NCBI RefSeq assembly: GCF_900209925.1
Contig: NZ_LT907978.1
Span: forward strand, 2,079,001 to 2,143,000
Direction: 5' to 3'
Length of the DNA stretch: 64,000 bases
Source of the DNA: Anaerobutyricum hallii
GTDB taxonomy: Bacteria; Bacillota; Clostridia; Lachnospirales; Lachnospiraceae
The notes under the pieces are model-generated. The model made no database searches. It had not been told where the DNA came from and saw only the letters and a program-made list of their open reading frames with translations. Shown here piece by piece: positions 1 to 64,000 of the stretch. Position 1 is the first letter of the stretch. Each line of letters starts with the position of its first letter. The position numbers and the translations under genes were made by a program.

Positions 1-1038
1 CGTTGTAGTAATAATAAACTTCGTATTTCCCCAGTTTTCTACTGCTACCTTAGCCGCTTTTTTATAATCTTCATCCATTTCATCTATATTTTCATAATCA
101 AATGTAGATTGATGCCTTAATATCTCTAAATTATTTTGAAACAGCTCATTAAAAACTTCTGCAGTCTGATCAATGATACTATTATAAGGTATTACATAAA
201 TGATTCTTTTTTTCTTTTGTGAAATCACTCGTTCTAACGCAATCTTAACACTCGCCAAGGTTTTTCCACTTCCCGTTGGCATATTCAACAGATAAATTTC
301 CGCAGTTTTTTTTGCATTCTCAAATGCCTGGCTTTGTAACAATGCTCTGGCTGTTTGAAGCTCTGTTTCAACCTGAAAACTTTCTAATTTTTGATTTACA
401 TTATCTAACGCTGCCCCAAAATCCCCTTTTAATTCTCTTGGTCTTTCATCAACTCTACAAAAATTCGCTGTATCTTCTGAGTCTGCATCTACAAGACATG
501 AAAATAAATATCTTGTCAAAAATGCAATCTTATCTAGTACTTTCTCTTCACTATTGTCACAATCTGATAACAGAAATTGTAGAAAATCCTTCTCATCTAG
601 TTCCGGTATTTCCAATTCTTCTTTATATGTAGAAAAATCTTCAAATTTTCTTTTTAATCTTCCAGCTAATGTCGAATCTGTCCCATAATCATTTCTAGTT
701 CCACCATCTGGTATTCCTGAATGATGCCCGGCTATACAATATTCCATCATTCTTGACAAAATCCCTAATGGATATCTGGATTTATTCTCCGACATATCTT
801 TTACAATAATTACTCCACAAGTTGAATGTTCTACCCTTATATCACTTCCTGATATTCTTTTTTGAAAAGATTCCTGATACTTCCCACAGTCGTGTAATAA
901 CCCTGTTACATATGCTATCTTCTTAAATATTTCAACAGCATATTCTTCCGCTAACATCGCAACATTTTCACTATGTTCCTTTACTGTTTGTTCTGTTTTT
1001 AATTCTTCATTAATATGCGCAATATACTTTTTCTCCAT
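1..1038 (-). CDS. cas3: CRISPR-associated helicase/nuclease Cas3, 5' part (runs off left edge)
   Basis: Cas3 unwinds and degrades DNA recruited by the Cascade complex in type I CRISPR interference. The 346 codons visible encode an N-terminal HD nuclease domain (LLHDCGKY near residue 48, a second histidine pair in CIAGHHSG near residue 105) and then the start of a superfamily 2 helicase with Walker A NMPTGSGKT near residue 255 and the following KFIITTT segment. The start at 1038 has an AAAGGG ribosome site 6 nt upstream. The 3' end, and any cas5/8/7/4/1/2 genes and array, would lie beyond base 1. HD-helicase order is typical of type I; subtype I-C is likely because cas3 appears to be the first gene, but this is inference. 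The promoter is separate from the upstream amidohydrolase. Confidence 0.9.
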   Translation of the reverse strand, partial: MEKKYIAHINEELKTEQTVKEHSENVAMLAEEYAVEIFKKIAYVTGLLHDCGKYQESFQKRISGSDIRVEHSTCGVIIVKDMSENKSRYPLGILSRMMEYCIAGHHSGIPDGGTRNDYGTDSTLAGRLKRKFEDFSTYKEELEIPELDEKDFLQFLLSDCDNSEEKVLDKIAFLTRYLFSCLVDADSEDTANFCRVDERPRELKGDFGAALDNVNQKLESFQVETELQTARALLQSQAFENAKKTAEIYLLNMPTGSGKTLASVKIALERVISQKKKRIIYVIPYNSIIDQTAEVFNELFQNNLEILRHQSTFDYENIDEMDEDYKKAAKVAVENWGNTKFIITTT

Positions 1039-1083
1039 ATAATACCCTTTCAAAAGCAATATTGTATTTATTTTTGTACATTC

Positions 1084-1112
1084 ATGATAGCACACTTATT
1101 TTTTTATTTCAA
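1084..1112 (-). promoter_or_regulatory. Putative sigma-A promoter of cas3
   Basis: On the minus strand TTGAAA (1107-1112) and TATCAT (1084-1089) are separated by exactly 17 nt, about 50 nt before the cas3 start. This is a motif match only. Confidence 0.55.
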
Positions 1113-1151
1113 TTTTTTCTTTATTTAGTTGAATATTAATTATAATTCCAA

Positions 1152-1186
1152 TAAAAAAGTTCCTTGCATTTTTCTGCAAGAAACTT
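1152..1186 (-). terminator. Rho-independent terminator after the amidohydrolase gene
   Basis: Eleven-base arms (1158-1168 and 1175-1185, one G-U pair) around a 6-nt loop are followed on the minus strand by a run of six T. It lies between the amidohydrolase stop at 1328 and the cas3 promoter, so it separates the two transcripts. Confidence 0.85.
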
Positions 1187-1327
1187 TCTCTAGAACAATA
1201 TTCAACCAAATAATTTCTACTCACATACTTATAAGGCATGACTTCCATTTATAAATACACTTTTTATAAATTACATCCTTTATTCTATACTAACAAACTG
1301 GAAAATCCAATCCCAAAATTATATACT

Positions 1328-2509
1328 CTACTCTTCCTTCTCCCGATGCATCGCCGAAACTACCGCCGCCAAATGAAGCAGCACTCCATCAGCAAGTGCA
1401 GATTCTTCGATCTCAAACTTCGGATGATGATTCGGATAACACTTTCTTCCCGGTGTGCCACAGCCTGCGAAGGCAAATACGCCCGGAACTTCCTTCTGGT
1501 ACCAGGAGAAGTCTTCTCCAAGCATCAATGGTGCGATATGGACCAGCTTTCTATTCTCTAATAGCTGTTCCGCTTCGTCTGCGATCCGACGGGAAAGTGC
1601 TTCGTCGTTAAGTACCGGTGGATGGGAACCCTGCTCATAAGCAATCTTTACATTCCCACCGTAGCTGTCAGCGACTGCTTCCGCTCTTCTTCGGATGGCA
1701 TCCTGCAGATGCTGTGCTACTATTTCAGAATAACTTCGACAAGTTCCTTCTAATACGGCTTTTCCTGAAATGATATTATACTGTGTTCCTGATTTTAAGG
1801 AACCGACTGTGACAACTGCTCCTTCGATCGGGTCTAATTCTCTTGCTACAATTGTCTGTATATTCATCACAAAATCCGCTGCCATAACCGTAGCATCCAC
1901 ACATTGATGCGGTTTTGCCGCATGGCCGCCTTTACCGATAAAAGTAATAGAAAAACGGTCTGTCTGTGCCATTCTTGCTCCCGGTTCTACCGAAATCTCC
2001 CCGGCCTTTATATCGGAAAACAGATGCAGGCCAAATATCTCATCCACATCTTCTAAGATTCCCTGTGAAATAATATGTTTTGCACCTTTTGTATTCTCTT
2101 CAGATGGCTGAAAAATCAGCTTGACACGTACTGTAAGTTCTGATTCCATCTCTTTTAATATGGAGGCTGCCCCTAAAAGCCCTGCAATATGTCCATCGTG
2201 TCCACAGGCATGCATCTTTCCCGGATGTTTTGACTGAAATGGCAGATCCGTATCTTCTGAAACTCTCAGACCATCAATATCCGCTCTAAGTGCTACTGTA
2301 TAGGCATCATGTGGTCCAATATATGCGGTTACTCCTGTTGGATCCAAACGAAGTGGATGAATTCCCATCGCAGTAAGCTTCTCACAGATTAATTCTGTTG
2401 TTTTTTCTTCCTCAAAACCCAATTCCGGTATCTGATGGAATTCATGATACCAGGAAATGAACTCTTCTCTCTTCCCGGATACTTTCTCTAATAATTCTTC
2501 CCGTATCAT
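1328..2509 (-). CDS. M20-family metal-dependent amidohydrolase (hippurate/N-acyl-amino-acid hydrolase type)
   Basis: Predicted cytosolic zinc hydrolase that removes acyl groups from N-acyl amino acids or related amides. The 393-aa protein carries the M20 metal ligands: HACGHDGH (100-107), the acidic pair in QPSEENTKGA (about 137), GLHLFSD, the dimer-lid GKGGHAA, and a C-terminal MLGEDFSWY. The ATG at 2509 is chosen because AAGGAGG lies 6 nt upstream; an in-frame start at 2545 has no such site. The DUF1700 gene ends 28 nt upstream and is probably cotranscribed. Exact substrate cannot be read from sequence. Confidence 0.9.
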   Translation of the reverse strand: MIREELLEKVSGKREEFISWYHEFHQIPELGFEEEKTTELICEKLTAMGIHPLRLDPTGVTAYIGPHDAYTVALRADIDGLRVSEDTDLPFQSKHPGKMHACGHDGHIAGLLGAASILKEMESELTVRVKLIFQPSEENTKGAKHIISQGILEDVDEIFGLHLFSDIKAGEISVEPGARMAQTDRFSITFIGKGGHAAKPHQCVDATVMAADFVMNIQTIVARELDPIEGAVVTVGSLKSGTQYNIISGKAVLEGTCRSYSEIVAQHLQDAIRRRAEAVADSYGGNVKIAYEQGSHPPVLNDEALSRRIADEAEQLLENRKLVHIAPLMLGEDFSWYQKEVPGVFAFAGCGTPGRKCYPNHHPKFEIEESALADGVLLHLAAVVSAMHREKEE

Positions 2510-2537
2510 ACTTGCCTCCTTTTTATATGCTCTTACT

Positions 2538-3014
2538 CTATCCACGAATCAAACGAACAATGAACACGATTGCAATAATTACAACTGCGACCGGTAACAA
2601 TGCCCGAAGTAAAAATAATACAACAAAAAATATAAGTGCTGATATAATGATTGTCATGATCATTCTTCCAGCATTCTGCAGCGTTCCGCTTCCCCGCTGT
2701 CTGCTGCTTTCAATATCGCCTCTTTCAGAATCATACGAACTTCCATAATTACTGTATGAGCCTTCCCTGTAATCGCTGTCTTCATAACCTGAATTACCAG
2801 AAGCGGCCCCCTCATTCCCATGAGCATCAATAATTGAACGTGCGATAAGACGTGGACTTCCTAACTCCCGGATCACATCTTCCTCACTTTTTCCATTACG
2901 GATCTCGTCCTCAAAATACTGCCTGTAATATGTTAAAGAATCGGACAATTCATACGCAGATACCTCTCCTTGCAGAGACTGTTCTAATTCCATCATAAAC
3001 TGTTCTTTTGTCAT
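2538..3014 (-). CDS. DUF1700 (HAAS-type) membrane protein
   Basis: A 158-aa protein with an N-terminal helical HAAS/DUF1700 unit (MTKEQFMMELEQSL, then YYRQYFEDEIRNGKSEEDVI with conserved LGSP near residue 51), a Ser/Gly/Tyr-rich linker (70-110) and a C-terminal hydrophobic segment (about 116-155) ending in basic residues. Such proteins often work with PadR-type regulators to sense the envelope, but no PadR gene is present here. Role otherwise unknown. It precedes the amidohydrolase in the same orientation. Confidence 0.75.
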   Translation of the reverse strand: MTKEQFMMELEQSLQGEVSAYELSDSLTYYRQYFEDEIRNGKSEEDVIRELGSPRLIARSIIDAHGNEGAASGNSGYEDSDYREGSYSNYGSSYDSERGDIESSRQRGSGTLQNAGRMIMTIIISALIFFVVLFLLRALLPVAVVIIAIVFIVRLIRG

Positions 3015-3070
3015 TCTTTTCTACCTTTCTTTTGCTTTCGATACTTTTATTCTTTTTCATAAATACTTTG

Positions 3071-3131
3071 TTCAAGAATACCAAGGCATTCTTACTGCGA
3101 GGTGTGTGTCATGTAAGGCATGACCTATTCT
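3071..3131. repeat. Dispersed palindromic intergenic repeat, copy 1 (family A)
   Basis: An imperfect palindrome (3071-3093, AAGAATACC/GGCATTCTT) is joined to CTGCGAGG and to a second small hairpin GTCATG...CATGAC. The same module recurs at 12497-12530 and, inverted, at 39981-40010, with a core-only copy at 35580-35605. See the finding on family A. Confidence 0.6.
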
Positions 3132-3168
3132 TCTATAACTTTAAAACATCCTTCTTCAAATATCCAGA

Positions 3169-3831
3169 CTAATTATCTTTTTCAAATTTATCCATATTTT
3201 CGGTTTTTCCAATTACTACAATAATATCATTATGTTTAAAGCGATAATCCGGCATAATTTCAATATTCGTTTCCGAATTATTTTCTAAAGCGATAATATT
3301 TAATTGATACTTCCGACGGATTTCTGATTCCTGCACACTTTTGCCGATCAGATTTTTCCCAACCGGAATCTGACGGATTTCTATATTGTTACTTAAAGAA
3401 ACAAAATCAAGGAAATTATCCGATATTAATTTTTTCCCAAGGCGAAGTGCCATATCACGTTCCGGATAGACTACCTCTGCGCCAAGCTTCTTTAATACTG
3501 CTCCCTGCTCTTCACTTGTCGCTTTGGCAATAACATGCGGCACGCCAAGTTCTAATGCAGACATTGTTGTTAAAATACTGACATCGACTTTTTCTCCAAT
3601 ACAGATAATTGCAACATCGCAGTTCTGGATTCCTGTTTCTCTTAACGTATCGATTCCCAGACTTTCTGCTACAAACGCATAATCCGTATAACGACGGATA
3701 TTTTTAATCTTTTCTTCACTTCTGTCAACTGCGATTACTTCTTTTCCTGCCTGTGCAAGGGCAATGGCAAGTGCTGTTCCAAAACGTCCAAGTCCAATCA
3801 CTCCATAAGCTGTTCCACGCTTCTTTTTCAT
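3169..3831 (-). CDS. trkA: TrkA/KtrA-type potassium channel regulator
   Basis: Cytoplasmic RCK-domain subunit that gates the partner TrkH/KtrB channel through NAD(H) or adenine nucleotide binding. The Rossmann motif GLGRFG lies near residue 13, followed by AVDRSEEK (acidic residue ending strand 2), and a C-terminal TrkA_C domain (about 140-220) ending VVIGKTENMDKF. At 220 aa it has the single-RCK size of KtrA. The start at 3831 has AAAGGA 7 nt upstream; an in-frame TTG at 3855 overlapping trkH is the alternative. Directly downstream of trkH in one operon. Confidence 0.92.
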   Translation of the reverse strand: MKKKRGTAYGVIGLGRFGTALAIALAQAGKEVIAVDRSEEKIKNIRRYTDYAFVAESLGIDTLRETGIQNCDVAIICIGEKVDVSILTTMSALELGVPHVIAKATSEEQGAVLKKLGAEVVYPERDMALRLGKKLISDNFLDFVSLSNNIEIRQIPVGKNLIGKSVQESEIRRKYQLNIIALENNSETNIEIMPDYRFKHNDIIVVIGKTENMDKFEKDN

Positions 3832-3847
3832 CTCTATATCCTTTCTT

Positions 3848-5155
3848 CTATCCAATCGAAATCATTTCTTCAGAATATCTTGCATTCGGTGTAGTATCTT
3901 TACTCCATACAGAAAGAAGTGTAAATGCACCAACACGTCCCGTAAACATTAACAGAATAAGAAGTATTCTTGCAGCTATGCCAAGTTCCGGAGTAATTCC
4001 TGTAGAAAGTCCTGCGGTACTGAATGCAGATATCACTTCAAATATAAGCTGTATAAAATCATATTCCGGCTCAAATACACATATCAAAAATGTAGCGGTG
4101 CATAAAATGCCGACATATAATACTGTAATCATAAATGCCTTTGAAATATTCTCATCAGATATGCTGCGCCGGAAAGCATGTGCAGACTTTTTCCTTCCCA
4201 TACATTTTAAAGCCTGTATCATCACAAAAATGGTCGTTGTCTTTGCACCACCTCCCGTTGAACCCGGAGAGGCACCGATGAACATAAGAATACACATCGC
4301 AAATAAGCCTGCTTTTGAAAAGCTTCCAATATCATACGTAGAAAATCCTGCTGTTCTCGTTGTCATACTCTGAAAAAATGCACCCATCCATGTGATATTT
4401 TTTTCTGTTGCCTTTAAAATAAACATACCTCCAAGCAGAAGTACTGCTGTCATAGAAACAACAACCTTTGAATGCAGACAAAGTTTTTTAAAACGTTTTT
4501 GCTTCACAATATCTACAAGAACAAGAAAACCAAGACCGCCGGCAATTACCAAAATATCTGTTGTTATATTTAGTAAAATATTATCTTTGTAGGGAATCAG
4601 ATTATGCATTCCTCCAAGATTATCAAAGCCAGCATTATTAAACGCGGCAATAGAATGAAAAATGCTTATTCCTATTGCATGTAATGGCGAATAATCTTTC
4701 CTAAATACAATAAAACTGATAAGCGCTCCTACTGCCTCAAATCCAAGAGTAATCGCAAGAACGACCCGCACCAGACGCACCATTCCGCCATAGGTGTCAA
4801 CATTTAATGCCTCTTTTACCATCAGACGGCTTTTAATGCTTACTCTTTTACCGGCTGCGATAATCAGTCCGACACCGACAGAAGCAATTCCCAGACCACC
4901 GATCTGTATCAACATGGCAATGATTATCTGCCCTATCGCAGTAAAGCTGTCTGCAGTATCTACTACTACAAGACCGGTAACGCAAACAGCACTCGTTGAT
5001 GTAAATAATGCATTAAGAAAAGAAAGATGTACTCCTTTTTTCAGAGAAAAAGGCATCATCAATAGTATTGCTCCCGTCAGGATTACTACACTAAACCCCA
5101 GCGCAATAATCCTGCTTGGACTTTGCTTTTTTAATAAATCAAATATCCGCTTCAT
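3848..5155 (-). CDS. trkH: TrkH/KtrB-family potassium uptake channel
   Basis: Polytopic membrane subunit for K+ (possibly Na+-coupled) uptake. The 435-aa protein has the hydrophobic pattern of four M1-P-M2 repeats with selectivity-filter-like segments (STSAVCVTGL near residue 55, NNAGFDNLGG, TRTAGFSTYDIG, AFSTAGLSTGI). The start at 5155 has a GAGG site; the longer reading frame from 5212 lies inside the upstream CNNM gene. It overlaps that gene by 17 nt and is followed immediately by trkA, so channel and gate are translated together. Confidence 0.93.
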   Translation of the reverse strand: MKRIFDLLKKQSPSRIIALGFSVVILTGAILLMMPFSLKKGVHLSFLNALFTSTSAVCVTGLVVVDTADSFTAIGQIIIAMLIQIGGLGIASVGVGLIIAAGKRVSIKSRLMVKEALNVDTYGGMVRLVRVVLAITLGFEAVGALISFIVFRKDYSPLHAIGISIFHSIAAFNNAGFDNLGGMHNLIPYKDNILLNITTDILVIAGGLGFLVLVDIVKQKRFKKLCLHSKVVVSMTAVLLLGGMFILKATEKNITWMGAFFQSMTTRTAGFSTYDIGSFSKAGLFAMCILMFIGASPGSTGGGAKTTTIFVMIQALKCMGRKKSAHAFRRSISDENISKAFMITVLYVGILCTATFLICVFEPEYDFIQLIFEVISAFSTAGLSTGITPELGIAARILLILLMFTGRVGAFTLLSVWSKDTTPNARYSEEMISIG

Positions 5156-6467
5156 TGCTTCCTCTTTTCTTAACTTTTCGCACGATTGCATAGTCCACCA
5201 TATGATTCTCAATATTTTTTACATCTATCTTTAAATCATTCACTTCCAGCGAAAACTTTTCTCCTTCTGCCGGAACTCTTCCGATTGCATCCCACACAAA
5301 ACCACTGAAAGTATCAAACACTTCCGGGAACTCTACACCAAGAGCCTCCGATACCTCGTCAAGCTGTGCACAGCCCTGAATCCGCCAGACATCTTCTTTG
5401 ATTTTTTTAATATCTTCCGGTTTTGCCGGCATTTCTTCTTCTTCTAACTCACCAACTAAAGCTTCTACCAGGTCATGAAGCGTTACGATTCCACTCATTC
5501 CTCCGTACTCATCAAGTACAACTGCAAAATAAATCCTAACCTTCTTCATATGTGCAAACAATATGTTGGCCTTCATATTCTCTGGTACAAAATACGGATC
5601 ATCCACCGCATTCTTCATTACGTATTCCTTTGACTTATCTTCCGAACGAAAATAATCTTTCGTATCAAGAATCCCTACAACGTCTTCCTGATTTGAATCA
5701 ATAATCGGAAAATGTGAAAAACGACATTCTCTGATCGTCTTCTCCCATTCCTGCGCATCGTCCTCAAGATTTAAACAAACCAGATCCCGCCGTCTTGTAC
5801 TGACCTGTTCCGCTGTCGTATCATTAAACTCAAATACATTCTGGATCAGTTTACTCTCTTCATTCTGAATCGTACCCTGCTCTTTTCCCTCTGCAAGCAT
5901 CATACGGATTTCCTCTTCTGTAACTACTTCCTGTTCTTCCTCCGGATTAATACCGACTATCCGCAAAAAGATATTAGAAGAAATATGAAGCAATCCCGCA
6001 AGCGGTGCAAATAGCTTCGCAGCAAGAAATAATATTCCTACCCTTTTAAAGGCATCATCCTCGGATTTACTCATCGCTGCCCTTTTTGGCAATATCTCAC
6101 CAAACAGCAGATTCACATACGTAAGAATAAGTGTAACTACGATAACCGACACTCCATAAATGACCTGTTCTGAAACAATCATCTTTCCTGCAAAACCTTC
6201 CAGCACTACACTTTTTACAAATTCTGCAAAATACACTGCCACAAAAGCGCCACTTAGCAATCCTGCGAATGTCACAGCCGCCTGTATCGCCTCAAGAAAC
6301 TTTGCCGGCTTCTCAAGGAGCAGAACAGCCTTCTCAGCCCGTCGGTCACCTTCTTCTGCCATCTGTTTTATCTTTGTTTCATTCATAGAAATAACCGAAA
6401 TCTCTGCACTTGAAAAAATCGCATTCAATATGATCAATACAATCTGTAATATTATTATGCCAACCAT
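5139..6467 (-). CDS. CNNM/CorC-HlyC family transporter with CBS pair
   Basis: Membrane protein of the hemolysin C/CNNM family, implicated in Mg2+ or other divalent cation export. The order is an N-terminal DUF21 membrane domain (1-190) with motif SSAEISVISMNETK, a CBS pair (about 205-330, FPIIDSNQEDVVGIL and YGGMSGIVTLHDLVEALVGE) and a C-terminal CorC_HlyC domain (345-430). The 442-aa length is normal. The nearest GGAGG is about 13 nt from the chosen ATG, a long spacing. First gene of the CNNM-trkH-trkA overlap group. Confidence 0.9.
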   Translation of the reverse strand: MVGIIILQIVLIILNAIFSSAEISVISMNETKIKQMAEEGDRRAEKAVLLLEKPAKFLEAIQAAVTFAGLLSGAFVAVYFAEFVKSVVLEGFAGKMIVSEQVIYGVSVIVVTLILTYVNLLFGEILPKRAAMSKSEDDAFKRVGILFLAAKLFAPLAGLLHISSNIFLRIVGINPEEEQEVVTEEEIRMMLAEGKEQGTIQNEESKLIQNVFEFNDTTAEQVSTRRRDLVCLNLEDDAQEWEKTIRECRFSHFPIIDSNQEDVVGILDTKDYFRSEDKSKEYVMKNAVDDPYFVPENMKANILFAHMKKVRIYFAVVLDEYGGMSGIVTLHDLVEALVGELEEEEMPAKPEDIKKIKEDVWRIQGCAQLDEVSEALGVEFPEVFDTFSGFVWDAIGRVPAEGEKFSLEVNDLKIDVKNIENHMVDYAIVRKVKKRGSNEADI

Positions 6468-6491
6468 TTTTTCTAAAAAAATCCTCCATGT

Positions 6492-6572
6492 ATGTAGTAT
6501 ATACTCTCAGAGTCTTCCCTTCACTTACTTATATTAAAAAGATTTATAAGAAGATTCCAAGGGCACATTAGT
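6492..6572. repeat. Dispersed imperfect inverted repeat, copy 1 (family B)
   Basis: TACTCTCAGAGTCTTCC and AAGATTCCAAGGGCACATTA frame a short AT-rich middle, in the same arrangement as 23388-23441. In both places it sits just upstream of a minus-strand gene. Confidence 0.4.
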
Positions 6573-6636
6573 AAAACCTATTATAGCACAAAACCCCTAA
6601 AAATAACATTTTGATTTAAATAAACGTGGGAATCAA

Positions 6637-6735
6637 AAAAAGTACAGCATCGCAGCTGTAATGTCATAGTAAATAAAATGTGTTTAAACATTCTCACACA
6701 TGACAATCTTTACATATACGATACTGTACTTTTTA
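6637..6735 (-). terminator. Long hairpin terminator after groEL
   Basis: Arms at 6639-6652 and 6719-6732 (AAGTACAG.ATCG type, one mismatch) enclose a region with smaller inner pairings (TGTCAT/ATGACA). The distal arm runs into seven T on the minus strand. It sits between the groEL stop at 6796 and the CNNM promoter region. The remainder of the 6468-6795 gap shows no gene. Confidence 0.65.
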
Positions 6736-6795
6736 ATTTCTTATATTAATCAAATATTAATCAATTATCAAGATATTTGAATCAAAAGATATTGA

Positions 6796-8460
<1,665 letters not shown>

Positions 8461-8507
8461 TTATGGATGATTATCTGATATAAATCAAAATAAATATATG
8501 TTACCTA

Positions 8508-8780
8508 TTATTCTACGATTGCAAGAATATCACTCTGTTTTACGATGATATATTCTTCCTCTTCCATTTTAACATTCGTTCCTGCATATTTAGAATAAAT
8601 TACTTTCTGTCCAACGGTTACTTCCATCTTAACATCATCTGTTCCAGGACCTACAGCTACTACTTCTGCTTCCTGTGGTTTTTCCTGTGCGGAGCTAGTA
8701 AGAATAATACCAGTCTTTGTTTTTGTTTCTGCCTCCAGCTGTTTTAATACAACTCTGTCTGCTAATGGTACTAACTTCAT
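8508..8780 (-). CDS. groES: Co-chaperonin GroES (Hsp10)
   Basis: Seven-subunit lid for GroEL. The 90-aa product MKLVPLADRVVLK... contains the mobile-loop region ETKTKTGIILTSSAQEKPQEA and the roof-region residues. The start at 8780 follows AGGAGG by 9 nt. The longer frame from 8852 would start inside the CIRCE operator and is rejected. Confidence 0.99.
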   Translation of the reverse strand: MKLVPLADRVVLKQLEAETKTKTGIILTSSAQEKPQEAEVVAVGPGTDDVKMEVTVGQKVIYSKYAGTNVKMEEEEYIIVKQSDILAIVE

Positions 8781-8841
8781 AATATAATGCCTCCTAATTA
8801 AAATTAATTGTAAATCTGTTATCTTTCTTATTTTTATATTG

Positions 8842-8868
8842 TTAGCACTCATTACGTTTGAGTGCTAA
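8842..8868. promoter_or_regulatory. CIRCE operator (HrcA binding site)
   Basis: TTAGCACTC (8842-8850), nine bases, then GAGTGCTAA (8860-8868): a perfect match to the CIRCE consensus. It overlaps the transcription start region of groESL, so HrcA would repress the operon until heat shock. Confidence 0.98.
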
Positions 8869-8880
8869 TCGCTAATACCT

Positions 8881-8909
8881 ATAATATGTTTTTTCTTTTA
8901 TAATTGCAA
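8881..8909 (-). promoter_or_regulatory. Sigma-A promoter of groESL
   Basis: TTGCAA (8904-8909) and TATTAT (8881-8886) on the minus strand with 17-nt spacing, 12 nt before the CIRCE element. Confidence 0.75.
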
Positions 8910-8971
8910 GTTTAAAAATTCTTTATTTCTTGGTAATTTGTTTTATATCTATATTTATCTCTTTTTTCCTC

Positions 8972-9328
8972 TTATTTTCTGATTATATCTCTTTTTTCTT
9001 TAGTTTTTCTCTTTTCAGTATGTTTCTTCTCAAGATTCTTCATTCGAAACCGCCCATTTTCATAAATACCGGTAATCTGCTTATATCCTCTTTTTGTTTT
9101 TATAATGTCTCCCACCTTAGCATCTGGAGGTAATTGAAACTTTCCGTACACTCTTCGAATTCTGTTTCGGTTCTTTTTTCTCCCATATATCTTATGCGGA
9201 ACACTATACATTCTTTCCATAGCCAAAGGAGGCTCCTCTCCTTTTCTATCATATTCCTCTGCATTCACTACCATGGAACACAATAGAATTCCTATAAGTA
9301 CTCCAAACCCCAGTATTCTTATCTTCAT
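8972..9328 (-). CDS. Small secreted basic protein, function unknown
   Basis: A 118-aa protein with an N-terminal signal peptide (MKIRILGFGVLIGILLCSMV, likely cut after VNA near residue 23). The mature part is strongly basic: YGRKKNRNRIRRVYG, a middle segment VGDIIKTKRGYKQITGIY and a Lys/Arg-rich C-terminus. The ATG at 9328 has GGGGAGGAG 4 nt upstream. I recognise no family. The VGDIIKTKRG...GIYENGRF segment could form a small beta fold. It stands alone between groES and the BlaI-type gene. Confidence 0.6.
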   Translation of the reverse strand: MKIRILGFGVLIGILLCSMVVNAEEYDRKGEEPPLAMERMYSVPHKIYGRKKNRNRIRRVYGKFQLPPDAKVGDIIKTKRGYKQITGIYENGRFRMKNLEKKHTEKRKTKEKRDIIRK

Positions 9329-9454
9329 CGTTCTCCTCCCCAGCGCAATCAAGTCATTCCATCATCGCAATTATCTCAATGATCTCAATCATCTGTACCT
9401 TATTTTACTTTATATATAGACGCAGTTTTTATATAAAATGTTTCATCTTTTTGT

Positions 9455-9490
9455 AAAAAAGAAAAAGTGCACTATCTATATAGCACACTT
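9455..9490 (-). terminator. Terminator after the BlaI-type gene
   Basis: Eleven-base arms (9465-9475, 9480-9490, two G-U pairs) with a 4-nt loop, followed by a T-rich run on the minus strand, 60 nt past the stop at 9550. Confidence 0.75.
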
Positions 9491-9549
9491 TATCATTTCT
9501 TTTATTTAATTACAAACTGTTATCTTTCTTCGTTTTTTCTATTATAACT

Positions 9550-9933
9550 TCAGGAATCACTCTTTATCGCTTTAATCTGTGAGAGCAGTTCCTGCTCATC
9601 CACATCCGTAATCGCATCATCACCCGTCAGCGCCGCAATAAAATGGCTGATCTTTCCATCGTATGACTCTTTAAGAATCGCCCTTGCTTTATTCTGCTTA
9701 AACTGCGCCTTTGTTATCTTCATCTGATAACAGGTCTTTGTTCCTTCTTTTTCTTTCTTTAACAGTCCCTTTTCAATGAGACGGCTTAAAAAAGTATTCA
9801 ATGTCTGTTTCTTCCAGTTTTTATCCAGATTCTCATTAAAATACTTCATCAATTCCCCAAAAGTATACTTATCCCCCATTCCCCAGAAATACTCCATTAT
9901 CTCGTATTCTGTTTTACTCAAGTGACTACTCAT
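9550..9933 (-). CDS. BlaI/MecI/CopY-family transcriptional repressor
   Basis: Winged-helix DNA-binding repressor of the penicillinase-repressor family. The 127-aa protein shows LSKTEYEIMEYFWGMGDKYTF, the recognition region KKQTLNTFLSRLIEKGLL (about 40-57) and a C-terminal dimerisation helix. The ATG at 9933 is preferred because GGAGG lies 9 nt upstream; the ATG at 9942 abuts the ribosome site. No BlaR1-type sensor protease or beta-lactamase is next to it, so its targets lie elsewhere or it acts on the neighbouring exporter gene. Confidence 0.88.
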   Translation of the reverse strand: MSSHLSKTEYEIMEYFWGMGDKYTFGELMKYFNENLDKNWKKQTLNTFLSRLIEKGLLKKEKEGTKTCYQMKITKAQFKQNKARAILKESYDGKISHFIAALTGDDAITDVDEQELLSQIKAIKSDS

Positions 9934-10057
9934 ATACTTCATCCTCCTGTGTACTTGCTTTGCATTTTATAATATATAGACTATACTATGGCTTAATTAT
10001 TTTTGCAAGCACTTTCTATATTTCTTTCATTGACATTAGTTAGGGTTAAAAGGTATC

Positions 10058-10084
10058 TTGACATTTTTTTTAATATATTATACT
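10058..10084 (+). promoter_or_regulatory. Putative promoter for the small plus-strand ORF
   Basis: TTGACA (10058-10063) and TATACT (10079-10084) with a 15-nt spacer, shorter than ideal, about 50 nt before the ORF at 10136. Confidence 0.4.
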
Positions 10085-10135
10085 GTACTCTCAGATTTTT
10101 TTGATTTTTATTTATAATAAACGAAAGGATTTTTT

Positions 10136-10384
10136 ATGAAAAAAATAGGTCGTTACCATAATGATTACAGTCCAAGATATACAGAAGCATTTGATATTTA
10201 CGAGAAAGCAAAAAATCATGTAAAAGCTCAAAAAAAGAAAGAAAGATTACGCTCTCTTTCGATTATTGAACAAGAACATGGCAACAGAAGCTGCGATGAT
10301 AATTCCGTATCCGACAAAGCTCCACAAATCAGGAATCTGTCTAAGGAACAGAAAACCAAGGATTGTGGAGAAAATAATCTGTGA
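10136..10384 (+). CDS. Small hydrophilic ORF overlapping the 3' end of the EamA gene in antisense
   Basis: An 82-codon ORF (MKKIGRYHNDYSPRYTEAFD...) with a good ribosome site (GAAAGGA, 7 nt spacing) and a promoter-like sequence upstream. The first 37 residues look protein-like and lie outside any other gene; the rest is antisense to the EamA coding region (overlap 10247-10384). No family recognised. It may be a short real protein with an overlapping tail, or a gene fragment truncated by a rearrangement. Confidence 0.35.
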   Translation: MKKIGRYHNDYSPRYTEAFDIYEKAKNHVKAQKKKERLRSLSIIEQEHGNRSCDDNSVSDKAPQIRNLSKEQKTKDCGENNL

Positions 10385-11107
10385 ATAATCATAGATTGAA
10401 ATCTCGCCTGCCGGTGCGCAGGTATATGCTGCAGTAATAGTAAACTGTCCTCCACTTGCAAATAATCCGGCAAGGAGCAGACAGCCAAACTGAGCAAGTG
10501 TCATTGGATGAAAGTCAAATATAAGATATGGCAATGTCACTATACAGGAGAATGCGGAGAAAAAGAGGACGATAAACGGACCTTTCACACCGTTTGTTCC
10601 AAGGATTCGAACATACGTATATGCGATTCCTGCTCCCATTCCACCAAGAAGTCCAATAAAAGCCGGGAGTGCAGTTACTGAGGCAAAACCTGGTTTAATA
10701 ACAAATAAACTTCCGATAAAAGCGATACATACACAACTTGCCGCAAATGGATGTATTTTTTCTTTTAAAAGCAGAAATGAAAACAAAATGGCAAAGAACG
10801 GAGATAGTTTATTTAAAATAGATGCATCTGCAAGCATCAGATGATCGATCGCATAGTAATTACATAAAATACCAAGCGTACCACAGATTGAACGCATCAA
10901 CAGATTTTTAAGCTGTCCTTTTGGTATATGCACTGGTGTATGCGATTTTTTCAAAGCAATAAGCGCAAAAAATACTGCAACAAAATTACGGAAAAAGCTT
11001 TTCTCAATAGACGGCAGATCTCCGGCAAGCCGAACCATCATATTCATAAGTGCAAAGAAAAAAGCTGACGTAATAATCAAGATAATCCCTTTATTTTTCT
11101 GACTCAT
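10247..11107 (-). CDS. EamA/DMT-superfamily exporter
   Basis: Ten-helix drug/metabolite transporter of the inner membrane. The 286-aa product has two EamA repeats: residues 8-140 (ITSAFFFALMNMMVRLAG, then YYAIDHLMLADASIL) and 150-282 (TYVRILG, then YTCAPAGEISIYDYSQIIF). This is the normal length. Ribosome site GAGGAATTTGT. Substrate unknown; it is the only gene between the plus-strand small ORF and the polysaccharide deacetylase. Confidence 0.9.
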   Translation of the reverse strand: MSQKNKGIILIITSAFFFALMNMMVRLAGDLPSIEKSFFRNFVAVFFALIALKKSHTPVHIPKGQLKNLLMRSICGTLGILCNYYAIDHLMLADASILNKLSPFFAILFSFLLLKEKIHPFAASCVCIAFIGSLFVIKPGFASVTALPAFIGLLGGMGAGIAYTYVRILGTNGVKGPFIVLFFSAFSCIVTLPYLIFDFHPMTLAQFGCLLLAGLFASGGQFTITAAYTCAPAGEISIYDYSQIIFSTILGFLFLRQIPDLWSFVGYGIIIAASVAMFLFNNRKRA

Positions 11108-11179
11108 ACAAATTCCTCTTTCTATAATTAATTATAGTTAAAAATTCTAGTTAAAACTTTTTAATGCCGAACTTGAAAG

Positions 11180-11237
11180 AAGAAGCATAATTCATTAAAG
11201 TATTGATTTTATAACTTTAATAAATCATGCTTCTTTT
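11180..11237 (-). terminator. Hairpin terminator between the deacetylase and EamA genes
   Basis: Arms AAGAAGCAT.ATT.ATTAAAGT and its near complement (11180-11201 and 11214-11235) form a long stem, T-rich on both sides. It lies 50 nt past the deacetylase stop. Confidence 0.7.
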
Positions 11238-11285
11238 AAATAGTATCTACAGCAGTTTCGTCCTTACCTTTTGGCTGCAGGCATC

Positions 11286-12440
11286 TTACTCTGAAACAGC
11301 GGTAGTTCCTGTTGCTGCATCGGTAGAATCTGCAGGTGTTGTCTCTGTCACTGCCTGTGTTGTAGGATCTGTACGATAATGAACAGTTCCCGCATCAAGA
11401 GATTCTCCTCTTGCTTTATAGAGTTCAGGTACGGTTACTAACTGGAATCCCTGTGCGATCAAATCCGGAACAAATCGTTTTACTGCATCTACATTATATT
11501 CGTGGATGTCGTGAAGAAGTACAACATCTCCATCCTGTGCTTTCATCACTTCATTATAGGTCGCATCTGCATTCTTTGTTTTCCAGTCCTCTGTATCAAG
11601 GGACCAGTTCATACAGCAAAGGTTATATCCACCTACGGCAGATAATACTGTTTTGTTTACTGCTCCATAAGGAGGACGCATTAAGCTTGGCTTCACACCA
11701 ATGGCATCTTCAATCGCATTAACAGACTTGCTGATTTCACTGTCAAGTGTAGATGCGTCAAGACTTGTGAGAACTTTATGGCTGTACGTATGTGTTCCAA
11801 CTTCCATACCAAGATTATGTTCTCTCTGTACAGTTTCCGGATAATATCCCGCATTCTGTCCTAAACAGAAGAAAGTTGCCTTTGCATAGTTTTCTTCTAA
11901 AGTATCAAGCATTGGGGTTGTTGTATCCGGGTTAGGACCATCATCAAAAGTAATCGCTACCATTGGTTTACTTGGGTCGATTGCCGGATAAATTCTAAGA
12001 TCAAAAGATGCGCTTAACTTCGAACCATCTGTTGCTGTAGCAGTTACCTTCACTGTATTCTTACCTGCATTCTTGCCTGGTTTTAACACTCCATCTTTTG
12101 TAACTGTTACCATTCCATCTTTATCACAAGTCCACTTCAGCTTCGTATTTGTCGCATTCGATGGCTCATGCGTAATCTTTAACTGCATTGTCTCGCCAAC
12201 ACGAATCGTTGTTGCCGGTGCACTGACCTTTAAATCTGTCATCGGTACACTGTTATCCGCTTTTTCAGTTGATGCTTCTGTTGCTTTTCCTGAATCCATT
12301 CCTTTATTCCCTGCTTTGTTATCTGCTGAACCAGGAGAAAAAAGATTCCTTATAATAGCAAAAATACCACATAATAATATCACAACAACTACGATTGCTG
12401 CGATCATCTTAACGGCACCTGATTTCTTTTTTCTTTTCAT
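11286..12440 (-). CDS. Membrane-anchored polysaccharide deacetylase with Big_2 domain
   Basis: Extracytoplasmic carbohydrate esterase (NodB family), likely acting on peptidoglycan N-acetyl sugars. The 384-aa protein has an N-terminal membrane anchor (about 12-33), a Ser/Thr-rich linker, a bacterial Ig-like Big_2 domain (about 68-150, WTCDKDGMVTVTKDGVL) and a NodB domain with AITFDDGPNPD (catalytic Asp and metal Asp), HTYSHKVL, RPPYGAVN and LLHDIHEYN. The C-terminus is Thr/Ala-rich. The ATG at 12440 follows GGAGG; an upstream in-frame ATG at 12470 lacks one. Confidence 0.92.
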   Translation of the reverse strand: MKRKKKSGAVKMIAAIVVVVILLCGIFAIIRNLFSPGSADNKAGNKGMDSGKATEASTEKADNSVPMTDLKVSAPATTIRVGETMQLKITHEPSNATNTKLKWTCDKDGMVTVTKDGVLKPGKNAGKNTVKVTATATDGSKLSASFDLRIYPAIDPSKPMVAITFDDGPNPDTTTPMLDTLEENYAKATFFCLGQNAGYYPETVQREHNLGMEVGTHTYSHKVLTSLDASTLDSEISKSVNAIEDAIGVKPSLMRPPYGAVNKTVLSAVGGYNLCCMNWSLDTEDWKTKNADATYNEVMKAQDGDVVLLHDIHEYNVDAVKRFVPDLIAQGFQLVTVPELYKARGESLDAGTVHYRTDPTTQAVTETTPADSTDAATGTTAVSE

Positions 12441-12496
12441 GACTGCCTCCTGTAAAGTCTCTACTTTCATGTACTCTTAAAAATCTGTTACATCTA

Positions 12497-12530
12497 TTCA
12501 AGAATGTCTCGACATTCTTGCTGCGAGATA
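12497..12530. repeat. Dispersed palindromic intergenic repeat, copy 2 (family A)
   Basis: AAGAATGTC/GACATTCTT palindrome followed by GCTGCGAGATA, matching copy 1 (3071) and the inverted copy at 39981. Confidence 0.6.
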
Positions 12531-12580
12531 CGCGCTACCTGCAGAGTGAACGTCATCTCTCATCTGATATAAAATATAAA

Positions 12581-12609
12581 AGGCGAAAACCAAAGTATGA
12601 TTTCCGCCT
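12581..12609 (-). terminator. Terminator after efp
   Basis: Nine-base arms (12581-12589 and 12601-12609) with T-rich tail on the minus strand, 60 nt past the efp stop. Confidence 0.75.
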
Positions 12610-12668
12610 GCTTTTAACTTATTGCATAGTTTCAAAATGTCATAAAGATATTCTGAAATGAACAAAAA

Positions 12669-13226
12669 TTATACTCTGGATAAGTATTCTCCTGTTCTGG
12701 TATCAATCTTTAACTTATCGCCAAGATTTACAAATAAAGGTACGTATACAACTGCTCCTGTCTCAACTGTACAAGGCTTTGTTGCTCCTGTTGCTGTATT
12801 ACCTTTCTCACCTGGTTCACATTCTGTTACTTCTAACTCTGCAAACATTGGTGGTTCAACAGCAAAGATATCTCCGTTATGAGAAATCATCTTAACCATA
12901 TCATTCTCACGAACAAACTTAAGAGAGTCACCAATCATATCTTCGTTCAATGCGATCTGATCGAATGTCTCTACATCCATGAAGTAATATAAGTCACCAT
13001 CTGTGTATAAATACTGCATATCTGTACGCTCGATATGTGCCGGTGGGAACTTCTCTGTTGGACGGAATGTCTTCTCAACAACACCACCGTTCTTAATATT
13101 CTTCATCTTTGTTCTTACGAAAGCTGCACCCTTTCCTGGTTTTACATGCTGGAAATCTACGATCTGAAATACATTTCCCTCAAGTTCGATAGTTAAGCCA
13201 TTTTTAAAATCGCCTGCAGAAATCAT
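12669..13226 (-). CDS. efp: Translation elongation factor P
   Basis: Rescues ribosomes stalled at polyproline stretches. The 185-aa protein has the three-beta-barrel EF-P length, with the tip-loop lysine region [17 protein letters not shown] near residue 28-43, and the signature [21 protein letters not shown] in the C-terminal barrel. Ribosome site AAGGAGG. It follows the YqeG phosphatase gene by 62 nt. Confidence 0.98.
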
Positions 13227-13288
13227 ATCTGAAAATCCTCCTTAATCACTAGTAAATCATTCATTAATCTATTCTATAATAAATACCT

Positions 13289-13804
13289 CTATTTTTCAAC
13301 ACTTTTTTTCCTTATGCTTCGGAAATAGAAAAACAGAACGATTCTTTCCAGATATCGTTTGAGAACGATCTGAATCTCTTCTTTTGGGTGGATCGGCTTA
13401 ACCATGATCGTGTAAAGACCGGCTCTCTTTGCCCCTAATACGTCTGTAAAAATCTGATCTCCTATAAACAGGGTATTTTCTTTTGTTGTTTTTATTTTAC
13501 GGATTCCTTCTTCATATCCTCCCGGCAGAGGTTTTCCTGCTTTAAAAATATAGTCAGAATCTACTTTATCGCAAAAACTTTTTACTCTCGGTTCTTTATT
13601 ATTCGATATAAGACAGGTTGTAAAACCTATCTGTTTTAATTCTTTAAACAAAGCAATCGCCCGCTCATCCGCAGGAGCTCCATGAGGAACTAAAGTGTTA
13701 TCAATATCGAACAATATTCCTCTGTATCCGTCCTTATATAACTTTTTAAAATCAATTGCATAAGTAGAATCCATATACTCATCCGGGTATAACATGTGCC
13801 GCAT
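13289..13804 (-). CDS. YqeG-family HAD IIIA phosphatase
   Basis: HAD-superfamily phosphatase; in Firmicutes YqeG acts, by family knowledge, on phosphatidylglycerophosphate or related substrates. Motifs: ILFDIDNTLVPHG (motif I, DxD-type, near residue 31), LISNNKEPRV (motif II), and FIGDQIFTDVLGAKRAG (motif III/IV). 171 aa is the usual length. The C-terminal 25 residues are basic and hydrophobic. Located between sigK and efp. Confidence 0.88.
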   Translation of the reverse strand: MRHMLYPDEYMDSTYAIDFKKLYKDGYRGILFDIDNTLVPHGAPADERAIALFKELKQIGFTTCLISNNKEPRVKSFCDKVDSDYIFKAGKPLPGGYEEGIRKIKTTKENTLFIGDQIFTDVLGAKRAGLYTIMVKPIHPKEEIQIVLKRYLERIVLFFYFRSIRKKSVEK

Positions 13805-13839
13805 ATATTTTCCTTTCTCATTCTTCGCATTTTCGTAAG

Positions 13840-14469
13840 TTACATATATTCTTCATAACTGTTTCTAAGCTTTTCTAACGCTTTTTTCTCAATACGGCTT
13901 ACATACGATCTGGAAATTCCCATCATTGCCGCTACTTCTTTTTGCGTGTGTGGTTTATTTCCACATAATCCATATCGTTTCAAAATAATCGTCCGTTCCC
14001 TGCTGTCTTCTAACAAAAAGACTTCCTGCTCAAGATGACTGAGATAATATTTGTGAAGATACTGATCCACCAACGCCGCCTCATCCGTAGAAATAATATC
14101 AAGAAGACTGATGTGGTTTCCTTCCTGATCGGTACCAATTGGTTCATATAAAGATACTTCTCTTAGAATCTTCTTTTCCTGGCGAAGCATCATCAAAAGC
14201 TCATTCTCTATACATCTGGCAGCATAGGTTACCAACCTTCCACCCTTATCCAGATCAAATGTATTTACTGCTTTGATCAATCCGATCGTGCCGATGGAAA
14301 TCAGATCATCCAGGTCTCGGTCTGGTGAGTTATATTTCTTTACAATATGGGCAACCAGCCTGAGATTATGCTCAATCAATTTCTCTTTCGCCTTCTCATC
14401 TCCGTTACGGTACATTTTAAGATAATATCTTTCTTCTTCCACCTTTAATGGCTTCTTAAATGACCGCAT
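13840..14469 (-). CDS. sigK: Sporulation sigma factor sigma-K
   Basis: Late mother-cell sigma factor. The 209-aa protein shows region 2 (LIEHNLRLVAHIVKKYN, DLDDLISIGTIGLIKAVNTF near 57-75) and region 4.2 HTH (HTQKEVAAMMGISRSYVSRIEKKA, about 178-201). It is intact, with no skin-type prophage interruption. The N-terminus is close to the mature start with only a short leader, so pro-sequence control appears minimal, as in other clostridia. Family relatives sigE and sigF are the alternatives; SigK fits best in length and in the ISLLDIIST segment. Confidence 0.88.
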   Translation of the reverse strand: MRSFKKPLKVEEERYYLKMYRNGDEKAKEKLIEHNLRLVAHIVKKYNSPDRDLDDLISIGTIGLIKAVNTFDLDKGGRLVTYAARCIENELLMMLRQEKKILREVSLYEPIGTDQEGNHISLLDIISTDEAALVDQYLHKYYLSHLEQEVFLLEDSRERTIILKRYGLCGNKPHTQKEVAAMMGISRSYVSRIEKKALEKLRNSYEEYM

Positions 14470-14527
14470 ACAACGCTCCGAAACCCGTTTTCCTTACATT
14501 ATATGCACGACAGGATGGACACTGTTC

Positions 14528-15751
14528 CTACTCTTTTCTTCGAAGCAGATACCCCTTCTCTAATGCTTCCCCAAAGTTGATCCAGATTTCCTGTTTTGGA
14601 TGTGGTGCAGATTCTACTGCATGACGATCTTCATCTTCCATACCAAGTACTTTGAGATCTCTGTTACTTCCGTCTGGAATCATCACTTCAATTGTTTCTC
14701 CTACAGAGAATTTATTTCTCTGGTAAATCTTGCACCAGCCATTCTCATCAACATCCTGCACGATTCCGATATACGTATACTCCTTAATATACGTATTTGC
14801 ATCATAAATCTGGGAATTCTCGTCTGTTTTTCCATAATAAAATCCTGTAGTAAACTGACGATACGTGCATTTTGCGATTTCTTTACGGTAATAATCCAAA
14901 TTCTTTTCAAATAATTCCGGAGAAGTCTTATAATCGTCGATTGCTCTTCGATACGTTCTTGTAACAGCCGCCACATAAAGTGCTGTCTTCATACGTCCTT
15001 CAATCTTCAGACTATCCACTCCAGCCTCAAGCAGATCCGGAATGTGTTCGATCATACAAAGATCTTTTGAATTAAAAATATAAGTACCTCTTTCATTCTC
15101 TTCCACCGGAAGATATTCACCCGGACGGCTTTCTTCCATAACATAATATTTCCAGCGGCATGGATGTGTGCATGCTCCCATGTTTGCATTTCTTCCGGTA
15201 AAATAGTTACTAAGCAGACATCTTCCAGAATGAGAAATACACATTGCTCCATGAACAAAGGCTTCGATTTCCATATTTTCCGGAATATTAGCACGAATCT
15301 CTGAAAGCTCTTTTAACGATAATTCGCGGGCTGCCACAACACGACTTGCTCCCTGTGCATACCAGAAATTATATGTTGCATAGTTTGTACTATTTGCCTG
15401 TGTACTGATATGTCTTTCAATATCCGGACATTCTTCTTTTGCTATCATAAACACGCCCGGGTCAGAAATGATCAATGCATCCGGTCCGACTTCCTTTAAT
15501 TCTCTAAAATACTCCCGTATTCCTTCTAAGTCTTCATTATGTGCCACAATATTAGCTGTAACGTATACTTTTACTCCATTTTCATGAGCAAACTTTATAC
15601 CTGCTTCCATATCTTCTCTTGAAAAGTTACGGGCTTTTGCACGAAGACCGTACATTTCTCCACCAATATATACTGCATCCGCGCCGTAAAGTACTGCTGT
15701 CTTTAATACTTCTAAACTACTTGCCGGTATAAGTAATTCTGTATTTCTCAT
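14528..15751 (-). CDS. U32-family peptidase-like protein (TrhP/YrrO type)
   Basis: Member of the U32 family; in bacteria related proteins support 5-hydroxyuridine formation in tRNA. The 407-aa product has an N-terminal TIM-barrel-like start LLIPASSLEVLKTAVLYGADAVY, the family signature EAFVHGAMCISHSGRCLLS (about 168-186) with cysteines including CTHPCRW that may bind a cluster, and SLKIEGRMKTALYVAAVTRTYRRAID. It lies in the conserved sigK-U32-trmR cluster. Confidence 0.92.
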   Translation of the reverse strand: MRNTELLIPASSLEVLKTAVLYGADAVYIGGEMYGLRAKARNFSREDMEAGIKFAHENGVKVYVTANIVAHNEDLEGIREYFRELKEVGPDALIISDPGVFMIAKEECPDIERHISTQANSTNYATYNFWYAQGASRVVAARELSLKELSEIRANIPENMEIEAFVHGAMCISHSGRCLLSNYFTGRNANMGACTHPCRWKYYVMEESRPGEYLPVEENERGTYIFNSKDLCMIEHIPDLLEAGVDSLKIEGRMKTALYVAAVTRTYRRAIDDYKTSPELFEKNLDYYRKEIAKCTYRQFTTGFYYGKTDENSQIYDANTYIKEYTYIGIVQDVDENGWCKIYQRNKFSVGETIEVMIPDGSNRDLKVLGMEDEDRHAVESAPHPKQEIWINFGEALEKGYLLRRKE

Positions 15752-15851
15752 TATATCCCTTTCTTTCTGTTCTGCTTATAGACGATCATTATGGTATCGC
15801 CTGTATTATCATTTTTATTGATTATCTTTATTTTAATTTTCTTTTTTAATT

Positions 15852-16502
15852 TTAATCTTCTTTTTTAACACTGATTGCCATGCCATCTCCGGTTTCAAGA
15901 ATAACGGTATCGATTGCTTCATCATGGGTCAGTGCATATAAATACTCTCTCATTCGATTATGAATCGTGTGATTCCGTCGTTTAATACCATAACGGGACT
16001 CAAAAATGTCTCCGTCCTGAAGCACGTTATCTGACACTAGGATTCCTCCCGGAGCTAAAAGCCTCATCACTTCCGGCATAAAATGAATGTATTGTCCCTT
16101 TGCCGCATCCATGAAAATAAAGTCCCAGCTTCCGGACAATTCTTTTAAAACTTCTGCCGCATCTCCTGCAATTAACGTAATCTTATCTTCCATTCCTGCA
16201 AGAGCGATGTTTGCCTTCGCCCGTTCAATACGTGGCGGATAATTCTCTATTGTTGTTATGTGTGTATTTTTTCCGGTATTTTCACCCATAAAAACCGAAG
16301 AAAATCCTATGGCAGCACCTACCTCAAGAATTCTCTCCGGTTTTTTAATTTGCAGTAGTATTCGAAGAAGCTCGCCTGTCTCTTTACGGATAATCGGCAC
16401 ATCATCCCTGACTGCCTCTTTCTCAATCATATGCAAAGCCTCAGACCCTCTGTCTACTCCAAAGGAACGAATGAAATCCAGAACTCTCTCTTCTGTGATC
16501 AC
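15852..16502 (-). CDS. trmR: tRNA 5-hydroxyuridine O-methyltransferase
   Basis: SAM-dependent methyltransferase of the YrrM family that methylates hydroxyuridine in the tRNA wobble position. The 216-aa protein has motif I ILEVGAAIGFSSVFMGE (about 57-73), the metal/SAM residues in DFIFMDAAKGQY and VSDNVLQDGD. It overlaps the upstream mltG-like gene by 4 nt (ATGA) and sits next to the U32 gene that would create its substrate, which supports the assignment. Confidence 0.9.
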   Translation of the reverse strand: MITEERVLDFIRSFGVDRGSEALHMIEKEAVRDDVPIIRKETGELLRILLQIKKPERILEVGAAIGFSSVFMGENTGKNTHITTIENYPPRIERAKANIALAGMEDKITLIAGDAAEVLKELSGSWDFIFMDAAKGQYIHFMPEVMRLLAPGGILVSDNVLQDGDIFESRYGIKRRNHTIHNRMREYLYALTHDEAIDTVILETGDGMAISVKKED

Positions 16503-16864
16503 TGTAGCTTTTCCTCCTCATGGGTTAACTGTTTTAATATATCTGACGGCTTCGTGGAAGAAGAAACCCGATATTCTCCCGGACGGATATTCTCATATCC
16601 GTTCATACATCGAAGAGATATGGCAAACAGATATGCATTATCTACGATTCCCTGTTCTGCCAGATCCTTAGAGATATCCAGAAGGGATTCCTTCTCCTCC
16701 ACAACCAGTACAGTCTCTCTTGCTTCCTGTGGCTTGTTCTTTGCCTTGTCTTCAAAAATAGCACGACCAAACCCACTCATTCGCACAAAGAGCAGAACAA
16801 AAAGAAGCAGAATAAAAATATATGCTAATGTCTTTATAATGATGTGCATTACTCTTTCCAACAT
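16499..16864 (-). CDS. Short MltG/YceG-like membrane protein
   Basis: A 121-aa protein with one N-terminal membrane helix (about 8-27) and an extracytoplasmic segment resembling the LysM-like front of endolytic transglycosylase MltG (KESLLDISKDLAEQGIVDNAYLF, then ENIRPGEYRVSSSTKPSDIL). The catalytic YceG domain is absent, so it cannot be a full transglycosylase. The cluster position matches yrrL/mltG in Bacillus. No frameshift is seen, so the short form looks natural. Confidence 0.75.
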   Translation of the reverse strand: MLERVMHIIIKTLAYIFILLLFVLLFVRMSGFGRAIFEDKAKNKPQEARETVLVVEEKESLLDISKDLAEQGIVDNAYLFAISLRCMNGYENIRPGEYRVSSSTKPSDILKQLTHEEEKLQ

Positions 16865-16986
16865 GATTCTTTCTCCTTATTCTTGCTCCTTTTATTCTTA
16901 ATATATCTCAGAAACATATCCCGGAATCCTATGTGCCTGATTTTATAAAGCGCATAAGTAGACTTCCCGTATTCATCTGTCTTTTA

Positions 16987-17376
16987 TTAAACTTCATCCA
17001 TATAGGACAGATCCAGCTTGATATCCTCTGCGATACCATCATATACAATTCGCATCAGCTTGCACATCCGCTGTTCTGCGGAAAGGAAATCTACCACCAC
17101 TGGTTCTGTCAGCACATCCTTATATTCCGAATGAAGCGACTCCATTCTTTCAAAGTACTGTTCCTGTTCTCTTTCCAGCTGTAAATGCAGGCTTTTTCCA
17201 CGAAATTCTTTAAACTTATGATACAGCTCTTCCTGTGCTTTCAGAACTGCCAAATCCTTTTGATAACACTTGTAATCTTCTGTATGGCAGATCATATTCG
17301 TCAGCTGCTTCGTACTCTGACAAATATCTTCTGTATCAGGAAAGAACGGTATTGATAACTTTCCTTCATTCATCAT
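16987..17376 (-). CDS. YlbF/YmcA-family regulator
   Basis: Small helical protein of the YlbF/YmcA family (Com_YlbF). By family knowledge these form a complex influencing RNase Y, biofilm and sporulation. The 129-aa protein has the typical long helices (YQKDLAVLKAQEELYHKFKEFR and the central LQLEREQEQYFERMESLH) and a C-terminal segment. It begins 3 nt after the RNase J stop, which fits a role in RNA turnover. Confidence 0.75.
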   Translation of the reverse strand: MMNEGKLSIPFFPDTEDICQSTKQLTNMICHTEDYKCYQKDLAVLKAQEELYHKFKEFRGKSLHLQLEREQEQYFERMESLHSEYKDVLTEPVVVDFLSAEQRMCKLMRIVYDGIAEDIKLDLSYMDEV

Positions 17377-17379
17377 GTT

Positions 17380-19044
17380 CTACACTTCCATAATGATCGG
17401 AAGAATCATCGGACTTCTCTTCATCTTCTTCCATATATAATCTCCGAGATCGTCGCGGATAGCGCCCTTAATGCGGCCCCAGTCTGTAATCTTCTTCGCA
17501 TTGCAATGCTCTAACGTATTCGTAACAACACTCTTTGCCTCTTCCATGAGCTTCTCGCTCTCTCTTACATAAACAAAGCCTCTTGAAACGATATCAGGTC
17601 CCGCTAAAAGCACTCCATTATAACGGTCAAGTGTAACTACTACGATAAATAATCCGTTCTGTGACAAATGCTGACGATCACGAAGAACGATATTACCGAC
17701 ATCTCCAACACCGAGACCGTCTACTAAGATTCCCTGTGCCGGTACATGACCGGTTACCTTCGCCTGCTCTTTAGAAATGGTCAGTACATCACCGGACTGC
17801 AGAATCATAACATTCTCTTTTGGAATTCCCATCTCAACCGCAAGATCTTTATGTCTCTTCAAATGACGATACTCCCCATGTACCGGGATAGCATACTGTG
17901 GCTTTGTCAACGTGTAGATAAGCTTAATCTCTTCCTGACAGGCATGTCCGGAAACGTGTGTATCCTGGAAGATAACACTCGCTCCCTTCTTGGCAAGCTC
18001 ATTCATTACTTTTGATACTGCCTTTTCATTACCAGGAATCGGATGAGAACTGAAAATGATCACATCACCCGGCTTAATAGAAACCTTGCGGTGTGTGGAA
18101 GCTGCCATACGGCTTAATGCTGCCATTGTCTCTCCCTGACTTCCTGTTGTGATAAGCACGAGCTGCTCATCCACGTAATTCTTCATCTGTTCTATGTCAA
18201 TCAGCGTATTATCTGGAATCTTAATATAGCCAAGCTCTGCCGCCGTAGAAATTGTGCTGACCATACTTCTTCCTTCGATTACTACTTTCTTTCCACAACT
18301 ATATGCACAGTCTATGATCTGCTGTACACGATCTACATTGGAAGCGAAAGTTGCCACGATAATACGATGATCCTTATTCTCATCAAAAAGATGGCGAAGC
18401 GTTCGCCCAACGGTTCTTTCTGAAGGAGTATATCCTTCTCTCTCAACGTTTGTACTCTCGCACATCAGTGCAAGAACACCTTTCTTTCCAAGTTCCGCAA
18501 AACGTCCCAGATCGATTGCATCTCCGAATACCGGTGTGTAATCAATCTTAAAGTCACCGGTGTGTACGATAATTCCTGCCGGTGTATAGATAGCAAGAGC
18601 TGCCGCATCACTGATACTGTGGTTCGTTTTGATAAATTCTATACGAAATCTTCCCAGATTAATAGACTGGCCATGTTTAATGACCTTTCTTCTGGTTGTT
18701 CTTAAAAGATTATGCTCTTTTAACTTATTCTCAATAAGTCCCATTGTAAGCTTTGTCGCATAAATAGGCATATTCAGTTCTTTAAGAGCATAGGGAATCG
18801 CACCGATATGATCTTCGTGTCCATGGGTAATTACAAGTCCCTTTACCTTAGATGCATTCTCTTTCAAATAGGTAATATCTGGTATAACTAAATCGATTCC
18901 CAACATCTCATCGTCCGGAAAAGCCAGACCACAGTCTACTACAATAATACTGTCTTCATACTCAAACGCAGTAATATTCATACCGATCTGCTCTAATCCG
19001 CCGAGAGGTATTATCTTTACTGATTGATTTCCTGTTGTTTTCAA
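17380..19044 (-). CDS. rnj: Ribonuclease J
   Basis: Metallo-beta-lactamase endo/5'-3' exoribonuclease. The 554-aa protein shows HGHEDHIGAIPY (metal motif, about 74-85), HTGDFKIDYTP, the beta-CASP region with IIVATFASNVDRVQQII, IIFSSHPIPGNEKAV, SGHACQEEI and PVHGEYRHLKRH. The start is a TTG at 19044 with GGAGGTTATAAT upstream. Normal length for RNase J1/J2. Confidence 0.96.
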   Translation of the reverse strand: MKTTGNQSVKIIPLGGLEQIGMNITAFEYEDSIIVVDCGLAFPDDEMLGIDLVIPDITYLKENASKVKGLVITHGHEDHIGAIPYALKELNMPIYATKLTMGLIENKLKEHNLLRTTRRKVIKHGQSINLGRFRIEFIKTNHSISDAAALAIYTPAGIIVHTGDFKIDYTPVFGDAIDLGRFAELGKKGVLALMCESTNVEREGYTPSERTVGRTLRHLFDENKDHRIIVATFASNVDRVQQIIDCAYSCGKKVVIEGRSMVSTISTAAELGYIKIPDNTLIDIEQMKNYVDEQLVLITTGSQGETMAALSRMAASTHRKVSIKPGDVIIFSSHPIPGNEKAVSKVMNELAKKGASVIFQDTHVSGHACQEEIKLIYTLTKPQYAIPVHGEYRHLKRHKDLAVEMGIPKENVMILQSGDVLTISKEQAKVTGHVPAQGILVDGLGVGDVGNIVLRDRQHLSQNGLFIVVVTLDRYNGVLLAGPDIVSRGFVYVRESEKLMEEAKSVVTNTLEHCNAKKITDWGRIKGAIRDDLGDYIWKKMKRSPMILPIIMEV

Positions 19045-19166
19045 ATTATAACCTCCGTTCTACTATTCACTTGTCCATAGCAGAAAGTACGGCTGCATAG
19101 AATAAAACGGACAATCCCTTTCTGCAAAAGTATCCGCCGTTTTATCCTCACACAAACGTCTGCCTG

Positions 19167-19454
19167 CTACTCTACTTCAAAATCAGTATCCTCCATCAGC
19201 TGTTCAAATACTTTTGATACTGATATCAGTTCCTCCTCATCTTCAACCATCTCATAGGCTGCCATTTCTTCTTCGTCCTCTGAGCCAGCGGCTCCCTTCA
19301 TAATATAGACAACAACATCCTCTTCTTCCGGATCTGCACTTCCGTCTTCTACTAACAGATAGTGAAACCCATTAAGGGTTGTCTGTTCAAGGACATAGAA
19401 TTCCACTTCTTCTCCGTCTTCGGTCACAAATGGAATGCTTGCATAATCATTCAT
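19167..19454 (-). CDS. DUF1292 protein (YrzB family)
   Basis: A 95-aa strongly acidic protein with the DUF1292 pattern (FVTEDGEEVEFYVLEQTTLNG, HYLLVEDG, then an Asp/Glu-rich C-terminus). In Bacillus it also lies beside ruvX and ireB. Function unknown. Confidence 0.88.
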   Translation of the reverse strand: MNDYASIPFVTEDGEEVEFYVLEQTTLNGFHYLLVEDGSADPEEEDVVVYIMKGAAGSEDEEEMAAYEMVEDEEELISVSKVFEQLMEDTDFEVE

Positions 19455-19493
19455 AAAAAACCTCTTTCTTCCGTACTTACATCCGTTCTTTGC

Positions 19494-19931
19494 TTACTTT
19501 TCCGGAATTGGATATGCATCCATATAACTTTGCAGGATCAGAGTTGCCGCCATCCAGTCAATACGTTCTTTCCTGTTCTCACGACGCACTCCGCCCTCCT
19601 GTAAAATTCTTTCAGACTCCATCGTAGTCAGTCTTTCATCCCATAAGACTACTTCCAATCCGGTTCTTCGCTGCAGCATCTCCTGAAACTCTTTCGTTTC
19701 TTCTGCTCTTTCTCCTAGCGTATTATTCATATTCTTTGGCAATCCAAGCACAATTCTGCTCACTTCGTATTCTTCTGCTAATGCTTCGATTCTTGCCAGG
19801 GTCTGGCGCAGCTTCTTGTTCGACTTTCTTGTGATCGTCTCCACTCCCTGCGCAGTAATACCCAAAGCATCACTGACTGCCACGCCTACTGTCTTTGTCC
19901 CGTAATCAAGACCCATCCATCTTTCTTTCAT
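19494..19931 (-). CDS. ruvX: Putative pre-16S rRNA nuclease / Holliday junction resolvase (YqgF)
   Basis: RNase H-fold nuclease linked to 16S rRNA 5' processing. The 145-aa protein has the catalytic Asp in [16 protein letters not shown], the middle [17 protein letters not shown], and [16 protein letters not shown] with the conserved DE, followed by the terminal Asp in RIDWMAA. Its start is 3 nt after the ireB stop. Confidence 0.95.
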
Positions 19932-19933
19932 AA

Positions 19934-20191
19934 TTACTTCAACTGAGTATCAATATAATTTTCGAATAAAACTTCAAGAATCTCATCACGCTCCACCTTC
20001 ATAATCAGGCTTCTTGCATTCTTATGACTGGTAATATAAGTCGGATCTCCAGACATAATATAACCTACGATCTGATTCACAGGATTATATCCTTTTTCCG
20101 TTAATGCTTCGTACACATCTTTCAAAATAGATGCCACATCGTATTCCTGTTCTTTAACCACATGAAAAAACTGTGTATTATTTCTACCCAT
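19934..20191 (-). CDS. ireB: IreB-family regulatory phosphoprotein
   Basis: Small cytosolic protein (85 aa) of the former DUF965 family. In enterococci IreB is phosphorylated by the kinase IreK and affects cephalosporin resistance. Motifs: the N-terminal region ahead of [35 protein letters not shown]. Gene order ireB-ruvX-DUF1292 is the standard Firmicutes set. Confidence 0.93.
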
Positions 20192-20245
20192 GTCTACCTC
20201 CTTCTAGCAGATTTACAATCAATAAATATTTTACTATGAGTGACA

Positions 20246-21598
20246 TTAAAATTCAATCGAAACTTTTCCGTACAGTAAATTTTCATCAATAAATCCTTGA
20301 ATATCTACTACAATTACTTCATTTTGTCTTAATTTTGTATCATTTTCCGACAATTCCACCGCAACTTTCACATAATGAGCAGTATATCCCTGGAAATATT
20401 TTTTACCATTCTTCTCTACGATTTCTTCTAAAAGTACTTTTTCTTTTCTTCCAACATACCATTTTTCAAATTCCGATTTATGGCGCTTTGCCATCGCAAG
20501 AAGTACATCGGAACGCTCTGTCTTTACCTGCTCCGGCACATGACCGGACATCTTCTGCGCTCTTGTTCCCTCTCTTACAGAATACTTGAAAATATGCATT
20601 TCGTAAAGATTAATCTTTTCAAGATATGCTCTTGTTTTTTCAAACTCTTCTTCTGTCTCCCCGACAAAACCGGCAATAACATCGGTAGTCAGCGCCGGAT
20701 GCTCATAATATGTCCTTAAAATATTTAAGGCTGTCTCATATTCCTCCGTTGTATATTTACGATTCATACGCTTTAACGTTTCATCACAGCCGCTCTGTAA
20801 GGAAAGATGGAAGTGTGGACAGACTTTATCACACGCTCTTAATTCCTTTACAAATTGTTCTGTAATAATTCGTGGTTCCAAAGAGCCAAGACGAATCCTT
20901 TCAATATCCTCTATCTGCTGTATTCTCTGAATCACATCAAGAAGCGTTATATCCCCCAGATCTTTACCATAAGAACTTAAATGAATTCCGGTAAGCACGA
21001 TTTCCTTATATCCCTGTGCTGCCAGATTCTTTACCTCTTCAATAACTTCTTCCGGGTTTTTGCTGCGGATTCTTCCTCTTGTATAAGGAATGATGCAATA
21101 AGAACAAAACTGATTACATCCATCCTGTATTTTAATATATGCTCGTGTATGCTCATTTACTTTATGAATTGTCAAATCTTCATATTCTTTTGTATGGTTA
21201 ATATCAATCACTTCAGAAACTAACGGAACCTGCTGTTCTTCTTCTTTTACTGCAAAATATTCCTCAAGGATCTGTGCAATATCCTTCTTTTTATTATTAC
21301 CAACAAGGATGTCTGCCATATTTTTCTCCGCCATTTCTTTTTCTGCAGCCTGTACATAACATCCTGCCGCTACGATCACTGCATCCGGATTATTCTTCTT
21401 TGCCCGGTGGATCATCTGACGGCTCTTTCTGTCTGCCATATTTGTAACAGAACAAGTATTTATAATATAGACATCTGCTGTCTCTTTAAAACTGACAATG
21501 TCATATCCATTCTTTTCAAGAATTTCTTCCATCGCATCGGTCTCATACTGATTTACCTTACAGCCTAGTGTAAGAAATGCCGCTCTTCTTTTGCTCAT
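20246..21598 (-). CDS. mtaB: tRNA t6A37 methylthiotransferase MtaB
   Basis: Radical-SAM enzyme converting t6A37 of tRNA to ms2t6A. The 450-aa protein has an N-terminal UPF0004 domain with cysteines (LGCKVNQYETDAM, NTCSVTNMADRKSRQ, AAGCYVQ), the radical-SAM cluster DGCNQFCSYCIIPYTRGR (about 156-173) and a C-terminal TRAM domain (about 380-450). Normal length. Confidence 0.95.
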   Translation of the reverse strand: MSKRRAAFLTLGCKVNQYETDAMEEILEKNGYDIVSFKETADVYIINTCSVTNMADRKSRQMIHRAKKNNPDAVIVAAGCYVQAAEKEMAEKNMADILVGNNKKKDIAQILEEYFAVKEEEQQVPLVSEVIDINHTKEYEDLTIHKVNEHTRAYIKIQDGCNQFCSYCIIPYTRGRIRSKNPEEVIEEVKNLAAQGYKEIVLTGIHLSSYGKDLGDITLLDVIQRIQQIEDIERIRLGSLEPRIITEQFVKELRACDKVCPHFHLSLQSGCDETLKRMNRKYTTEEYETALNILRTYYEHPALTTDVIAGFVGETEEEFEKTRAYLEKINLYEMHIFKYSVREGTRAQKMSGHVPEQVKTERSDVLLAMAKRHKSEFEKWYVGRKEKVLLEEIVEKNGKKYFQGYTAHYVKVAVELSENDTKLRQNEVIVVDIQGFIDENLLYGKVSIEF

Positions 21599-21783
21599 AT
21601 ATAAAATCTCCTTTTTCCGTTTCTCCTTTTCTGCTCTAATACACTCTCGGAACCTTTTATCATTTTATTCTCACACGTTACCTTCTTTATCATATAAACA
21701 TATATAAAAAAATCAACAGAAAAGAAGGACAATAAATTACCCTTTATTATTAGATAATATTTTCCAAATTCTCCTTAAATCTA

Positions 21784-21812
21784 TTGACTTTTTTACACTA
21801 AAAAGGTACTAT
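21784..21812 (+). promoter_or_regulatory. Promoter of the HPr-like gene
   Basis: TTGACT (21784-21789) and TACTAT (21807-21812), spacer 17 nt, 42 nt before the start codon. Confidence 0.65.
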
Positions 21813-21853
21813 ATTATTAAAAATATATAGACATTTTAAGGAGGAACGTATAC

Positions 21854-22090
21854 ATGAAAACGATTAAAATCTCTTTAAATTCCATCGACAAGGTAAAAAC
21901 ATTTGTTAATGTTATCAATCGCTTTGATGCAGAATTTGATTTAGTTTCCGGTCGTTACGTTATTGATGCAAAATCTATCATGGGAATTTTCAGCTTAGAT
22001 ATTTCTAAACCTATTGATCTGAATATCCATAACGCTGATAATCTCGATGAGATCATGGAACAGTTACAGCCATATTTAGTAACTGAATAA
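21854..22090 (+). CDS. HPr-like protein lacking the catalytic histidine
   Basis: A 78-aa protein with the fold pattern of HPr/Crh. The regulatory-serine segment AKSIMGIFSLD (about 39-49) is well conserved, but the phosphocarrier segment that should read GxHARP is LNSIDKVKTF, with no His15 and no Arg17. It therefore cannot carry phosphate in the PTS; a Crh-like or structural regulatory role through the serine is possible. It stands alone on the plus strand with its own promoter, AAGGAGGAACG ribosome site and terminator. Confidence 0.8.
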   Translation: MKTIKISLNSIDKVKTFVNVINRFDAEFDLVSGRYVIDAKSIMGIFSLDISKPIDLNIHNADNLDEIMEQLQPYLVTE

Positions 22091-22122
22091 TTCTATTGCA
22101 CAGTTACATAATGTATGAAATC

Positions 22123-22158
22123 AACCGAGGAAAATACTTTATTTTCCCCGGTTTTTTT
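22123..22158 (+). terminator. Terminator after the HPr-like gene
   Basis: Stem AACCGAGGAAAATA with its complement (22123-22152, one mismatch), followed by seven T, 32 nt past the stop. Confidence 0.9.
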
Positions 22159-22172
22159 AATACATTTTTCAA

Positions 22173-23357
22173 TTAATGTGCATTAATCTTAATCTCTTCT
22201 GTTGTCTCGATCGCTGTTTTCATCAATTCATCAATACAGTCATCAAGATTTCTCTCAGAGCGTTTGATCACATCTAATCTCGGCTTGGTAACCGGATGTT
22301 TTGCCACAAAGATCGTACAGCAATCTTCATATGGAAGAATAGATGTCTCATATGTTCCAATCTTTTCTGCCACTTTTACAATTTCATTTTTATCAAGTCC
22401 GATACATGGACGGAATACCGGCATCTGACAAACCTCATTCGTCACATACAGACTGTGCATCGTCTGACTGGCAACCTGTCCGATACTTTCTCCTGTAACA
22501 AGAGAAAGACAGTTATCCTGATTAGCAAAATGTTCTGCAATCTTCATCATATAACGGCGCATAATAATCGTAAGCTCATCATGTGGACACTTCTCATAGA
22601 TTGCCATCTGAATATCTGTAAAGTTAACGACATGCAGAGTGATCGGTCCTGTATACTTTGCGATTTCTTTCGCTAAATCTACAACCTTCTGTTTTGCTCT
22701 CTCACTTGTATAAGGAGGTGCATGGAAGTAAGTTGCATCGATACTTACCCCTCTCTTAGAAATCATATAGCCTGCCACAGGGCTGTCGATACCACCGGAA
22801 AGAAGAAGCATTGCTCTTCCGTTTGTACCAACCGGCATTCCCCCTGGTCCTGCGATTTCTCTGGAATAAATATATACCTTATCACGAATCTCCACTGTAA
22901 GCATAACATCTGGATTGTGTACATCAACACTTAAGTCCTCAAACTTCTCTAACAATCTCTCTCCAAGACGGGCTGCCGCTTCCATAGAAGGAATCGGATA
23001 CTTTTTATCTGCTCTTCTTACATGTACTTTAAAAGAAAAATGCTTGTCTGCATAATCCTCATCAACATATTTTTCTACTACTTCTGCAATCTTTTCAAAA
23101 TCTTTATCTTCTTCCACTACGATCGGACAGATTCCTGCAATACCAAATACATGGCTTAAACTTTCCACTGCCTCATCAAAATCATATTCTTCTAATGCAT
23201 GTACAAAAATACGTCCGGATTCTTTTCGGATAGCAAACTCTCCAACCGGTTTTAATGCATACTTCATCTGACGAACAAGGGCATCTTCAAAAAAGCGGCG
23301 GTTATTTCCCTTGATTCCTATTTCCGCATATTTAATCAAAAATGCTTTAAATTCCAT
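22173..23357 (-). CDS. thiI: tRNA 4-thiouridine sulfurtransferase ThiI
   Basis: Adenylates tRNA U8 and transfers sulfur from a cysteine desulfurase. The 394-aa protein has a ferredoxin-like/THUMP region (1-165), the PP-loop LLSGGIDSPVAGYMISKRG (about 180-198) and the catalytic Cys region (CQMPVFRPCIGLDK, then YEDCCTIF). The C-terminal rhodanese domain of the E. coli enzyme is absent, as usual in Gram-positives. The ATG at 23357 has GAAGGAGAT upstream. Sits after iscS, its sulfur donor. Confidence 0.96.
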   Translation of the reverse strand: MEFKAFLIKYAEIGIKGNNRRFFEDALVRQMKYALKPVGEFAIRKESGRIFVHALEEYDFDEAVESLSHVFGIAGICPIVVEEDKDFEKIAEVVEKYVDEDYADKHFSFKVHVRRADKKYPIPSMEAAARLGERLLEKFEDLSVDVHNPDVMLTVEIRDKVYIYSREIAGPGGMPVGTNGRAMLLLSGGIDSPVAGYMISKRGVSIDATYFHAPPYTSERAKQKVVDLAKEIAKYTGPITLHVVNFTDIQMAIYEKCPHDELTIIMRRYMMKIAEHFANQDNCLSLVTGESIGQVASQTMHSLYVTNEVCQMPVFRPCIGLDKNEIVKVAEKIGTYETSILPYEDCCTIFVAKHPVTKPRLDVIKRSERNLDDCIDELMKTAIETTEEIKINAH

Positions 23358-23387
23358 AAATATCTCCTTCTTTATATGTTGTACTCT

Positions 23388-23441
23388 CGTAGTCTTTCTT
23401 GTCACAAAATGAAGCACAAAAAGATTCCGAGAGTACATTAT
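23388..23441. repeat. Dispersed imperfect inverted repeat, copy 2 (family B)
   Basis: GTACTCTCG.AGTCTTT and AAAGATTCCGAGAGTAC frame about 20 nt; related in sequence and layout to 6492-6572. It lies between iscS and thiI and would form a hairpin in their transcript. Confidence 0.5.
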
Positions 23442-23453
23442 GTTCTAATTGTT

Positions 23454-24602
23454 TTATCGTCTTGTAAATCTCCGAAGCATCGGTAATAACTCCTTTAATG
23501 CCTCCACACAAATATCTGCTTCTTCTACTGTATTAAAAATAGAGAATGAAAAACGAAGCGTCGATTCATAGTATTCCTTTGTAAGGCCAATGCCCTTCAA
23601 AGTACCGCTGACTTCCGGTTTATTAGATGAACAGGCAGAACCTGCCGATACATAAATCTCACGTTCTTCTAATGCGTGAAGAAGCACTTCACTTCTTACT
23701 CCTAAAAAGCTGATACTCGCCACATGCGGAGCATCTCCGGAATTATCCTTCACTTCTGGAATCTCCTCCATCACTCTTTTTATAAAATGCTCCTTTATCT
23801 CTCTGATATGTGCGATCTTTTCCTCATGATTCTCATAAATCAACTCTGCCGCCTTACCAAGACCTGCAATCCCCGGCACATTTTCTGTTCCGGAACGCAT
23901 TCCCTTCTGTTGATTTCCACCCCAGATGATCGGCTTTATCTTTGTTCCATTCTTAATATAAATAAATCCGATTCCCTTTGGACCATGAATCTTATGTCCA
24001 CTTACAGAAATCATATCTGCTTTCCATTTCTTAGGGTAACAATTCAACTTACCATATGCCTGAATACAATCGGTATGGAATAAAATCTTTGGATCAAAAG
24101 ACTTTACAATCTTTCCAATCTCCTCAATCGGTTCGATGGCACCAATCTCATTATTCACGCACATAATAGAAACCATCAACGTATCTTTACGAAGCGCCTT
24201 CTTTAAAGCCTCTAAATCTACGATTCCATGTTCATCGACAGGAAGATAGGTCACTTCAAATCCCTCATCTTCCAAAAAAGATAATGGATTATATACAGAA
24301 GCATGTTCAATACAGCTTGTAATAATGTGCTTTCTCTCTCTTTTATTTGCAAATGCAGTGCCGATCAATGCAAGATTATTCGCCTCTGTACCACCAGAAG
24401 TAAAATAAATCTCCTTTGGATCAACTTTCAGACTCTTTGCGATAATCTCTTTCGCATGATTGACATACTTCTCTGCATCAAATCCTTTCATATGCATAGA
24501 AGAAGGATTCCCATACTCTTTCTCAAGTACCTCATCCATAATCTCACGCACCTGCGGCAGCGCTCTTGTGGTCGCTCCATTGTCAAAATAAATCTCTGAC
24601 AT
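23454..24602 (-). CDS. Cysteine desulfurase (NifS/IscS-like), partner of ThiI
   Basis: PLP enzyme that takes sulfur from cysteine. The 382-aa protein has YFDNGATTRALP at the N-terminus, TSGGTEANNLAL, IEHASVYNPL, the PLP-lysine motif SVSGHKIHGPKG (about 200) and the active Cys loop SAGSACSSNKPEVSG. The gene pair with thiI supports dedicated supply for tRNA thiolation rather than general Fe-S assembly. Confidence 0.95.
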   Translation of the reverse strand: MSEIYFDNGATTRALPQVREIMDEVLEKEYGNPSSMHMKGFDAEKYVNHAKEIIAKSLKVDPKEIYFTSGGTEANNLALIGTAFANKRERKHIITSCIEHASVYNPLSFLEDEGFEVTYLPVDEHGIVDLEALKKALRKDTLMVSIMCVNNEIGAIEPIEEIGKIVKSFDPKILFHTDCIQAYGKLNCYPKKWKADMISVSGHKIHGPKGIGFIYIKNGTKIKPIIWGGNQQKGMRSGTENVPGIAGLGKAAELIYENHEEKIAHIREIKEHFIKRVMEEIPEVKDNSGDAPHVASISFLGVRSEVLLHALEEREIYVSAGSACSSNKPEVSGTLKGIGLTKEYYESTLRFSFSIFNTVEEADICVEALKELLPMLRRFTRR

Positions 24603-24729
24603 TCTCGTTTACAACTCCTTCAAAAAATATATTATGTCTTATTGTTTTTTCATTCCATTCTCTATACTCAAAAAAGCAGCCATAAAAAATGGCATAATCG
24701 TATATAAACATAACATAAAATGAGAGAGA

Positions 24730-24906
24730 AGTAAAATGGATTTTGCGGATAAACAGACGAAAATGAAAAAGGATACTCCCCTCAAGCTGTAAAGATAGTC
24801 GTTCGAGCAAAATGCTTCACCGCATTTTCACTCACTCCGACATTACATCTTGAGGGCAGTATCCTTTTTCATTTTCTGTTTGTTGGCTCTCCAAAGTCAT
24901 TTTACT
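24730..24906. repeat. 177-bp long palindromic (MITE-like or giant hairpin) element
   Basis: Imperfect arms of about 64 bp (24730-24793 and 24843-24906) pair over almost their whole length, including AAAATGAAAAAGGATACT (left) and AGTATCCTTTTTCATTTT (right), and CCCTCAAG/CTTGAGGG. The loop holds a second small inverted repeat (AAAATGC ... GCATTTT, 24809-24829). It lies between the iscS promoter region and the end of the surface-protein gene. Its T-rich flanks could make it a two-way terminator, but the size suggests a mobile palindromic element. Confidence 0.6.
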
Positions 24907-24957
24907 GGCTGTTAGAGAAGAAGTGGTTAAAAATTCAAGAAAACCTTGATATTATAA

Positions 24958-27900
24958 TTATTTTACCTTGATTTTAAAGGTTGCTTTTTTTCCGCTTCCG
25001 TCGGTTGCCATAGCGGTAATCTTTATAGCTTTTCCTTTGGCGGTCTTTTTAGTTTTGACTACACCTTTGGCATTAACAGTGGCATATTTTGTGTTGGAGG
25101 ATGTCCACTGTAACTTTTTATTCGCTTTCTTTGTAGCAGTTACGTTGGCTTTTAATTTTAAGCTTTTTCCTGCTTTAACAGTTTTCGCTCCTGTAATTTT
25201 CACCTTCTTTACGATTCCTTTCATGGAAGTTACTTTCCAGGATGCGGAAACTCTGCTGCCATCAGTCGCCGTTGCCGTAATCGTTACCTTTTTCCCTCCG
25301 GTTTTCTTTTTCACTGTTACAACACCATTTGCATTTACTGTCGCTACTTTTGGATTTGAGGAAGTCCAGATTATCCTTTTGTTCGTTGCTGTATTTGGAT
25401 AAACTGCAGCTTTTAAAGTAACTTTCTTTCCCTGCGCAATCTGCTTGGAAATTCCGGCAATTTGAATAGAATTTACTTTTATCTGGCGATTTGAAATATC
25501 GTTTGGTTTATCTGTATTGTCATCTTTCTTGGAATCGTCTGGTTTCGGTTTGTCTGTAGTATCATCCTTCTTGGAATCATCCGGGTTTGGTTTGTCTGTG
25601 TTATCATCCTTCTTGGAATCATCCGGGTTTGGTTTGCCTGGATTAACCGGCTTAGTTTTATTCCATGAGAATTCCAGATATCCTGTATTATCTGCAGTTT
25701 CCTGCTCTTCTTCTTTTGGTGTGACAACACAAATTAAAGATGCCGTTCCCTCTTCTCCTTCTAACACATTTTCAGGAATGGTATACGTCTTTATAACTGT
25801 TTCTCCTACAGCTAATGCCGAACCTTCACCAGTATAAATCGGTGTATCTTCTTCTGAATTAAGATAAAATGCAATGGACAAACCTGTAATTGCTTCATAT
25901 CCAGTATTCTTCATTGTAACTGCAACCTGGTTATTCTCTTTTTGTTCTACATTTGCAATCTGTATATTGGCATAACCATAAGTTGTAGAGCAACTGTTGT
26001 TTGTTGTATCTGCCTCATGATAAGAAGGTGTTACTGTCAAAGTTACTTTTGTTTTTTGTATGCTTGCTGGTAAATGAGCAGTTACTGTACATTCTTTTTC
26101 TTCTCCAGATGCTATATTTTCAGATACTTCACCTGAATAGAGGACATTTTCCTTCTCATCCTTTATTACTGCCTCAAAAGAATTCATTTCTTTTTGGCTG
26201 TTATTTAAAACAGAGAAAGCAAAGTCGGCATTTCCATCTGGAACAATTTTATCGGAATCATAAGCAAGGTACTCCCCACAGATAAGGTCTGCATAGCTAT
26301 CTAAAGTATCTACTTTTAATGTACCTTTATCAAACTGCACACCGTCTTTTGTAACGTCTAAAAGATTCTGGGCAGCCATTACATTTCCTTCTTCATCTAA
26401 AGAAATGCTCATGCTTCTTATGTAGGAATTATCGTCTGAAATCTGAACAGATTCTCCCCAATTGGACTCACTGCCTTTTACCATCCAGAGTGTCTGCTTT
26501 CCACTCTCATCTACCTGACGATAGACAATTATATAAGAATCTCCATTCTTCACTACTTCGTAATCACTCAGGTTCAGTGAACATTCGCCTTCCTCTTTTC
26601 TTGTGGCAAGATCCCAGTAACAGATTCCATCTTCTTTTGTCGCAAATAATTGACCATCTGCAATTTTTAAATTAGAAAATTCTTCATCCGTAGAAATTGA
26701 TTTTACATCTCCTGATCCGGTCGATACATAAATTTTGCCGATATCATCATCAGAACTTGTTTCTTTCCACGCCATGTATCTGCCATCTTTACTCATTACG
26801 AAATCAGATACGGTATCTGTAGTATATCGGATAGATTCCTTATCAACAACACCGCCGCCCACATCTTCTACTCTGTAAATAGAATTACTTCCTTCTGACA
26901 GGAAATAGGAATTTTCTGTGTTTTCTACCCACGCATAGCATAACTGATCCTCATTACCCCCAACACTATACATCATTTCATATACGGAATTTGTATTACC
27001 ACTTCCCATATAATCTTCTTCTGTTTTTAATTTATCTGGAAAAGAAAAGTTTTCTCCGTCAAATTCCGCAGTATATAAATCCATCTGACGTAATGTATCA
27101 TCCAAGGTATCTTCTGCATACACCTGTCCATTTGAACGTGAAAATACAATATTTACCTTTCCGTTATTCTCCACTGCTGAAACACTGCCGCAAAGACAGC
27201 CTCCATCCTCAAGAAGCTTTGGCTCGCCCCAGCTTTGGCCATCATATACACAGTAATAGATGGCAACATTATTCTTCTTATCTTTTTCTGGATTATCATC
27301 GTTCCAAATTAAAAGCTTTTTACCATTAGTGAAAGAAATAAGCTGCGGTGCACTATTTGGAAAACAATTTTCCTTTTCAAAGGTTCCATCCAATGCGTAT
27401 GCCTGGATACTATTCTCTGTATCCTTTAGATAAGAACGGTCTGTTAACGTCATCTCCGACTCATCAATTACGCTTTTGGCACGCTTTTGTATACTGCGCA
27501 TCTTTGCCTTGCTCTGTGCCGGATAGAATTGATAATCTCCGAAATCATGTTTTAAATTATCTTCTGTCAAATCATAGTTAAGTACAGCAATATTAATTTT
27601 TGCCGTCAGATTTCCGGTAACTTCCAGAGAATCTTCCAAAGATGCTACAGGGAACTTCAGTTTGGAGTTCATCTTTCCAGTTAATGTACCTTCTGCATAA
27701 GTTCCGCCTCTCTTACTTCCAATTCCAATCGCACCTTCTAATGTACCATTAATTGCAAGACTTCCAGAAAATACAAACTGCTTTGCATTGTTGTATTTCA
27801 GTTCGAGATTACCTGCACTGTCAACTCCTACTCCTATTCTTGTATATACCGCTGAAAACGGTGGGTTCCAGTGGAATGTATAATCTGCGCCAGTCTTCAT

Positions 27901-28242
27901 CTCTGTCACGATTCCACCTTTGGAAAATACTGGTTTCCCACTTCCACAGGAAAATTCTAAATATCCTGCTACAGACGCACTTGCCTTAAGGCCAAGACTT
28001 GCATTCTGTTTTTTCAGCTTTCCTCGCAGTTTCGAATAGTCGTTCCAAAGTTTGGTTGTAGTTACTTTTTTACCCGTTGCATCCTGATAGAGATTCTTTA
28101 CTTTCCTGTAGGATTCACTCCAATACGCTGTTTTATTGCCATCAGGACCGATTACCGCACTATCATCCATCTTTTTAAAACCGATCAGAACTTCCACAGT
28201 TTTATTTTCTTTATTATAAACTGCCTGCACAGAATCCCCCAC
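24958..28242 (-). pseudogene. Large cell-surface protein with propeller-like, CARDB-like and Big_2 domains; N-terminus missing
   Basis: The open frame gives 1094 aa from a GTG at 28242, but there is no signal peptide, no ribosome site and no ATG. An in-frame stop lies about 50 nt upstream, so the true N-terminus is lost. Residues 1-250 are beta-rich, 280-680 have propeller-like repeats (SISTDEEFSNL, WGESVQISDD), 690-890 resemble CARDB domains, 895-945 are tandem 14-residue repeats (KPNPDDSKKDDNTD), and 960-1094 hold two Big_2 domains (WTSSNPKVATVNANGVV and WTSSNTKYATVNAKGVV). An integrase gene abuts the broken end, so insertion of the mobile element probably caused the loss. Whether a short form is made is unknown. 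Confidence 0.7.
25501..25639 (-). repeat. Tandem 42-bp coding repeat (about three units)
   Basis: Three copies of a 42-bp unit encode KPxPDDSKKDDxTD, a charged, Pro-rich wall-spanning linker in the surface protein. Confidence 0.85.
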
Positions 28243-28397
28243 AGAAAGCTTTACATCTGTTTTGCATAGTTTTCGTGATTAGTTTATTCTAACAATCTTC
28301 CATAATCACTGTTCATCCCATTTTTATCTTACGATATAATCTGATTTCGTAAGTTATTAATGGACGTCTACACAATATACGTGAGTAAAATACAGCA

Positions 28398-29657
28398 TCA
28401 CATAATGCCTATTAAGCTTTCATAATCAATTGCCGGACTCTGTTCAATTTTATTTTCCAGAAAGTTTCCTACTCTCATTGCCTCCTTCTGTTTGATGTCA
28501 TCCAACACATGTGTATAAGAAACTGTAGTGTTATAATTTGCGTGTCCCATTATCTCCTGGACAGTTCTCGGTGACATACCCTTTTCAAAACATCTTGTAG
28601 CAAAAGTATGTCTTAAAGCATGAGGATGAATCCCTTCGATATGACGTGGAACCTCTCCTGTATATTGCGCCTCTACACGAAACATTTCATTAATCTGCTT
28701 TGTGATACTTCGCAATATGCTTTCTAAATTATGTCGTCCAACAGGAGATCCAAGCGATGTTAAAAAGACAAGATCACCAAATTCTTCTGGTTGCCGCCAT
28801 ACATTTTTCTTTTCTTGCCGTCTACTATTGATTTTTTCATGTTGTCGTTCAAGAACAGCTTGTGTTTCCCCAAAAAATGGGACTTTCCTGACGGAATTTT
28901 CTGTTTTGGGAGTAGTTATTTTCAGCGTTTTTGCACCATTTATATACTCATAAGTTAGACTTCTTTTAACATATATAAATTTATGTACAAAATCTATATC
29001 ATCCCATCGTAGAGCACTTGCTTCCCCAACTCTCAAACCTGTAAGCAGAAGGAACTGACACATTTCCTGATACCAATGGTTCTGACTCTTCAGATATTCC
29101 AGAAAAATTTCCTGTTCTTCAACAGACAACACTCGTCTTTCAACTGTTTCACATTTCGGTATTACTACTCCAAGAACAGGATTAATTGTCATTAAACCAT
29201 TGGCAATAGCAGCCTCGACGCAGCTCTGGAAAATACCCGTAGCTTCTCTAATCGATTTTGAAGATCTGCCACATTCAATCATATCAGCAATTGCAGTCTG
29301 AACATGAATCTGTCTGATATCAATCAAAGGTTTTGTTCCAATACGAACGCCATAATAATTAACAAATTTTCTCTTATATGAAGGGGAACCTCCATTTTTT
29401 AATATTGGAGCTTTATATTTAGAATACCACTCTTCAAACCATTCATTTAATGTGATATATTTTCCAATACCATTCTTTGATAAATTGTCTCTTTTGACTT
29501 CGTCAATAGCAATTGCCAAATTCTTTTTGAGATTTTTTAATTTCCAGTCATATAGAACGATGGACTTACCTTCAACTTGTGCACGTCCCATATATCTGCC
29601 ATCCGGTCGCTGAGTTATGCCTCTCCCTAATTCCTTACCATTTAAGCTTTTACCCAT
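28398..29657 (-). CDS. int: Tyrosine recombinase (Tn916-type integrase)
   Basis: Catalyses site-specific insertion and excision. The 419-aa protein has an N-terminal arm-binding domain (GRGITQRPDGRYMGRAQVEG), a SAM-like core-binding domain (about 70-170) and the catalytic domain with Arg in LLTGLRVGEASALRWDDID (about 207), HALRHTFATRCFEKG (HxxR) and the nucleophile in YNTTVSYTHV. All catalytic residues are present, so it could be active. The ribosome site is AAAGGATGCAAT. Confidence 0.94.
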   Translation of the reverse strand: MGKSLNGKELGRGITQRPDGRYMGRAQVEGKSIVLYDWKLKNLKKNLAIAIDEVKRDNLSKNGIGKYITLNEWFEEWYSKYKAPILKNGGSPSYKRKFVNYYGVRIGTKPLIDIRQIHVQTAIADMIECGRSSKSIREATGIFQSCVEAAIANGLMTINPVLGVVIPKCETVERRVLSVEEQEIFLEYLKSQNHWYQEMCQFLLLTGLRVGEASALRWDDIDFVHKFIYVKRSLTYEYINGAKTLKITTPKTENSVRKVPFFGETQAVLERQHEKINSRRQEKKNVWRQPEEFGDLVFLTSLGSPVGRHNLESILRSITKQINEMFRVEAQYTGEVPRHIEGIHPHALRHTFATRCFEKGMSPRTVQEIMGHANYNTTVSYTHVLDDIKQKEAMRVGNFLENKIEQSPAIDYESLIGIM

Positions 29658-29741
29658 AATTGCATCCTTTCTATTGTTTTCTTACAACGAAAAAGATCCA
29701 ATCACTAATAAAATAAATCAAATTTCAGAGATGCAAAAATG

Positions 29742-29960
29742 CTATTTATGTTTCTTTAAATCTGATGTTCTCCCGTTTGGAAATTCTAAATTAGTATAGA
29801 AATCTCTCATACCAGAATTCTTTTCAAAAGTTTCCAAACTCATGATTACCATATCTCCATATCCGTTTTTTGTAATAAACACCGGCTCATCTGAACTATG
29901 GCACATTTCTGATATTTCACTTGTATTTCTAAGTTCCCTAACTGGTATTATTTTTGGCAT
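29742..29960 (-). CDS. Phd/YefM-family antitoxin without an adjacent toxin
   Basis: A 72-aa protein starting MPKIIPVRELRNTSEISEMC, followed by EPVFITKNGYGDMVIMSLETFE, which is the Phd/YefM fold (DNA-binding N-terminus, toxin-wrapping C-terminus). The ATG at 29960 follows GGAGATGGGAAA. No RelE/Doc-type toxin gene follows; integrase begins 85 nt downstream. The C-terminal 20 residues (MRDFYTNLEFPNGRTSDLKK) differ from usual family tails. Confidence 0.8.
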   Translation of the reverse strand: MPKIIPVRELRNTSEISEMCHSSDEPVFITKNGYGDMVIMSLETFEKNSGMRDFYTNLEFPNGRTSDLKKHK

Positions 29961-30060
29961 TTTCCCATCTCCTTTCATAATCATTGTAGCACAATCATGA
30001 CGCAATAACAAGCAATATCATTTCATTAGTCATAGATATTTTTCATTGATCAATACTAAT

Positions 30061-30255
30061 TTACATAGTTAATCCATATTTTGCATTTTTCTTCAATTCT
30101 TCATCAAACAATTCTTTATGAATAAAAACTCTTCGGCCTATCCTGACAACATATTTACAGCATGGATTCGATATCAATTCTCTTGCTTTTGTCTTTCCAA
30201 TTCCAACATAATTACAAAATTCTTCAAAAGACAATAATGTTTTTTCACACTCCAT
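30061..30255 (-). CDS. xis: Excisionase (Tn916 Xis-like)
   Basis: A 64-aa winged-helix recombination directionality factor: LLSFEEFCNYVGIGKTKARELI, then KYVVRIGRRVFIHKELFDEELKK. The ATG at 30255 follows GAGGAGTACAA; the longer frame from 30324 lacks support. Directs the neighbouring integrase toward excision. Confidence 0.88.
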   Translation of the reverse strand: MECEKTLLSFEEFCNYVGIGKTKARELISNPCCKYVVRIGRRVFIHKELFDEELKKNAKYGLTM

Positions 30256-30324
30256 TTGTACTCCTCTTTTCCAATCATAATTATAACAAATATTCCTTTC
30301 TATCAATAGAATAATCCCCTGCAA

Positions 30325-30680
30325 GCGGCCATCGGGTATAGCCCCATTGGAATTGCACCATCTTTTTCAGACCGGTCATTTGCCGGAAGTATCATTATCA
30401 AAAGCAGCATCTTCGCCACAGAGTTCCCAACCTCTGACTGTAATGAAATATTTCTCGCTCTTACCTTTACTTCAATGTTGTTTCTTACAAACATTTCATC
30501 GCATGAATCCATTTTCAACTTGCTTTGTAACATTTTGTTGGAAAATTAACCTGAACAGATAATCATGGCGTATTTATTACACGGCTCAACTACTTCACAC
30601 GTACTTGCAGGAATTCCATATTAAATTATCAAGGTTCAAAATATTTCAGATATTTGAAAAGGGAATAAATCTAAAACATG
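30325..30680. other. Gap with no supported gene
   Basis: A 76-codon minus-strand frame (30303-30533) exists here but has no ribosome site and no recognisable family, and another frame looks equally protein-like. Probably decayed element sequence. Confidence 0.4.
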
Positions 30681-30926
30681 CTATGCTATCTTAAAATCCA
30701 AAACCTTTGTAATCAGTTTTGTTTCAAGGTGTCTGCGAAGTATCTCGTCGATACAAAAATGAATCTGTCCATACTCATCATACATTTTCCGAATTGATAA
30801 TCTGATTATGTATCCCTCATAATGATCCACGACCGTGTTGATTGCTTCCACATCACCATCTGATGCTGCCTTTATTATATAGAAAGGCAACAGATCAGCT
30901 TTTTTCACTTGATTCTTTTTTTCCAT
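30681..30926 (-). CDS. HTH_16-type regulator (Tn916 Orf8-like)
   Basis: An 81-aa protein with the pattern LLPFYIIKAASDGDVEAINTVVDHYEGYI...EILRRHLETKLITKVLDFKIA, found in Tn916 Orf8 and relatives. Overlaps the end of the sigma-like gene by 32 nt, so the two are translationally coupled. Regulates expression of transfer or excision genes by family knowledge. Confidence 0.88.
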   Translation of the reverse strand: MEKKNQVKKADLLPFYIIKAASDGDVEAINTVVDHYEGYIIRLSIRKMYDEYGQIHFCIDEILRRHLETKLITKVLDFKIA

Positions 30927-31353
30927 CTAAAGTTCCCTCCATTATTTTTTTCATTTGTTCAAGAGACCGTTTCCGATGCTCATGAATGGTACTGCGTACC
31001 AGATTCATCTCTCTGGCAATCTCCGCATCACTCATGTCCATGAAATAAGACAGCAAGACAACATTTCGTTTCTTCTCTGTTAATAACTGCAATGTTTCCG
31101 CAATCAATGCATCTCTCACTTCGATATCATATCCCAATGCCTGAAATAGATAACTGTCTGACTTGTACTCATCAGTTGCATACAGTTTTCGTAATTCCTG
31201 CTCAGATAATTCGGAAAAAGAAATTTCATGTTCCCTTCGATATGCCATATGCCTTTCATAATCAGCGACTTCACCTTTCAATGCTTTTTTACAAAAAGAA
31301 TCAAATCGATATCTGATTGTCTCTTTATCATCGGAAGAAGATGATTTACCCAT
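30895..31353 (-). CDS. Sigma-70-like regulator (Tn916 Orf7-like)
   Basis: A 152-aa protein with a region-4-type HTH near the C-terminus (KRNVVLLSYFMDMSDAEIAREMNLVRSTIHEHRKRSLEQMKK, about 92-135). The N-terminal part matches Orf7-type regulators (RYRFDSFCKKALKGEVADYER). Typically drives excision and conjugation genes. Start preceded by GGAGGTGAACTCG. Confidence 0.88.
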   Translation of the reverse strand: MGKSSSSDDKETIRYRFDSFCKKALKGEVADYERHMAYRREHEISFSELSEQELRKLYATDEYKSDSYLFQALGYDIEVRDALIAETLQLLTEKKRNVVLLSYFMDMSDAEIAREMNLVRSTIHEHRKRSLEQMKKIMEGTLDGKKESSEKS

Positions 31354-31483
31354 TCGAGTTCACCTCCTTCCCGACTATGTTTGCAATTGTGTAATAGTGA
31401 TTTATTTCCCTTTCATTACATATACCGATTGCAATACCTCAAATGTTCGGGTGTTCCAGAAATTTTTTTAAAAAAATCAAAAA

Positions 31484-31522
31484 AAGTCCAAACAGATGAT
31501 GATTCATCTATTGGACTTTAGA
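31484..31522 (-). terminator. Hairpin with T-run upstream of the Orf7-like gene (possible attenuator)
   Basis: Stem AAAGTCCAA.AGATGA with its complement, then seven T and more T-rich sequence on the minus strand, 130 nt before the Orf7-like start. It would end transcripts entering from the array side, or act as an attenuator of the element's regulators, as Tn916 uses. Confidence 0.65.
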
Positions 31523-31607
31523 GAAAAGAGATTCAGTTATAAATTATATCAATATTGATCCAAAAGTAAATATATTTTTTATAAAAGTATGTGCTTTTCT
31601 ACAATAA

Positions 31608-31659
31608 AAAAATCCTCGTATAGATAACTACTTAAACGTATCTATACGGGGATTTTTTA
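31608..31659 (-). terminator. Strong bidirectional terminator just after the CRISPR-like array
   Basis: Arms AATCC.CGTATAGATA and TATCTATACG.GGATT with A- and T-runs on both sides. On the minus strand it follows the last degenerate repeat by about 8 nt, closing the array transcription unit. Confidence 0.85.
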
Positions 31660-31666
31660 TATATTC

Positions 31667-31837
31667 ACGCCTATTCTGTTTTTTCTTCCAAAGTGTGGTT
31701 CCGAGAGTGCTCGTCTATATTCAGAAATGGATGTTTTAGACTCCGGTTTTTCGGCCAGGGTGTAGTCCCTCAGGCCGGTCAAATCGTAGGTTGAATCTAT
31801 GGTTTTAGACCCCGGTTTTTCGGCCAGAGTGTAGTCC
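31667..31837 (-). CRISPR. Orphan mini-CRISPR array, repeat resembles type VI-D (Cas13d)
   Basis: Read on the minus strand: a 36-nt repeat (31837-31802), a 33-nt spacer (31801-31769), a 36-nt repeat (31768-31733, two differences), a 30-nt spacer (31732-31703) and a degenerate third repeat (about 31702-31668). The repeat begins GGACTACAC, holds a short stem (CTCTGG with CCGGGG) around an A-rich loop, and ends GGGGTCTAAAAC. From memory, the Eubacterium siraeum Cas13d repeat is also 36 nt, begins GAACTACACC and ends GGGGTCTAAAAC. The decayed terminal repeat is typical of the leader-distal end. A promoter lies upstream and a terminator downstream. No cas13d gene is present. The alternative is a chance repeat inside mobile-element DNA. 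Confidence 0.7.
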
Positions 31838-31862
31838 AAAAAAATCAGATTTAAGAACAAAT

Positions 31863-31970
31863 CTCCGACTGAGATAAACGCTCCGCGAGGATGCGCAGTG
31901 ATTCTGTAAAGAATATGTCAGCTTACGCTGACCAGAATCACGCGCCAAGTCTCGCGGTTGCTCGACTTGA
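31863..31970. repeat. Structured palindromic element in the array leader (related to family A)
   Basis: Contains paired segments GTGATTCTG/CAGAATCAC, GTCAGC.TTAC/GCTGAC and CAAGTC/GACTTG. Its base order parallels 39905-40012 (CTCCGACT, GATAAA, TATGTCA.GCT.ACGC, ending in CTCGC), so it looks like another diverged member of the dispersed palindrome family. Confidence 0.45.
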
Positions 31971-32007
31971 ATATTATTTTTTTAATATCCAAATGTTTTT
32001 TAGTTAT

Positions 32008-32036
32008 ATTGTAAATCACCTATAATATTCTGTCAA
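32008..32036 (-). promoter_or_regulatory. Sigma-A promoter reading into the CRISPR-like array
   Basis: On the minus strand TTGACA (32031-32036), 17 nt, then TACAAT (32008-32013). It is the best promoter match in this gap and points at the array about 170 nt away, with no ORF between. Confidence 0.65.
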
Positions 32037-32232
32037 TTTACAACTCCCACTACGGACGATTTCTATTCTTCAGATAAACTTCGCAACTCTGGAAAAGTCT
32101 TTTTTCTTTTCTCTGATACAATATTTATAAAACATAACCTGTGTATTGGTGTATGATATTTATAATAAAATCTACAGCCACTGACTGCACATGTACTGAC
32201 AACACCCATAAAAACTACAGAAAGGAGAGATT

Positions 32233-33054
32233 GTGAATAAAAATAATTCTTTAGAAATAATAGAAGATTGTACCACCTACATTAAAACTCATCTTCAATA
32301 CCCATTAACAGCAGAAGCTCTGGCTTCCCGCTATGGTTACTCTCTTTATCATTTCTGCCACATTTTTAAAATCTGCTGTGATATGTCACCGGGAAAATAC
32401 ATACGCCTTCTCCGTTTGGAAAAAGCAAAAAAGGATATTTTATCTGGAATGAGCATCACACAGGCCGGATTTGATAATGGCTTTGAAACCAGTTCTGGTT
32501 TTTCTAAAGCATTTCGTAAAGAATATGGTATTAGTGCACGAGAATATTTAAAACAAAATAAAGAAAGTGAGGTCTTTATTATGCTACACGTTGAAATTAA
32601 AACATTACAGTCTCAGATAGCGCTTGGGTATGAGATTCCCGGCGAATATGACAGTGATTATAGCAAATCTGGTGCTTATTGGAATCACATTAATTTTAAA
32701 GAATACCCTGCCTATCCAGAAGGAATCCATGATTATGGCGAAGTTGGTCTATGGATTCATCCCGATCATATCAGCGGTGAATTACACTATTTCTTTGGCT
32801 TTTTAACTGACTCTACAGAAATTCCAGATGGTTTCCATAAGGTGGAGATTCCTGCCGGACGATATGCAGTTTTTACAATTAAATCACAGGAAACTCCTGA
32901 AAAAACAGCGGATGCTGTACGGGATGGCTGGCGTTACGTCTTTACCGAATGGCTCTGTACGCAAAAAGAGTATAAAATATCACATCAGGGGATGTGTTTT
33001 GAATGTTATCAGGGAGAAGAAGCATATCTTTATCTGCCAGTGACTGATTTGTAG
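32233..33054 (+). CDS. AraC-family regulator with GyrI-like ligand domain
   Basis: A 273-aa DNA-binding regulator. Residues 8-110 form a two-HTH AraC domain (YPLTAEALASRYGYSLYHFCHIFK, then SITQAGFDNGFETSSGFSKAFRKEYGISAREY). Residues 120-272 resemble the GyrI/BmrR effector domain (KVEIPAGRYAVFTIKS is the typical GxYAVF strand). The start is a GTG at 32233 with AAAGGAGAG upstream; a TTG two bases earlier is out of frame. Likely senses a small molecule. No divergent target gene is adjacent. Confidence 0.88.
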   Translation: MNKNNSLEIIEDCTTYIKTHLQYPLTAEALASRYGYSLYHFCHIFKICCDMSPGKYIRLLRLEKAKKDILSGMSITQAGFDNGFETSSGFSKAFRKEYGISAREYLKQNKESEVFIMLHVEIKTLQSQIALGYEIPGEYDSDYSKSGAYWNHINFKEYPAYPEGIHDYGEVGLWIHPDHISGELHYFFGFLTDSTEIPDGFHKVEIPAGRYAVFTIKSQETPEKTADAVRDGWRYVFTEWLCTQKEYKISHQGMCFECYQGEEAYLYLPVTDL

Positions 33055-33126
33055 ATTTGGTAATAGACGAAAAAAGAAAAAAATAATACATCCCATCTGC
33101 TCTGTAGTCGCTGTGTTTATGAGAGC

Positions 33127-34624
33127 CTGTGAAAAAAAGTCTGTAAAAGAATAAAATATAAGTAATTATAAGGTCTTCTATGATAAAATATTAAAACATA
33201 GGAGGCCTTTTATTATGGCAAACAGAAAGAAAAAAGTTTACAAACCGAAACCAATGACAGAAGGAAAAAGAAACATCATCCAGGGGCTGCTCCAGGAGTA
33301 TGATATCGAAACCGCAGAAGATATCCAGGATGCCCTGAAAGATCTTCTTTCCGGTACTATCCAGGAAATGCTTGAAGCCGAGATAGACGACCATCTTGGA
33401 TATGAAAAATATGAACGTTCTGAAGAACCGAATTACCGTAATGGCACAAAATCCAAACGGGTGCGAAGTAAATATGGTGAGTTCGAAGTGGATGTCCCTC
33501 AGGACCGGGAAAGCACTTTTGAGCCAAAGATTGTCCCGAAACGGAAAAAAGATATCTCCTCCATAGACGATAAGATCATTGCCATGTATGCAAAAGGGAT
33601 GACGACCCGCCAGATCTCCGATACCATTGAGGATATTTATGGATTCGAAGTCAGTGAAGGTATGATTTCCGATATCACGGACAAGCAGCTGCCCCGGATT
33701 GAGGAATGGCAGAACCGTCCGCTGGCAGCTGTCTATCCAATCGTATTCATTGATGCCGTACATTTTTCCGTCCGGGATGATGGTGTGATTCGGAAACTTG
33801 CGGCATATGTTGTCCTCGGCATCAACGAGGAAGGGAAAAAAGAGGTACTTACCATCGTGATCGGTGAAAACGAAAGCAGTAAATACTGGCTGAGTGTCCT
33901 GAACAGCCTGAAAAACCGCGGAGTCCGTGATATCCTGATTCTCTGCTCAGATGGGCTGACAGGGATAAAAGAGGCCATCACTGCGGCATTTCCAATGACA
34001 GAACAGCAACGCTGTATTGTCCATATGGTCAGGAACACACTGAAATATGTGGCAAACAAAGACATGAAAGCTTTTGCGAAAGAACTGAAAACAATATATA
34101 CCGCTCCGGATGAAAAAGCTGCATTGAGCCAGTTAGATATGGTTTCTGAAAAATGGGAGACACACTACCCAGGCGTCTTAAACCGGTGGAGAGAAAACTG
34201 GGATGCCATATCACCGATCTTTAAATTTTCCAAAGAGACAAGGACCGCTTTTTATACGACCAATGCAATCGAATCCCTGAATTCATCTTACAGGAGACTG
34301 AATAAACAAAGAAGCGTATTTCCAAGCTCTCTTAAAAGCCTTGTATCTTTCTACGTTTGAAGTAGCAAAAAAATGGACGATGCCAATAAGAAACTGGGGA
34401 AAAGTAAGGGCAGAATTAGTGATCATGTATCCGGAAAGGATGCCTGAATAACAAAAATCCGGCTGTCATATCAAAAGTAAATGCACGGCTCCATTTATGG
34501 AGCCGCTCTTGACATGCCATCGGATTCTTGCTATATATAAATCAAGGGAGTAAATGGCAAAAAATGCTATTTACTCCCAAGCAATTATCATAGAAGATCG
34601 ATTTACAGAGAAAATTTCACACCG
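33127..34624 (+). mobile_element. IS256-family insertion sequence, defective
   Basis: Left end (33127 on: TGTGAAAAAAAGTCTGTAAA) and right end (complement of 34600-34624: TGTGAAATTTTCTCTGTAAA) form imperfect inverted repeats, and TCTTCTATGATAA recurs inside each end. The transposase gene within is frameshifted. Exact borders and target duplication are uncertain. Confidence 0.7.
33215..34451 (+). pseudogene. IS256-family transposase, frameshifted near the 3' end
   Basis: Mutator-type DDE transposase. The frame reads well for 370 codons: the N-terminal LKDLLSGTIQEMLEAEIDDHLGYEKYERSE, catalytic Asp in IVFIDAVHFSV, CSDGLTGIKEAI, and NAIESLNSSYRRLNKQRSVFPS. It then shifts at about 34325 and stops at 34360. 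The usual C-terminus (LKALYLSTFEVAKKWTM...NWGKVRAEL) continues in another frame to a stop at 34451. A short deletion between repeated AGC triplets would explain it. Probably inactive in cis. Confidence 0.88.
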
Positions 34625-34777
34625 CCAATAATTCCAATCTGCAATGGGCAACACCGAAAGGCCATTACGGTTCCCCGATCATATATATTTTTAATGTATA
34701 CTGACTATCTTCTGATGTCTCTGGCATGATCTCTGTTTTGGCATAAGTTGTTCGATACCTGAAACCAACAAACAGGC
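34452..34777. other. IS256 right end and hairpins, no gene
   Basis: Holds two clear hairpins, CGGCTCCA/TGGAGCCG (about 34487-34506) and GGGAGTAAAT with complement (34546-34578), then the IS right end. Nothing coding is seen beyond 34624. Confidence 0.6.
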
Positions 34778-35119
34778 CTACTTCTTACAGACCGTATTTG
34801 CTATCACAAGCATTATTACAATATCTATTATAATAATAATAATAATAATTAAGGATATTGCTGCAAACGATGCTGGCAATACATTCTCAAAAATCCCCAT
34901 AGCAAACACCAAACCGGTTATAACGGTCATTCCACCTCCGACGACTCTGCTAAGTTTCTTAGCATTGTACTTATCCTTTACTTCCTTACTTGCTGTATTA
35001 TATCCAGCTATCAAATTTGCACCATGTCCTGTAAGAAGAATAATACTGAATATAGCCAAGATAATGCCGACTACCCATATAATCCAATCAGGGCCGCTGC
35101 TTATATCTTTTAATGTCAT
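34778..35119 (-). CDS. DUF3784 membrane protein
   Basis: A 113-aa protein with three hydrophobic segments (about 12-30, 60-78, 84-108) and the DUF3784 signature GHGANLIAGYNTASKEVKDKYNAKKLSRVVG (about 31-60). Function unknown. Common in Firmicutes, often near mobile DNA or transporters. The last helix is encoded by repeated ATT/ATA codons (IIIIIIII), a simple-sequence tract that could vary in length. Confidence 0.82.
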   Translation of the reverse strand: MTLKDISSGPDWIIWVVGIILAIFSIILLTGHGANLIAGYNTASKEVKDKYNAKKLSRVVGGGMTVITGLVFAMGIFENVLPASFAAISLIIIIIIIIDIVIMLVIANTVCKK

Positions 35120-35223
35120 AACACATTCCTCTCCTCACATCCCGATTGATCCAGAACTAAAAACTGGATATTTTTCAATTTCATAAATATGAATTTCCCA
35201 TCAAAAACTTCCGAGATAATTTT

Positions 35224-35445
35224 CTAACGCATCTTTTTTGACAAAATCAAGAAGACAACCCCAACAACCAGCAAAATAATTCCACAGATAATTGCTGTCA
35301 TCATTATTGCGCGCTGATGTGCATAAAGACCGGCCGGCCCATCCAACATATGATTGCTAACATAACAAAACAATCCCCCGATTAAAAATGCGATAACACT
35401 GATTAGGATGAAAATAATTCCCAAAACAAAAATAGTTTTTTTCAT
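35224..35445 (-). CDS. Small two-helix membrane protein, unknown
   Basis: A 73-aa protein MKKTIFVLGIIFILISVIAF... with hydrophobic helices at about 4-27 and 46-68 and a basic C-terminus. The ATG at 35445 follows TTGGAGAATATC. No family recognised. Confidence 0.55.
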   Translation of the reverse strand: MKKTIFVLGIIFILISVIAFLIGGLFCYVSNHMLDGPAGLYAHQRAIMMTAIICGIILLVVGVVFLILSKKMR

Positions 35446-35579
35446 GATATTCTCCAAATAATTCATAAATTCCAACTATCAAATTTTAAATATGAATCCC
35501 CTATTTTATTATTAGCATTTTGTCAGCACCTTTTTGAAATTCATATTCTGTGCTTACTATTTCAACATGATTGATTTGA

Positions 35580-35605
35580 TTCAAGAACGCCGAGGCGTTC
35601 TTGAA
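35580..35605. repeat. Perfect family-A palindrome core (copy 3)
   Basis: TTCAAGAACGCC, GA, GGCGTTCTTGAA: twelve-base perfect arms, 8 nt after the stop of the solute-binding gene on the minus strand. No T-run, so not a classic terminator. Confidence 0.6.
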
Positions 35606-35612
35606 TTCAGTG

Positions 35613-37478
35613 TCATTGTAGGGTAATGTAATCCGAAGGCTCTTCCAACTGACCACCTTTCTCAATGAGTCTCTTGAAAACATATTCCTCAAAATGGACA
35701 TCGTCAATCTTGTAATCTTCACACCCTACTGCCTTCATGGCATCAACCACATACCAGTCGTAGTCACTGCAAAGGAGTACGGAAAATTCCGCATTTTGAT
35801 CCATCTTTTCCCCTCCTACAGTCAATGAATTAAGCGAATAGCCGCTTTCAGTTCTTGAGATATTCATCTCAAAGCCACTGGATACATACAGGGTACTGTC
35901 ATTACAGCAAACTCCTCTGTTACCCTTAAGTGAAAGAGTGTTTTCAACAAGTTTGAAAATCTGTTCCCCTGTCAGATGAGCAATAACAGGCTTTCCTACA
36001 TCATTATTAATAAGATATCCCAAATCCTTTTCCGTATAATCGCCCTCATAGACATCGTTGCTTATATAGCATGACTGTCCAAATACCAGATCAACATCAG
36101 CTTCTGAAAGAACAGTATTATAAACTGCAGATGCTGCAAGGTTACCATGCTCTGTCGTAAATTTATTGGAATATGCGGTATTGATATGCGCTACAACATC
36201 ATCAGACGTATCGTTCTCGGTCATAAGAACATTGAATGCGTCGAACGCCTCTTTCGGTGTGTTCAATTCGCCGAGCAGAATGCGTTGCACCACATTCTGA
36301 GATATGCTGAACATCTCACTGGAAGCCAGGCGGATATACATCTTGTTCTGATCGATATATGGTTTTATATTGTCAAGTTCCGGCAACAGTTCTAAATCTA
36401 CGTCCCTGTTATAAGGAATCATATTCTTTCCGTAAGAGATGCAGCTCTGGCCTTCCTGATTCAACATGGCTTCCATAATTCTGAGAAGCAGTTTCTCCTT
36501 TTCAGGATCTTCCATTGCTTTTTTACTGGCAGCAACCTGGAAGGAAGGATATGTCAAATACCAGTTATCTTTCTCATCCTCTTCAAAATATGGAAGCAAA
36601 ATGGAGTGGTCTCCCTCGCGCCCCGAAAAACCGATTGCATCTGCACCTGTACCACGGTACATCGCAAGCTTACCGGCTAAATATAATTTTTTAGGATCCT
36701 GATTGATCATTTCTACTTCTGCTTTTCCAATTCCTGTCTTTTCCTTCATATCAAAAAATTTCTCAAAGACCGGCATCCATACTTCTTCTGAAAGCTGATT
36801 AGTCAGTCCACTCTCATACTTCTGGCGCCATTCCCTGCCTTCCATCGATAAAAGCTGTGAAATTGAAAAACCCTGAAGCACTTCCATACATGTATAATCG
36901 TCACCAAAATCAGAAGAAAATCCCTTAATCCCCAACTTTTCGAACGCCTCACAGGCAGCAATAAAAGAATCATAATCTGTAGGGATATCAATATTATGCT
37001 CTTTAAACAGCGTCTCATTGATAATGATACTATCTACATCCGCACATGCCGGAAGCAAATTAATAGTACCATCATCATAAGTATAATTCTCAAGATATGT
37101 ACCATAAAATGTAGAAGCAAGTTCCGTATCACAAAAATCATACAGAAAATCCTTTAATAAAACAGCATCCTTCAGTGAAAATCGTCTCACAGTCATAATA
37201 TCCGGCAAATCATCATGGTCATTCAGATAGCGGTAATAATCCGTGGAATTAGTTGCAAGTGTGAATTCAAACTCAACCTCCGGGAAAGTATCGCACAGAT
37301 ACTGGGTATAATTCTCCAAAAGCTGTGAACCCCACAAAGCAACTCTTACTGTTTCTTTTTCATTCTTTTTTTCGTCGTCAGACTGTGTCCCGCATCCGGT
37401 CATCACCGTTGATGTCATGATAAGCGCCAGCAACAGGCAAAATAATTTTTTCATTTTGATTTTGATTTTAATTTTCAT
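35613..37478 (-). CDS. Lipoprotein joining an ABC solute-binding domain to a 5'-nucleotidase C-terminal domain
   Basis: A 621-aa surface lipoprotein: a signal peptide with lipobox ending TVMTGC near residue 29, a family-1 solute-binding domain (about 45-420; VRVALWGSQLLENYTQYL, GKLAMYRGTGADAIGF) and a C-terminal region (about 450-615) resembling 5_nucleotid_C (FTTEHGNLAASAV...EADVDLVFGQS, LGYLINNDVGKPVIAHLTGEQIFKLVENTL). The metallophosphatase domain of true 5'-nucleotidases is absent. No permease genes are adjacent. A cobalamin riboswitch and a terminator lie upstream in the same direction, so it is probably repressed by B12 and may bind a corrinoid or its nucleotide part. The ATG at 37478 has GGAGAAGG upstream; IKIKIK codons follow. 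Confidence 0.8.
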   Translation of the reverse strand: MKIKIKIKMKKLFCLLLALIMTSTVMTGCGTQSDDEKKNEKETVRVALWGSQLLENYTQYLCDTFPEVEFEFTLATNSTDYYRYLNDHDDLPDIMTVRRFSLKDAVLLKDFLYDFCDTELASTFYGTYLENYTYDDGTINLLPACADVDSIIINETLFKEHNIDIPTDYDSFIAACEAFEKLGIKGFSSDFGDDYTCMEVLQGFSISQLLSMEGREWRQKYESGLTNQLSEEVWMPVFEKFFDMKEKTGIGKAEVEMINQDPKKLYLAGKLAMYRGTGADAIGFSGREGDHSILLPYFEEDEKDNWYLTYPSFQVAASKKAMEDPEKEKLLLRIMEAMLNQEGQSCISYGKNMIPYNRDVDLELLPELDNIKPYIDQNKMYIRLASSEMFSISQNVVQRILLGELNTPKEAFDAFNVLMTENDTSDDVVAHINTAYSNKFTTEHGNLAASAVYNTVLSEADVDLVFGQSCYISNDVYEGDYTEKDLGYLINNDVGKPVIAHLTGEQIFKLVENTLSLKGNRGVCCNDSTLYVSSGFEMNISRTESGYSLNSLTVGGEKMDQNAEFSVLLCSDYDWYVVDAMKAVGCEDYKIDDVHFEEYVFKRLIEKGGQLEEPSDYITLQ

Positions 37479-37679
37479 TTTCCTTCTCCTCACATTCTAC
37501 TTCAAATGCCTTTGCAACATGCTCATTCATTCCTGTATATAATGTTTCAAATTACATTTATATCATCTCCCCACAAAAAATCAAGATATGACCAATAATT
37601 AGTTCTTAAGAACGAAAAGAGACATCCAGCCAACTGACCAGATGCCCCTTTTCATTCCTTTCCGTCATCAGAAAAGAAA

Positions 37680-37708
37680 AGCCCTTGAAAATACTGGATT
37701 TTCAAGGG
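37680..37708 (-). terminator. Terminator in the riboswitch expression platform
   Basis: Perfect ten-base arms (37682-37691, 37699-37708), 7-nt loop, then TTTTCTTTTC on the minus strand. It lies between the cobalamin aptamer and the lipoprotein gene, where B12 binding would favour termination. Confidence 0.8.
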
Positions 37709-37769
37709 TTTTAAGGTTCTTATTAAAGATTTGCAAAATCGGGATTACATTCCCATACCTCGCAGATCA

Positions 37770-37895
37770 GACAACGGATCATAGTAAGGTACTCTGACTT
37801 ATGGCGCAAAACCACTTACAGTTGCGGGACAGTACAGGACTTTCACCTGTTTCCCCTTATGGAACATGAATTGCTTCACGTTCTATGATCCAACA
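37770..37895 (-). promoter_or_regulatory. Cobalamin riboswitch 1
   Basis: On the minus strand: closing stem CTATGATCC/GGATCATAG in DNA (37883-37891 with 37776-37784), conserved core GGGAAACAGGTGAAAGTCC, then CTGTCCCGCAACTGTAA, and a 3' AAGTCAGAGTACC box. This is the Cbl aptamer pattern. It precedes the lipoprotein gene. The rest of the 37479-37989 gap has no gene. Confidence 0.93.
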
Positions 37896-37989
37896 ATATG
37901 TAATTAAACAATTTTCGATGGTTTACAAAGCCACACCAAAAAATTGACCTACAGGTCAATTATATACCTGTTTTTTTCCAATGTCAATC

Positions 37990-38589
37990 TTATTGCAACC
38001 GTTTCACAACTCCATACAGTAACAGGTCGATCAATTTCGGCACATCGTTTTCATGCTTTTCCACGATGGATGTCAACTCAGGATTGTTCATTCTCTTTCT
38101 GCTGAAAAATTCATTATACCCATCTATGATGAGAGCAAAATAACGGCAGGCTTCCTCCATGGTCCAGCCTTCTCTCAATGGAAAGGATGAAAGTACTTCT
38201 TTTATCACCTTTTCCCTGTGTTCATAAAAAGGCTTCAGGACTGTTCGTATCTCCTGTTCAAGATGAACCGGAGGATTCAATAATGCCTCAAAAAAAATAC
38301 GGCTTTCTTCCCTGCAGGAATACTCTTCCCGGAGTTCGAAATATCGATTCATATCCACCTTTTCCATCTTCTGATCCATCAAATCCAAAAAACCATCGCA
38401 ACTTATCTTCACACAAATGAGATAAAGCTCATCCTTATTTTTAAAATTATGATAAATCAAGCCTTTATTTATTCCACTTTTGCATATCTCATTAATGGAA
38501 CTTTTTTCATATCCGCTCCTGGAAAATTCACGGATTGCAGCATTTATTATTTTCTGTTTTGTTAGTTCTGTTTTTAATTCTCTTTTCAT
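37990..38589 (-). CDS. TetR-family regulator
   Basis: A 199-aa repressor with an N-terminal HTH (KQKIINAAIREFSRSGYEKSSINEICKSGINKGLIYHNFKNKDELY, 11-55) and a variable ligand domain. Its start overlaps the cbiZ stop by 4 nt (ATGA), so the two are translated together. It may control this corrinoid locus; no operator was identified. Confidence 0.9.
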   Translation of the reverse strand: MKRELKTELTKQKIINAAIREFSRSGYEKSSINEICKSGINKGLIYHNFKNKDELYLICVKISCDGFLDLMDQKMEKVDMNRYFELREEYSCREESRIFFEALLNPPVHLEQEIRTVLKPFYEHREKVIKEVLSSFPLREGWTMEEACRYFALIIDGYNEFFSRKRMNNPELTSIVEKHENDVPKLIDLLLYGVVKRLQ

Positions 38590-39710
38590 ATTTCTTTAAA
38601 ATAGGAAAGAGCATTTACATACTGCTCAATCATCCACTGAATCGTTGCTTCTTTGTCCACCTGTATCTTTTCCGGTAATTCTTCCGGTACTTTCTCTGCC
38701 GTTTCCTGTTTCTCTAAGTCAGGAAAAACCAGCAGTTCTTTTGCTGCCTGCCAGACTTCTCCTGCATCCAACAATCCCCAGTCTAACTGATCTAAGAGAT
38801 GGGCATAGAGAGATGCATTGGTTACCAGACGGGAATCCTTTCTTTTACGGTCAAGCCTGTCCATAAATTCCGCTCTGGAAAGAGTTCCTTTCCCCTGTTC
38901 CTTGTAATATTCCCACAGGGCATCTTCGGTCACTCCAAAACGACCCATGCGACAGATAATATCATGCTGTCCTTTGGGGTTTAATCCAGACTGGAGAGAC
39001 AGGGCTTCTTTCACTGCCCGCATCACTGTTTTGCCGATATATTCTCCCAGCTTGGAATTCTTTCCGGCATTGGTCAGCTTCGTTGCTGATTCCGGATTGG
39101 AAATGACAATGACCCCATCGGTTCCGGAACCGGTAGCGATTCCTCGAGATGAACAGCTTGGTGCCTGTAACTCCTGAATGGCCGCCACCTTGGCTTCCGT
39201 GCAGGTTACCACGGTCCGTGCAAGAGTTCCCGCATCCAGATTGGCATCAATATGTAATAAAATATTGATGGTTCCCGGCTTTACCTGGCAAAATTCTTCT
39301 CCCGTCTCATGCCAGAGGGCCGGTTCACCAACTCTTCCGCCATTATGTTCAATCCCTGCCGTAACAATAGCCGTCACAGAAAAAGGTGCGCATTCTTCAT
39401 ATTTCATCGTCTGGATGGACACATTGTCCATGCTTGCCGCCGTGCATAAACCGCTGCAATGGGAAGGATCCAAACCCAGATCCTCGATAACAATGACATT
39501 CATATGTTCTTCGTAGGTTTTGCCGCGCATCACACACCCCATTCCGGCTCCCGGATTAATATCTACATTAAACACTGCCTCCAGATCTTTTCGAAAACCT
39601 CCATTATCCGGCCCGGTACTCAGCACATCCCGAGATCCCCGGAAAGTGAGCACCAGGGCTTTTTTATAATGATGCAATTCATCTCCATTGGAAAAATCGT
39701 ATATTTTCAT
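38586..39710 (-). CDS. cbiZ: Adenosylcobinamide amidohydrolase CbiZ
   Basis: Removes the aminopropanol/nucleotide side chain from adenosylcobinamide or (pseudo)cobalamin, giving adenosylcobyric acid so that the cell can rebuild its preferred corrinoid. The 374-aa protein has a CbiZ domain (about 20-220; VLTFRGSRDVLSTGPDNGG, VTAGIEHNGGRVGEPALWHE, GTINILLHIDANLDAGTL, ATGSGTDGVIV) and a C-terminal extension (about 250-374) not typical of the core domain. Start at 39710 with AGGGGTGTG upstream. Operon with TetR; divergent in composition from the AT-rich flanks. Confidence 0.88.
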   Translation of the reverse strand: MKIYDFSNGDELHHYKKALVLTFRGSRDVLSTGPDNGGFRKDLEAVFNVDINPGAGMGCVMRGKTYEEHMNVIVIEDLGLDPSHCSGLCTAASMDNVSIQTMKYEECAPFSVTAIVTAGIEHNGGRVGEPALWHETGEEFCQVKPGTINILLHIDANLDAGTLARTVVTCTEAKVAAIQELQAPSCSSRGIATGSGTDGVIVISNPESATKLTNAGKNSKLGEYIGKTVMRAVKEALSLQSGLNPKGQHDIICRMGRFGVTEDALWEYYKEQGKGTLSRAEFMDRLDRKRKDSRLVTNASLYAHLLDQLDWGLLDAGEVWQAAKELLVFPDLEKQETAEKVPEELPEKIQVDKEATIQWMIEQYVNALSYFKEI

Positions 39711-39888
39711 GTTTTGCACACCCCTAAAGACTATTTCTTTCTACACTATAGCCATGTTGCTTCTCATTAAATCAATGCATATCATATTATAATGGCACCA
39801 ATTTATATGAGACCAATGTATAATTTTCTTAGATTTATCTTAACATAAGTCTTTTTATTTTCCTATATCTCCGTATACGGTTTTTTAT

Positions 39889-40012
39889 CGAAGCTGGAGA
39901 AAACTCCGACTTTGATAAAAGTCTCCGGCGGATTGCAGAGATGTACATAAGAATTATGTCATGCTAACGCATAATGCACATCTCGCAGCAAGAACGCCGA
40001 AGCGTTCTTAAA
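39889..40012. repeat. Extended family-A palindromic element (copy 4, inverted)
   Basis: Includes AAGAACGCCGAAGCGTTCTT (39990-40009) preceded by ATCTCGCAGC, plus further pairings (GCATTATG-type hairpin around 39955-39975). Parallels the leader element at 31863-31970. The remainder of the 39711-40088 gap shows only a putative cbiZ promoter region. Confidence 0.55.
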
Positions 40013-40033
40013 TATCTCTTTCGCAGTAACGAA

Positions 40034-40064
40034 AAGGATATCGAATCATAAACTCAATATCCTT
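40034..40064 (-). terminator. Terminator after the TIM-barrel gene
   Basis: Eight-base arms AAGGATAT/ATATCCTT with TTTTCGTT following on the minus strand, 25 nt past the stop at 40089. This marks the end of the ECF/TIM-barrel operon. Confidence 0.6.
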
Positions 40065-40088
40065 CTCTCATGAAAATAATATTCATCT

Positions 40089-41102
40089 TTATTCAATATA
40101 TCCCAACAGTTTTCCCTGTGCTTCTGCAAACTGCTCGTATTCTTCCCGGCTGTTCTGCTGGAACTCCTCTGTCACATAGTCCGGATGTATCCGCTCAATG
40201 AGTTCTTTCACGCCTTCGCCGAGGAACGGCTGATGGAGGTCAATATTACAGGCGTGTTCGTAGGCGAGCTGAAAAAGCTCATAGAACGGATAGTCGTCAA
40301 AGTTCATGGGAGCCTGCTCCCATTCTGCTTTCTGCTTTTTGACGTATTCCCCACCAAGGGACATTTGGAGATGGATCCCCTTGATCCAGTCTGTGACCGG
40401 GCATCCTGCCTCTTCGTGGGCATCCAGCATGGCATTGACGTAGGCCACCGCATCTTCCGGTGTCCTTAAGTCACTGTTTGTGTTCATGTAGTGGCCCAGG
40501 TCAAGCATGATCCCCTTTCGTTCGCTATGGATCCCTTCCACCAGCTTTTTTGTCAATGCCGGGGTCTTCATGTCAAGGCCACTCCACCAGAGATTTTCCA
40601 CAAGGAAATCGAAAGGGTATTCATGTTCATCCAGCAGGGTATTGATGATCTCCAGGGATGCATCGATCACCTCTTCATCCGTATACCGGTACTTGTACTG
40701 ATAGCTTTCCCGAAGTGTCACTTCCGAGACGTGGAAGACCACATATCTGGCACCATTCTCTTCCGCATATCTCAAATCATTCCGCAGGAAGTTCAGATAG
40801 GCTTCCCTGTCCTGCCCTCCATAATAGTCGATCCACTGCTCCCTGGAATCAAATTCCCGGTCGAGGCGTTCATAGTTGCCCAGCCAGTAATCCATCCAGA
40901 ATATATGGAAATACAAGTGGACCCCGTTGACCATCTCCGGCAGGATCTTTCCCTGGTCGGATTCCCCCGCCAGGATCACTTCCAGCCCGTTCAGTCCTGC
41001 TTTTCTGCAGGCATTTTTGATATCATCACTGTCTTTATATCGGTCCAGCATCCCTGAATATACAGAAAAATTCATGGATCTGCATTCCGGTAAATATCCC
41101 AC
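40089..41102 (-). CDS. Xylose isomerase-like TIM-barrel protein
   Basis: A 337-aa protein of the sugar-phosphate isomerase/epimerase (AP endonuclease 2) superfamily. Motifs: LNGLEVILAGESDQGK, GARYVVFHVSEVT, FLVENLWWSGLD (metal Glu), GIMLDLGHYMNTN (metal Asp/His), WIKGIHLQMS and NIDLHQPFLGEG. Specific reaction unknown. A GTG at 41102 is preferred: AAAGGAG is 9 nt upstream of it but directly abuts the ATG at 41111. Without the IS pair this gene would begin about 20 nt after the S-component stop, so it belongs to the ECF operon. It is G+C-rich by eye like that operon. Confidence 0.85.
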   Translation of the reverse strand: MGYLPECRSMNFSVYSGMLDRYKDSDDIKNACRKAGLNGLEVILAGESDQGKILPEMVNGVHLYFHIFWMDYWLGNYERLDREFDSREQWIDYYGGQDREAYLNFLRNDLRYAEENGARYVVFHVSEVTLRESYQYKYRYTDEEVIDASLEIINTLLDEHEYPFDFLVENLWWSGLDMKTPALTKKLVEGIHSERKGIMLDLGHYMNTNSDLRTPEDAVAYVNAMLDAHEEAGCPVTDWIKGIHLQMSLGGEYVKKQKAEWEQAPMNFDDYPFYELFQLAYEHACNIDLHQPFLGEGVKELIERIHPDYVTEEFQQNSREEYEQFAEAQGKLLGYIE

Positions 41103-41123
41103 TGTAATCATCTCCTTTCCTAT

Positions 41124-41133
41124 CTATAGTAAT
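41124..41133. repeat. Target-site duplication of the IS pair, copy 1
   Basis: CTATAGTAAT; the same ten bases occur at 42880-42889 between the IS copies and at 44634-44643 after them, overlapping the S-component stop codon. Confidence 0.75.
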
Positions 41134-42879
41134 TTAGGCGTTTGCGAAACGCCACAAGTCGCATAAATACGTCATTTTTTTGTTGTTAAAAATAAAAATC
41201 TCCTCACGGTTTGTGATATAATGGAGTTGACTAGAAACCATAAATCACGCCCCGAAAGGAGATATGTCTATGATACCACAAAAACAACTCTCTTTGGCAG
41301 ATATTTTTGAAGATTGTAAAGATATTTATGAATCTGACAAACCTCATTTCCTTACTCTGCTCGAAAATCACATTGACCTTGATAAAATTATTCCGACTTC
41401 TTTTTACAAGCATTACTACGCATCCACTGGAAGAAATCGTAAATATCCTTTGCATGCAATGCTTTGGGCTTTGATTATTCAACGCCTCTTTTCTATTCCA
41501 ACAGATTCCCTCCTGTTAATCTTCCTTCATTATTCCAGACATCTGAGGGAATTCTGTGGCTTTACTAAAGTTCCTGACGCTTCAAAAATCACTCGTTTCA
41601 AACAGGATTTTTTAATGGACTTACAATCAGTTTTTGATAATCTCGTAGATATCACAGAACCAATCTGCCAGGACATTAACGGTAATCTCGCCTCTATGCT
41701 TTTGTTTGATACTTCAGGGATTAAAGCATATGTGACTGAAAACAATCCCAAATACGCCAACCGCATTATTAAACAGCTTAAGTCCTATGCTAAAGCTCAT
41801 AACTTCGATGATTCTTATGATCCTTACAAGGCAGCCTATGCCTCTATGCCTGCATCCGCCGCTGCTAACCATGAAGTAAAGCAACAGTATGTGAATGGTC
41901 ATTTCTGCTATGCTTATAAATTTGGCATTACGACCAATGGACTTGGCATTGTTCGCTCCATTGATTTTTATAACAAGGATTATCTGGATTCTCACCCTGA
42001 CATCATTGTTGAAAAGAAATCAAAATCTCCCGATGAAGATAAATCACTTGCCGATTCGAAAGCCTTGATTCCAACCCTTAAAGATTTCAAAGAACGGCAC
42101 CCTCTTATCAATCCCAAGATATTTCTTGGTGATGCTGCCTTTGATACGATTGAAATCTACAAATCCTTATTTGAAGATTTTAAATTTCAAAAAGCATTTA
42201 TTCCTTTAAAGGTAAAACTTTCACTGGATAACGTGGATTATACATTCAATGAAAATGGTATTCCCTGCTGTCCTCATGATCCTTCACTCCCTATGAAACG
42301 GGAAGGTAGCAAGTCTCACTTAAGAAGTAATCTTCCGACCATGAAATTTGTGTGTCCCAAAATGAAACGGGAATACAATCGTGAAGACAAATCAAAACGA
42401 CGGGTGTGCCACTGCGATAATCCATGTACAACTTCTTCCTGTGGCAGAATGATTTACGTTTATCCCGAAAAAAACCTTAGAGCATACCCCGGCGTGGAGC
42501 GTGGCTCACAGGAATGGGATGACACTTACAAAATCCGAGTAAATGTTGAAAAATCAATCAACCACTTTAAAGACAGTTTTTGTGTCGCTAACCGAAAAAC
42601 AACAAACGAAAAAACACTTCATGCAGATTTACTTCTTGCTGGTATATCACAGTTATTAACTGTAGTTGTTGCCGACAAAATCCATCAACGACAATACATC
42701 AGAAGTTTAAAATCTTTCATAGCCTAGGACTTACCAACTCCATAAAGCCGAGGGCTTATTAAAGTGCGCCTAAAATGTCCGGTTATCCACTTTTTATTCC
42801 AGGATTCGTGCTAAGCACGAATCCTTCCCTGTTTAAGTTCAAGATTGCGAACGAGCATCGCGAGTTTCGCAATTACCTA
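41134..42879 (+). mobile_element. Insertion sequence copy 1 (DDE_Tnp_1/IS1182-like), about 1.75 kb
   Basis: Ends: left TTAGGCGTTTGCGAAACGCC, right (complement) GTAGGTAATTGCGAAAC, imperfect inverted repeats sharing TTGCGAAAC. The 3' part holds two hairpins (GGATTCGTGC/GCACGAATCC and GCGA.ACGAGC types). Flanked by the 10-bp CTATAGTAAT. Nearly identical to copy 2. Confidence 0.82.
41270..42727 (+). CDS. DDE transposase, copy 1
   Basis: A 485-aa transposase with a DUF772-type N-terminus (PLHAMLWALIIQRLFSIPTD), catalytic Asp in LLFDTSGIKAY (near residue 147) and IFLGDAAFDT, a Cys/His-rich insertion (CPHDP, CHCDNPCTTSSCGRM) and Glu in NVEKSINHFKDSFCVANRKT. It is intact and likely active. The start at 41270 matches copy 2; the ATG two codons earlier is absent there. 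GGAG upstream. Confidence 0.9.
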   Translation: MIPQKQLSLADIFEDCKDIYESDKPHFLTLLENHIDLDKIIPTSFYKHYYASTGRNRKYPLHAMLWALIIQRLFSIPTDSLLLIFLHYSRHLREFCGFTKVPDASKITRFKQDFLMDLQSVFDNLVDITEPICQDINGNLASMLLFDTSGIKAYVTENNPKYANRIIKQLKSYAKAHNFDDSYDPYKAAYASMPASAAANHEVKQQYVNGHFCYAYKFGITTNGLGIVRSIDFYNKDYLDSHPDIIVEKKSKSPDEDKSLADSKALIPTLKDFKERHPLINPKIFLGDAAFDTIEIYKSLFEDFKFQKAFIPLKVKLSLDNVDYTFNENGIPCCPHDPSLPMKREGSKSHLRSNLPTMKFVCPKMKREYNREDKSKRRVCHCDNPCTTSSCGRMIYVYPEKNLRAYPGVERGSQEWDDTYKIRVNVEKSINHFKDSFCVANRKTTNEKTLHADLLLAGISQLLTVVVADKIHQRQYIRSLKSFIA

Positions 42880-42889
42880 CTATAGTAAT

Positions 42890-44633
42890 TAGGCATTTGC
42901 GAAACGCCACAAGCCGCATAAATACGACATTTTTTGTTGCTGAAAATAAAAATCTCCTCACGGTTTGTGATATAATGGAGTTGACTAGAAACCATAAACC
43001 ACGCCCCGAAAGGAGATATATCTATGATACCACAAAAACAACTCTCTTTGGCAGATATTTTTGAAGATTGTAAAGATATTTATGAATCTGACAAACCTCA
43101 TTTCCTTACTCTGCTCGAAAATCACATTGACCTTGATAAAATTATTCCGACTTCTTTTTACAAGCATTACTACGCATCCACTGGCAGAAATCGTAAATAT
43201 CCTTTGAATGCAATGCTTTGGGCTTTGATTATACAACGCCTCTTTTCTATTCCAACAGATTCTCTCCTGTTAATCTTCCTTCATTATTCCAGACACCTGA
43301 GGGAATTCTGTGGCTTTACTAAAGTTCCTGACGCTTCAAAAATCACTCGCTTTAAACAGGATTTTTTAATGGACTTACAATCAGTTTTTGACAATCTCGT
43401 AGATATCACGGAGCCAATCTGCCAGGACATTGACGGTAATCTCGCCTCTATGCTTTTGTTTGATACTTCAGGAATTGAAGCATATGTGACTGAAAACAAT
43501 CCAAAATACGCTAACCGCATTATGAAACAGCTTAAGTCCTATGCTAAAGCTCATAACTTCGATGATTCGTATGATCCTTACAAGGCAGCCTATGCCTCTA
43601 TGCCTGCATCCGCCGCTGCTAACCCAGAAGTAAAGCAGCAGTATGTGAATGGTCATTTCTGCTATGCTTATAAATTTGGCATTACGACCAATGGACTTGG
43701 CATTGTTCGCTCCATTGATTTTTATAACAAGGATTATCTTGCTTCTCATCCTGACATCATTGTTGAAAAGAAATCAAAATCTCCTGATGAAGATAAATCA
43801 CTTGCCGATTCGAAAGCCTTGATTCCAACCCTTAAAGATTTCAAAGAACGGCACCCTCTTATCAATCCTAAGATATTTCTTGGTGATGCTGCCTTTGATA
43901 CGATTGAAATCTACAAATCCTTATTTGAAGATTTTAAATTTCAAAAAGCATTTATCCCTTTAAAGGTAAAACTGTCACTGGATAACGTGGATTATACATT
44001 CAATGAAAATGGTATTCCCTGCTGTCCTCATGATCCTTCACTCCCTATGAAACGGGAAGGTAGCAAGTCTCACTTAAGAAATAATCTTCCGACCATGAAA
44101 TTTGTATGTCCCAAAATGAAATGGGAATACAATCGTGAAGACAAATCAAAACGACGGGTGTGCCACTGCGATAATCCATGTACAACTTCTTCCTGTGGTA
44201 GAATGATTTACGTTTATCTCGAAAAAAACCTTAGAGCATACCCCGGTGTGGAACGCGGCTCACAGGAATGGGATGACACTTACAAAATCCGAGTAAATGT
44301 TGAAAAATCAATCAACCACTTTAAAGACAGTTTTTGTGTCGCCAATCGAAAAACAACAAACAAAAAAACACTTCATGCAGATTTACTTCTTGCTGGTATA
44401 TCACAGTTACTAACTGTAGTTGTTGCCGACAAAATCCATCAACGACAATACATCAGAAGTTTAAAATCTTTCATAGCCTAGGACTTACCAACTCCATAAA
44501 GCCGAGGGCTTATTAAAGTGCGCCTAAAATGTCCGGTTATCCACTTTTTATTCTAGGATTCGTGCTCTGCACGAATCCTTCCCTGTTTAAGTTCAAGATT
44601 GAGAACGAGCTTAGCGAGTTTCGCAATTACCTA
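42890..44633 (+). mobile_element. Insertion sequence copy 2, tandem direct copy
   Basis: Same ends and layout as copy 1, about 1.74 kb, in the same orientation and sharing the CTATAGTAAT junction. Small differences from copy 1 (for example one fewer T at the left end, a changed 3' hairpin loop) show the copies have begun to diverge. Confidence 0.82.
43024..44481 (+). CDS. DDE transposase, copy 2
   Basis: 485 aa, intact, differing from copy 1 at only about a dozen residues (for example KYPLNAM for KYPLHAM, TSGIEAY for TSGIKAY, ANPEVKQ for ANHEVKQ, MKWEYN for MKREYN). The catalytic Asp and Glu motifs are kept; the K-to-E change beside the first Asp motif is the most notable. Confidence 0.9.
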   Translation: MIPQKQLSLADIFEDCKDIYESDKPHFLTLLENHIDLDKIIPTSFYKHYYASTGRNRKYPLNAMLWALIIQRLFSIPTDSLLLIFLHYSRHLREFCGFTKVPDASKITRFKQDFLMDLQSVFDNLVDITEPICQDIDGNLASMLLFDTSGIEAYVTENNPKYANRIMKQLKSYAKAHNFDDSYDPYKAAYASMPASAAANPEVKQQYVNGHFCYAYKFGITTNGLGIVRSIDFYNKDYLASHPDIIVEKKSKSPDEDKSLADSKALIPTLKDFKERHPLINPKIFLGDAAFDTIEIYKSLFEDFKFQKAFIPLKVKLSLDNVDYTFNENGIPCCPHDPSLPMKREGSKSHLRNNLPTMKFVCPKMKWEYNREDKSKRRVCHCDNPCTTSSCGRMIYVYLEKNLRAYPGVERGSQEWDDTYKIRVNVEKSINHFKDSFCVANRKTTNKKTLHADLLLAGISQLLTVVVADKIHQRQYIRSLKSFIA

Positions 44634-45629
44634 CTATAGTAATCCGTATTTTATCTTGATTCTCTGAAGTTTTTCCAATAACGGCCTTGCACCGATCCAC
44701 AAAAAGAGAAAGGTTGAGGTGGCATGGACCAGGTCCACCGGCACGCCGGATATGTAGATTGCCAGCAGGCCGCTCCAGGTAAATTCATAAACGCTCATGA
44801 AGAGGGCCGCCGGGTTCATGATGCCGCCATAGATGAAAAAGGTCACCAGAAATCCGTAAAAGCAGAGGGTCAGGCGTTTTGCAGGGAGCAGGCCTTTCTG
44901 GTGGAGGATCCCAGTGAGGAACCCGATAAATCCCATGGCGAACATCTGCCACGGGGTCCACGGTCCCTGTCCAAAGAGGAAATTGCTGACCAGCATCGTG
45001 ACTGCCCCCACCAGGAATCCGGCTTCACCCCCAAAGGCGATGCCGCTGATGATGACGATGGCAACGATCGGTTTAAAGCTGGGTAACATGAAGAAAGCTG
45101 CCCTTCCGGCACAGGCCAGAGCGGCCATGGTCGCCAGGACGATCATCTCCCTTGCCTGAGGTTTTCTCCCCTCAAATACCATAAAGAACGGGATCAGCGC
45201 ATACACCATGATTACCAGGCTGATGAAGTAGTAGACCCGGCTCCCAAAAATGGTCTGCAGGAGGGTCCCCGCATCGTAAGCGGTACCCCGGAAACGGATG
45301 ACCCCGATGGCGATGGTGACCGGGATCATCACAAGAAGGAGGAATAGGCTTACTTTTGTCCTTTTGGACAGTTTTCTTTTTTCCGTAGTGATAAATGCTT
45401 CGGAATCCACTTCAAATATATCATCATACAGGACCTGGTCTCCGGCTCCGCCTTCTTCCCTGAGGTCCTCCACCGCCTGTCTCATCTCTTCCAGCCGTTT
45501 TTTCTTTTTATGTCTGGCTGCGCTTTCCGGGAGGACTGCAGATGCCACCCTTTTCCCCAGGCTGTCTGTTTGGGTCTCTTCCGCCTGATAAAACTGCTTC
45601 AGGAATTCTTCGTTTGCTGTCTGAGACAT
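44634..45629 (-). CDS. ECF transporter substrate-binding (S) component with N-terminal extension
   Basis: Membrane S subunit giving ligand specificity. Residues 1-95 are hydrophilic and charged (QKQFYQAEE-type start, KKKKRLEEMRQAVEDLREE), an unusual cytosolic extension. Residues 96-325 carry about six helices with small-residue packing (ATMAALACAGRAAFFMLPSFKPIVAIVIISGIAFGGEAGFLVGA) typical of ECF S components. Context suggests a corrinoid, but the ligand cannot be read from sequence. It starts inside the end of the ATPase gene (31-nt overlap). Its stop codon lies in the CTATAGTAAT target duplication, so the last residues may be altered by the IS. Confidence 0.85.
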   Translation of the reverse strand: MSQTANEEFLKQFYQAEETQTDSLGKRVASAVLPESAARHKKKKRLEEMRQAVEDLREEGGAGDQVLYDDIFEVDSEAFITTEKRKLSKRTKVSLFLLLVMIPVTIAIGVIRFRGTAYDAGTLLQTIFGSRVYYFISLVIMVYALIPFFMVFEGRKPQAREMIVLATMAALACAGRAAFFMLPSFKPIVAIVIISGIAFGGEAGFLVGAVTMLVSNFLFGQGPWTPWQMFAMGFIGFLTGILHQKGLLPAKRLTLCFYGFLVTFFIYGGIMNPAALFMSVYEFTWSGLLAIYISGVPVDLVHATSTFLFLWIGARPLLEKLQRIKIKYGLL

Positions 45630-47374
45630 TCTGCCACATCCTTTCCGGTCACTGCCATTGGAAAATATTTTCTCGCCATCCGGTTGGCTGCTGTCGTATA
45701 AAAATTATTTCCGGCAAAGAAGGCTTCCGGAGTCCCGGATGCCGCCACGCTGCCATCAAAGAACAGTCCGCACCGGTCCGCATGGCTGGCGCAGAATTCG
45801 ATATCATGGGAGATCATGAAGATGGTCACCCCCTGCTCCTTTAAGAGGGCCAGGATATCTGCAAATTCCTTTTTAAAATAACTGTCCAGACCTTTGGTCG
45901 GCTCGTCCATCAGGAGGAGCTTCGGCCGGAGCAGCAGGATCTTTGCCAGGGCCAGCCTCTGCTGTTCCCCTCCGGAAAGGTCATAGGGATGTCGGTGGAG
46001 GAGTCCTTCCAGATGGGTCACCTGCATGATGCCGTCCACTACATCCTTCTTTTCCAGTGACAGGTTATATTCGTCATTTTTCCGTTCTTTCTTTCCTCCC
46101 ACCATCTCAAAGAGTTCCAGTTCGACTGTCTTTTTCACAAAAAGGGACTGCGGGTTTTGTGGGAGCACGCCTAAAAAGCCGTGGAACAGTTCCCTGTCTG
46201 TATAGCGGCGTATATCCTTTCCGCCCAGGAGGATCTTCCCCCGGTAAGGTTTCCGGAGGCGGCTAATCAGGGAAAGGGTGGTGGTTTTTCCGGTCCCGTT
46301 TCCTCCCAAAAGGCAGTAAAATTCCCCTTTATATAGGGAAAGGTTCAGGCCCTTCACCACGTCCGGCGTGTCCTTTTCATACCGGAACCAAACATCCCTG
46401 CATTCCAGGAGGACTTCCCTCTCTTCTCCTTTGTCCTGCCCTTTCCCGGAATGAATAGAATGCTTTCCTTCCGGTCCATGGGCAGATTCCCTTTTTTCTT
46501 CCGGCAGAATGCCTTTTTTTTCGCAGACGGCATCCAGCCATTTCCTTCCATCCCGGACGGTGACCGGGCATTCCACTGGTACATCTGCATCCACCATGGA
46601 ATAGATCTGCATCGGTACCGGCATGGCCAGGAACATCTCATGGTCTTTTTCCTTTAAGACCTGCCCGATATGGGACGGGCTTCCTTCTGCGAGGATGGTC
46701 CCTTCCTCCATAACGGCCACCCGGTCTGCAGACGGGAAGACTTCCTCTAACCGGTGCTCTGTCAGGATGATGGTAGTCCCCAGGTCCCGGTTGATCTTCT
46801 TTACAGTCTCCAGGAAATCGGAGGCTGCGATGGGATCCAGCTGGGAAGTGGGTTCATCCAGGACAAGCAGGTCTGGATGCATGGCCATGATGGATGCCAG
46901 GTTTAAGAGCTGCTTCTGCCCTCCGGAAAGTTCCGCCACGTTTTTGTAGAACCAGTCCTGGATTCCGAAATAGCTTGCCATCTCCGCCACACGTATACGG
47001 ATGTCCGGCGTGGAGTACCCGAGGCTCTCCAGACCGAAGGCCAGTTCATGCCAGACTTTGTCTGTGACGATCTGGTTATCCGGGTTCTGCAGGACATATC
47101 CGATCTTCCGGCTCTGGTCCCGGTTGCTCATATCGGAAAGGGGCATCCCCTGAAAGAGGATCTCCCCTTTCCGTTTCCCATGGGGAGTCAGCGGCGTCTT
47201 CAGGTGGGTGAGAAGGGTACTCTTGCCGCACCCGCTCCTTCCGCAAAGCACCAGAAACTCCCCTTCTTCTATTGTTAGGTTCACATGATCCAGTGCGCGT
47301 TTTTCTTCCTCAGGATATGCGAAAGAAAGATCCTGGATCTCTAAAAATGTTCCTTTCTTCTTTATGCTTCCCAT
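45599..47374 (-). CDS. ECF transporter double ATPase (two fused ABC domains)
   Basis: A 591-aa cytosolic ATPase with both ECF A subunits in one chain. Domain 1 (about 9-235): Walker A GRSGCGKST, signature LSGGQKQ, Walker B LLVLDEPTSQLD. Domain 2 (about 320-565): Walker A GGNGTGKTT, signature LSGGEQQR, Walker B LLLMDEPTKGLD. A 70-residue linker separates them. ATG at 47374 with AGGAGGATACC; it overlaps the T gene by 13 nt and the S gene by 31 nt, giving tight coupling. Confidence 0.94.
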   Translation of the reverse strand: MGSIKKKGTFLEIQDLSFAYPEEEKRALDHVNLTIEEGEFLVLCGRSGCGKSTLLTHLKTPLTPHGKRKGEILFQGMPLSDMSNRDQSRKIGYVLQNPDNQIVTDKVWHELAFGLESLGYSTPDIRIRVAEMASYFGIQDWFYKNVAELSGGQKQLLNLASIMAMHPDLLVLDEPTSQLDPIAASDFLETVKKINRDLGTTIILTEHRLEEVFPSADRVAVMEEGTILAEGSPSHIGQVLKEKDHEMFLAMPVPMQIYSMVDADVPVECPVTVRDGRKWLDAVCEKKGILPEEKRESAHGPEGKHSIHSGKGQDKGEEREVLLECRDVWFRYEKDTPDVVKGLNLSLYKGEFYCLLGGNGTGKTTTLSLISRLRKPYRGKILLGGKDIRRYTDRELFHGFLGVLPQNPQSLFVKKTVELELFEMVGGKKERKNDEYNLSLEKKDVVDGIMQVTHLEGLLHRHPYDLSGGEQQRLALAKILLLRPKLLLMDEPTKGLDSYFKKEFADILALLKEQGVTIFMISHDIEFCASHADRCGLFFDGSVAASGTPEAFFAGNNFYTTAANRMARKYFPMAVTGKDVAECLRQQTKNS

Positions 47375-48300
47375 AAACGGTATCCTCCTATCGCCTGTTT
47401 CTGTATGTCTTTTCTCCGCAGCTTCCACATCTGCCGGTCAGACAGTTCCATAACGACCGGCATCAGGCAGAAAATGAGGTAAGAGCCGAATACCAAGGCA
47501 CTGCCCGGGGTGAGGGGAACTCCCTCTATGATGATCCTCGGATTGAACCTGGAAAAGGCATATCCCCGGGAAGCCCCAAAGAGGGTCAGCCCGAAGGAGA
47601 CGGCCATGAACAAAAGACACAGGCTGTCCCTTTTATCAAAACGGTAGATGGAAAAGGCAGTCCTGCCCTTCTCACCATACCCCCGGCATTTCATGGAATC
47701 CGCAGTCTCAATGGCATTTTCCAGCGCCCACGTCACAAGGATGGAGAAGATCGTGATCCCATGTTTCGCCCGTTTGACCAGGCTGCCGTTCTTCGTACTT
47801 CGCCCGATGCATTTCTGTCCGTCTGAGATCACGCCCATCTGGCGGACAAACCGTGGCACAAATCGGAGACACATGGACAGCACCAGAGAGAGGGCCGGGA
47901 TGATCTTTCCAAAGAGATAGATGAACTTATCAGAAGTCATCACTTCCGTATAGCAGGAAAACCAGATCAGGGTGCAGGCGAGCATCAGTGCCATGATGAC
48001 GCCATACACACAGCTCTCGAGGGTAAACGGATTCCCGTTATACAGGTAGCCGATGATGGTAACACCGTAGTGGTTGAACATGGGATTGATCAGCGCCACG
48101 ATGGCCATCGCCGGGATGGAAAAGCACAAGTTGAACTTTAAAGTATGCTTTACTCCTTTCAGCAGGAAAGAATAGGCGATTCCCGATACAAAGGAGATCC
48201 CCAGGAGGACCGGATGGGTCACAAAGACTGTGATCCCGATATTCCCCACAAAATACAGCATATTTAATAACGGATGGTAAGTCGAAAATGTATCTTTCAT
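47362..48300 (-). CDS. ECF transporter transmembrane (T) component
   Basis: A 312-aa membrane coupling subunit. About six hydrophobic helices, with the cytosolic coupling motifs of EcfT in the middle (SMCLRFVPRFVRQMGVISDGQKCIG and ALENAIETADSMKCRGYGEKGR, the latter with the Ala-Arg-Gly-like coupling helix). The ATG at 48300 has GGAGTGGCC upstream; a GTG two codons earlier is weaker. Starts 10 nt after the DUF4430 gene. Confidence 0.92.
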   Translation of the reverse strand: MKDTFSTYHPLLNMLYFVGNIGITVFVTHPVLLGISFVSGIAYSFLLKGVKHTLKFNLCFSIPAMAIVALINPMFNHYGVTIIGYLYNGNPFTLESCVYGVIMALMLACTLIWFSCYTEVMTSDKFIYLFGKIIPALSLVLSMCLRFVPRFVRQMGVISDGQKCIGRSTKNGSLVKRAKHGITIFSILVTWALENAIETADSMKCRGYGEKGRTAFSIYRFDKRDSLCLLFMAVSFGLTLFGASRGYAFSRFNPRIIIEGVPLTPGSALVFGSYLIFCLMPVVMELSDRQMWKLRRKDIQKQAIGGYRLWEA

Positions 48301-48309
48301 GGCCACTCC

Positions 48310-49530
48310 TTAATACATTGAGTTGTCCCCAACGTCTTTTCCAAGATTACAGGTATAGACCCAGTTGATCACATCGCCGTCTTCCACCTTGTATTTACTG
48401 CAGCCGTAGTTCGGGAACCACCCGTTGACATTGTACATCCAGCCGGACAGCTCGCCGCAGTCAAATTCGTAAAGCTGGTTGATTCCTTCCACATATGCGG
48501 TATCGTACATCGGGGTATAGGTGGATTCCATATGGATCCCCGCTTCTTTGCATACCCGTTTTAAAACATCATGGACGCTCTCCCCTTCGGTGAACTCTAT
48601 CGTGGACGGAGCGAGGATCTGCCCATTGGAAGGCACGAACTCTTCCTTTCCTGCGGTCAGATTGCCCATGTTGTTTAAGATGGTGGAACAGCTGATGGAG
48701 ATGGTACAGGTATGGACGGTGGCAGAGCTCTCACTGTTCTTCACGTCACCATCGGAGGAATCACCAGAGCCAGTGTCAGAACTGTTTCCCGATGAACTGC
48801 TGTTTCCGGAACCGCTGACGGAACTTCCGCCGGAGGAGCCTACAGCATCGTTGGCACCGTCTGCCCCCTTATTCTGGGTACCGGTGATCCCGCCTACCAC
48901 ATAGCAGTCGCCGTCCAGTGTGGAGACATTCATGGTCAGCACCGTAGAACCATTCTCCATGTCTGCTGCAATGGTAACATCACTCATCTTAGCCAGATTT
49001 CCTCCCTGTTCCTTTAAGAGGAGCCCTGTATCGGACTCCCAGGCTGACGGTAGGGTCACCTGCAGGGTTGGGACACTGATCACGCCTTTCCCATTCATGG
49101 TCATCATTAAAGCATCATTGGCATTGTTAGCCTGTTTTTTGATCTCATCCAGTCCCTCTGTTGTAAAATTGATCTTCAGGTTCTGGTCTTCCGGGTTCTG
49201 GATCTTGGATGCATCATAAGTCCAGACATAGGAGATCCCATCCTCCGTCTGCCCGGTGAACTGCACCTGTCTGTCCTGCCCGGCAACGGTGGCAAACTGT
49301 TCTTTTGTGATCACGCCGTCTTCTGGGACCTCATTGATATCCTGCAGGGTCTCCACGTTTCCAGCCCCCCCTGCAGTACCGTCTGCACCGGTGCTGCCCT
49401 CACTTCCGTCTTTTGCACTTCCACAGCCAACAGCTAGGACAAGTACAAAAGCCAAGAGAAAAGCAAGAAGCCTGCCCCTGATCGTATTTTTCTTACTGTA
49501 TTTCTGATTTGTTGTTTCCGGTCTAATCAT
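48310..49530 (-). CDS. DUF4430 lipoprotein (transcobalamin C-terminal-like domain)
   Basis: A 406-aa surface lipoprotein: signal peptide with lipobox LAVGC near residue 36, a beta-rich middle (80-215), a Ser/Gly/Asp-rich linker (about 225-265) and a C-terminal DUF4430 domain (about 275-400) with EGESVHDVLKRVCKEAGIHM and GELSGWMYNVNGWFPNYGCSKYKVEDGDVINW. DUF4430 is related to the beta domain of animal transcobalamin and intrinsic factor. It starts in an ATGA overlap with the upstream toroid gene and precedes the ECF T gene, so it is a likely surface capture partner. Confidence 0.85.
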   Translation of the reverse strand: MIRPETTNQKYSKKNTIRGRLLAFLLAFVLVLAVGCGSAKDGSEGSTGADGTAGGAGNVETLQDINEVPEDGVITKEQFATVAGQDRQVQFTGQTEDGISYVWTYDASKIQNPEDQNLKINFTTEGLDEIKKQANNANDALMMTMNGKGVISVPTLQVTLPSAWESDTGLLLKEQGGNLAKMSDVTIAADMENGSTVLTMNVSTLDGDCYVVGGITGTQNKGADGANDAVGSSGGSSVSGSGNSSSSGNSSDTGSGDSSDGDVKNSESSATVHTCTISISCSTILNNMGNLTAGKEEFVPSNGQILAPSTIEFTEGESVHDVLKRVCKEAGIHMESTYTPMYDTAYVEGINQLYEFDCGELSGWMYNVNGWFPNYGCSKYKVEDGDVINWVYTCNLGKDVGDNSMY

Positions 49531-51812
49531 TCCAACGTCACCTTCCCTTTTCTTTTCTTCCATATAAACCAGATCAGCGCCTCAAAGGCCAGTAGGCCGG
49601 TCCCTCCGACTCCTGCATAGAAGACTGAACCCATAGGAATCTCCAGCTTGATGGTCTTGTCCTGCCAGCTTTTTTCTGCCGCTGCAGCCGGGACTTCCGC
49701 TTCTGCTTCTGTTATCAACGGTATAGTGTCACCACTGTCGTAACTTTCCGGAACATAGTCTGCCCCTGTAAAGGACCAGCCCCCTGCTTCCGTTTTCCCG
49801 TTTTCTGTAGCTGTCCCGGATGCACCAGCTGATGATGTCCCGAGGGATTTCGTCGTTGCAGTTCCGAGCTTTTTCGTTGTCGCAGTGCCGCTTGTCCCTG
49901 TGCTGCTTCCGGAAGAAGAAGCTGCTGCCGTAGGGGTCGCGTTCACTTTCACGATGCAGGACGCCGAGATACCACTTCCGTCTTTTGCCGTGACAGTGAT
50001 CACGGCAGAGCCTGCCTTGACGCCTTTCACTTTTCCCTTCTGGGTGACCGTTGCCACCTTCTTATTCGAAGAAGACCATTTGACTTCTTTATTAGTAGCA
50101 TTGGACGGGGACGCCACTGCCGTCAGTTTCTTTGTCTTTCCTTTTACTATAGTGATGGAGCTGTAATCCAGCACGATCTGGGATACCGGGACAGTCAGCG
50201 AGGTCGTTGTCCCGCCTGCTTCCTTTATTGATTCGGTGTTTCCGGTACTGTTTCCTGTGGAAGAAGCCTCCACCTTTTCCCCTGCCGTAATGGTCACATC
50301 ACTCATATCATACAGGGCAGTCTTACCCTGCAGCATCCGTTTATATGCCACAGTGGCATACATGCCCTGTTCCGTCGCCATGCCGTTTAAGGTCCCGCCT
50401 TCTCCACCTCCGTTATTTCCTGCACCGGCAGCCACGTGCATGAAGCCGCCTTCCGGCAGATAATACTGGAACAGTCCTGTCAGGGGCCACTTGCCGTTCT
50501 CATTGATAAAACGGTCATCCGTTGCCGGATCAATGCCGATGGCTGACAGGGCGGTGATGACCTGGGCTGTGCTCTCCGAGGTCTCTGTCCCCATGGTCGC
50601 ATATCCGCCGCTCGTAAGCTGGACAGATGCCAGCCATTCTACCGCACGGTTGATGGCACCTTTCACATTTACACTTGTTTCATAATACGGGGCAAGAGCC
50701 TGGATCGTCATGCCGGTGATATCCACATCCGGCTCATTTCCGGCAAGGGTCCAGCCGCCTTTTGATGTTTCTCTTCCTAACAGATATTTGATCAGGCCCT
50801 CTTCTGTTGTTTGTTCCTCTGCATCAGGGTTTATCGGAATAGTATAGGACGGATGGCTGTTCAGCGCGATCAGTGCCCAGATCGGTCCGTTAAATCCTTG
50901 ATACTTTATATCTGTAAAATCAGATAGATTAGCAAGCAGGTTATGGCCGCCTATGTTCTGGGCATCTTTCCCTATTGCAGTCAGGGCAAGGATCAGTTTG
51001 GAATACTCCGTATATTTTGTCTTTGTCAAAATCCAGTTATTTTCTTCCAGGTATGCATAAACATTTTTATAGAAGGTTTCCGTATAACTGGCAGGAACCC
51101 CCAGACCGCTCCTGGTCATGCCGATCACGTTCCAAATGCTGTTGTAATCCGGATCCGTATCGACACTCAGCATATAGGAACGGACATTAGCAAGTACGGT
51201 GTCCACAGACGGGTTTAATGATTCCGCTGTTTTCTCCGATTTTATTTCAGCGGAAACGGTTTTTTTCTCCGCTTTATCGGAAACAGTCTCTTCCTTTTGT
51301 TCCGTGGTTTCCACAGTCTCCAGAGGGATCCCAATGCCGTAAGCCCTGCCGAGCTGCAGATATTTTCGGACCTCTTCTTTCGATGATCCTTTTTCTTCTG
51401 CTGTGGAAGCCTCCTCTGTTTTTTCTGTTGTGCATTCTTTGGCTTCTTCCTTTGTTACCGGCTCCTCCGGAACTTCTGTCTTATTATCCGTCTCAGGATC
51501 TTCCTTGGTGACTTTATCTTTCTTTTCTTCCTCTGTGGTTGTTTCTTCTGCTGCATCATTCCCCTCTGCATCCTCTCCTTCAGCCAAATCTGCTACTGTT
51601 TTTCCAGCTGGAGCAGGAGTATCTCTCTCCTGTTCTTTTTTATCAGCAGAAAAAGCATCCGCCACTGCTTGAACACCTTCTACGGTTTCGGGCTGTTTTT
51701 CCTGTGCACAAACCGGCATATTACCCAGCGGGCATAGGCCTATAAACACAAAAACAGCCAGCAAAACGCACACACCCTTGCGCCCCCAGCAAGCCGTTCT
51801 TCTCATCTTCAT
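49527..51812 (-). CDS. Membrane-anchored surface protein with alpha-alpha toroid (prenyltransferase/transcobalamin-like) and Big_2 domain
   Basis: A 761-aa exported protein: signal peptide (MKMRRTACWGRKGVCVLLAV, cut after VCA), an acidic low-complexity stretch (35-180), an alpha-alpha toroid region (about 195-500) with repeat motifs GFNGPIWALIALN, GGWTLAGNEPDVDITGMTIQAL and GGYATMGTETSESTAQVITAL, a Big_2 domain (about 550-630, WSSSNKKVATVTQKGKV), a Ser/Thr linker and a C-terminal membrane helix (FYAGVGGTGLLAFEALIWFIW) with a KKRKGK tail. The toroid fold is that of the transcobalamin alpha domain. First gene of the ECF operon; ATG at 51812 with GGAGAAG. Confidence 0.85.
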   Translation of the reverse strand: MKMRRTACWGRKGVCVLLAVFVFIGLCPLGNMPVCAQEKQPETVEGVQAVADAFSADKKEQERDTPAPAGKTVADLAEGEDAEGNDAAEETTTEEEKKDKVTKEDPETDNKTEVPEEPVTKEEAKECTTEKTEEASTAEEKGSSKEEVRKYLQLGRAYGIGIPLETVETTEQKEETVSDKAEKKTVSAEIKSEKTAESLNPSVDTVLANVRSYMLSVDTDPDYNSIWNVIGMTRSGLGVPASYTETFYKNVYAYLEENNWILTKTKYTEYSKLILALTAIGKDAQNIGGHNLLANLSDFTDIKYQGFNGPIWALIALNSHPSYTIPINPDAEEQTTEEGLIKYLLGRETSKGGWTLAGNEPDVDITGMTIQALAPYYETSVNVKGAINRAVEWLASVQLTSGGYATMGTETSESTAQVITALSAIGIDPATDDRFINENGKWPLTGLFQYYLPEGGFMHVAAGAGNNGGGEGGTLNGMATEQGMYATVAYKRMLQGKTALYDMSDVTITAGEKVEASSTGNSTGNTESIKEAGGTTTSLTVPVSQIVLDYSSITIVKGKTKKLTAVASPSNATNKEVKWSSSNKKVATVTQKGKVKGVKAGSAVITVTAKDGSGISASCIVKVNATPTAAASSSGSSTGTSGTATTKKLGTATTKSLGTSSAGASGTATENGKTEAGGWSFTGADYVPESYDSGDTIPLITEAEAEVPAAAAEKSWQDKTIKLEIPMGSVFYAGVGGTGLLAFEALIWFIWKKRKGKVTLE

Positions 51813-51982
51813 ACAACACTTCTCCTTTTTATCCTGTCTTTGCCTGATAGGCATTTATTTTTAAAAACTGCTGTTTTCCGTCAACCGAAATAATATGTTC
51901 GTAAATATATAACAGGTCTCCTTCCCAAGCCTATCGGAAAAGTTTTCCTTTACATCCTGTTACTTTTCCTATACGCTCTTTC

Positions 51983-52010
51983 AGGCAGGACAGCATATGC
52001 TGTCCTGCCT
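51983..52010. repeat. Perfect 28-bp palindrome after the DUF4430/Fn3 gene
   Basis: AGGCAGGACAGCAT followed directly by its complement. It lies 19 nt past the stop of the minus-strand gene and could end its transcript, although no T-run follows. As a gapless palindrome it could also be a protein-binding site upstream of the ECF operon. No other feature is seen in 51813-52028. Confidence 0.6.
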
Positions 52011-52028
52011 ATTTTGATAGTAACTACA

Positions 52029-53585
52029 CTATTTGATATTGACCTTTTTTACATTAGAATCGTTTCCATAATAAGTGACACCGTTTACTATCCGATATGT
52101 CCGTACCTTGAAATAATAGGTCTGTTTCTTTTTCAGTCCGCTCTTTGTGAATGTAACCGTTTTTGCCTTTTTGATTGTCTTGATCTTTTTATATCCAGAT
52201 GATTTTTTCATAGACATATAGATCTCATAGCCAGAAGCAACATTCACCTTTTTCCAGGTAAGCTTTGCTTTTTTTGTGCCTATTTTTTTCACAGATTTCA
52301 AGGTCGTCTTTGCAGGTGTATTTTGATTTATGAGAGCCTGCTGCAATGCTTTCTGCTGTGCCTCCTGCTCTGCTTTTTGTTCAGTCGCAGCCTTCTCTGC
52401 TGCTACCTGGGCTTTCAACTGGGAAATATTCTGCTCTGCCTGGGTCAGTTTAGAAAGAATTTCAGCAGAAACCAGTGCTTTTTGTTCAGTTGTTAATGCA
52501 TTATATGCTTTTCTTGCTGCAACAACCTGGCTCTCATTAGATAAAGATACGGTTCCAAGTGCATTAATCTGGGATATCACCGAATCTGCTTTTTGTTCAT
52601 TTTTTAACTGGACTATCTCCTTTTCTGCATTAGTTAATATTTCTAAAGACTCAGGTGATACTTTTGACTTTTGTTCATCATTAAATGAATTGTAAGTATT
52701 TCTTATTCCTATAATATCTCGTTCCTTCTCTAATGTCACCTCGCCGATTTTCTTAATACGTGTCATTAAATCCTGAACAAGTTTTTCATTATATGAAACT
52801 ACATAATCATTAATTGCTTCTTCTGAAGGAAGTGCATTATATACCATGTCCATTTTTTCTTGAAGTGTATCCAGATCAATCACTGCATCATATGCATCTC
52901 CATATGCTTTTCTACAATCATCATTTAGAAAACATGCTGCGCGGTTTTGACTGATCAATGCTAGTCTCTTAGTAATTTCCTCTCTTTTCGGCAGATTCAA
53001 AGCATCTTTCATACTTTCATTCGAATCGCCCAGATCAGCACCATATCCATATAAAGTAAATTGTACCCGTATCACATCTCCATCGCTCATCTCGCAATCA
53101 GACATTACATAATTTGGAAATTCTCCATTTTTACTATACAACCATCCTGAGGATGGCATATATGAAAATTCTCCAAGTTTGGGAGCATCTTTGTTCTTCT
53201 CGTTTCCCGTCGGACATTTCAGGCCTTCTCCATTTGCTGTAGTCATATTAGGCATTGATTTGATGCAATCCGGCACCTCATATTTTCCATTATCTGCATT
53301 ATAAATTAATGCAAGATAAAATCCCATTTCTGAATTTTTTACATTTGCTTCATATCCATTTTCTCTCAGAACCCTCAACAGTACATCTGAAAAATGTTCG
53401 CCTTTATAAAATGGGGTTATTGTCGGATCAATCAAATAGCCTTGTCCTATTGTAAATTTTTCCACACTTACTATAATATTCCCAGCTTTTTCAGCAGCAA
53501 AACTATCTGTTTTCCAAATGAATCCCAGCATCATTGTAAATGCAAATACCAGAAACCATTTCTTCCATTTATTTTCTTTTCTCAT
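52029..53585 (-). CDS. Secreted DUF4430 protein with coiled-coil repeats and an Fn3 domain
   Basis: A 518-aa exported protein: signal peptide (1-31, cut near SFA), an N-terminal DUF4430-like domain (about 38-190; SDVLLRVLRENGYEANV, SSGWLYSKNGEFPNYVMSDCEMSDGDVIRVQF), helical FIVAR-like repeats (about 270-350; RNTYNSFNDEQKSKVS, RKAYNALTTEQKALVS), an Ala/Gln/Lys coiled coil (360-420) and a C-terminal Fn3 domain (about 428-518). No wall-sorting motif is seen. It is AT-rich, unlike the ECF operon downstream, so it may be an older resident partner. Confidence 0.82.
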   Translation of the reverse strand: MRKENKWKKWFLVFAFTMMLGFIWKTDSFAAEKAGNIIVSVEKFTIGQGYLIDPTITPFYKGEHFSDVLLRVLRENGYEANVKNSEMGFYLALIYNADNGKYEVPDCIKSMPNMTTANGEGLKCPTGNEKNKDAPKLGEFSYMPSSGWLYSKNGEFPNYVMSDCEMSDGDVIRVQFTLYGYGADLGDSNESMKDALNLPKREEITKRLALISQNRAACFLNDDCRKAYGDAYDAVIDLDTLQEKMDMVYNALPSEEAINDYVVSYNEKLVQDLMTRIKKIGEVTLEKERDIIGIRNTYNSFNDEQKSKVSPESLEILTNAEKEIVQLKNEQKADSVISQINALGTVSLSNESQVVAARKAYNALTTEQKALVSAEILSKLTQAEQNISQLKAQVAAEKAATEQKAEQEAQQKALQQALINQNTPAKTTLKSVKKIGTKKAKLTWKKVNVASGYEIYMSMKKSSGYKKIKTIKKAKTVTFTKSGLKKKQTYYFKVRTYRIVNGVTYYGNDSNVKKVNIK

Positions 53586-53985
53586 GCATCTTACACCTAT
53601 TATGAGGTGACCTTTATCAATTGAAAATCACAAAAATCACCACAAACTTTTCCTTTCCCAAATTTTAACACCGGGTACAGAGACAGAGCCTCATATCTAA
53701 CAGTCGTCGGCCTTTGTCACTCTGTTATACGTAGATTGGTTACCAACAAGTTAATGATCCGACGTGAATCTTGCCATCTCTAAACGTGAATCAAAATATA
53801 TTAATAAAATCAATAGAGATAAATCGCAAATAATTCGAACCTAATAATACTCCAATACTCTGCCTCTGCATCCAGTGCTAGTGTTACTATACAGATGGAA
53901 TCTGATAACATCAGTTTCATCTGCTTAATAACCATTCATGATATTCAGATATTTCTATCATAAGCTTGGCGGCAAAGCGGTGCAA
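53586..53985. other. Upstream region of the DUF4430/Fn3 gene, no gene seen
   Basis: About 400 nt without a supported ORF or known riboswitch. A hairpin with arms ATGATATTCAG/CTGAATATCAT and AAGCTTG/CAAGCTT begins at about 53937 and extends to 54027, reaching the IS110 remnant. Confidence 0.4.
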
Positions 53986-53999
53986 TAGCAAGCTTAATT

Positions 54000-54380
54000 G
54001 AAGCAGCTGAATATCATATTTACGAGATATTTCCTGTAGCCATTCTCCACATAAAACAGGCAAGTTCTATTGCTATTGCAGTGGCAACTGCATTTCTTTT
54101 TATCCCTTATTTAATGTCATCTTGTAGAATCGTCTTCGCAGCCTTTTATTAGCCTTATCTGCATATACTATTACTTCTGCAGAACATCCTTGTTGACATT
54201 GTTTCAATGCTATTGATTTGTGTCCTATATTGCCTCGTGTATAATTTTGCGCTACTTCTACGATTAGCCGCCTTAAGCAATTTTTATTTACGAATCTTTA
54301 TTGTTATAGCAATATCGTAATAATCGGCACCACTCTCTAATGTACCGAATTACGTCATGCTCAGACTTATAGCAGCAAAT
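54000..54380 (-). pseudogene. IS110-family transposase remnant (C-terminal part)
   Basis: The minus strand, with stops and frame changes, gives EVAQNYTRGNIGHKSIALKQ, CSAEVIVYADKANKRLRRRF and NAVATAIAIELACFMWRM. These resemble the C-terminal domain of IS110/IS1111-type transposases (KANxRLRRxYY, VAVTAIARELACFIW). The N-terminal catalytic part is missing. Boundaries are approximate. Confidence 0.65.
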
Positions 54381-54420
54381 CCAAGACATAACAAAAGAAT
54401 CATAAGTTGATATAAAATTT

Positions 54421-54466
54421 AGAGCTGGCAGACGTACTTGTAATCTGCCAACTCTAGCTTTTTTAA
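54421..54466 (-). terminator. Hairpin terminator after the Big_2 surface protein gene
   Basis: Twelve-base arms AGAGCTGGCAGA and TCTGCCAACTCT (one G-U pair), loop 11 nt, T-rich on both sides, 40 nt past the stop at 54506. Confidence 0.7.
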
Positions 54467-54505
54467 TCTGATAATATTACCCCAAGAGAGTACATATCAA
54501 ATTAT

Positions 54506-56320
54506 TTATTTTCTTTTAGGAACGATTACATTAACTGTCGCTTTCTTAGTTCCTGATTTCATAGTAATTTTTACTGTTCCGGCTCCTACTGCCTTCACTT
54601 TTCCACTAGAAGTAACAACAGCCACTTTCTTATTGGAAGATTTGTATATCACTTTCTCTGTGCTGGTAAATGGAACTCGTACAGACTTCAATGTTACGGT
54701 ATTTCCTTTTTTCAGTGTAATCTTGTTCTGTTTTGCAGTGAGCTTTGTTGTTTTAACAGTGCCATTTGTCACTTTCACTTTGTAACTTCTTGTCTTCTTG
54801 CTGGCAAGACGGATTTTCAAAGTAGTACTTCCTTTTTTCAGTGATTTCAGCTTGATTGTTCCATTCTTTTTATTTAAAGAAATTAATTTTGCATATTTTG
54901 AATTACTTACCTTTACAGAATCAAGAGAATCTCCGTTTGCTAAAGAAAGCTTGATTGTAATTGTCTTTCCTGCTTTTACAGGAATAGATTTCAATTTTCC
55001 CTGCACTTCTAATACCGGTGCTAATTTTGATCCAACGGTTCGTGTTTCAACATCGCCGCAGGTACAAGTACGTTTTTGCTGTTCTGCCTGGAATACAGTT
55101 GCATTTGACACAGTTTCCCATGAACCATAGCTATGTTTATGATCTGGTGTTGCAGAAAGCTCTTTAATCTTAGCTTCTGCTGCTGCGAGAATTGTTAATG
55201 TTGTTGTAGGAACATAATTCTTCTGCTTTTCTGTAAGAGCTTCATATACTGTTCTTGCAGCCTCAACTTCAGCTTTATTATCCAGTGTTATATCTGAAAC
55301 ATCAGGTAATGCATTAATGGCAGCTTTCACTGCAGCCACAGTCTGTGTCATTTCATCATCAAAATCAACAATATCTCGGCTGCTTCCATAGATACCAAGA
55401 TAAACATCTCCATCGGTAATCTGATATGCATAGTGATAAGCAAAAGCCTGTGCATCTTCTGGTTTTAAAGTTTCTGCTTCCAAAACACGATTTTTATAAG
55501 CCTCCCACTGATCCGGATAATCTTTTTCCAGATTAGTGCCATATGCATAATAATCTTTTACATCAAGAGCAGTCAACGTATCACCATCGGCCGGTTTCAC
55601 TTTAAGATCATTCTTTGCAGCATCAAACCAGTCATATTTCGAGCAGAGCTGATAAAATGGTTTAAGATATTTCATAGAATCCCAGAAAGCACTATCTACT
55701 TTTTCATATGCTTCTTTAATCAAAGCATCGTAACGTTCTGTGTGATACTGTTCCATCAAAGAACCCATCGCTACCACAGCTACCGCCATGGAAGGGAATG
55801 TATAACCTCTACCCGTCGTATGTGTATGATACCCTTCAACTTTTGTATCTACAGTATTAAAATATTCAATAGCAAAAGATTTCTGCTCCTTCAGTTCATC
55901 GGACAAAGTTTTTCCCTTACGTATGATATATTCCTCATAAGAGGAAAAAGCAGAAGCAAAGTTGATTATAGTCATCGCATTTGTATAAGATATTTGTCCT
56001 AAACTTGACGAAGAATTAACTGTAATTGGCCCTGTTTCTGAATCCTTCACAAAAACATTTTTTAGATAATTCTCAATCGGTGCAGCACCGTTATAATATC
56101 CATGGTCATCCTTTAACACTCGATAATAGACAGAACCAAAGCAATTATCCGTGCCTTTGCAATTGGCATTGCCAAAAATTGTGTCTTCTATCTTCGTGCC
56201 CACGGTCTGGAAGGTACCGTCTGTCAAACTGTTACTTGGAACAGTCTCTGCAGAAACTCCGAAACTGATGGAACTCAGTATCGTTGTCAACGTTAAAATG
56301 ATTGCCAATACTTTCTTCAT
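54506..56320 (-). CDS. Secreted Big_2 surface protein with uncharacterised N-terminal domain
   Basis: A 604-aa exported protein: signal peptide (1-25, cut near VSA), a novel N-terminal domain (about 30-320) with Cys pair GNANCKGTDNCFG and HTHTTGRGYTFPSMAVAVV, a FIVAR-like helical repeat (about 335-380; [15 protein letters not shown]), the module HKHSYGSWETVSNATVFQAE with CTCGDVETRTVG common in clostridial surface proteins, and two Big_2-like domains (about 440-604). No sorting motif is seen. The ATG at 56320 has GGGAGGAG upstream. Function unknown; neighbours suggest ligand capture. Confidence 0.75.
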   Translation of the reverse strand: MKKVLAIILTLTTILSSISFGVSAETVPSNSLTDGTFQTVGTKIEDTIFGNANCKGTDNCFGSVYYRVLKDDHGYYNGAAPIENYLKNVFVKDSETGPITVNSSSSLGQISYTNAMTIINFASAFSSYEEYIIRKGKTLSDELKEQKSFAIEYFNTVDTKVEGYHTHTTGRGYTFPSMAVAVVAMGSLMEQYHTERYDALIKEAYEKVDSAFWDSMKYLKPFYQLCSKYDWFDAAKNDLKVKPADGDTLTALDVKDYYAYGTNLEKDYPDQWEAYKNRVLEAETLKPEDAQAFAYHYAYQITDGDVYLGIYGSSRDIVDFDDEMTQTVAAVKAAINALPDVSDITLDNKAEVEAARTVYEALTEKQKNYVPTTTLTILAAAEAKIKELSATPDHKHSYGSWETVSNATVFQAEQQKRTCTCGDVETRTVGSKLAPVLEVQGKLKSIPVKAGKTITIKLSLANGDSLDSVKVSNSKYAKLISLNKKNGTIKLKSLKKGSTTLKIRLASKKTRSYKVKVTNGTVKTTKLTAKQNKITLKKGNTVTLKSVRVPFTSTEKVIYKSSNKKVAVVTSSGKVKAVGAGTVKITMKSGTKKATVNVIVPKRK

Positions 56321-56477
56321 AATTTCTCCTCCCTTTTTCTTCAAGTATTGTAACAGCATTCGCAGTCATATGCCCTTTTACTGATATACTCTGAAAAAAT
56401 CAGATGACAAGCCACAGAAAATGGAAAATGGATCCATGCCCCAAATTGCAAAAGCAAAATATGTTGTTGCAATCGTA

Positions 56478-56517
56478 ATATTACTTCAAGAACACTCTGA
56501 CGGTCTTGAAGTAATAT
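56478..56517. repeat. Perfect 14-bp hairpin upstream of the Big_2 protein gene
   Basis: Arms ATATTACTTCAAGA and TCTTGAAGTAATAT around a 12-nt loop, 160 nt before the start codon. Could be a leader structure or operator. Nothing else is recognised in 56321-56800. Confidence 0.6.
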
Positions 56518-56799
56518 CAGTGAACAATTAACATTTTATCTGTCCATTTCAGCAAAAGGTAATTGAACTGTTATTTAACAATTTTAATTTATCACTTATC
56601 ATTTATGAATGTCAATGAGTTCCCCACTTGAACGGGCAACATGGTCTCTTTGTATCTTTCATGATTCATTTACAAACTACAAGCCAACCTGCACAAACTT
56701 TCCGCTGATATATTCTTTCATCACAAGACAGAGGATATAGTAAAGAGATGCTAGCTCCTGTTCTTTTCGATAAACAAAAAAGACCGAATTTTTTAATTT

Positions 56800-56848
56800 A
56801 TAAAACAATCAAACTGACTATCTTTTTATCAAGATAGTCGGTTTGATC
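56800..56848 (-). terminator. Terminator after the 514-aa AraC/GyrI regulator
   Basis: Eighteen-base arms (56807-56824 and 56831-56848, one mismatch plus a wobble), loop 6 nt, then GTTTTATAAATT on the minus strand. Confidence 0.85.
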
Positions 56849-56860
56849 GTAAATTATTTT

Positions 56861-58405
56861 TTAATGGTTAACCGGAACATAAAAATATATCTTACAATCC
56901 ACATATCGTTCAAATGTAATCCGTTTTAAATCTACTCTGTCCCGGTACTCTTTTACCCAACCATAAAATATACAACGGATATACATACGAAGAGTCTCAG
57001 TTATATCTCGTTCGTCTGATATTTTATCTGTCTCAAAAATTGCATATTTGCCTTCCTCCAAAGTAACTTTTATCATTTTCTCCGGAATTTTATCCGGAAA
57101 TTCCTGCACTACAGGCCCGAGGATATAATCTATATTTTTACTCTCCGGTTCATGATACCACAGAGCAATCTTATCTTCTCTTCTCTCCACATTACTGGAA
57201 AATCGGGTATTCTCAAGACACGGAAAAGCTCTCCCACGCCAGTAATTCATCTGAGCAGGAATATCCACCTCTTCTTTTTTACAAGGAATAATTGTATGAC
57301 CTATCATTTTGATACTTTGAAGCTTAATAATACTCATCCGAATCTTATCTTTATTCTGAAAATAGTATTTCGCAAGGTCAATAACTTCAAACATCCCTTT
57401 ACTATACATAGTCGGAAGCACATGGAATTCTTTTTGAAAAGCTCTAGCAAAACCGGCATAGGTTTTAAAATGATACAAAGCTGCTGCCTCTTTCGGATTC
57501 ATACCCTCTCTGATTTTTTCCGCAATCATGGTCATACGTCTTTTCCTGATATAGTCTGAAACTGACATTTTATAGTAACATCGAAAAATCCGTTTAAAAT
57601 GAGTTGGAGAATAATGAAATTTTTGGGCCAGGGAAGTCGTTGTCAGATTTCCAGTAATATTTTCATCGATATACGTTGTCCATGTATCTACACCGTATAC
57701 TTTTTCCGGAGGTTCCTCCTTTTCTTTTTCCAAAAGTGCAAGGCAATAATAAACTTTTCCATCCCTGATACACTCGAAAGTATAGCCTTGAAGGTCTACT
57801 TTTTGGGCATTCTTTTCCATCCACTCAGTTTGGGCATAATTGATCAAATCTTTCATTTGTTCTGCTAATCCACCTTTTTGTTCTTCCCCAAAAGAAAAAA
57901 TCGCATATCGACCAGATGGGATTCTAATTTGGGTAAGGTCTGCCGGCAAATCTTTTGATGATTCACTGATATTACCATACATATAATAGTTGCTGTAGTT
58001 CTCATCATTCAACCATAAAGCAAGTTGAGTGCTATTTGTATCTACATATCTTTCGTAAATCTCAACCGCAGTATCCAAAGGACGATATACTTCTTTTTCC
58101 TCGTTTATCACTGGAGATACATTTAGATAAAATGGAACTGTTTCTGTATATTTTACATCAACCTTTACAGTAGAGGTGGAACGCTTTTGTATTGGCTTCT
58201 GGCAGAACTCATCAGGATTCATTTCTGCTTCTTTCATTCTTTCCATATAAAGATCAAGGGGTTCTTGATAAAAGCAACTAAAAAGATACCCCAGATATTC
58301 CGGTTTGAAAGAATACAATTTTCCAAGATCCTCTACCATTAATTGTTCATTTTTATGTTTTTTTATATAGCTGGCACAATCCACCATAATTTCCTTATAA
58401 TTCAT
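56861..58405 (-). CDS. Tandem AraC-GyrI / AraC-GyrI regulator (514 aa)
   Basis: The protein looks like two AraC/GyrI regulators in one chain. Unit 1: a degenerate AraC HTH (about 12-60, EDLGKLYSFKPEYLGYLFSC) and a GyrI-like domain (about 80-235, IRIPSGRYAIFSF). Unit 2: a complete AraC domain (about 245-340, TTTSLAQKFHYSPTHFKRIFRC and NPKEAAALYHFKTYAGFARAFQKEF) and a second GyrI-like domain (about 360-514, VTLEEGKYAIFET). A normal AraC/GyrI protein, as at 32233, is about half as long. It probably senses a small ligand. It sits between surface-protein genes and a cobalamin riboswitch. Confidence 0.82.
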   Translation of the reverse strand: MNYKEIMVDCASYIKKHKNEQLMVEDLGKLYSFKPEYLGYLFSCFYQEPLDLYMERMKEAEMNPDEFCQKPIQKRSTSTVKVDVKYTETVPFYLNVSPVINEEKEVYRPLDTAVEIYERYVDTNSTQLALWLNDENYSNYYMYGNISESSKDLPADLTQIRIPSGRYAIFSFGEEQKGGLAEQMKDLINYAQTEWMEKNAQKVDLQGYTFECIRDGKVYYCLALLEKEKEEPPEKVYGVDTWTTYIDENITGNLTTTSLAQKFHYSPTHFKRIFRCYYKMSVSDYIRKRRMTMIAEKIREGMNPKEAAALYHFKTYAGFARAFQKEFHVLPTMYSKGMFEVIDLAKYYFQNKDKIRMSIIKLQSIKMIGHTIIPCKKEEVDIPAQMNYWRGRAFPCLENTRFSSNVERREDKIALWYHEPESKNIDYILGPVVQEFPDKIPEKMIKVTLEEGKYAIFETDKISDERDITETLRMYIRCIFYGWVKEYRDRVDLKRITFERYVDCKIYFYVPVNH

Positions 58406-58429
58406 TTTACCGAATTTTCTCCTCCATCT

Positions 58430-58870
58430 TTTTCGGTGCTTTTGTCTTTTACTTTTACATAAACTCCATCTGCCTTTTCAAACAGCACCGGAATCTCTTT
58501 TTCGCCGTGCATATGCCCTTTTTTGTATTATTAAGTTTCTTTTCTTCATCACAGACTTTCTCTCTCAATGCCTGAATAACATTCCTACTCCCATTACACT
58601 GATTGTCCGGCCTGTCATTTCACTGACTTTCGAGGCATATTTTCTGTAGGACAGTTCCGTGACCATTTTCATCAAAAGCTCTGCTATAGGTTACCTCACC
58701 ATATATTGTATTAATCATTATCTTTCGTGTACTTTTATGACGATATCGCTCCTTATCTCTTTCTTTTAATACAACATATTTTCTATTTTTCTCTCCTTGG
58801 TCTTCAACTTCTAGTTGATATACCATACCGCCATTTAGGATTTTATTCTTACTCTCAAAATCAACAGAAA
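58430..58870 (-). pseudogene. ISLre2 (UPF0236) transposase remnant
   Basis: In broken frames the minus strand reads DKERYRHKSTRKIMINTIYGEVTYSRAF, then AREKVCDEEKKLNNTKK and HGEKEIPVLFEKADGVYVKV. These match the YRHKGTR...GEVTYxR and GEKEIPVLFEEADGVY segments of ISLre2 transposases. Only the N-terminal half remains, with frameshifts and a stop at 58620. Confidence 0.72.
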
Positions 58871-59280
58871 AGATATTTTCTCCAGAATTATGCGTTTTAA
58901 TTATAGTTTTATCTGTAATTCCATTGGCATGGGTATAATAATTCTGTATATCAACCTCTTCAGGAAGACAAGAAATTTCATCAGACCTATATGATATATC
59001 AGCGTGTGGGTTGCGCAAAGAACGAAACGAACTTATCTGTGATGTCTCTGATTTCAATACTCCCTGAATGCTCCACACACTGGTACTAACATTTGCAAAA
59101 GAATAAATATCTTCTGATGCAAATTGAATTCCTTTAGTATTCCCTGGCAAAATCTGATAATCACTAATAATAAATTCCAGTTATTACTCCTTCTGAGCAT
59201 GTTAAATATATTTCATTAAATAATGAATCATCTTGCACCGCATGAACTATACCAGTTTCCCATACAAAAAATACATTGAT
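58870..59280 (-). pseudogene. Debris of a small exported protein fused to the ISLre2 fragment
   Basis: A hydrophobic leader (MIINVFFVWETGIVHA) followed by QDDSLFNEIYLTCSEG stops at about 59162; another frame continues SEDIYSFANVSTSVWSIQGV, RSDEISCLPEEVDIQNYYT. It then runs without a break into the ISLre2 fragment. It looks like a secreted protein broken by frameshift and IS insertion. Family not recognised. Confidence 0.45.
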
Positions 59281-59309
59281 AATCATTATTGTAATGTAAA
59301 GATATCTTT

Positions 59310-59471
59310 TTATTTTTTTCGTAAAAATATCCTTTCTTTTGAAAAAGAGTTGGACCTGTGTATAGATCCAACTCTTTCCGGTACATTATATATAAATGAT
59401 GTCACTCCCATTGCCAGTCCCATCGTCATAGCCATCAATAATGCAATAAGTTTCTTCGATAATCTTTTCAT
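59310..59471 (-). pseudogene. Signal-peptide stub of a lost surface protein
   Basis: A 53-codon ORF that is almost only a signal peptide (MKRLSKKLIALLMAMTMGLA) and then runs into a hairpin with arms AAAGAGTTGGA/TCCAACTCTTT (59344-59377) and TTTTTC beyond, which is a terminator. A start next to a terminator suggests the body of the gene was deleted. Confidence 0.5.
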
Positions 59472-59499
59472 GTTAATTCTTCCTTTACATGTGGGCATT

Positions 59500-59907
59500 A
59501 TCTACCCGAAAAAATACTGTTACCAGTTGCTTTATAACAAGAGAATTGCTCTCTTTTGTATACTTTATTAATGATCTTTTGAATTTTACATTAATGTACT
59601 TTTTATGCTTTTCTGCATTTTTTTCACATAAAAATGTTACAAAATAAAAAGCATTACTATCTGCTTTCTCTATTCGATTACCAATATACACCCAATATTT
59701 CTATTGTCTTCTGTATTGTTCCCACATCGTCATGCGGAAACAATACAGGACTCATTGACAATTCAGGATGATATTGAGCCTAAAAAGTAAACGCTTACTA
59801 TTATTTTTTTACATATCTGCTTTAATCTGGAAGAAGGAAGATAAACATAAAAGAAAGTAAAGAAATGCCTTCCTGCCTCTTCCCAAAGCAACGGACTGTC
59901 TGTCATA
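59500..59907. other. Leader region after riboswitch 2, no gene supported
   Basis: AT-rich. A minus-strand frame at 59485-59691 has no ribosome site or family. Otherwise nothing recognised. Confidence 0.4.
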
Positions 59908-60074
59908 AAAAGTATCCTGGCTTCGCTTCATTCATGAATCAGCCCCTTCCCGGATCTATCTCCAGTGGTTATGGTTTTTGACACCATTTGCTGATTTTCG
60001 TCTGCTTCACAGTAGGGGTAAGCCTGCTCCGGATTTTCACCGGATTCCTTCCTTTGACGCAAGATATATACTTA
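59908..60074 (-). promoter_or_regulatory. Cobalamin riboswitch 2
   Basis: On the minus strand: P1 AAGTAT (60068-60073) with ATACTT (59910-59915), core GGAATCCGGTGAAAATCCGG, then CTTACCCCTACTGTGAAGC and the 3' box GAAGCCAGGATAC. A near-consensus cobalamin aptamer. It follows the 571-aa regulator and now faces only gene remnants. Confidence 0.94.
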
Positions 60075-60165
60075 TTATTTATATACTAATATTATCGCAC
60101 CATTTCATACAAATCAACAAATATTATGTTCGAATCCGGGCGATTAATCTGGAAATCATTACCAT

Positions 60166-61881
60166 TTATTTGATTGGAATATAATAAAATATTTTCTCAT
60201 TTTTGTAATATAAAAAAGCAATTCTTTTTTGGAAATCTGTCCGTCTCCAGTTATCATAGATCCATACCTGATCGATACACCGCACTATCAAACGGATGAG
60301 TTCCGGAATTTTTTCCGGATCATCTTTCTCCTGGAGGCTTTCAAAGACTGCATACTTTCCTCCCTGGATCGGATATATACACATTTTTTCCGGTATTTTG
60401 CAGTCCTTTTCTTTCATAACCGGGCCGAGGACATAATCATAAATATTTTTTGATTGTCCTTCCATTTGTTTTTTTGCATAAAGAGCAATCTTTTCTCCTT
60501 CTTTTAAATTGCATCTCCAGTCTCTGTCTCCCATTTCCGGATAATCATGAATCATCCAGAATCCGGCAAGATCAGTTACATCACTGTTTAAGTATTTTTG
60601 ATCTTCCCATGACTGGATCGTTTTCCCGGCAAAATACTGTTCATTCATTTTCTGGACCGACATCTTTAACTGACTGAAATTTTCCGAATAATAATCTTTA
60701 ATATCAATCAATTCGAGGTTGACCATATGGTAGTCCTCTGGTCTGACCTTGAATTCCCTTCGAAATGCCTTCTGAAATTGTGATATGTCAGAATAATGAT
60801 ATTGGGTGCATAATTCCTGCTCTGTTATATCATTGTTTTTCAACATGGCCGCCTGCAAATAAAGCTGTTTTTGACGGATATATTTCTCCAAAGAAACATT
60901 ATAGCAAGCCTGAAAACGGTCCTGACAATAATAAACAGAGTAGCCGAAATGTTTTGCAACTTTTTCTACCGTCAACTCATTTTGAATATTTTCATCCACA
61001 TAAAGAGCGATTTGTTCTACCGTTTTACCTCTATCCTTTTCCAGTTCAATACCTCCGACTCCACTCGATAAAGGTATATAAAGATAAATATGTTCTGCAT
61101 CAAAGGCTTCATAAGTAAAACCCATTTTGACCATTTTCTTTTTATTGAGCACTCTCCAAATCCGGAAGACATACCAGGATAATGCTTTCATCGTCTGAAC
61201 AATATCATAATAATCAGCACCTCGCTCGACCGTAAACACTGCATAATTTCCCCCCATTGTGGATATTCTCTCCATTCCTTCCGGACATTCTTCTTCATTA
61301 TCGACCTCTGTTCCCAGAAAGTAGGCCATCTGATTCGTCGATTGTATATCATGCCACAAAATTCCGTACTGTTTCTCCGGTTTCGAAAGATCAAATATAC
61401 CTGTTCGGTTAGAAAATGGATATGCACAAAAGAGCCACTTAGAGTCAATATCTGTAACAGGCTGAGGATAGCTCTGTATTGTCACAGGTTCCATTTTTTT
61501 ATATTCCATCCGCATGGGATGTCCGTTTATTTTTTTCTTGCAGGGCATATCAGGGATCATGGTTCCTCTCTTTTGAAACTGTTTTGGATTCATTCCTATT
61601 TCATTTCGAAAAACAGAAAAAAACTGTTTTGACTGATAACCATATTCTTCACTGATACTGGAAAGGGATTTGAATGAGTCGTATACATCCTGTGCAGCGC
61701 AACGCATCCGCAGCATTTTCACAAATTTCCCGAAGGAGGTTTCAAAATAATCAGAAAAATGTTTTTTAAAAGCATTGGTTCCGTACCCCATTACTCTTGC
61801 TGCATCTTCTTGAGTAATCTTTTTTTTAATATTATTCAGGATAAAGATTGTAATCTTCTCCATTTTTTCTTCTTCTATCAT
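60166..61881 (-). CDS. Tandem AraC-GyrI / AraC-GyrI regulator (571 aa)
   Basis: Same architecture as the 514-aa protein. Unit 1: AraC HTH (about 10-105; TQEDAARVMGYGTNAFKKHFS and SLSSISEEYGYQSKQFFSVFRNE) and GyrI-like domain (about 125-285; MGGNYAVFTVERG). Unit 2: AraC HTH (about 300-395; LTVEKVAKHFGYSVYYCQDRFQA) and GyrI-like domain (about 410-571; YPIQGGKYAVFESLQ). Each half has ligand-domain hallmarks, so two ligands or cooperative binding are possible. Start at 61881 with GAGGCGAAG. It lies directly upstream of cobalamin riboswitch 2. Confidence 0.85.
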   Translation of the reverse strand: MIEEEKMEKITIFILNNIKKKITQEDAARVMGYGTNAFKKHFSDYFETSFGKFVKMLRMRCAAQDVYDSFKSLSSISEEYGYQSKQFFSVFRNEIGMNPKQFQKRGTMIPDMPCKKKINGHPMRMEYKKMEPVTIQSYPQPVTDIDSKWLFCAYPFSNRTGIFDLSKPEKQYGILWHDIQSTNQMAYFLGTEVDNEEECPEGMERISTMGGNYAVFTVERGADYYDIVQTMKALSWYVFRIWRVLNKKKMVKMGFTYEAFDAEHIYLYIPLSSGVGGIELEKDRGKTVEQIALYVDENIQNELTVEKVAKHFGYSVYYCQDRFQACYNVSLEKYIRQKQLYLQAAMLKNNDITEQELCTQYHYSDISQFQKAFRREFKVRPEDYHMVNLELIDIKDYYSENFSQLKMSVQKMNEQYFAGKTIQSWEDQKYLNSDVTDLAGFWMIHDYPEMGDRDWRCNLKEGEKIALYAKKQMEGQSKNIYDYVLGPVMKEKDCKIPEKMCIYPIQGGKYAVFESLQEKDDPEKIPELIRLIVRCIDQVWIYDNWRRTDFQKRIAFLYYKNEKIFYYIPIK

Positions 61882-61929
61882 ATTCTTCGCCTCGATATCT
61901 GTCTTATCATTTTTAATATTTATAAAAAA

Positions 61930-62919
61930 TCATATTTCTATATTTATTAATTCGATTTTTAGTATTTTACTTAGCTCTATCAAGGCTCCTTTTGTAACAG
62001 GATTTTTTACAATAACGCAGGCAGGAACTCCCTTCTCTAAAATGTATTTCTCCAGCATTTCTATCAGAATCTGTTGCGCGTCTCTTTCATCCCACTTTCT
62101 TTTCAGATCAATGACTTTTTCATTTTCTTTCAGGCTGATGATGATCGGCCCATCCTTTTTTCCTTTTTTATTAAAGTCGAAAGCAGACCAAGCTTCGTCG
62201 AAAGTAATGTCTGTTTCCAAAGTGCTCTCTCTCTTTTCTGCAGAAAGAAGCATTTTTTTCTCTTTCGGTGTAATGTAAAGTCTTCCTTCCATACAAAATT
62301 TTTCCAAAGGGAATGGTTCTCTACGGATGGAACGACTGCTTTCCGGAGTGTGGTAAATCTGTAAACATTTTTCCACATCCCTGAACCCTGCCAGAACATT
62401 CCACGGGAAATTTCCTGCAGAATAGCTGTACATTTTATTTTCTGGACCTCCATAAAAGTTGTGGTCTATGATCTGTTCCAGGGCCTCCCGAATCAGGATA
62501 AGATAATCAAAAAGATCCTGCATTTCATATATCTTCATCTCATCCGGAAACTGATTCAATCTGGAAACCTGATAATAAACACCATCTCCTGATAGTTCAT
62601 CTTCTTTCACGAACCAGAAACACTCCATGTATTCTTCTGTATATTCTTTGTATCTATCTGATAGTTGTAGACAGCGATCCCGAAAAAGATTGTTTTTCCC
62701 ACTGTATCCCGGATAAATCCGGAGAGAATATTTAAATTTTTCCTCATTTAATGACTGATAGTAAGTTTGTGAAAAAAAAGAAACATGGGCTTTTTGAAGA
62801 CTTCCATTTGATTGCAGCACTAAAATATCGTCTGCCTGAAAATATTTCCATGGTTTCAATTGTGCCAACTGTTTTCCTGCTCCCTGCAGGAGTTTTTCCT
62901 GAAAAGACTGATCTGACAT
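61930..62919 (-). CDS. Uncharacterised 329-aa cytosolic protein
   Basis: No signal peptide or membrane segment. N-terminal WKYFQADDILVLQSNGSLQKAHVSFF resembles DUF7309-type starts, and the C-terminal third (GPIIISLKENEKVIDLKRKWDERDAQQILIEMLEK...GVPACVIVKNPVTKGALIELSKIL) resembles DUF6930-type domains; both are from memory and uncertain. Start at 62919 with GAGGTAATAACA. The gene is 49 nt upstream of the 571-aa regulator in the same direction and may share its transcript. Confidence 0.6.
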   Translation of the reverse strand: MSDQSFQEKLLQGAGKQLAQLKPWKYFQADDILVLQSNGSLQKAHVSFFSQTYYQSLNEEKFKYSLRIYPGYSGKNNLFRDRCLQLSDRYKEYTEEYMECFWFVKEDELSGDGVYYQVSRLNQFPDEMKIYEMQDLFDYLILIREALEQIIDHNFYGGPENKMYSYSAGNFPWNVLAGFRDVEKCLQIYHTPESSRSIRREPFPLEKFCMEGRLYITPKEKKMLLSAEKRESTLETDITFDEAWSAFDFNKKGKKDGPIIISLKENEKVIDLKRKWDERDAQQILIEMLEKYILEKGVPACVIVKNPVTKGALIELSKILKIELINIEI

Positions 62920-63204
62920 TGTTATTACCTCGTAGATTAATATGGATTAATATTTTTCCGATTTTGAGGGTATACTTTAATTACAGATACCCATAGTTTT
63001 CGTGGAATAAACTATTCCTAGAAAGAAAAAATGAGTAATTTTTTTATCGGAATTTTAACATTTTCACGGAATATTGTCAAATCTTACAAAAGAATATCGG
63101 CAAAATGTTGATATTATCTGTAATAATCAGAAAATCAAATGTACTTTTATTGTTTTTTATTTTTTTAAGCCGTCAAAATAATATGCGAATAAGAGAAATG
63201 ATAT

Positions 63205-63345
63205 ATGAGAAAAGGTGCAAATGTTTATCACCGTTCGGATGGTCGATGGGAAGCACATCTGCTGGTTGGATATTCCTCAAATGGAATACCACATTATAAA
63301 TCGTTTTATGGGCACTCATATAAAGAAGCCCATAATAAAAAATGA
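63205..63345 (+). CDS. N-terminal arm-binding part of a split integrase
   Basis: Forty-six codons, MRKGANVYHRSDGRWEAHLL...YGHSYKEAHNKK, which is the usual N-terminus of Lachnospiraceae tyrosine recombinases (RKGxNVYKRxDGRWEGRY). It ends in AAAAAATGA, where the next ORF begins in the -1 frame (ATGA overlap). Ribosome site is weak. Confidence 0.65.
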   Translation: MRKGANVYHRSDGRWEAHLLVGYSSNGIPHYKSFYGHSYKEAHNKK

Positions 63346-64000
63346 ATTATAAAATAGATGATGAGCCCACATTTTTAAAGAAACAAGAGATTATATCTTT
63401 GACTTTTTTGGAAGTTTCAGACCTTTGGCTTACAGACAATCAGCCATACTGGAAACCATCTACTTATGCAAAATATCAAAATGTTTTAGATAGTTATATT
63501 CTCCCAGCATGGAGAAATAAGTTAATCTCATCTTTGCAACAATCAGATTATGATATGCTTAGAGAATATTTAGAAGAGTTCTTGTCACAAAGTACTTTAG
63601 ATACTATAACAACTGTAGTCAGAGGCATCTGTAAATATGCAGTTTCAAAGCATTTTTTATGTTCTATTTCATTTGTTTTTCCCAAAAGTACACGTAAGAA
63701 AATATTGTTTACCGAAGTCGATTTAACTTATGAAGAAATGCTTTCTGATCAATATGATGATGCTATCCGGATATTCAGTAAGGAAGAGATGGTTCAGATC
63801 ACAGAATATCTGGTATGTCATTCTTCTCCTTCTCATATCGGCATATTAATTGCCCTTTATGAAGGGATGAGGATTGGCGAACTGTGTGCGTTACGATGGA
63901 AAGATCTTGATTTTGTAAGAAAGACCATTTATATTCTTAGAACTTATCATCGGATTTCCCAGCCTGAAACTGTTGCTGGGAAGCCTAAAACAGTATTACG
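63342..64000 (+). CDS. Tyrosine recombinase, main part (runs off right edge)
   Basis: 219 codons visible: a core-binding domain (about 20-110; YWKPSTYAKYQNVLDSYILP) and the start of the catalytic domain with the first catalytic Arg in LYEGMRIGELCALRWKDLDF (about 185). The remaining HxxR and Tyr would be beyond 64000. Together with the 46-codon ORF it makes a normal integrase, linked through an A6 run and ATGA overlap. Confidence 0.8.
   Translation, partial: MNYKIDDEPTFLKKQEIISLTFLEVSDLWLTDNQPYWKPSTYAKYQNVLDSYILPAWRNKLISSLQQSDYDMLREYLEEFLSQSTLDTITTVVRGICKYAVSKHFLCSISFVFPKSTRKKILFTEVDLTYEEMLSDQYDDAIRIFSKEEMVQITEYLVCHSSPSHIGILIALYEGMRIGELCALRWKDLDFVRKTIYILRTYHRISQPETVAGKPKTVL

What the first reader, a model, noticed from the sequence alone, without database searches (positions are those of the whole stretch)
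31608..32036. Orphan CRISPR-like mini-array with a type VI-D (Cas13d)-like repeat, in its own transcription unit
Seen: two 36-nt repeats with two differences, spaced by 33 nt, and a third decayed repeat after a 30-nt spacer. On the minus strand the repeat starts GGACTACAC, contains a small stem with an A-rich loop, and ends GGGGTCTAAAAC. A TTGACA-17-TACAAT promoter lies upstream and a strong terminator directly follows the last repeat. Known (from memory): Cas13d direct repeats are 36 nt, often begin GAACTACACC and end GGGGTCTAAAAC, and VI-D spacers are near 30 nt. Inference: a Cas13d-type guide RNA locus is kept without cas13d, either as a relic, as guides used in trans, or as an anti-CRISPR or regulatory RNA beside a mobile element.
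Basis: partly seen in the sequence, partly recalled or inferred. Interest (0 to 1): 0.88.

Follow-up and report, generated by a model that had tools for sequence, protein, structure and literature searches.

The report
Severed stump of a Cas13d CRISPR array
A short piece of an RNA-targeting (Cas13d-type) CRISPR array sits in a bacterial genome in which no Cas13d gene was found, most likely the leftover tail of a CRISPR locus cut off by a DNA rearrangement rather than a working system.

Summary
On the minus strand lie two 36-nt repeats (31837-31802, 31768-31733; 2 differences), a 33-nt and a 30-nt spacer, a degenerate third repeat and a hairpin. A covariance model built from other genomes' VI-D repeats ranks these two first in the window (E 0.0016, 0.0026; next 6.1). 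Six of seven other genomes with the repeat pattern carry Cas13d. The host genome (one contig, 99.91% complete) gives no Cas13d match; its three cas1 loci are type I-C (two) and RT-Cas1 type III, with other repeats. Among family genomes 0 of 368 match Cas13d and 1 of 397, this one, has the repeat.

The "decayed" third repeat looks like the ordinary end of a VI-D array. And from 31860 upstream the DNA is a duplicated segment ending in a truncated dispersed element; it supplies the promoter. In an intact VI-D locus cas13d-cas1-cas2-leader lie on that side.

Best reading (0.7): a severed 3' stump of a VI-D locus, perhaps still transcribed, idle without Cas13d. No protospacer was found. Working in trans, or as an RNA anti-CRISPR, is not excluded.

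The parts
31802..31837 (-). CRISPR repeat R1 (36 nt, type VI-D); stem kept (U10-G27 wobble); 3' UCUAAAAC intact
   Evidence: repeat; model E 0.0016; pairs; fold
31769..31801 (-). spacer 1, 33 nt
   Evidence: no target
31733..31768 (-). CRISPR repeat R2 (36 nt); A at position 27 leaves a C10/A27 mismatch in the stem; 3' UCUAAAAC intact
   Evidence: (E 0.0026, mismatch marked)
31703..31732 (-). spacer 2, 30 nt
   Evidence: no target
31667..31702 (-). degenerate terminal repeat R3: 5' half recognisable, 3' half lost
   Evidence: 402 of 20000 shuffles as good; similar ends in other VI-D arrays
31607..31658 (.). hairpin with flanking A/T runs, probable terminator
   Evidence: inverted repeat I1 (20 nt, 95%); not listed by the scan
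31838..31859 (-). 22-nt remnant between junction and R1: rest of a leader or of a cut spacer (undecided)
   Evidence: sequence
31860..31972 (-). truncated copy of a dispersed, structured element (begins ATTCAAG; the last 72 nt of the intact 185-nt copy are missing)
   Evidence: the missing part is not elsewhere in the window
31860..33122 (.). segment with a second copy at G000:C1:2216198-2217446 (94%); its edge at 31860 is the junction with the array side
32008..32036 (-). promoter-like site TTGACA-17-TACAAT; both hexamers also present in the second copy
32233..33054 (+). AraC-family regulator with effector-binding domain, lies in the duplicated segment
   Evidence: second copy in L033
33215..34360 (+). 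IS256-family transposase just outside the duplicated segment
30895..31353 (-). sigma-70 region-4 protein, part of an integrative-element tail
30681..30926 (-). HTH_16 protein of the same tail
30061..30324 (-). excisionase (Tn916-Xis)
28398..29657 (-). tyrosine integrase

Best explanation
It is the severed 3' stump of a type VI-D (Cas13d) CRISPR-Cas locus. Shown: two VI-D-type repeats, two spacers, a degenerate terminal repeat like those of other VI-D arrays and a terminator-like hairpin remain, and the side where cas13d, cas1, cas2 and the leader lie in an intact locus is taken, from 22 nt before the first repeat, by a duplicated AraC-gene segment that ends in a truncated dispersed element. 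Inferred: a rearrangement at that element cut the array from its effector; the neighbouring integrative-element tail suggests it came in on mobile DNA; the promoter of the duplicated segment may now read through the stump and give an unprocessed RNA of about 400 nt. Without Cas13d nothing found in this genome is known to mature or use it, so it is most likely idle and drifting slowly. It would regain a function only if a compatible Cas13d entered the cell.
For: VI-D identity: the window repeats are hits 1 and 2 of a model built from other genomes; with the window repeats included, 93.6% of cells pair and the covariation score is 0.198 (4 and 0 of 500 shuffles as high). Genomes with the pattern carry Cas13d: 6 of 6, 0 of 1. 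Orphan state: no Cas13d in G000 at E<=10 while the same search finds it in the other six. Gene order in an intact locus, L072: cas13d-cas1-cas2-array. The last copy keeps the 5' part and loses or alters the TCTAAAAC end in 4 of 5 arrays looked at; the fifth has one change. In three VI-D loci a TTGACA with a second hexamer 17 nt on stands 35-36 nt before the first repeat; here 170 nt, with the element between. The homology to the second genomic copy stops at 31860. Each repeat carries one private change at a column fixed in the 18 other repeats.
Against: Both repeats keep the U(-8) to C(-1) handle that UrCas13d needs (PMC6559982, passages), and R1 keeps its stem, so decay is slight. The promoter hexamers are unchanged in both copies of the duplicated segment, which would suit a kept transcription unit. 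Two of the five measures are not outstanding (pairs changed on both sides: 94 of 500 shuffles as high; further pair types: 17 of 500), and pair 14-23 is unpaired in 7 of 20 repeats. The breakpoint was inferred by comparison with the second copy of the neighbour segment, not with an unbroken version of this very locus; none was found. The second hexamer of the L060 leader (TAAGCT) is poor. The link to an integrative element rests on neighbourhood only.
Confidence: 0.7

Rival explanations
1. Mobile guide cassette: the mini-array is cargo of the neighbouring integrative element and arms the Cas13d of a future host against rival phages or elements, as archaeal virus mini-arrays do with host Cas proteins.
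For: Two spacers only, terminator-like hairpin, promoter-like site, next to integrase-xis-sigma genes. Mini-arrays on viruses that use host CRISPR systems are known (PMC11656645, passages).
Against: No spacer target in phages, plasmids, viral contigs or 397 family genomes within the limits. Related element tails in 14 other family genomes align over the sigma/HTH_16 side; no listed row reaches the hairpin or the array. No Cas13d match in 368 of 368 family genomes, so likely hosts are not equipped. The promoter-like site lies in the duplicated AraC segment, not among the element genes.
Confidence: 0.12
2. RNA anti-CRISPR or anti-cas orphan array: repeat RNA that soaks up an incoming Cas13d, or guides that attack an incoming VI-D system, keep that system out.
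For: Repeats with an intact handle and no Cas13d. RNA anti-CRISPRs made of solitary repeats exist for other types (PMC10651486, passages), and orphan I-F arrays can act against their own cas genes (PMC8616872, passages).
Against: Neither spacer matches the fetched VI-D loci better than shuffled spacers (20 of 33 and 20 of 30; 12 shuffles each reach up to 22 and 20). The survey of solitary repeats found none of type VI. Repeat found in this genome only among 397 family and 24 genus genomes.
Confidence: 0.07
3. Guides for another effector of this cell: the I-C or type III machinery processes or uses the RNA.
For: The genome has two I-C loci and a type III locus with RT-Cas1 and a CARF-HEPN protein.
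Against: Their repeats (32, 33 and 29 nt, delimited by eye) share neither sequence nor ends with this one; the VI-D model finds nothing in those three loci at E<=10.
Confidence: 0.04
4. Not a CRISPR array: two chance or unrelated repeats.
For: Only two clear copies; the third is weak.
Against: 36 nt at 94% with array spacing, model hits far above the rest of the window, and the ends of a known Cas13d handle.
Confidence: 0.02

Closest known systems
Type VI-D CRISPR arrays (Cas13d), e.g. that of contig L072 (JAAYOH010000050.1) and the EsCas13d handle
   Same: 36-nt repeat, ACTACAC near the start, GTCTAAAAC end, stem at positions 8-14/23-29, spacers near 30 nt (29-37 nt), degenerate terminal repeat
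   Different: No Cas13d match in the genome and no cas1 within 36 kb (cas2 was not searched on its own); G13 and C24 unlike all 18 other repeats; promoter-like site 170 nt away behind another element
Orphan CRISPR arrays and viral mini-arrays
   Same: Few spacers, no cas genes beside them (PMC11656645 and PMC8616872, passages)
   Different: Viral mini-arrays share repeats with their hosts' systems; here none of the three systems found in the genome has this repeat
RNA anti-CRISPRs (Racrs)
   Same: Cas-free repeat with a promoter-like site upstream
   Different: Racrs are solitary repeats on viruses or plasmids and none of type VI was reported (PMC10651486, passages); this one has two full repeats and spacers

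Membership tests
Type VI-D CRISPR array (repeat type) | Repeat matches VI-D repeats in sequence and stem | tested here: met
   (E 0.0016 and 0.0026, next 6.1; E-values rough by the tool's own word); caution: the 19 repeats of the model were fetched with a pattern that fixes columns 3-10 and 26-36
Type VI-D CRISPR array (repeat type) | The repeat goes with Cas13d in other genomes | tested here: met
   6 of 7 genomes, one of the six a partial gene; in 4 of the 6 on the same contig as a repeat; the seventh, a MAG, has none
Type VI-D CRISPR array (repeat type) | Spacers near 30 nt | tested here: met
   33 and 30 nt; other loci 29-37 nt
Complete VI-D CRISPR-Cas system | cas13d in the genome | tested here: not met
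   none at E<=10 in a one-contig genome; the same search found it in six other genomes
Complete VI-D CRISPR-Cas system | cas1/cas2 beside the array (only in a subset of VI-D loci, PMC12669027, passage) | tested here: not met
   three cas1 genes over the cut-off in the genome, the nearest 36.9 kb away, each in a I-C or type III locus
Functional mini-array / guides in trans | Spacers match mobile elements | tested here: inconclusive
   no match, but collections are partial, viral seeds had to be exact, and at most two candidates per genome were scored
RNA anti-CRISPR (Racr) | Inhibits a cognate Cas protein | not testable with these tools
   needs a bench test
RNA anti-CRISPR (Racr) | Solitary repeat on a virus or plasmid | tested here: not met
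   two full repeats with spacers; region has no match in phages or plasmids
Transcribed unit | RNA from the region | not testable with these tools
   no RNA data

The most novel reading that the evidence does not exclude
A type VI mini-array that lives without Cas13d on purpose: re-promoted by the AraC-linked segment, it supplies decoy repeats or guides that block or hijack any Cas13d arriving by conjugation. It would be the first type VI case known to me of an RNA anti-CRISPR or guides-in-trans locus (the survey in PMC10651486 found no solitary repeats of type VI).
Probability: 0.1. Interest if true: 0.8.

Novelty: new member of a known kind. Interest (0 to 1): 0.36.

Why it matters
It shows VI-D array DNA in a bacterial family where no sampled genome gave a Cas13d match (0 of 368), so VI-D loci seem to have travelled further than their effector shows. 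It is a clear example of a CRISPR locus cut apart at a dispersed element and put behind another promoter. If the RNA proved active it would open type VI RNA anti-CRISPRs, which a broad survey did not find.

Tried and rejected
Rfam: no family covers the array or the structured stretch upstream (below gathering scores, mostly at the hairpin).

Structured 'leader' as a CRISPR-specific RNA: rejected, because its homologs lie in unrelated places in other genomes that have no VI-D repeat; 53 of 397 genomes have a match to the 441-nt query; three of the listed rows lie outside the element part, several are short, and at most two candidates per genome were scored.

Simple insertion of array plus integrase module into the dispersed element: not supported, since the missing 72 nt of the element are nowhere in the window (best 35 of 72).

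Spacer targets: phages, plasmids, viral contigs by exact half-spacer seeds (48-51; extended best 23 of 33 and 23 of 30; a target with mismatches in both halves would be missed), 397 family genomes (46), own and VI-D loci held (90), window (25, 91). Best hits are at chance level. A scan of the whole own genome for spacers with mismatches was not done (rejected, cap then used for other questions).

Viral contigs with the VI-D pattern: 2 contigs, one copy each of the same 36-mer and no second repeat, taken as chance. Structure of the DUF3800-like neighbour protein: machine busy three times.

Full report
WHAT IS THERE. The minus strand of 31837-31607 holds, in order, a 36-nt repeat R1, a 33-nt spacer, a 36-nt repeat R2, a 30-nt spacer, a degenerate repeat R3 and a long hairpin. 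R1 and R2 differ at two positions, 10 and 27. Position 10-27 is a C-G pair in the 18 other repeats of alignment A2: R1 has U-G, which still pairs, R2 has C/A, which does not. So each has moved one step from the same ancestor. (A degenerate last copy in L058 also has T at position 10.)

IS IT VI-D? I scanned the genome-contig collection with a loose pattern: seven bases plus a pyrimidine at one end, eleven at the other, 15 free bases between. Nine stretches matched; by their record names they come from seven genomes. I aligned 19 repeat copies from them (18 distinct), without the window, and built a covariance model. In the window with filters off, R1 and R2 are the two best hits (28.3 and 27.1 bits, E 0.0016 and 0.0026); the third has E 6.1. 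The model's own members in other loci score higher, mostly near 50 bits. Caveat: the pattern itself fixes columns 3-10 and 26-36, so agreement there is partly built in. The independent part is what those genomes contain. A PADLOC Cas13d profile found Cas13d in six of six of them in one search (E 2.8e-42 to 6.7e-273) and not in the seventh, G425, a metagenome-assembled genome: 6 of 7. One of the six (G399) has only a partial gene near a contig end. In four of the six a repeat lies on the same contig as the gene. Repeats with the same first bases (GGACTACAC) are those of L056/L063, L058 and L060. L072, the full contig behind L056, is a whole locus: Cas13d of 953 aa (E 1.1e-253), cas1, cas2, promoter-like site, array. 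A review table prints the EsCas13d handle as AACTACACCCGTGCAAAAATGCAGGGGTCTAAAAC (PMC8869480, passages and table row seen); the window's repeats share both ends with it. UrCas13d needs U(-8) to C(-1) of the repeat (PMC6559982, passages); both window repeats keep UCUAAAAC.

IS IT AN ORPHAN? The window's genome is one contig of 3,515,670 bases, 99.91% complete. It has no Cas13d match at E<=10 and no further copy of the repeat with up to 3 mismatches. It has three cas1 genes over the cut-off and one weak match below it. PADLOC profiles show a I-C locus with Cas3, Cas5, Cas7 and Cas8c (L143, whose array lies 7-9 kb before the window), a second I-C locus with Cas5c, Cas7c and Cas8c in which a transposase gene stands between cas5 and a cas3 part (L142), and a type III locus with a reverse transcriptase-Cas1 fusion, a III-D type Cas7 and a CARF-HEPN protein (L144). 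Loci without cas1 were not looked for. Their repeats are of other kinds and the VI-D model finds nothing in the three. In the same family 0 of 368 genomes, this one included, match Cas13d and only this one of 397 has the repeat pattern; in the genus 1 of 24, again this one. The family is not named by the tools.

THE 3' END IS NORMAL. In arrays of L058, L074, L073 and L057 the last copy keeps its 5' part and loses or alters the TCTAAAAC end; in L073 and L057 a hairpin with a T run is part of it or follows (by eye); in L055 the last copy has one change (five arrays looked at; L059, L061 and L062 not looked at, L056 runs off its contig). R3 followed by the hairpin at 31658-31607 is similar anatomy. 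The likeness of R3 to R1 alone is weak (402 of 20000 shuffles as good).

THE 5' END IS NOT. In L072, L058 and L060 a TTGACA with a second hexamer 17 nt on (TAAAAT, TATAAT, TAAGCT) stands 36, 36 and 35 nt before the first repeat. Here that distance is 170 nt. The stretch 31860-31972 is a copy of a structured, dispersed element: 53 of 397 family genomes match the 441-nt region at E<=0.001, nearly all in this part, in unrelated surroundings, and none of the others has the VI-D repeat. The intact copy is 185 nt long and goes on for 72 nt more, down to ...CTGAGATAAA. The whole stretch 31860-33122, with promoter-like site and an AraC-family gene, has a second copy at G000:C1:2216198-2217446 (94%), where the element is intact. 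Homology ends at 31860. So the array side was joined to this segment inside the element, 22 nt before R1. Those 22 nt may be the last of a leader or of a cut spacer. In the intact locus L072 the cas genes and leader are what lies there. The element copy differs from its second copy at 2 of 120 aligned sites, the DNA between it and the gene at 22 of 241, the gene at 36 of 822; the two repeats have 2 changes in 72 sites. That would fit drift since the duplication, but the numbers are small.

SURROUNDINGS. On the other side lie a sigma-like gene, an HTH_16 gene, an excisionase and a tyrosine integrase, which I read (from recall) as the tail of a Tn916-like element. Related tails in 14 other family genomes align over the sigma and HTH_16 genes, at most up to window position about 31475; no listed row reaches the hairpin or the array. 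An IS256 transposase gene lies just past 33122. The region is a mosaic. Whether the array rode on the integrative element is not shown.

TARGETS. Spacer 1 has no match in phages and chance-level ones in plasmids; spacer 2 has chance-level ones in both. Exact half-spacer seeds hit 31 viral stretches, none extending beyond 23 of 33 or 23 of 30 bases. In 397 family genomes the best match other than the array itself is 25 nt at 92%, E 0.0016 for one genome (at most two candidates per genome scored). Against the VI-D loci held, cas genes included, the spacers do no better than shuffles, which speaks against an anti-cas role but does not exclude it.

HOW IT MOST LIKELY WORKS. In this cell, not at all: a transcript from the adopted promoter may exist, but Cas13d both matures and uses these RNAs (PMC6559982, passages) and it was not found. 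I put 0.7 on a severed stump. The alternatives are listed with their refuters.

LITERATURE. Searches for orphan or mini arrays of type VI listed no paper whose title or abstract start tells of a VI-D case; only listings were judged there, apart from passages of PMC8616872. The RNA anti-CRISPR survey states that solitary repeats were found for all types except type VI (PMC10651486, passages). The library is open-licence only, so absence from it proves little.

One search recounted the promoter distances, element length and distances to cas1; one search tested two transposase genes and a cas3 part that I had named by eye.

Noticed in passing
L058:1024-3078 (+) and L063:2068-4365 (-): A large protein (685 and 766 aa) that begins DLY[I/L]DESG[R/K]FE follows the VI-D array in two different genomes; the two are homologous (22% identity, E 9e-13) with weak TPR hits. 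By eye it resembles the TPR+DUF3800 protein reported with Cas12a2 (PMC10910872, passages), and DUF3800 is reported for some VI-F and V-A2 loci (PMC12669027, passage); no Pfam DUF3800 hit at E<=10. It could be an accessory of Cas13d.
   Followed up: partly
window 31860-31972; intact copy in L033 (minus strand, about 3127-3311); 36 copies aligned: A dispersed structured element of 185 bp (starts ATTCAAG, ends CTGAGATAAA; the window copy folds with z -4.6) occurs in unrelated places in tens of family genomes and matches no Rfam family; looks like a small non-autonomous mobile element or mobile ncRNA.
   Followed up: partly
L073:2563-2660 (G399, MAG SUG1417): A one-spacer VI-D mini-array whose terminal repeat has turned into a terminator-like hairpin (GGACTACACCCC...GGGGTGTAGTTTTTTT).
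   Followed up: partly
L061 (G425, MAG RUG10756): A VI-D array with five repeats matching the pattern in a MAG without a detectable Cas13d: incomplete assembly or a second orphan.
   Followed up: no
L142 (G000:C1:1774000-1793000): Second I-C locus: a DUF772/DDE transposase gene, 486 of 487 residues identical to that of window 41264-42727, stands between cas5 and a cas3 part; five array repeats seen.
   Followed up: partly
window 24958-28242 (-): 1094-aa Big_2/CARDB protein whose reading frame starts right after a stop beside the integrase gene; perhaps the gene into which the integrative element went.
   Followed up: no
window 30344-30398 (-): Rfam pemK RNA motif (47.3 bits) between the excisionase and HTH_16 genes; a Phd/YefM-type antitoxin gene lies at 29742-30011, other small ORFs there were not searched. 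Also two cobalamin riboswitches at 37766-37902 and 59890-60091.
   Followed up: no
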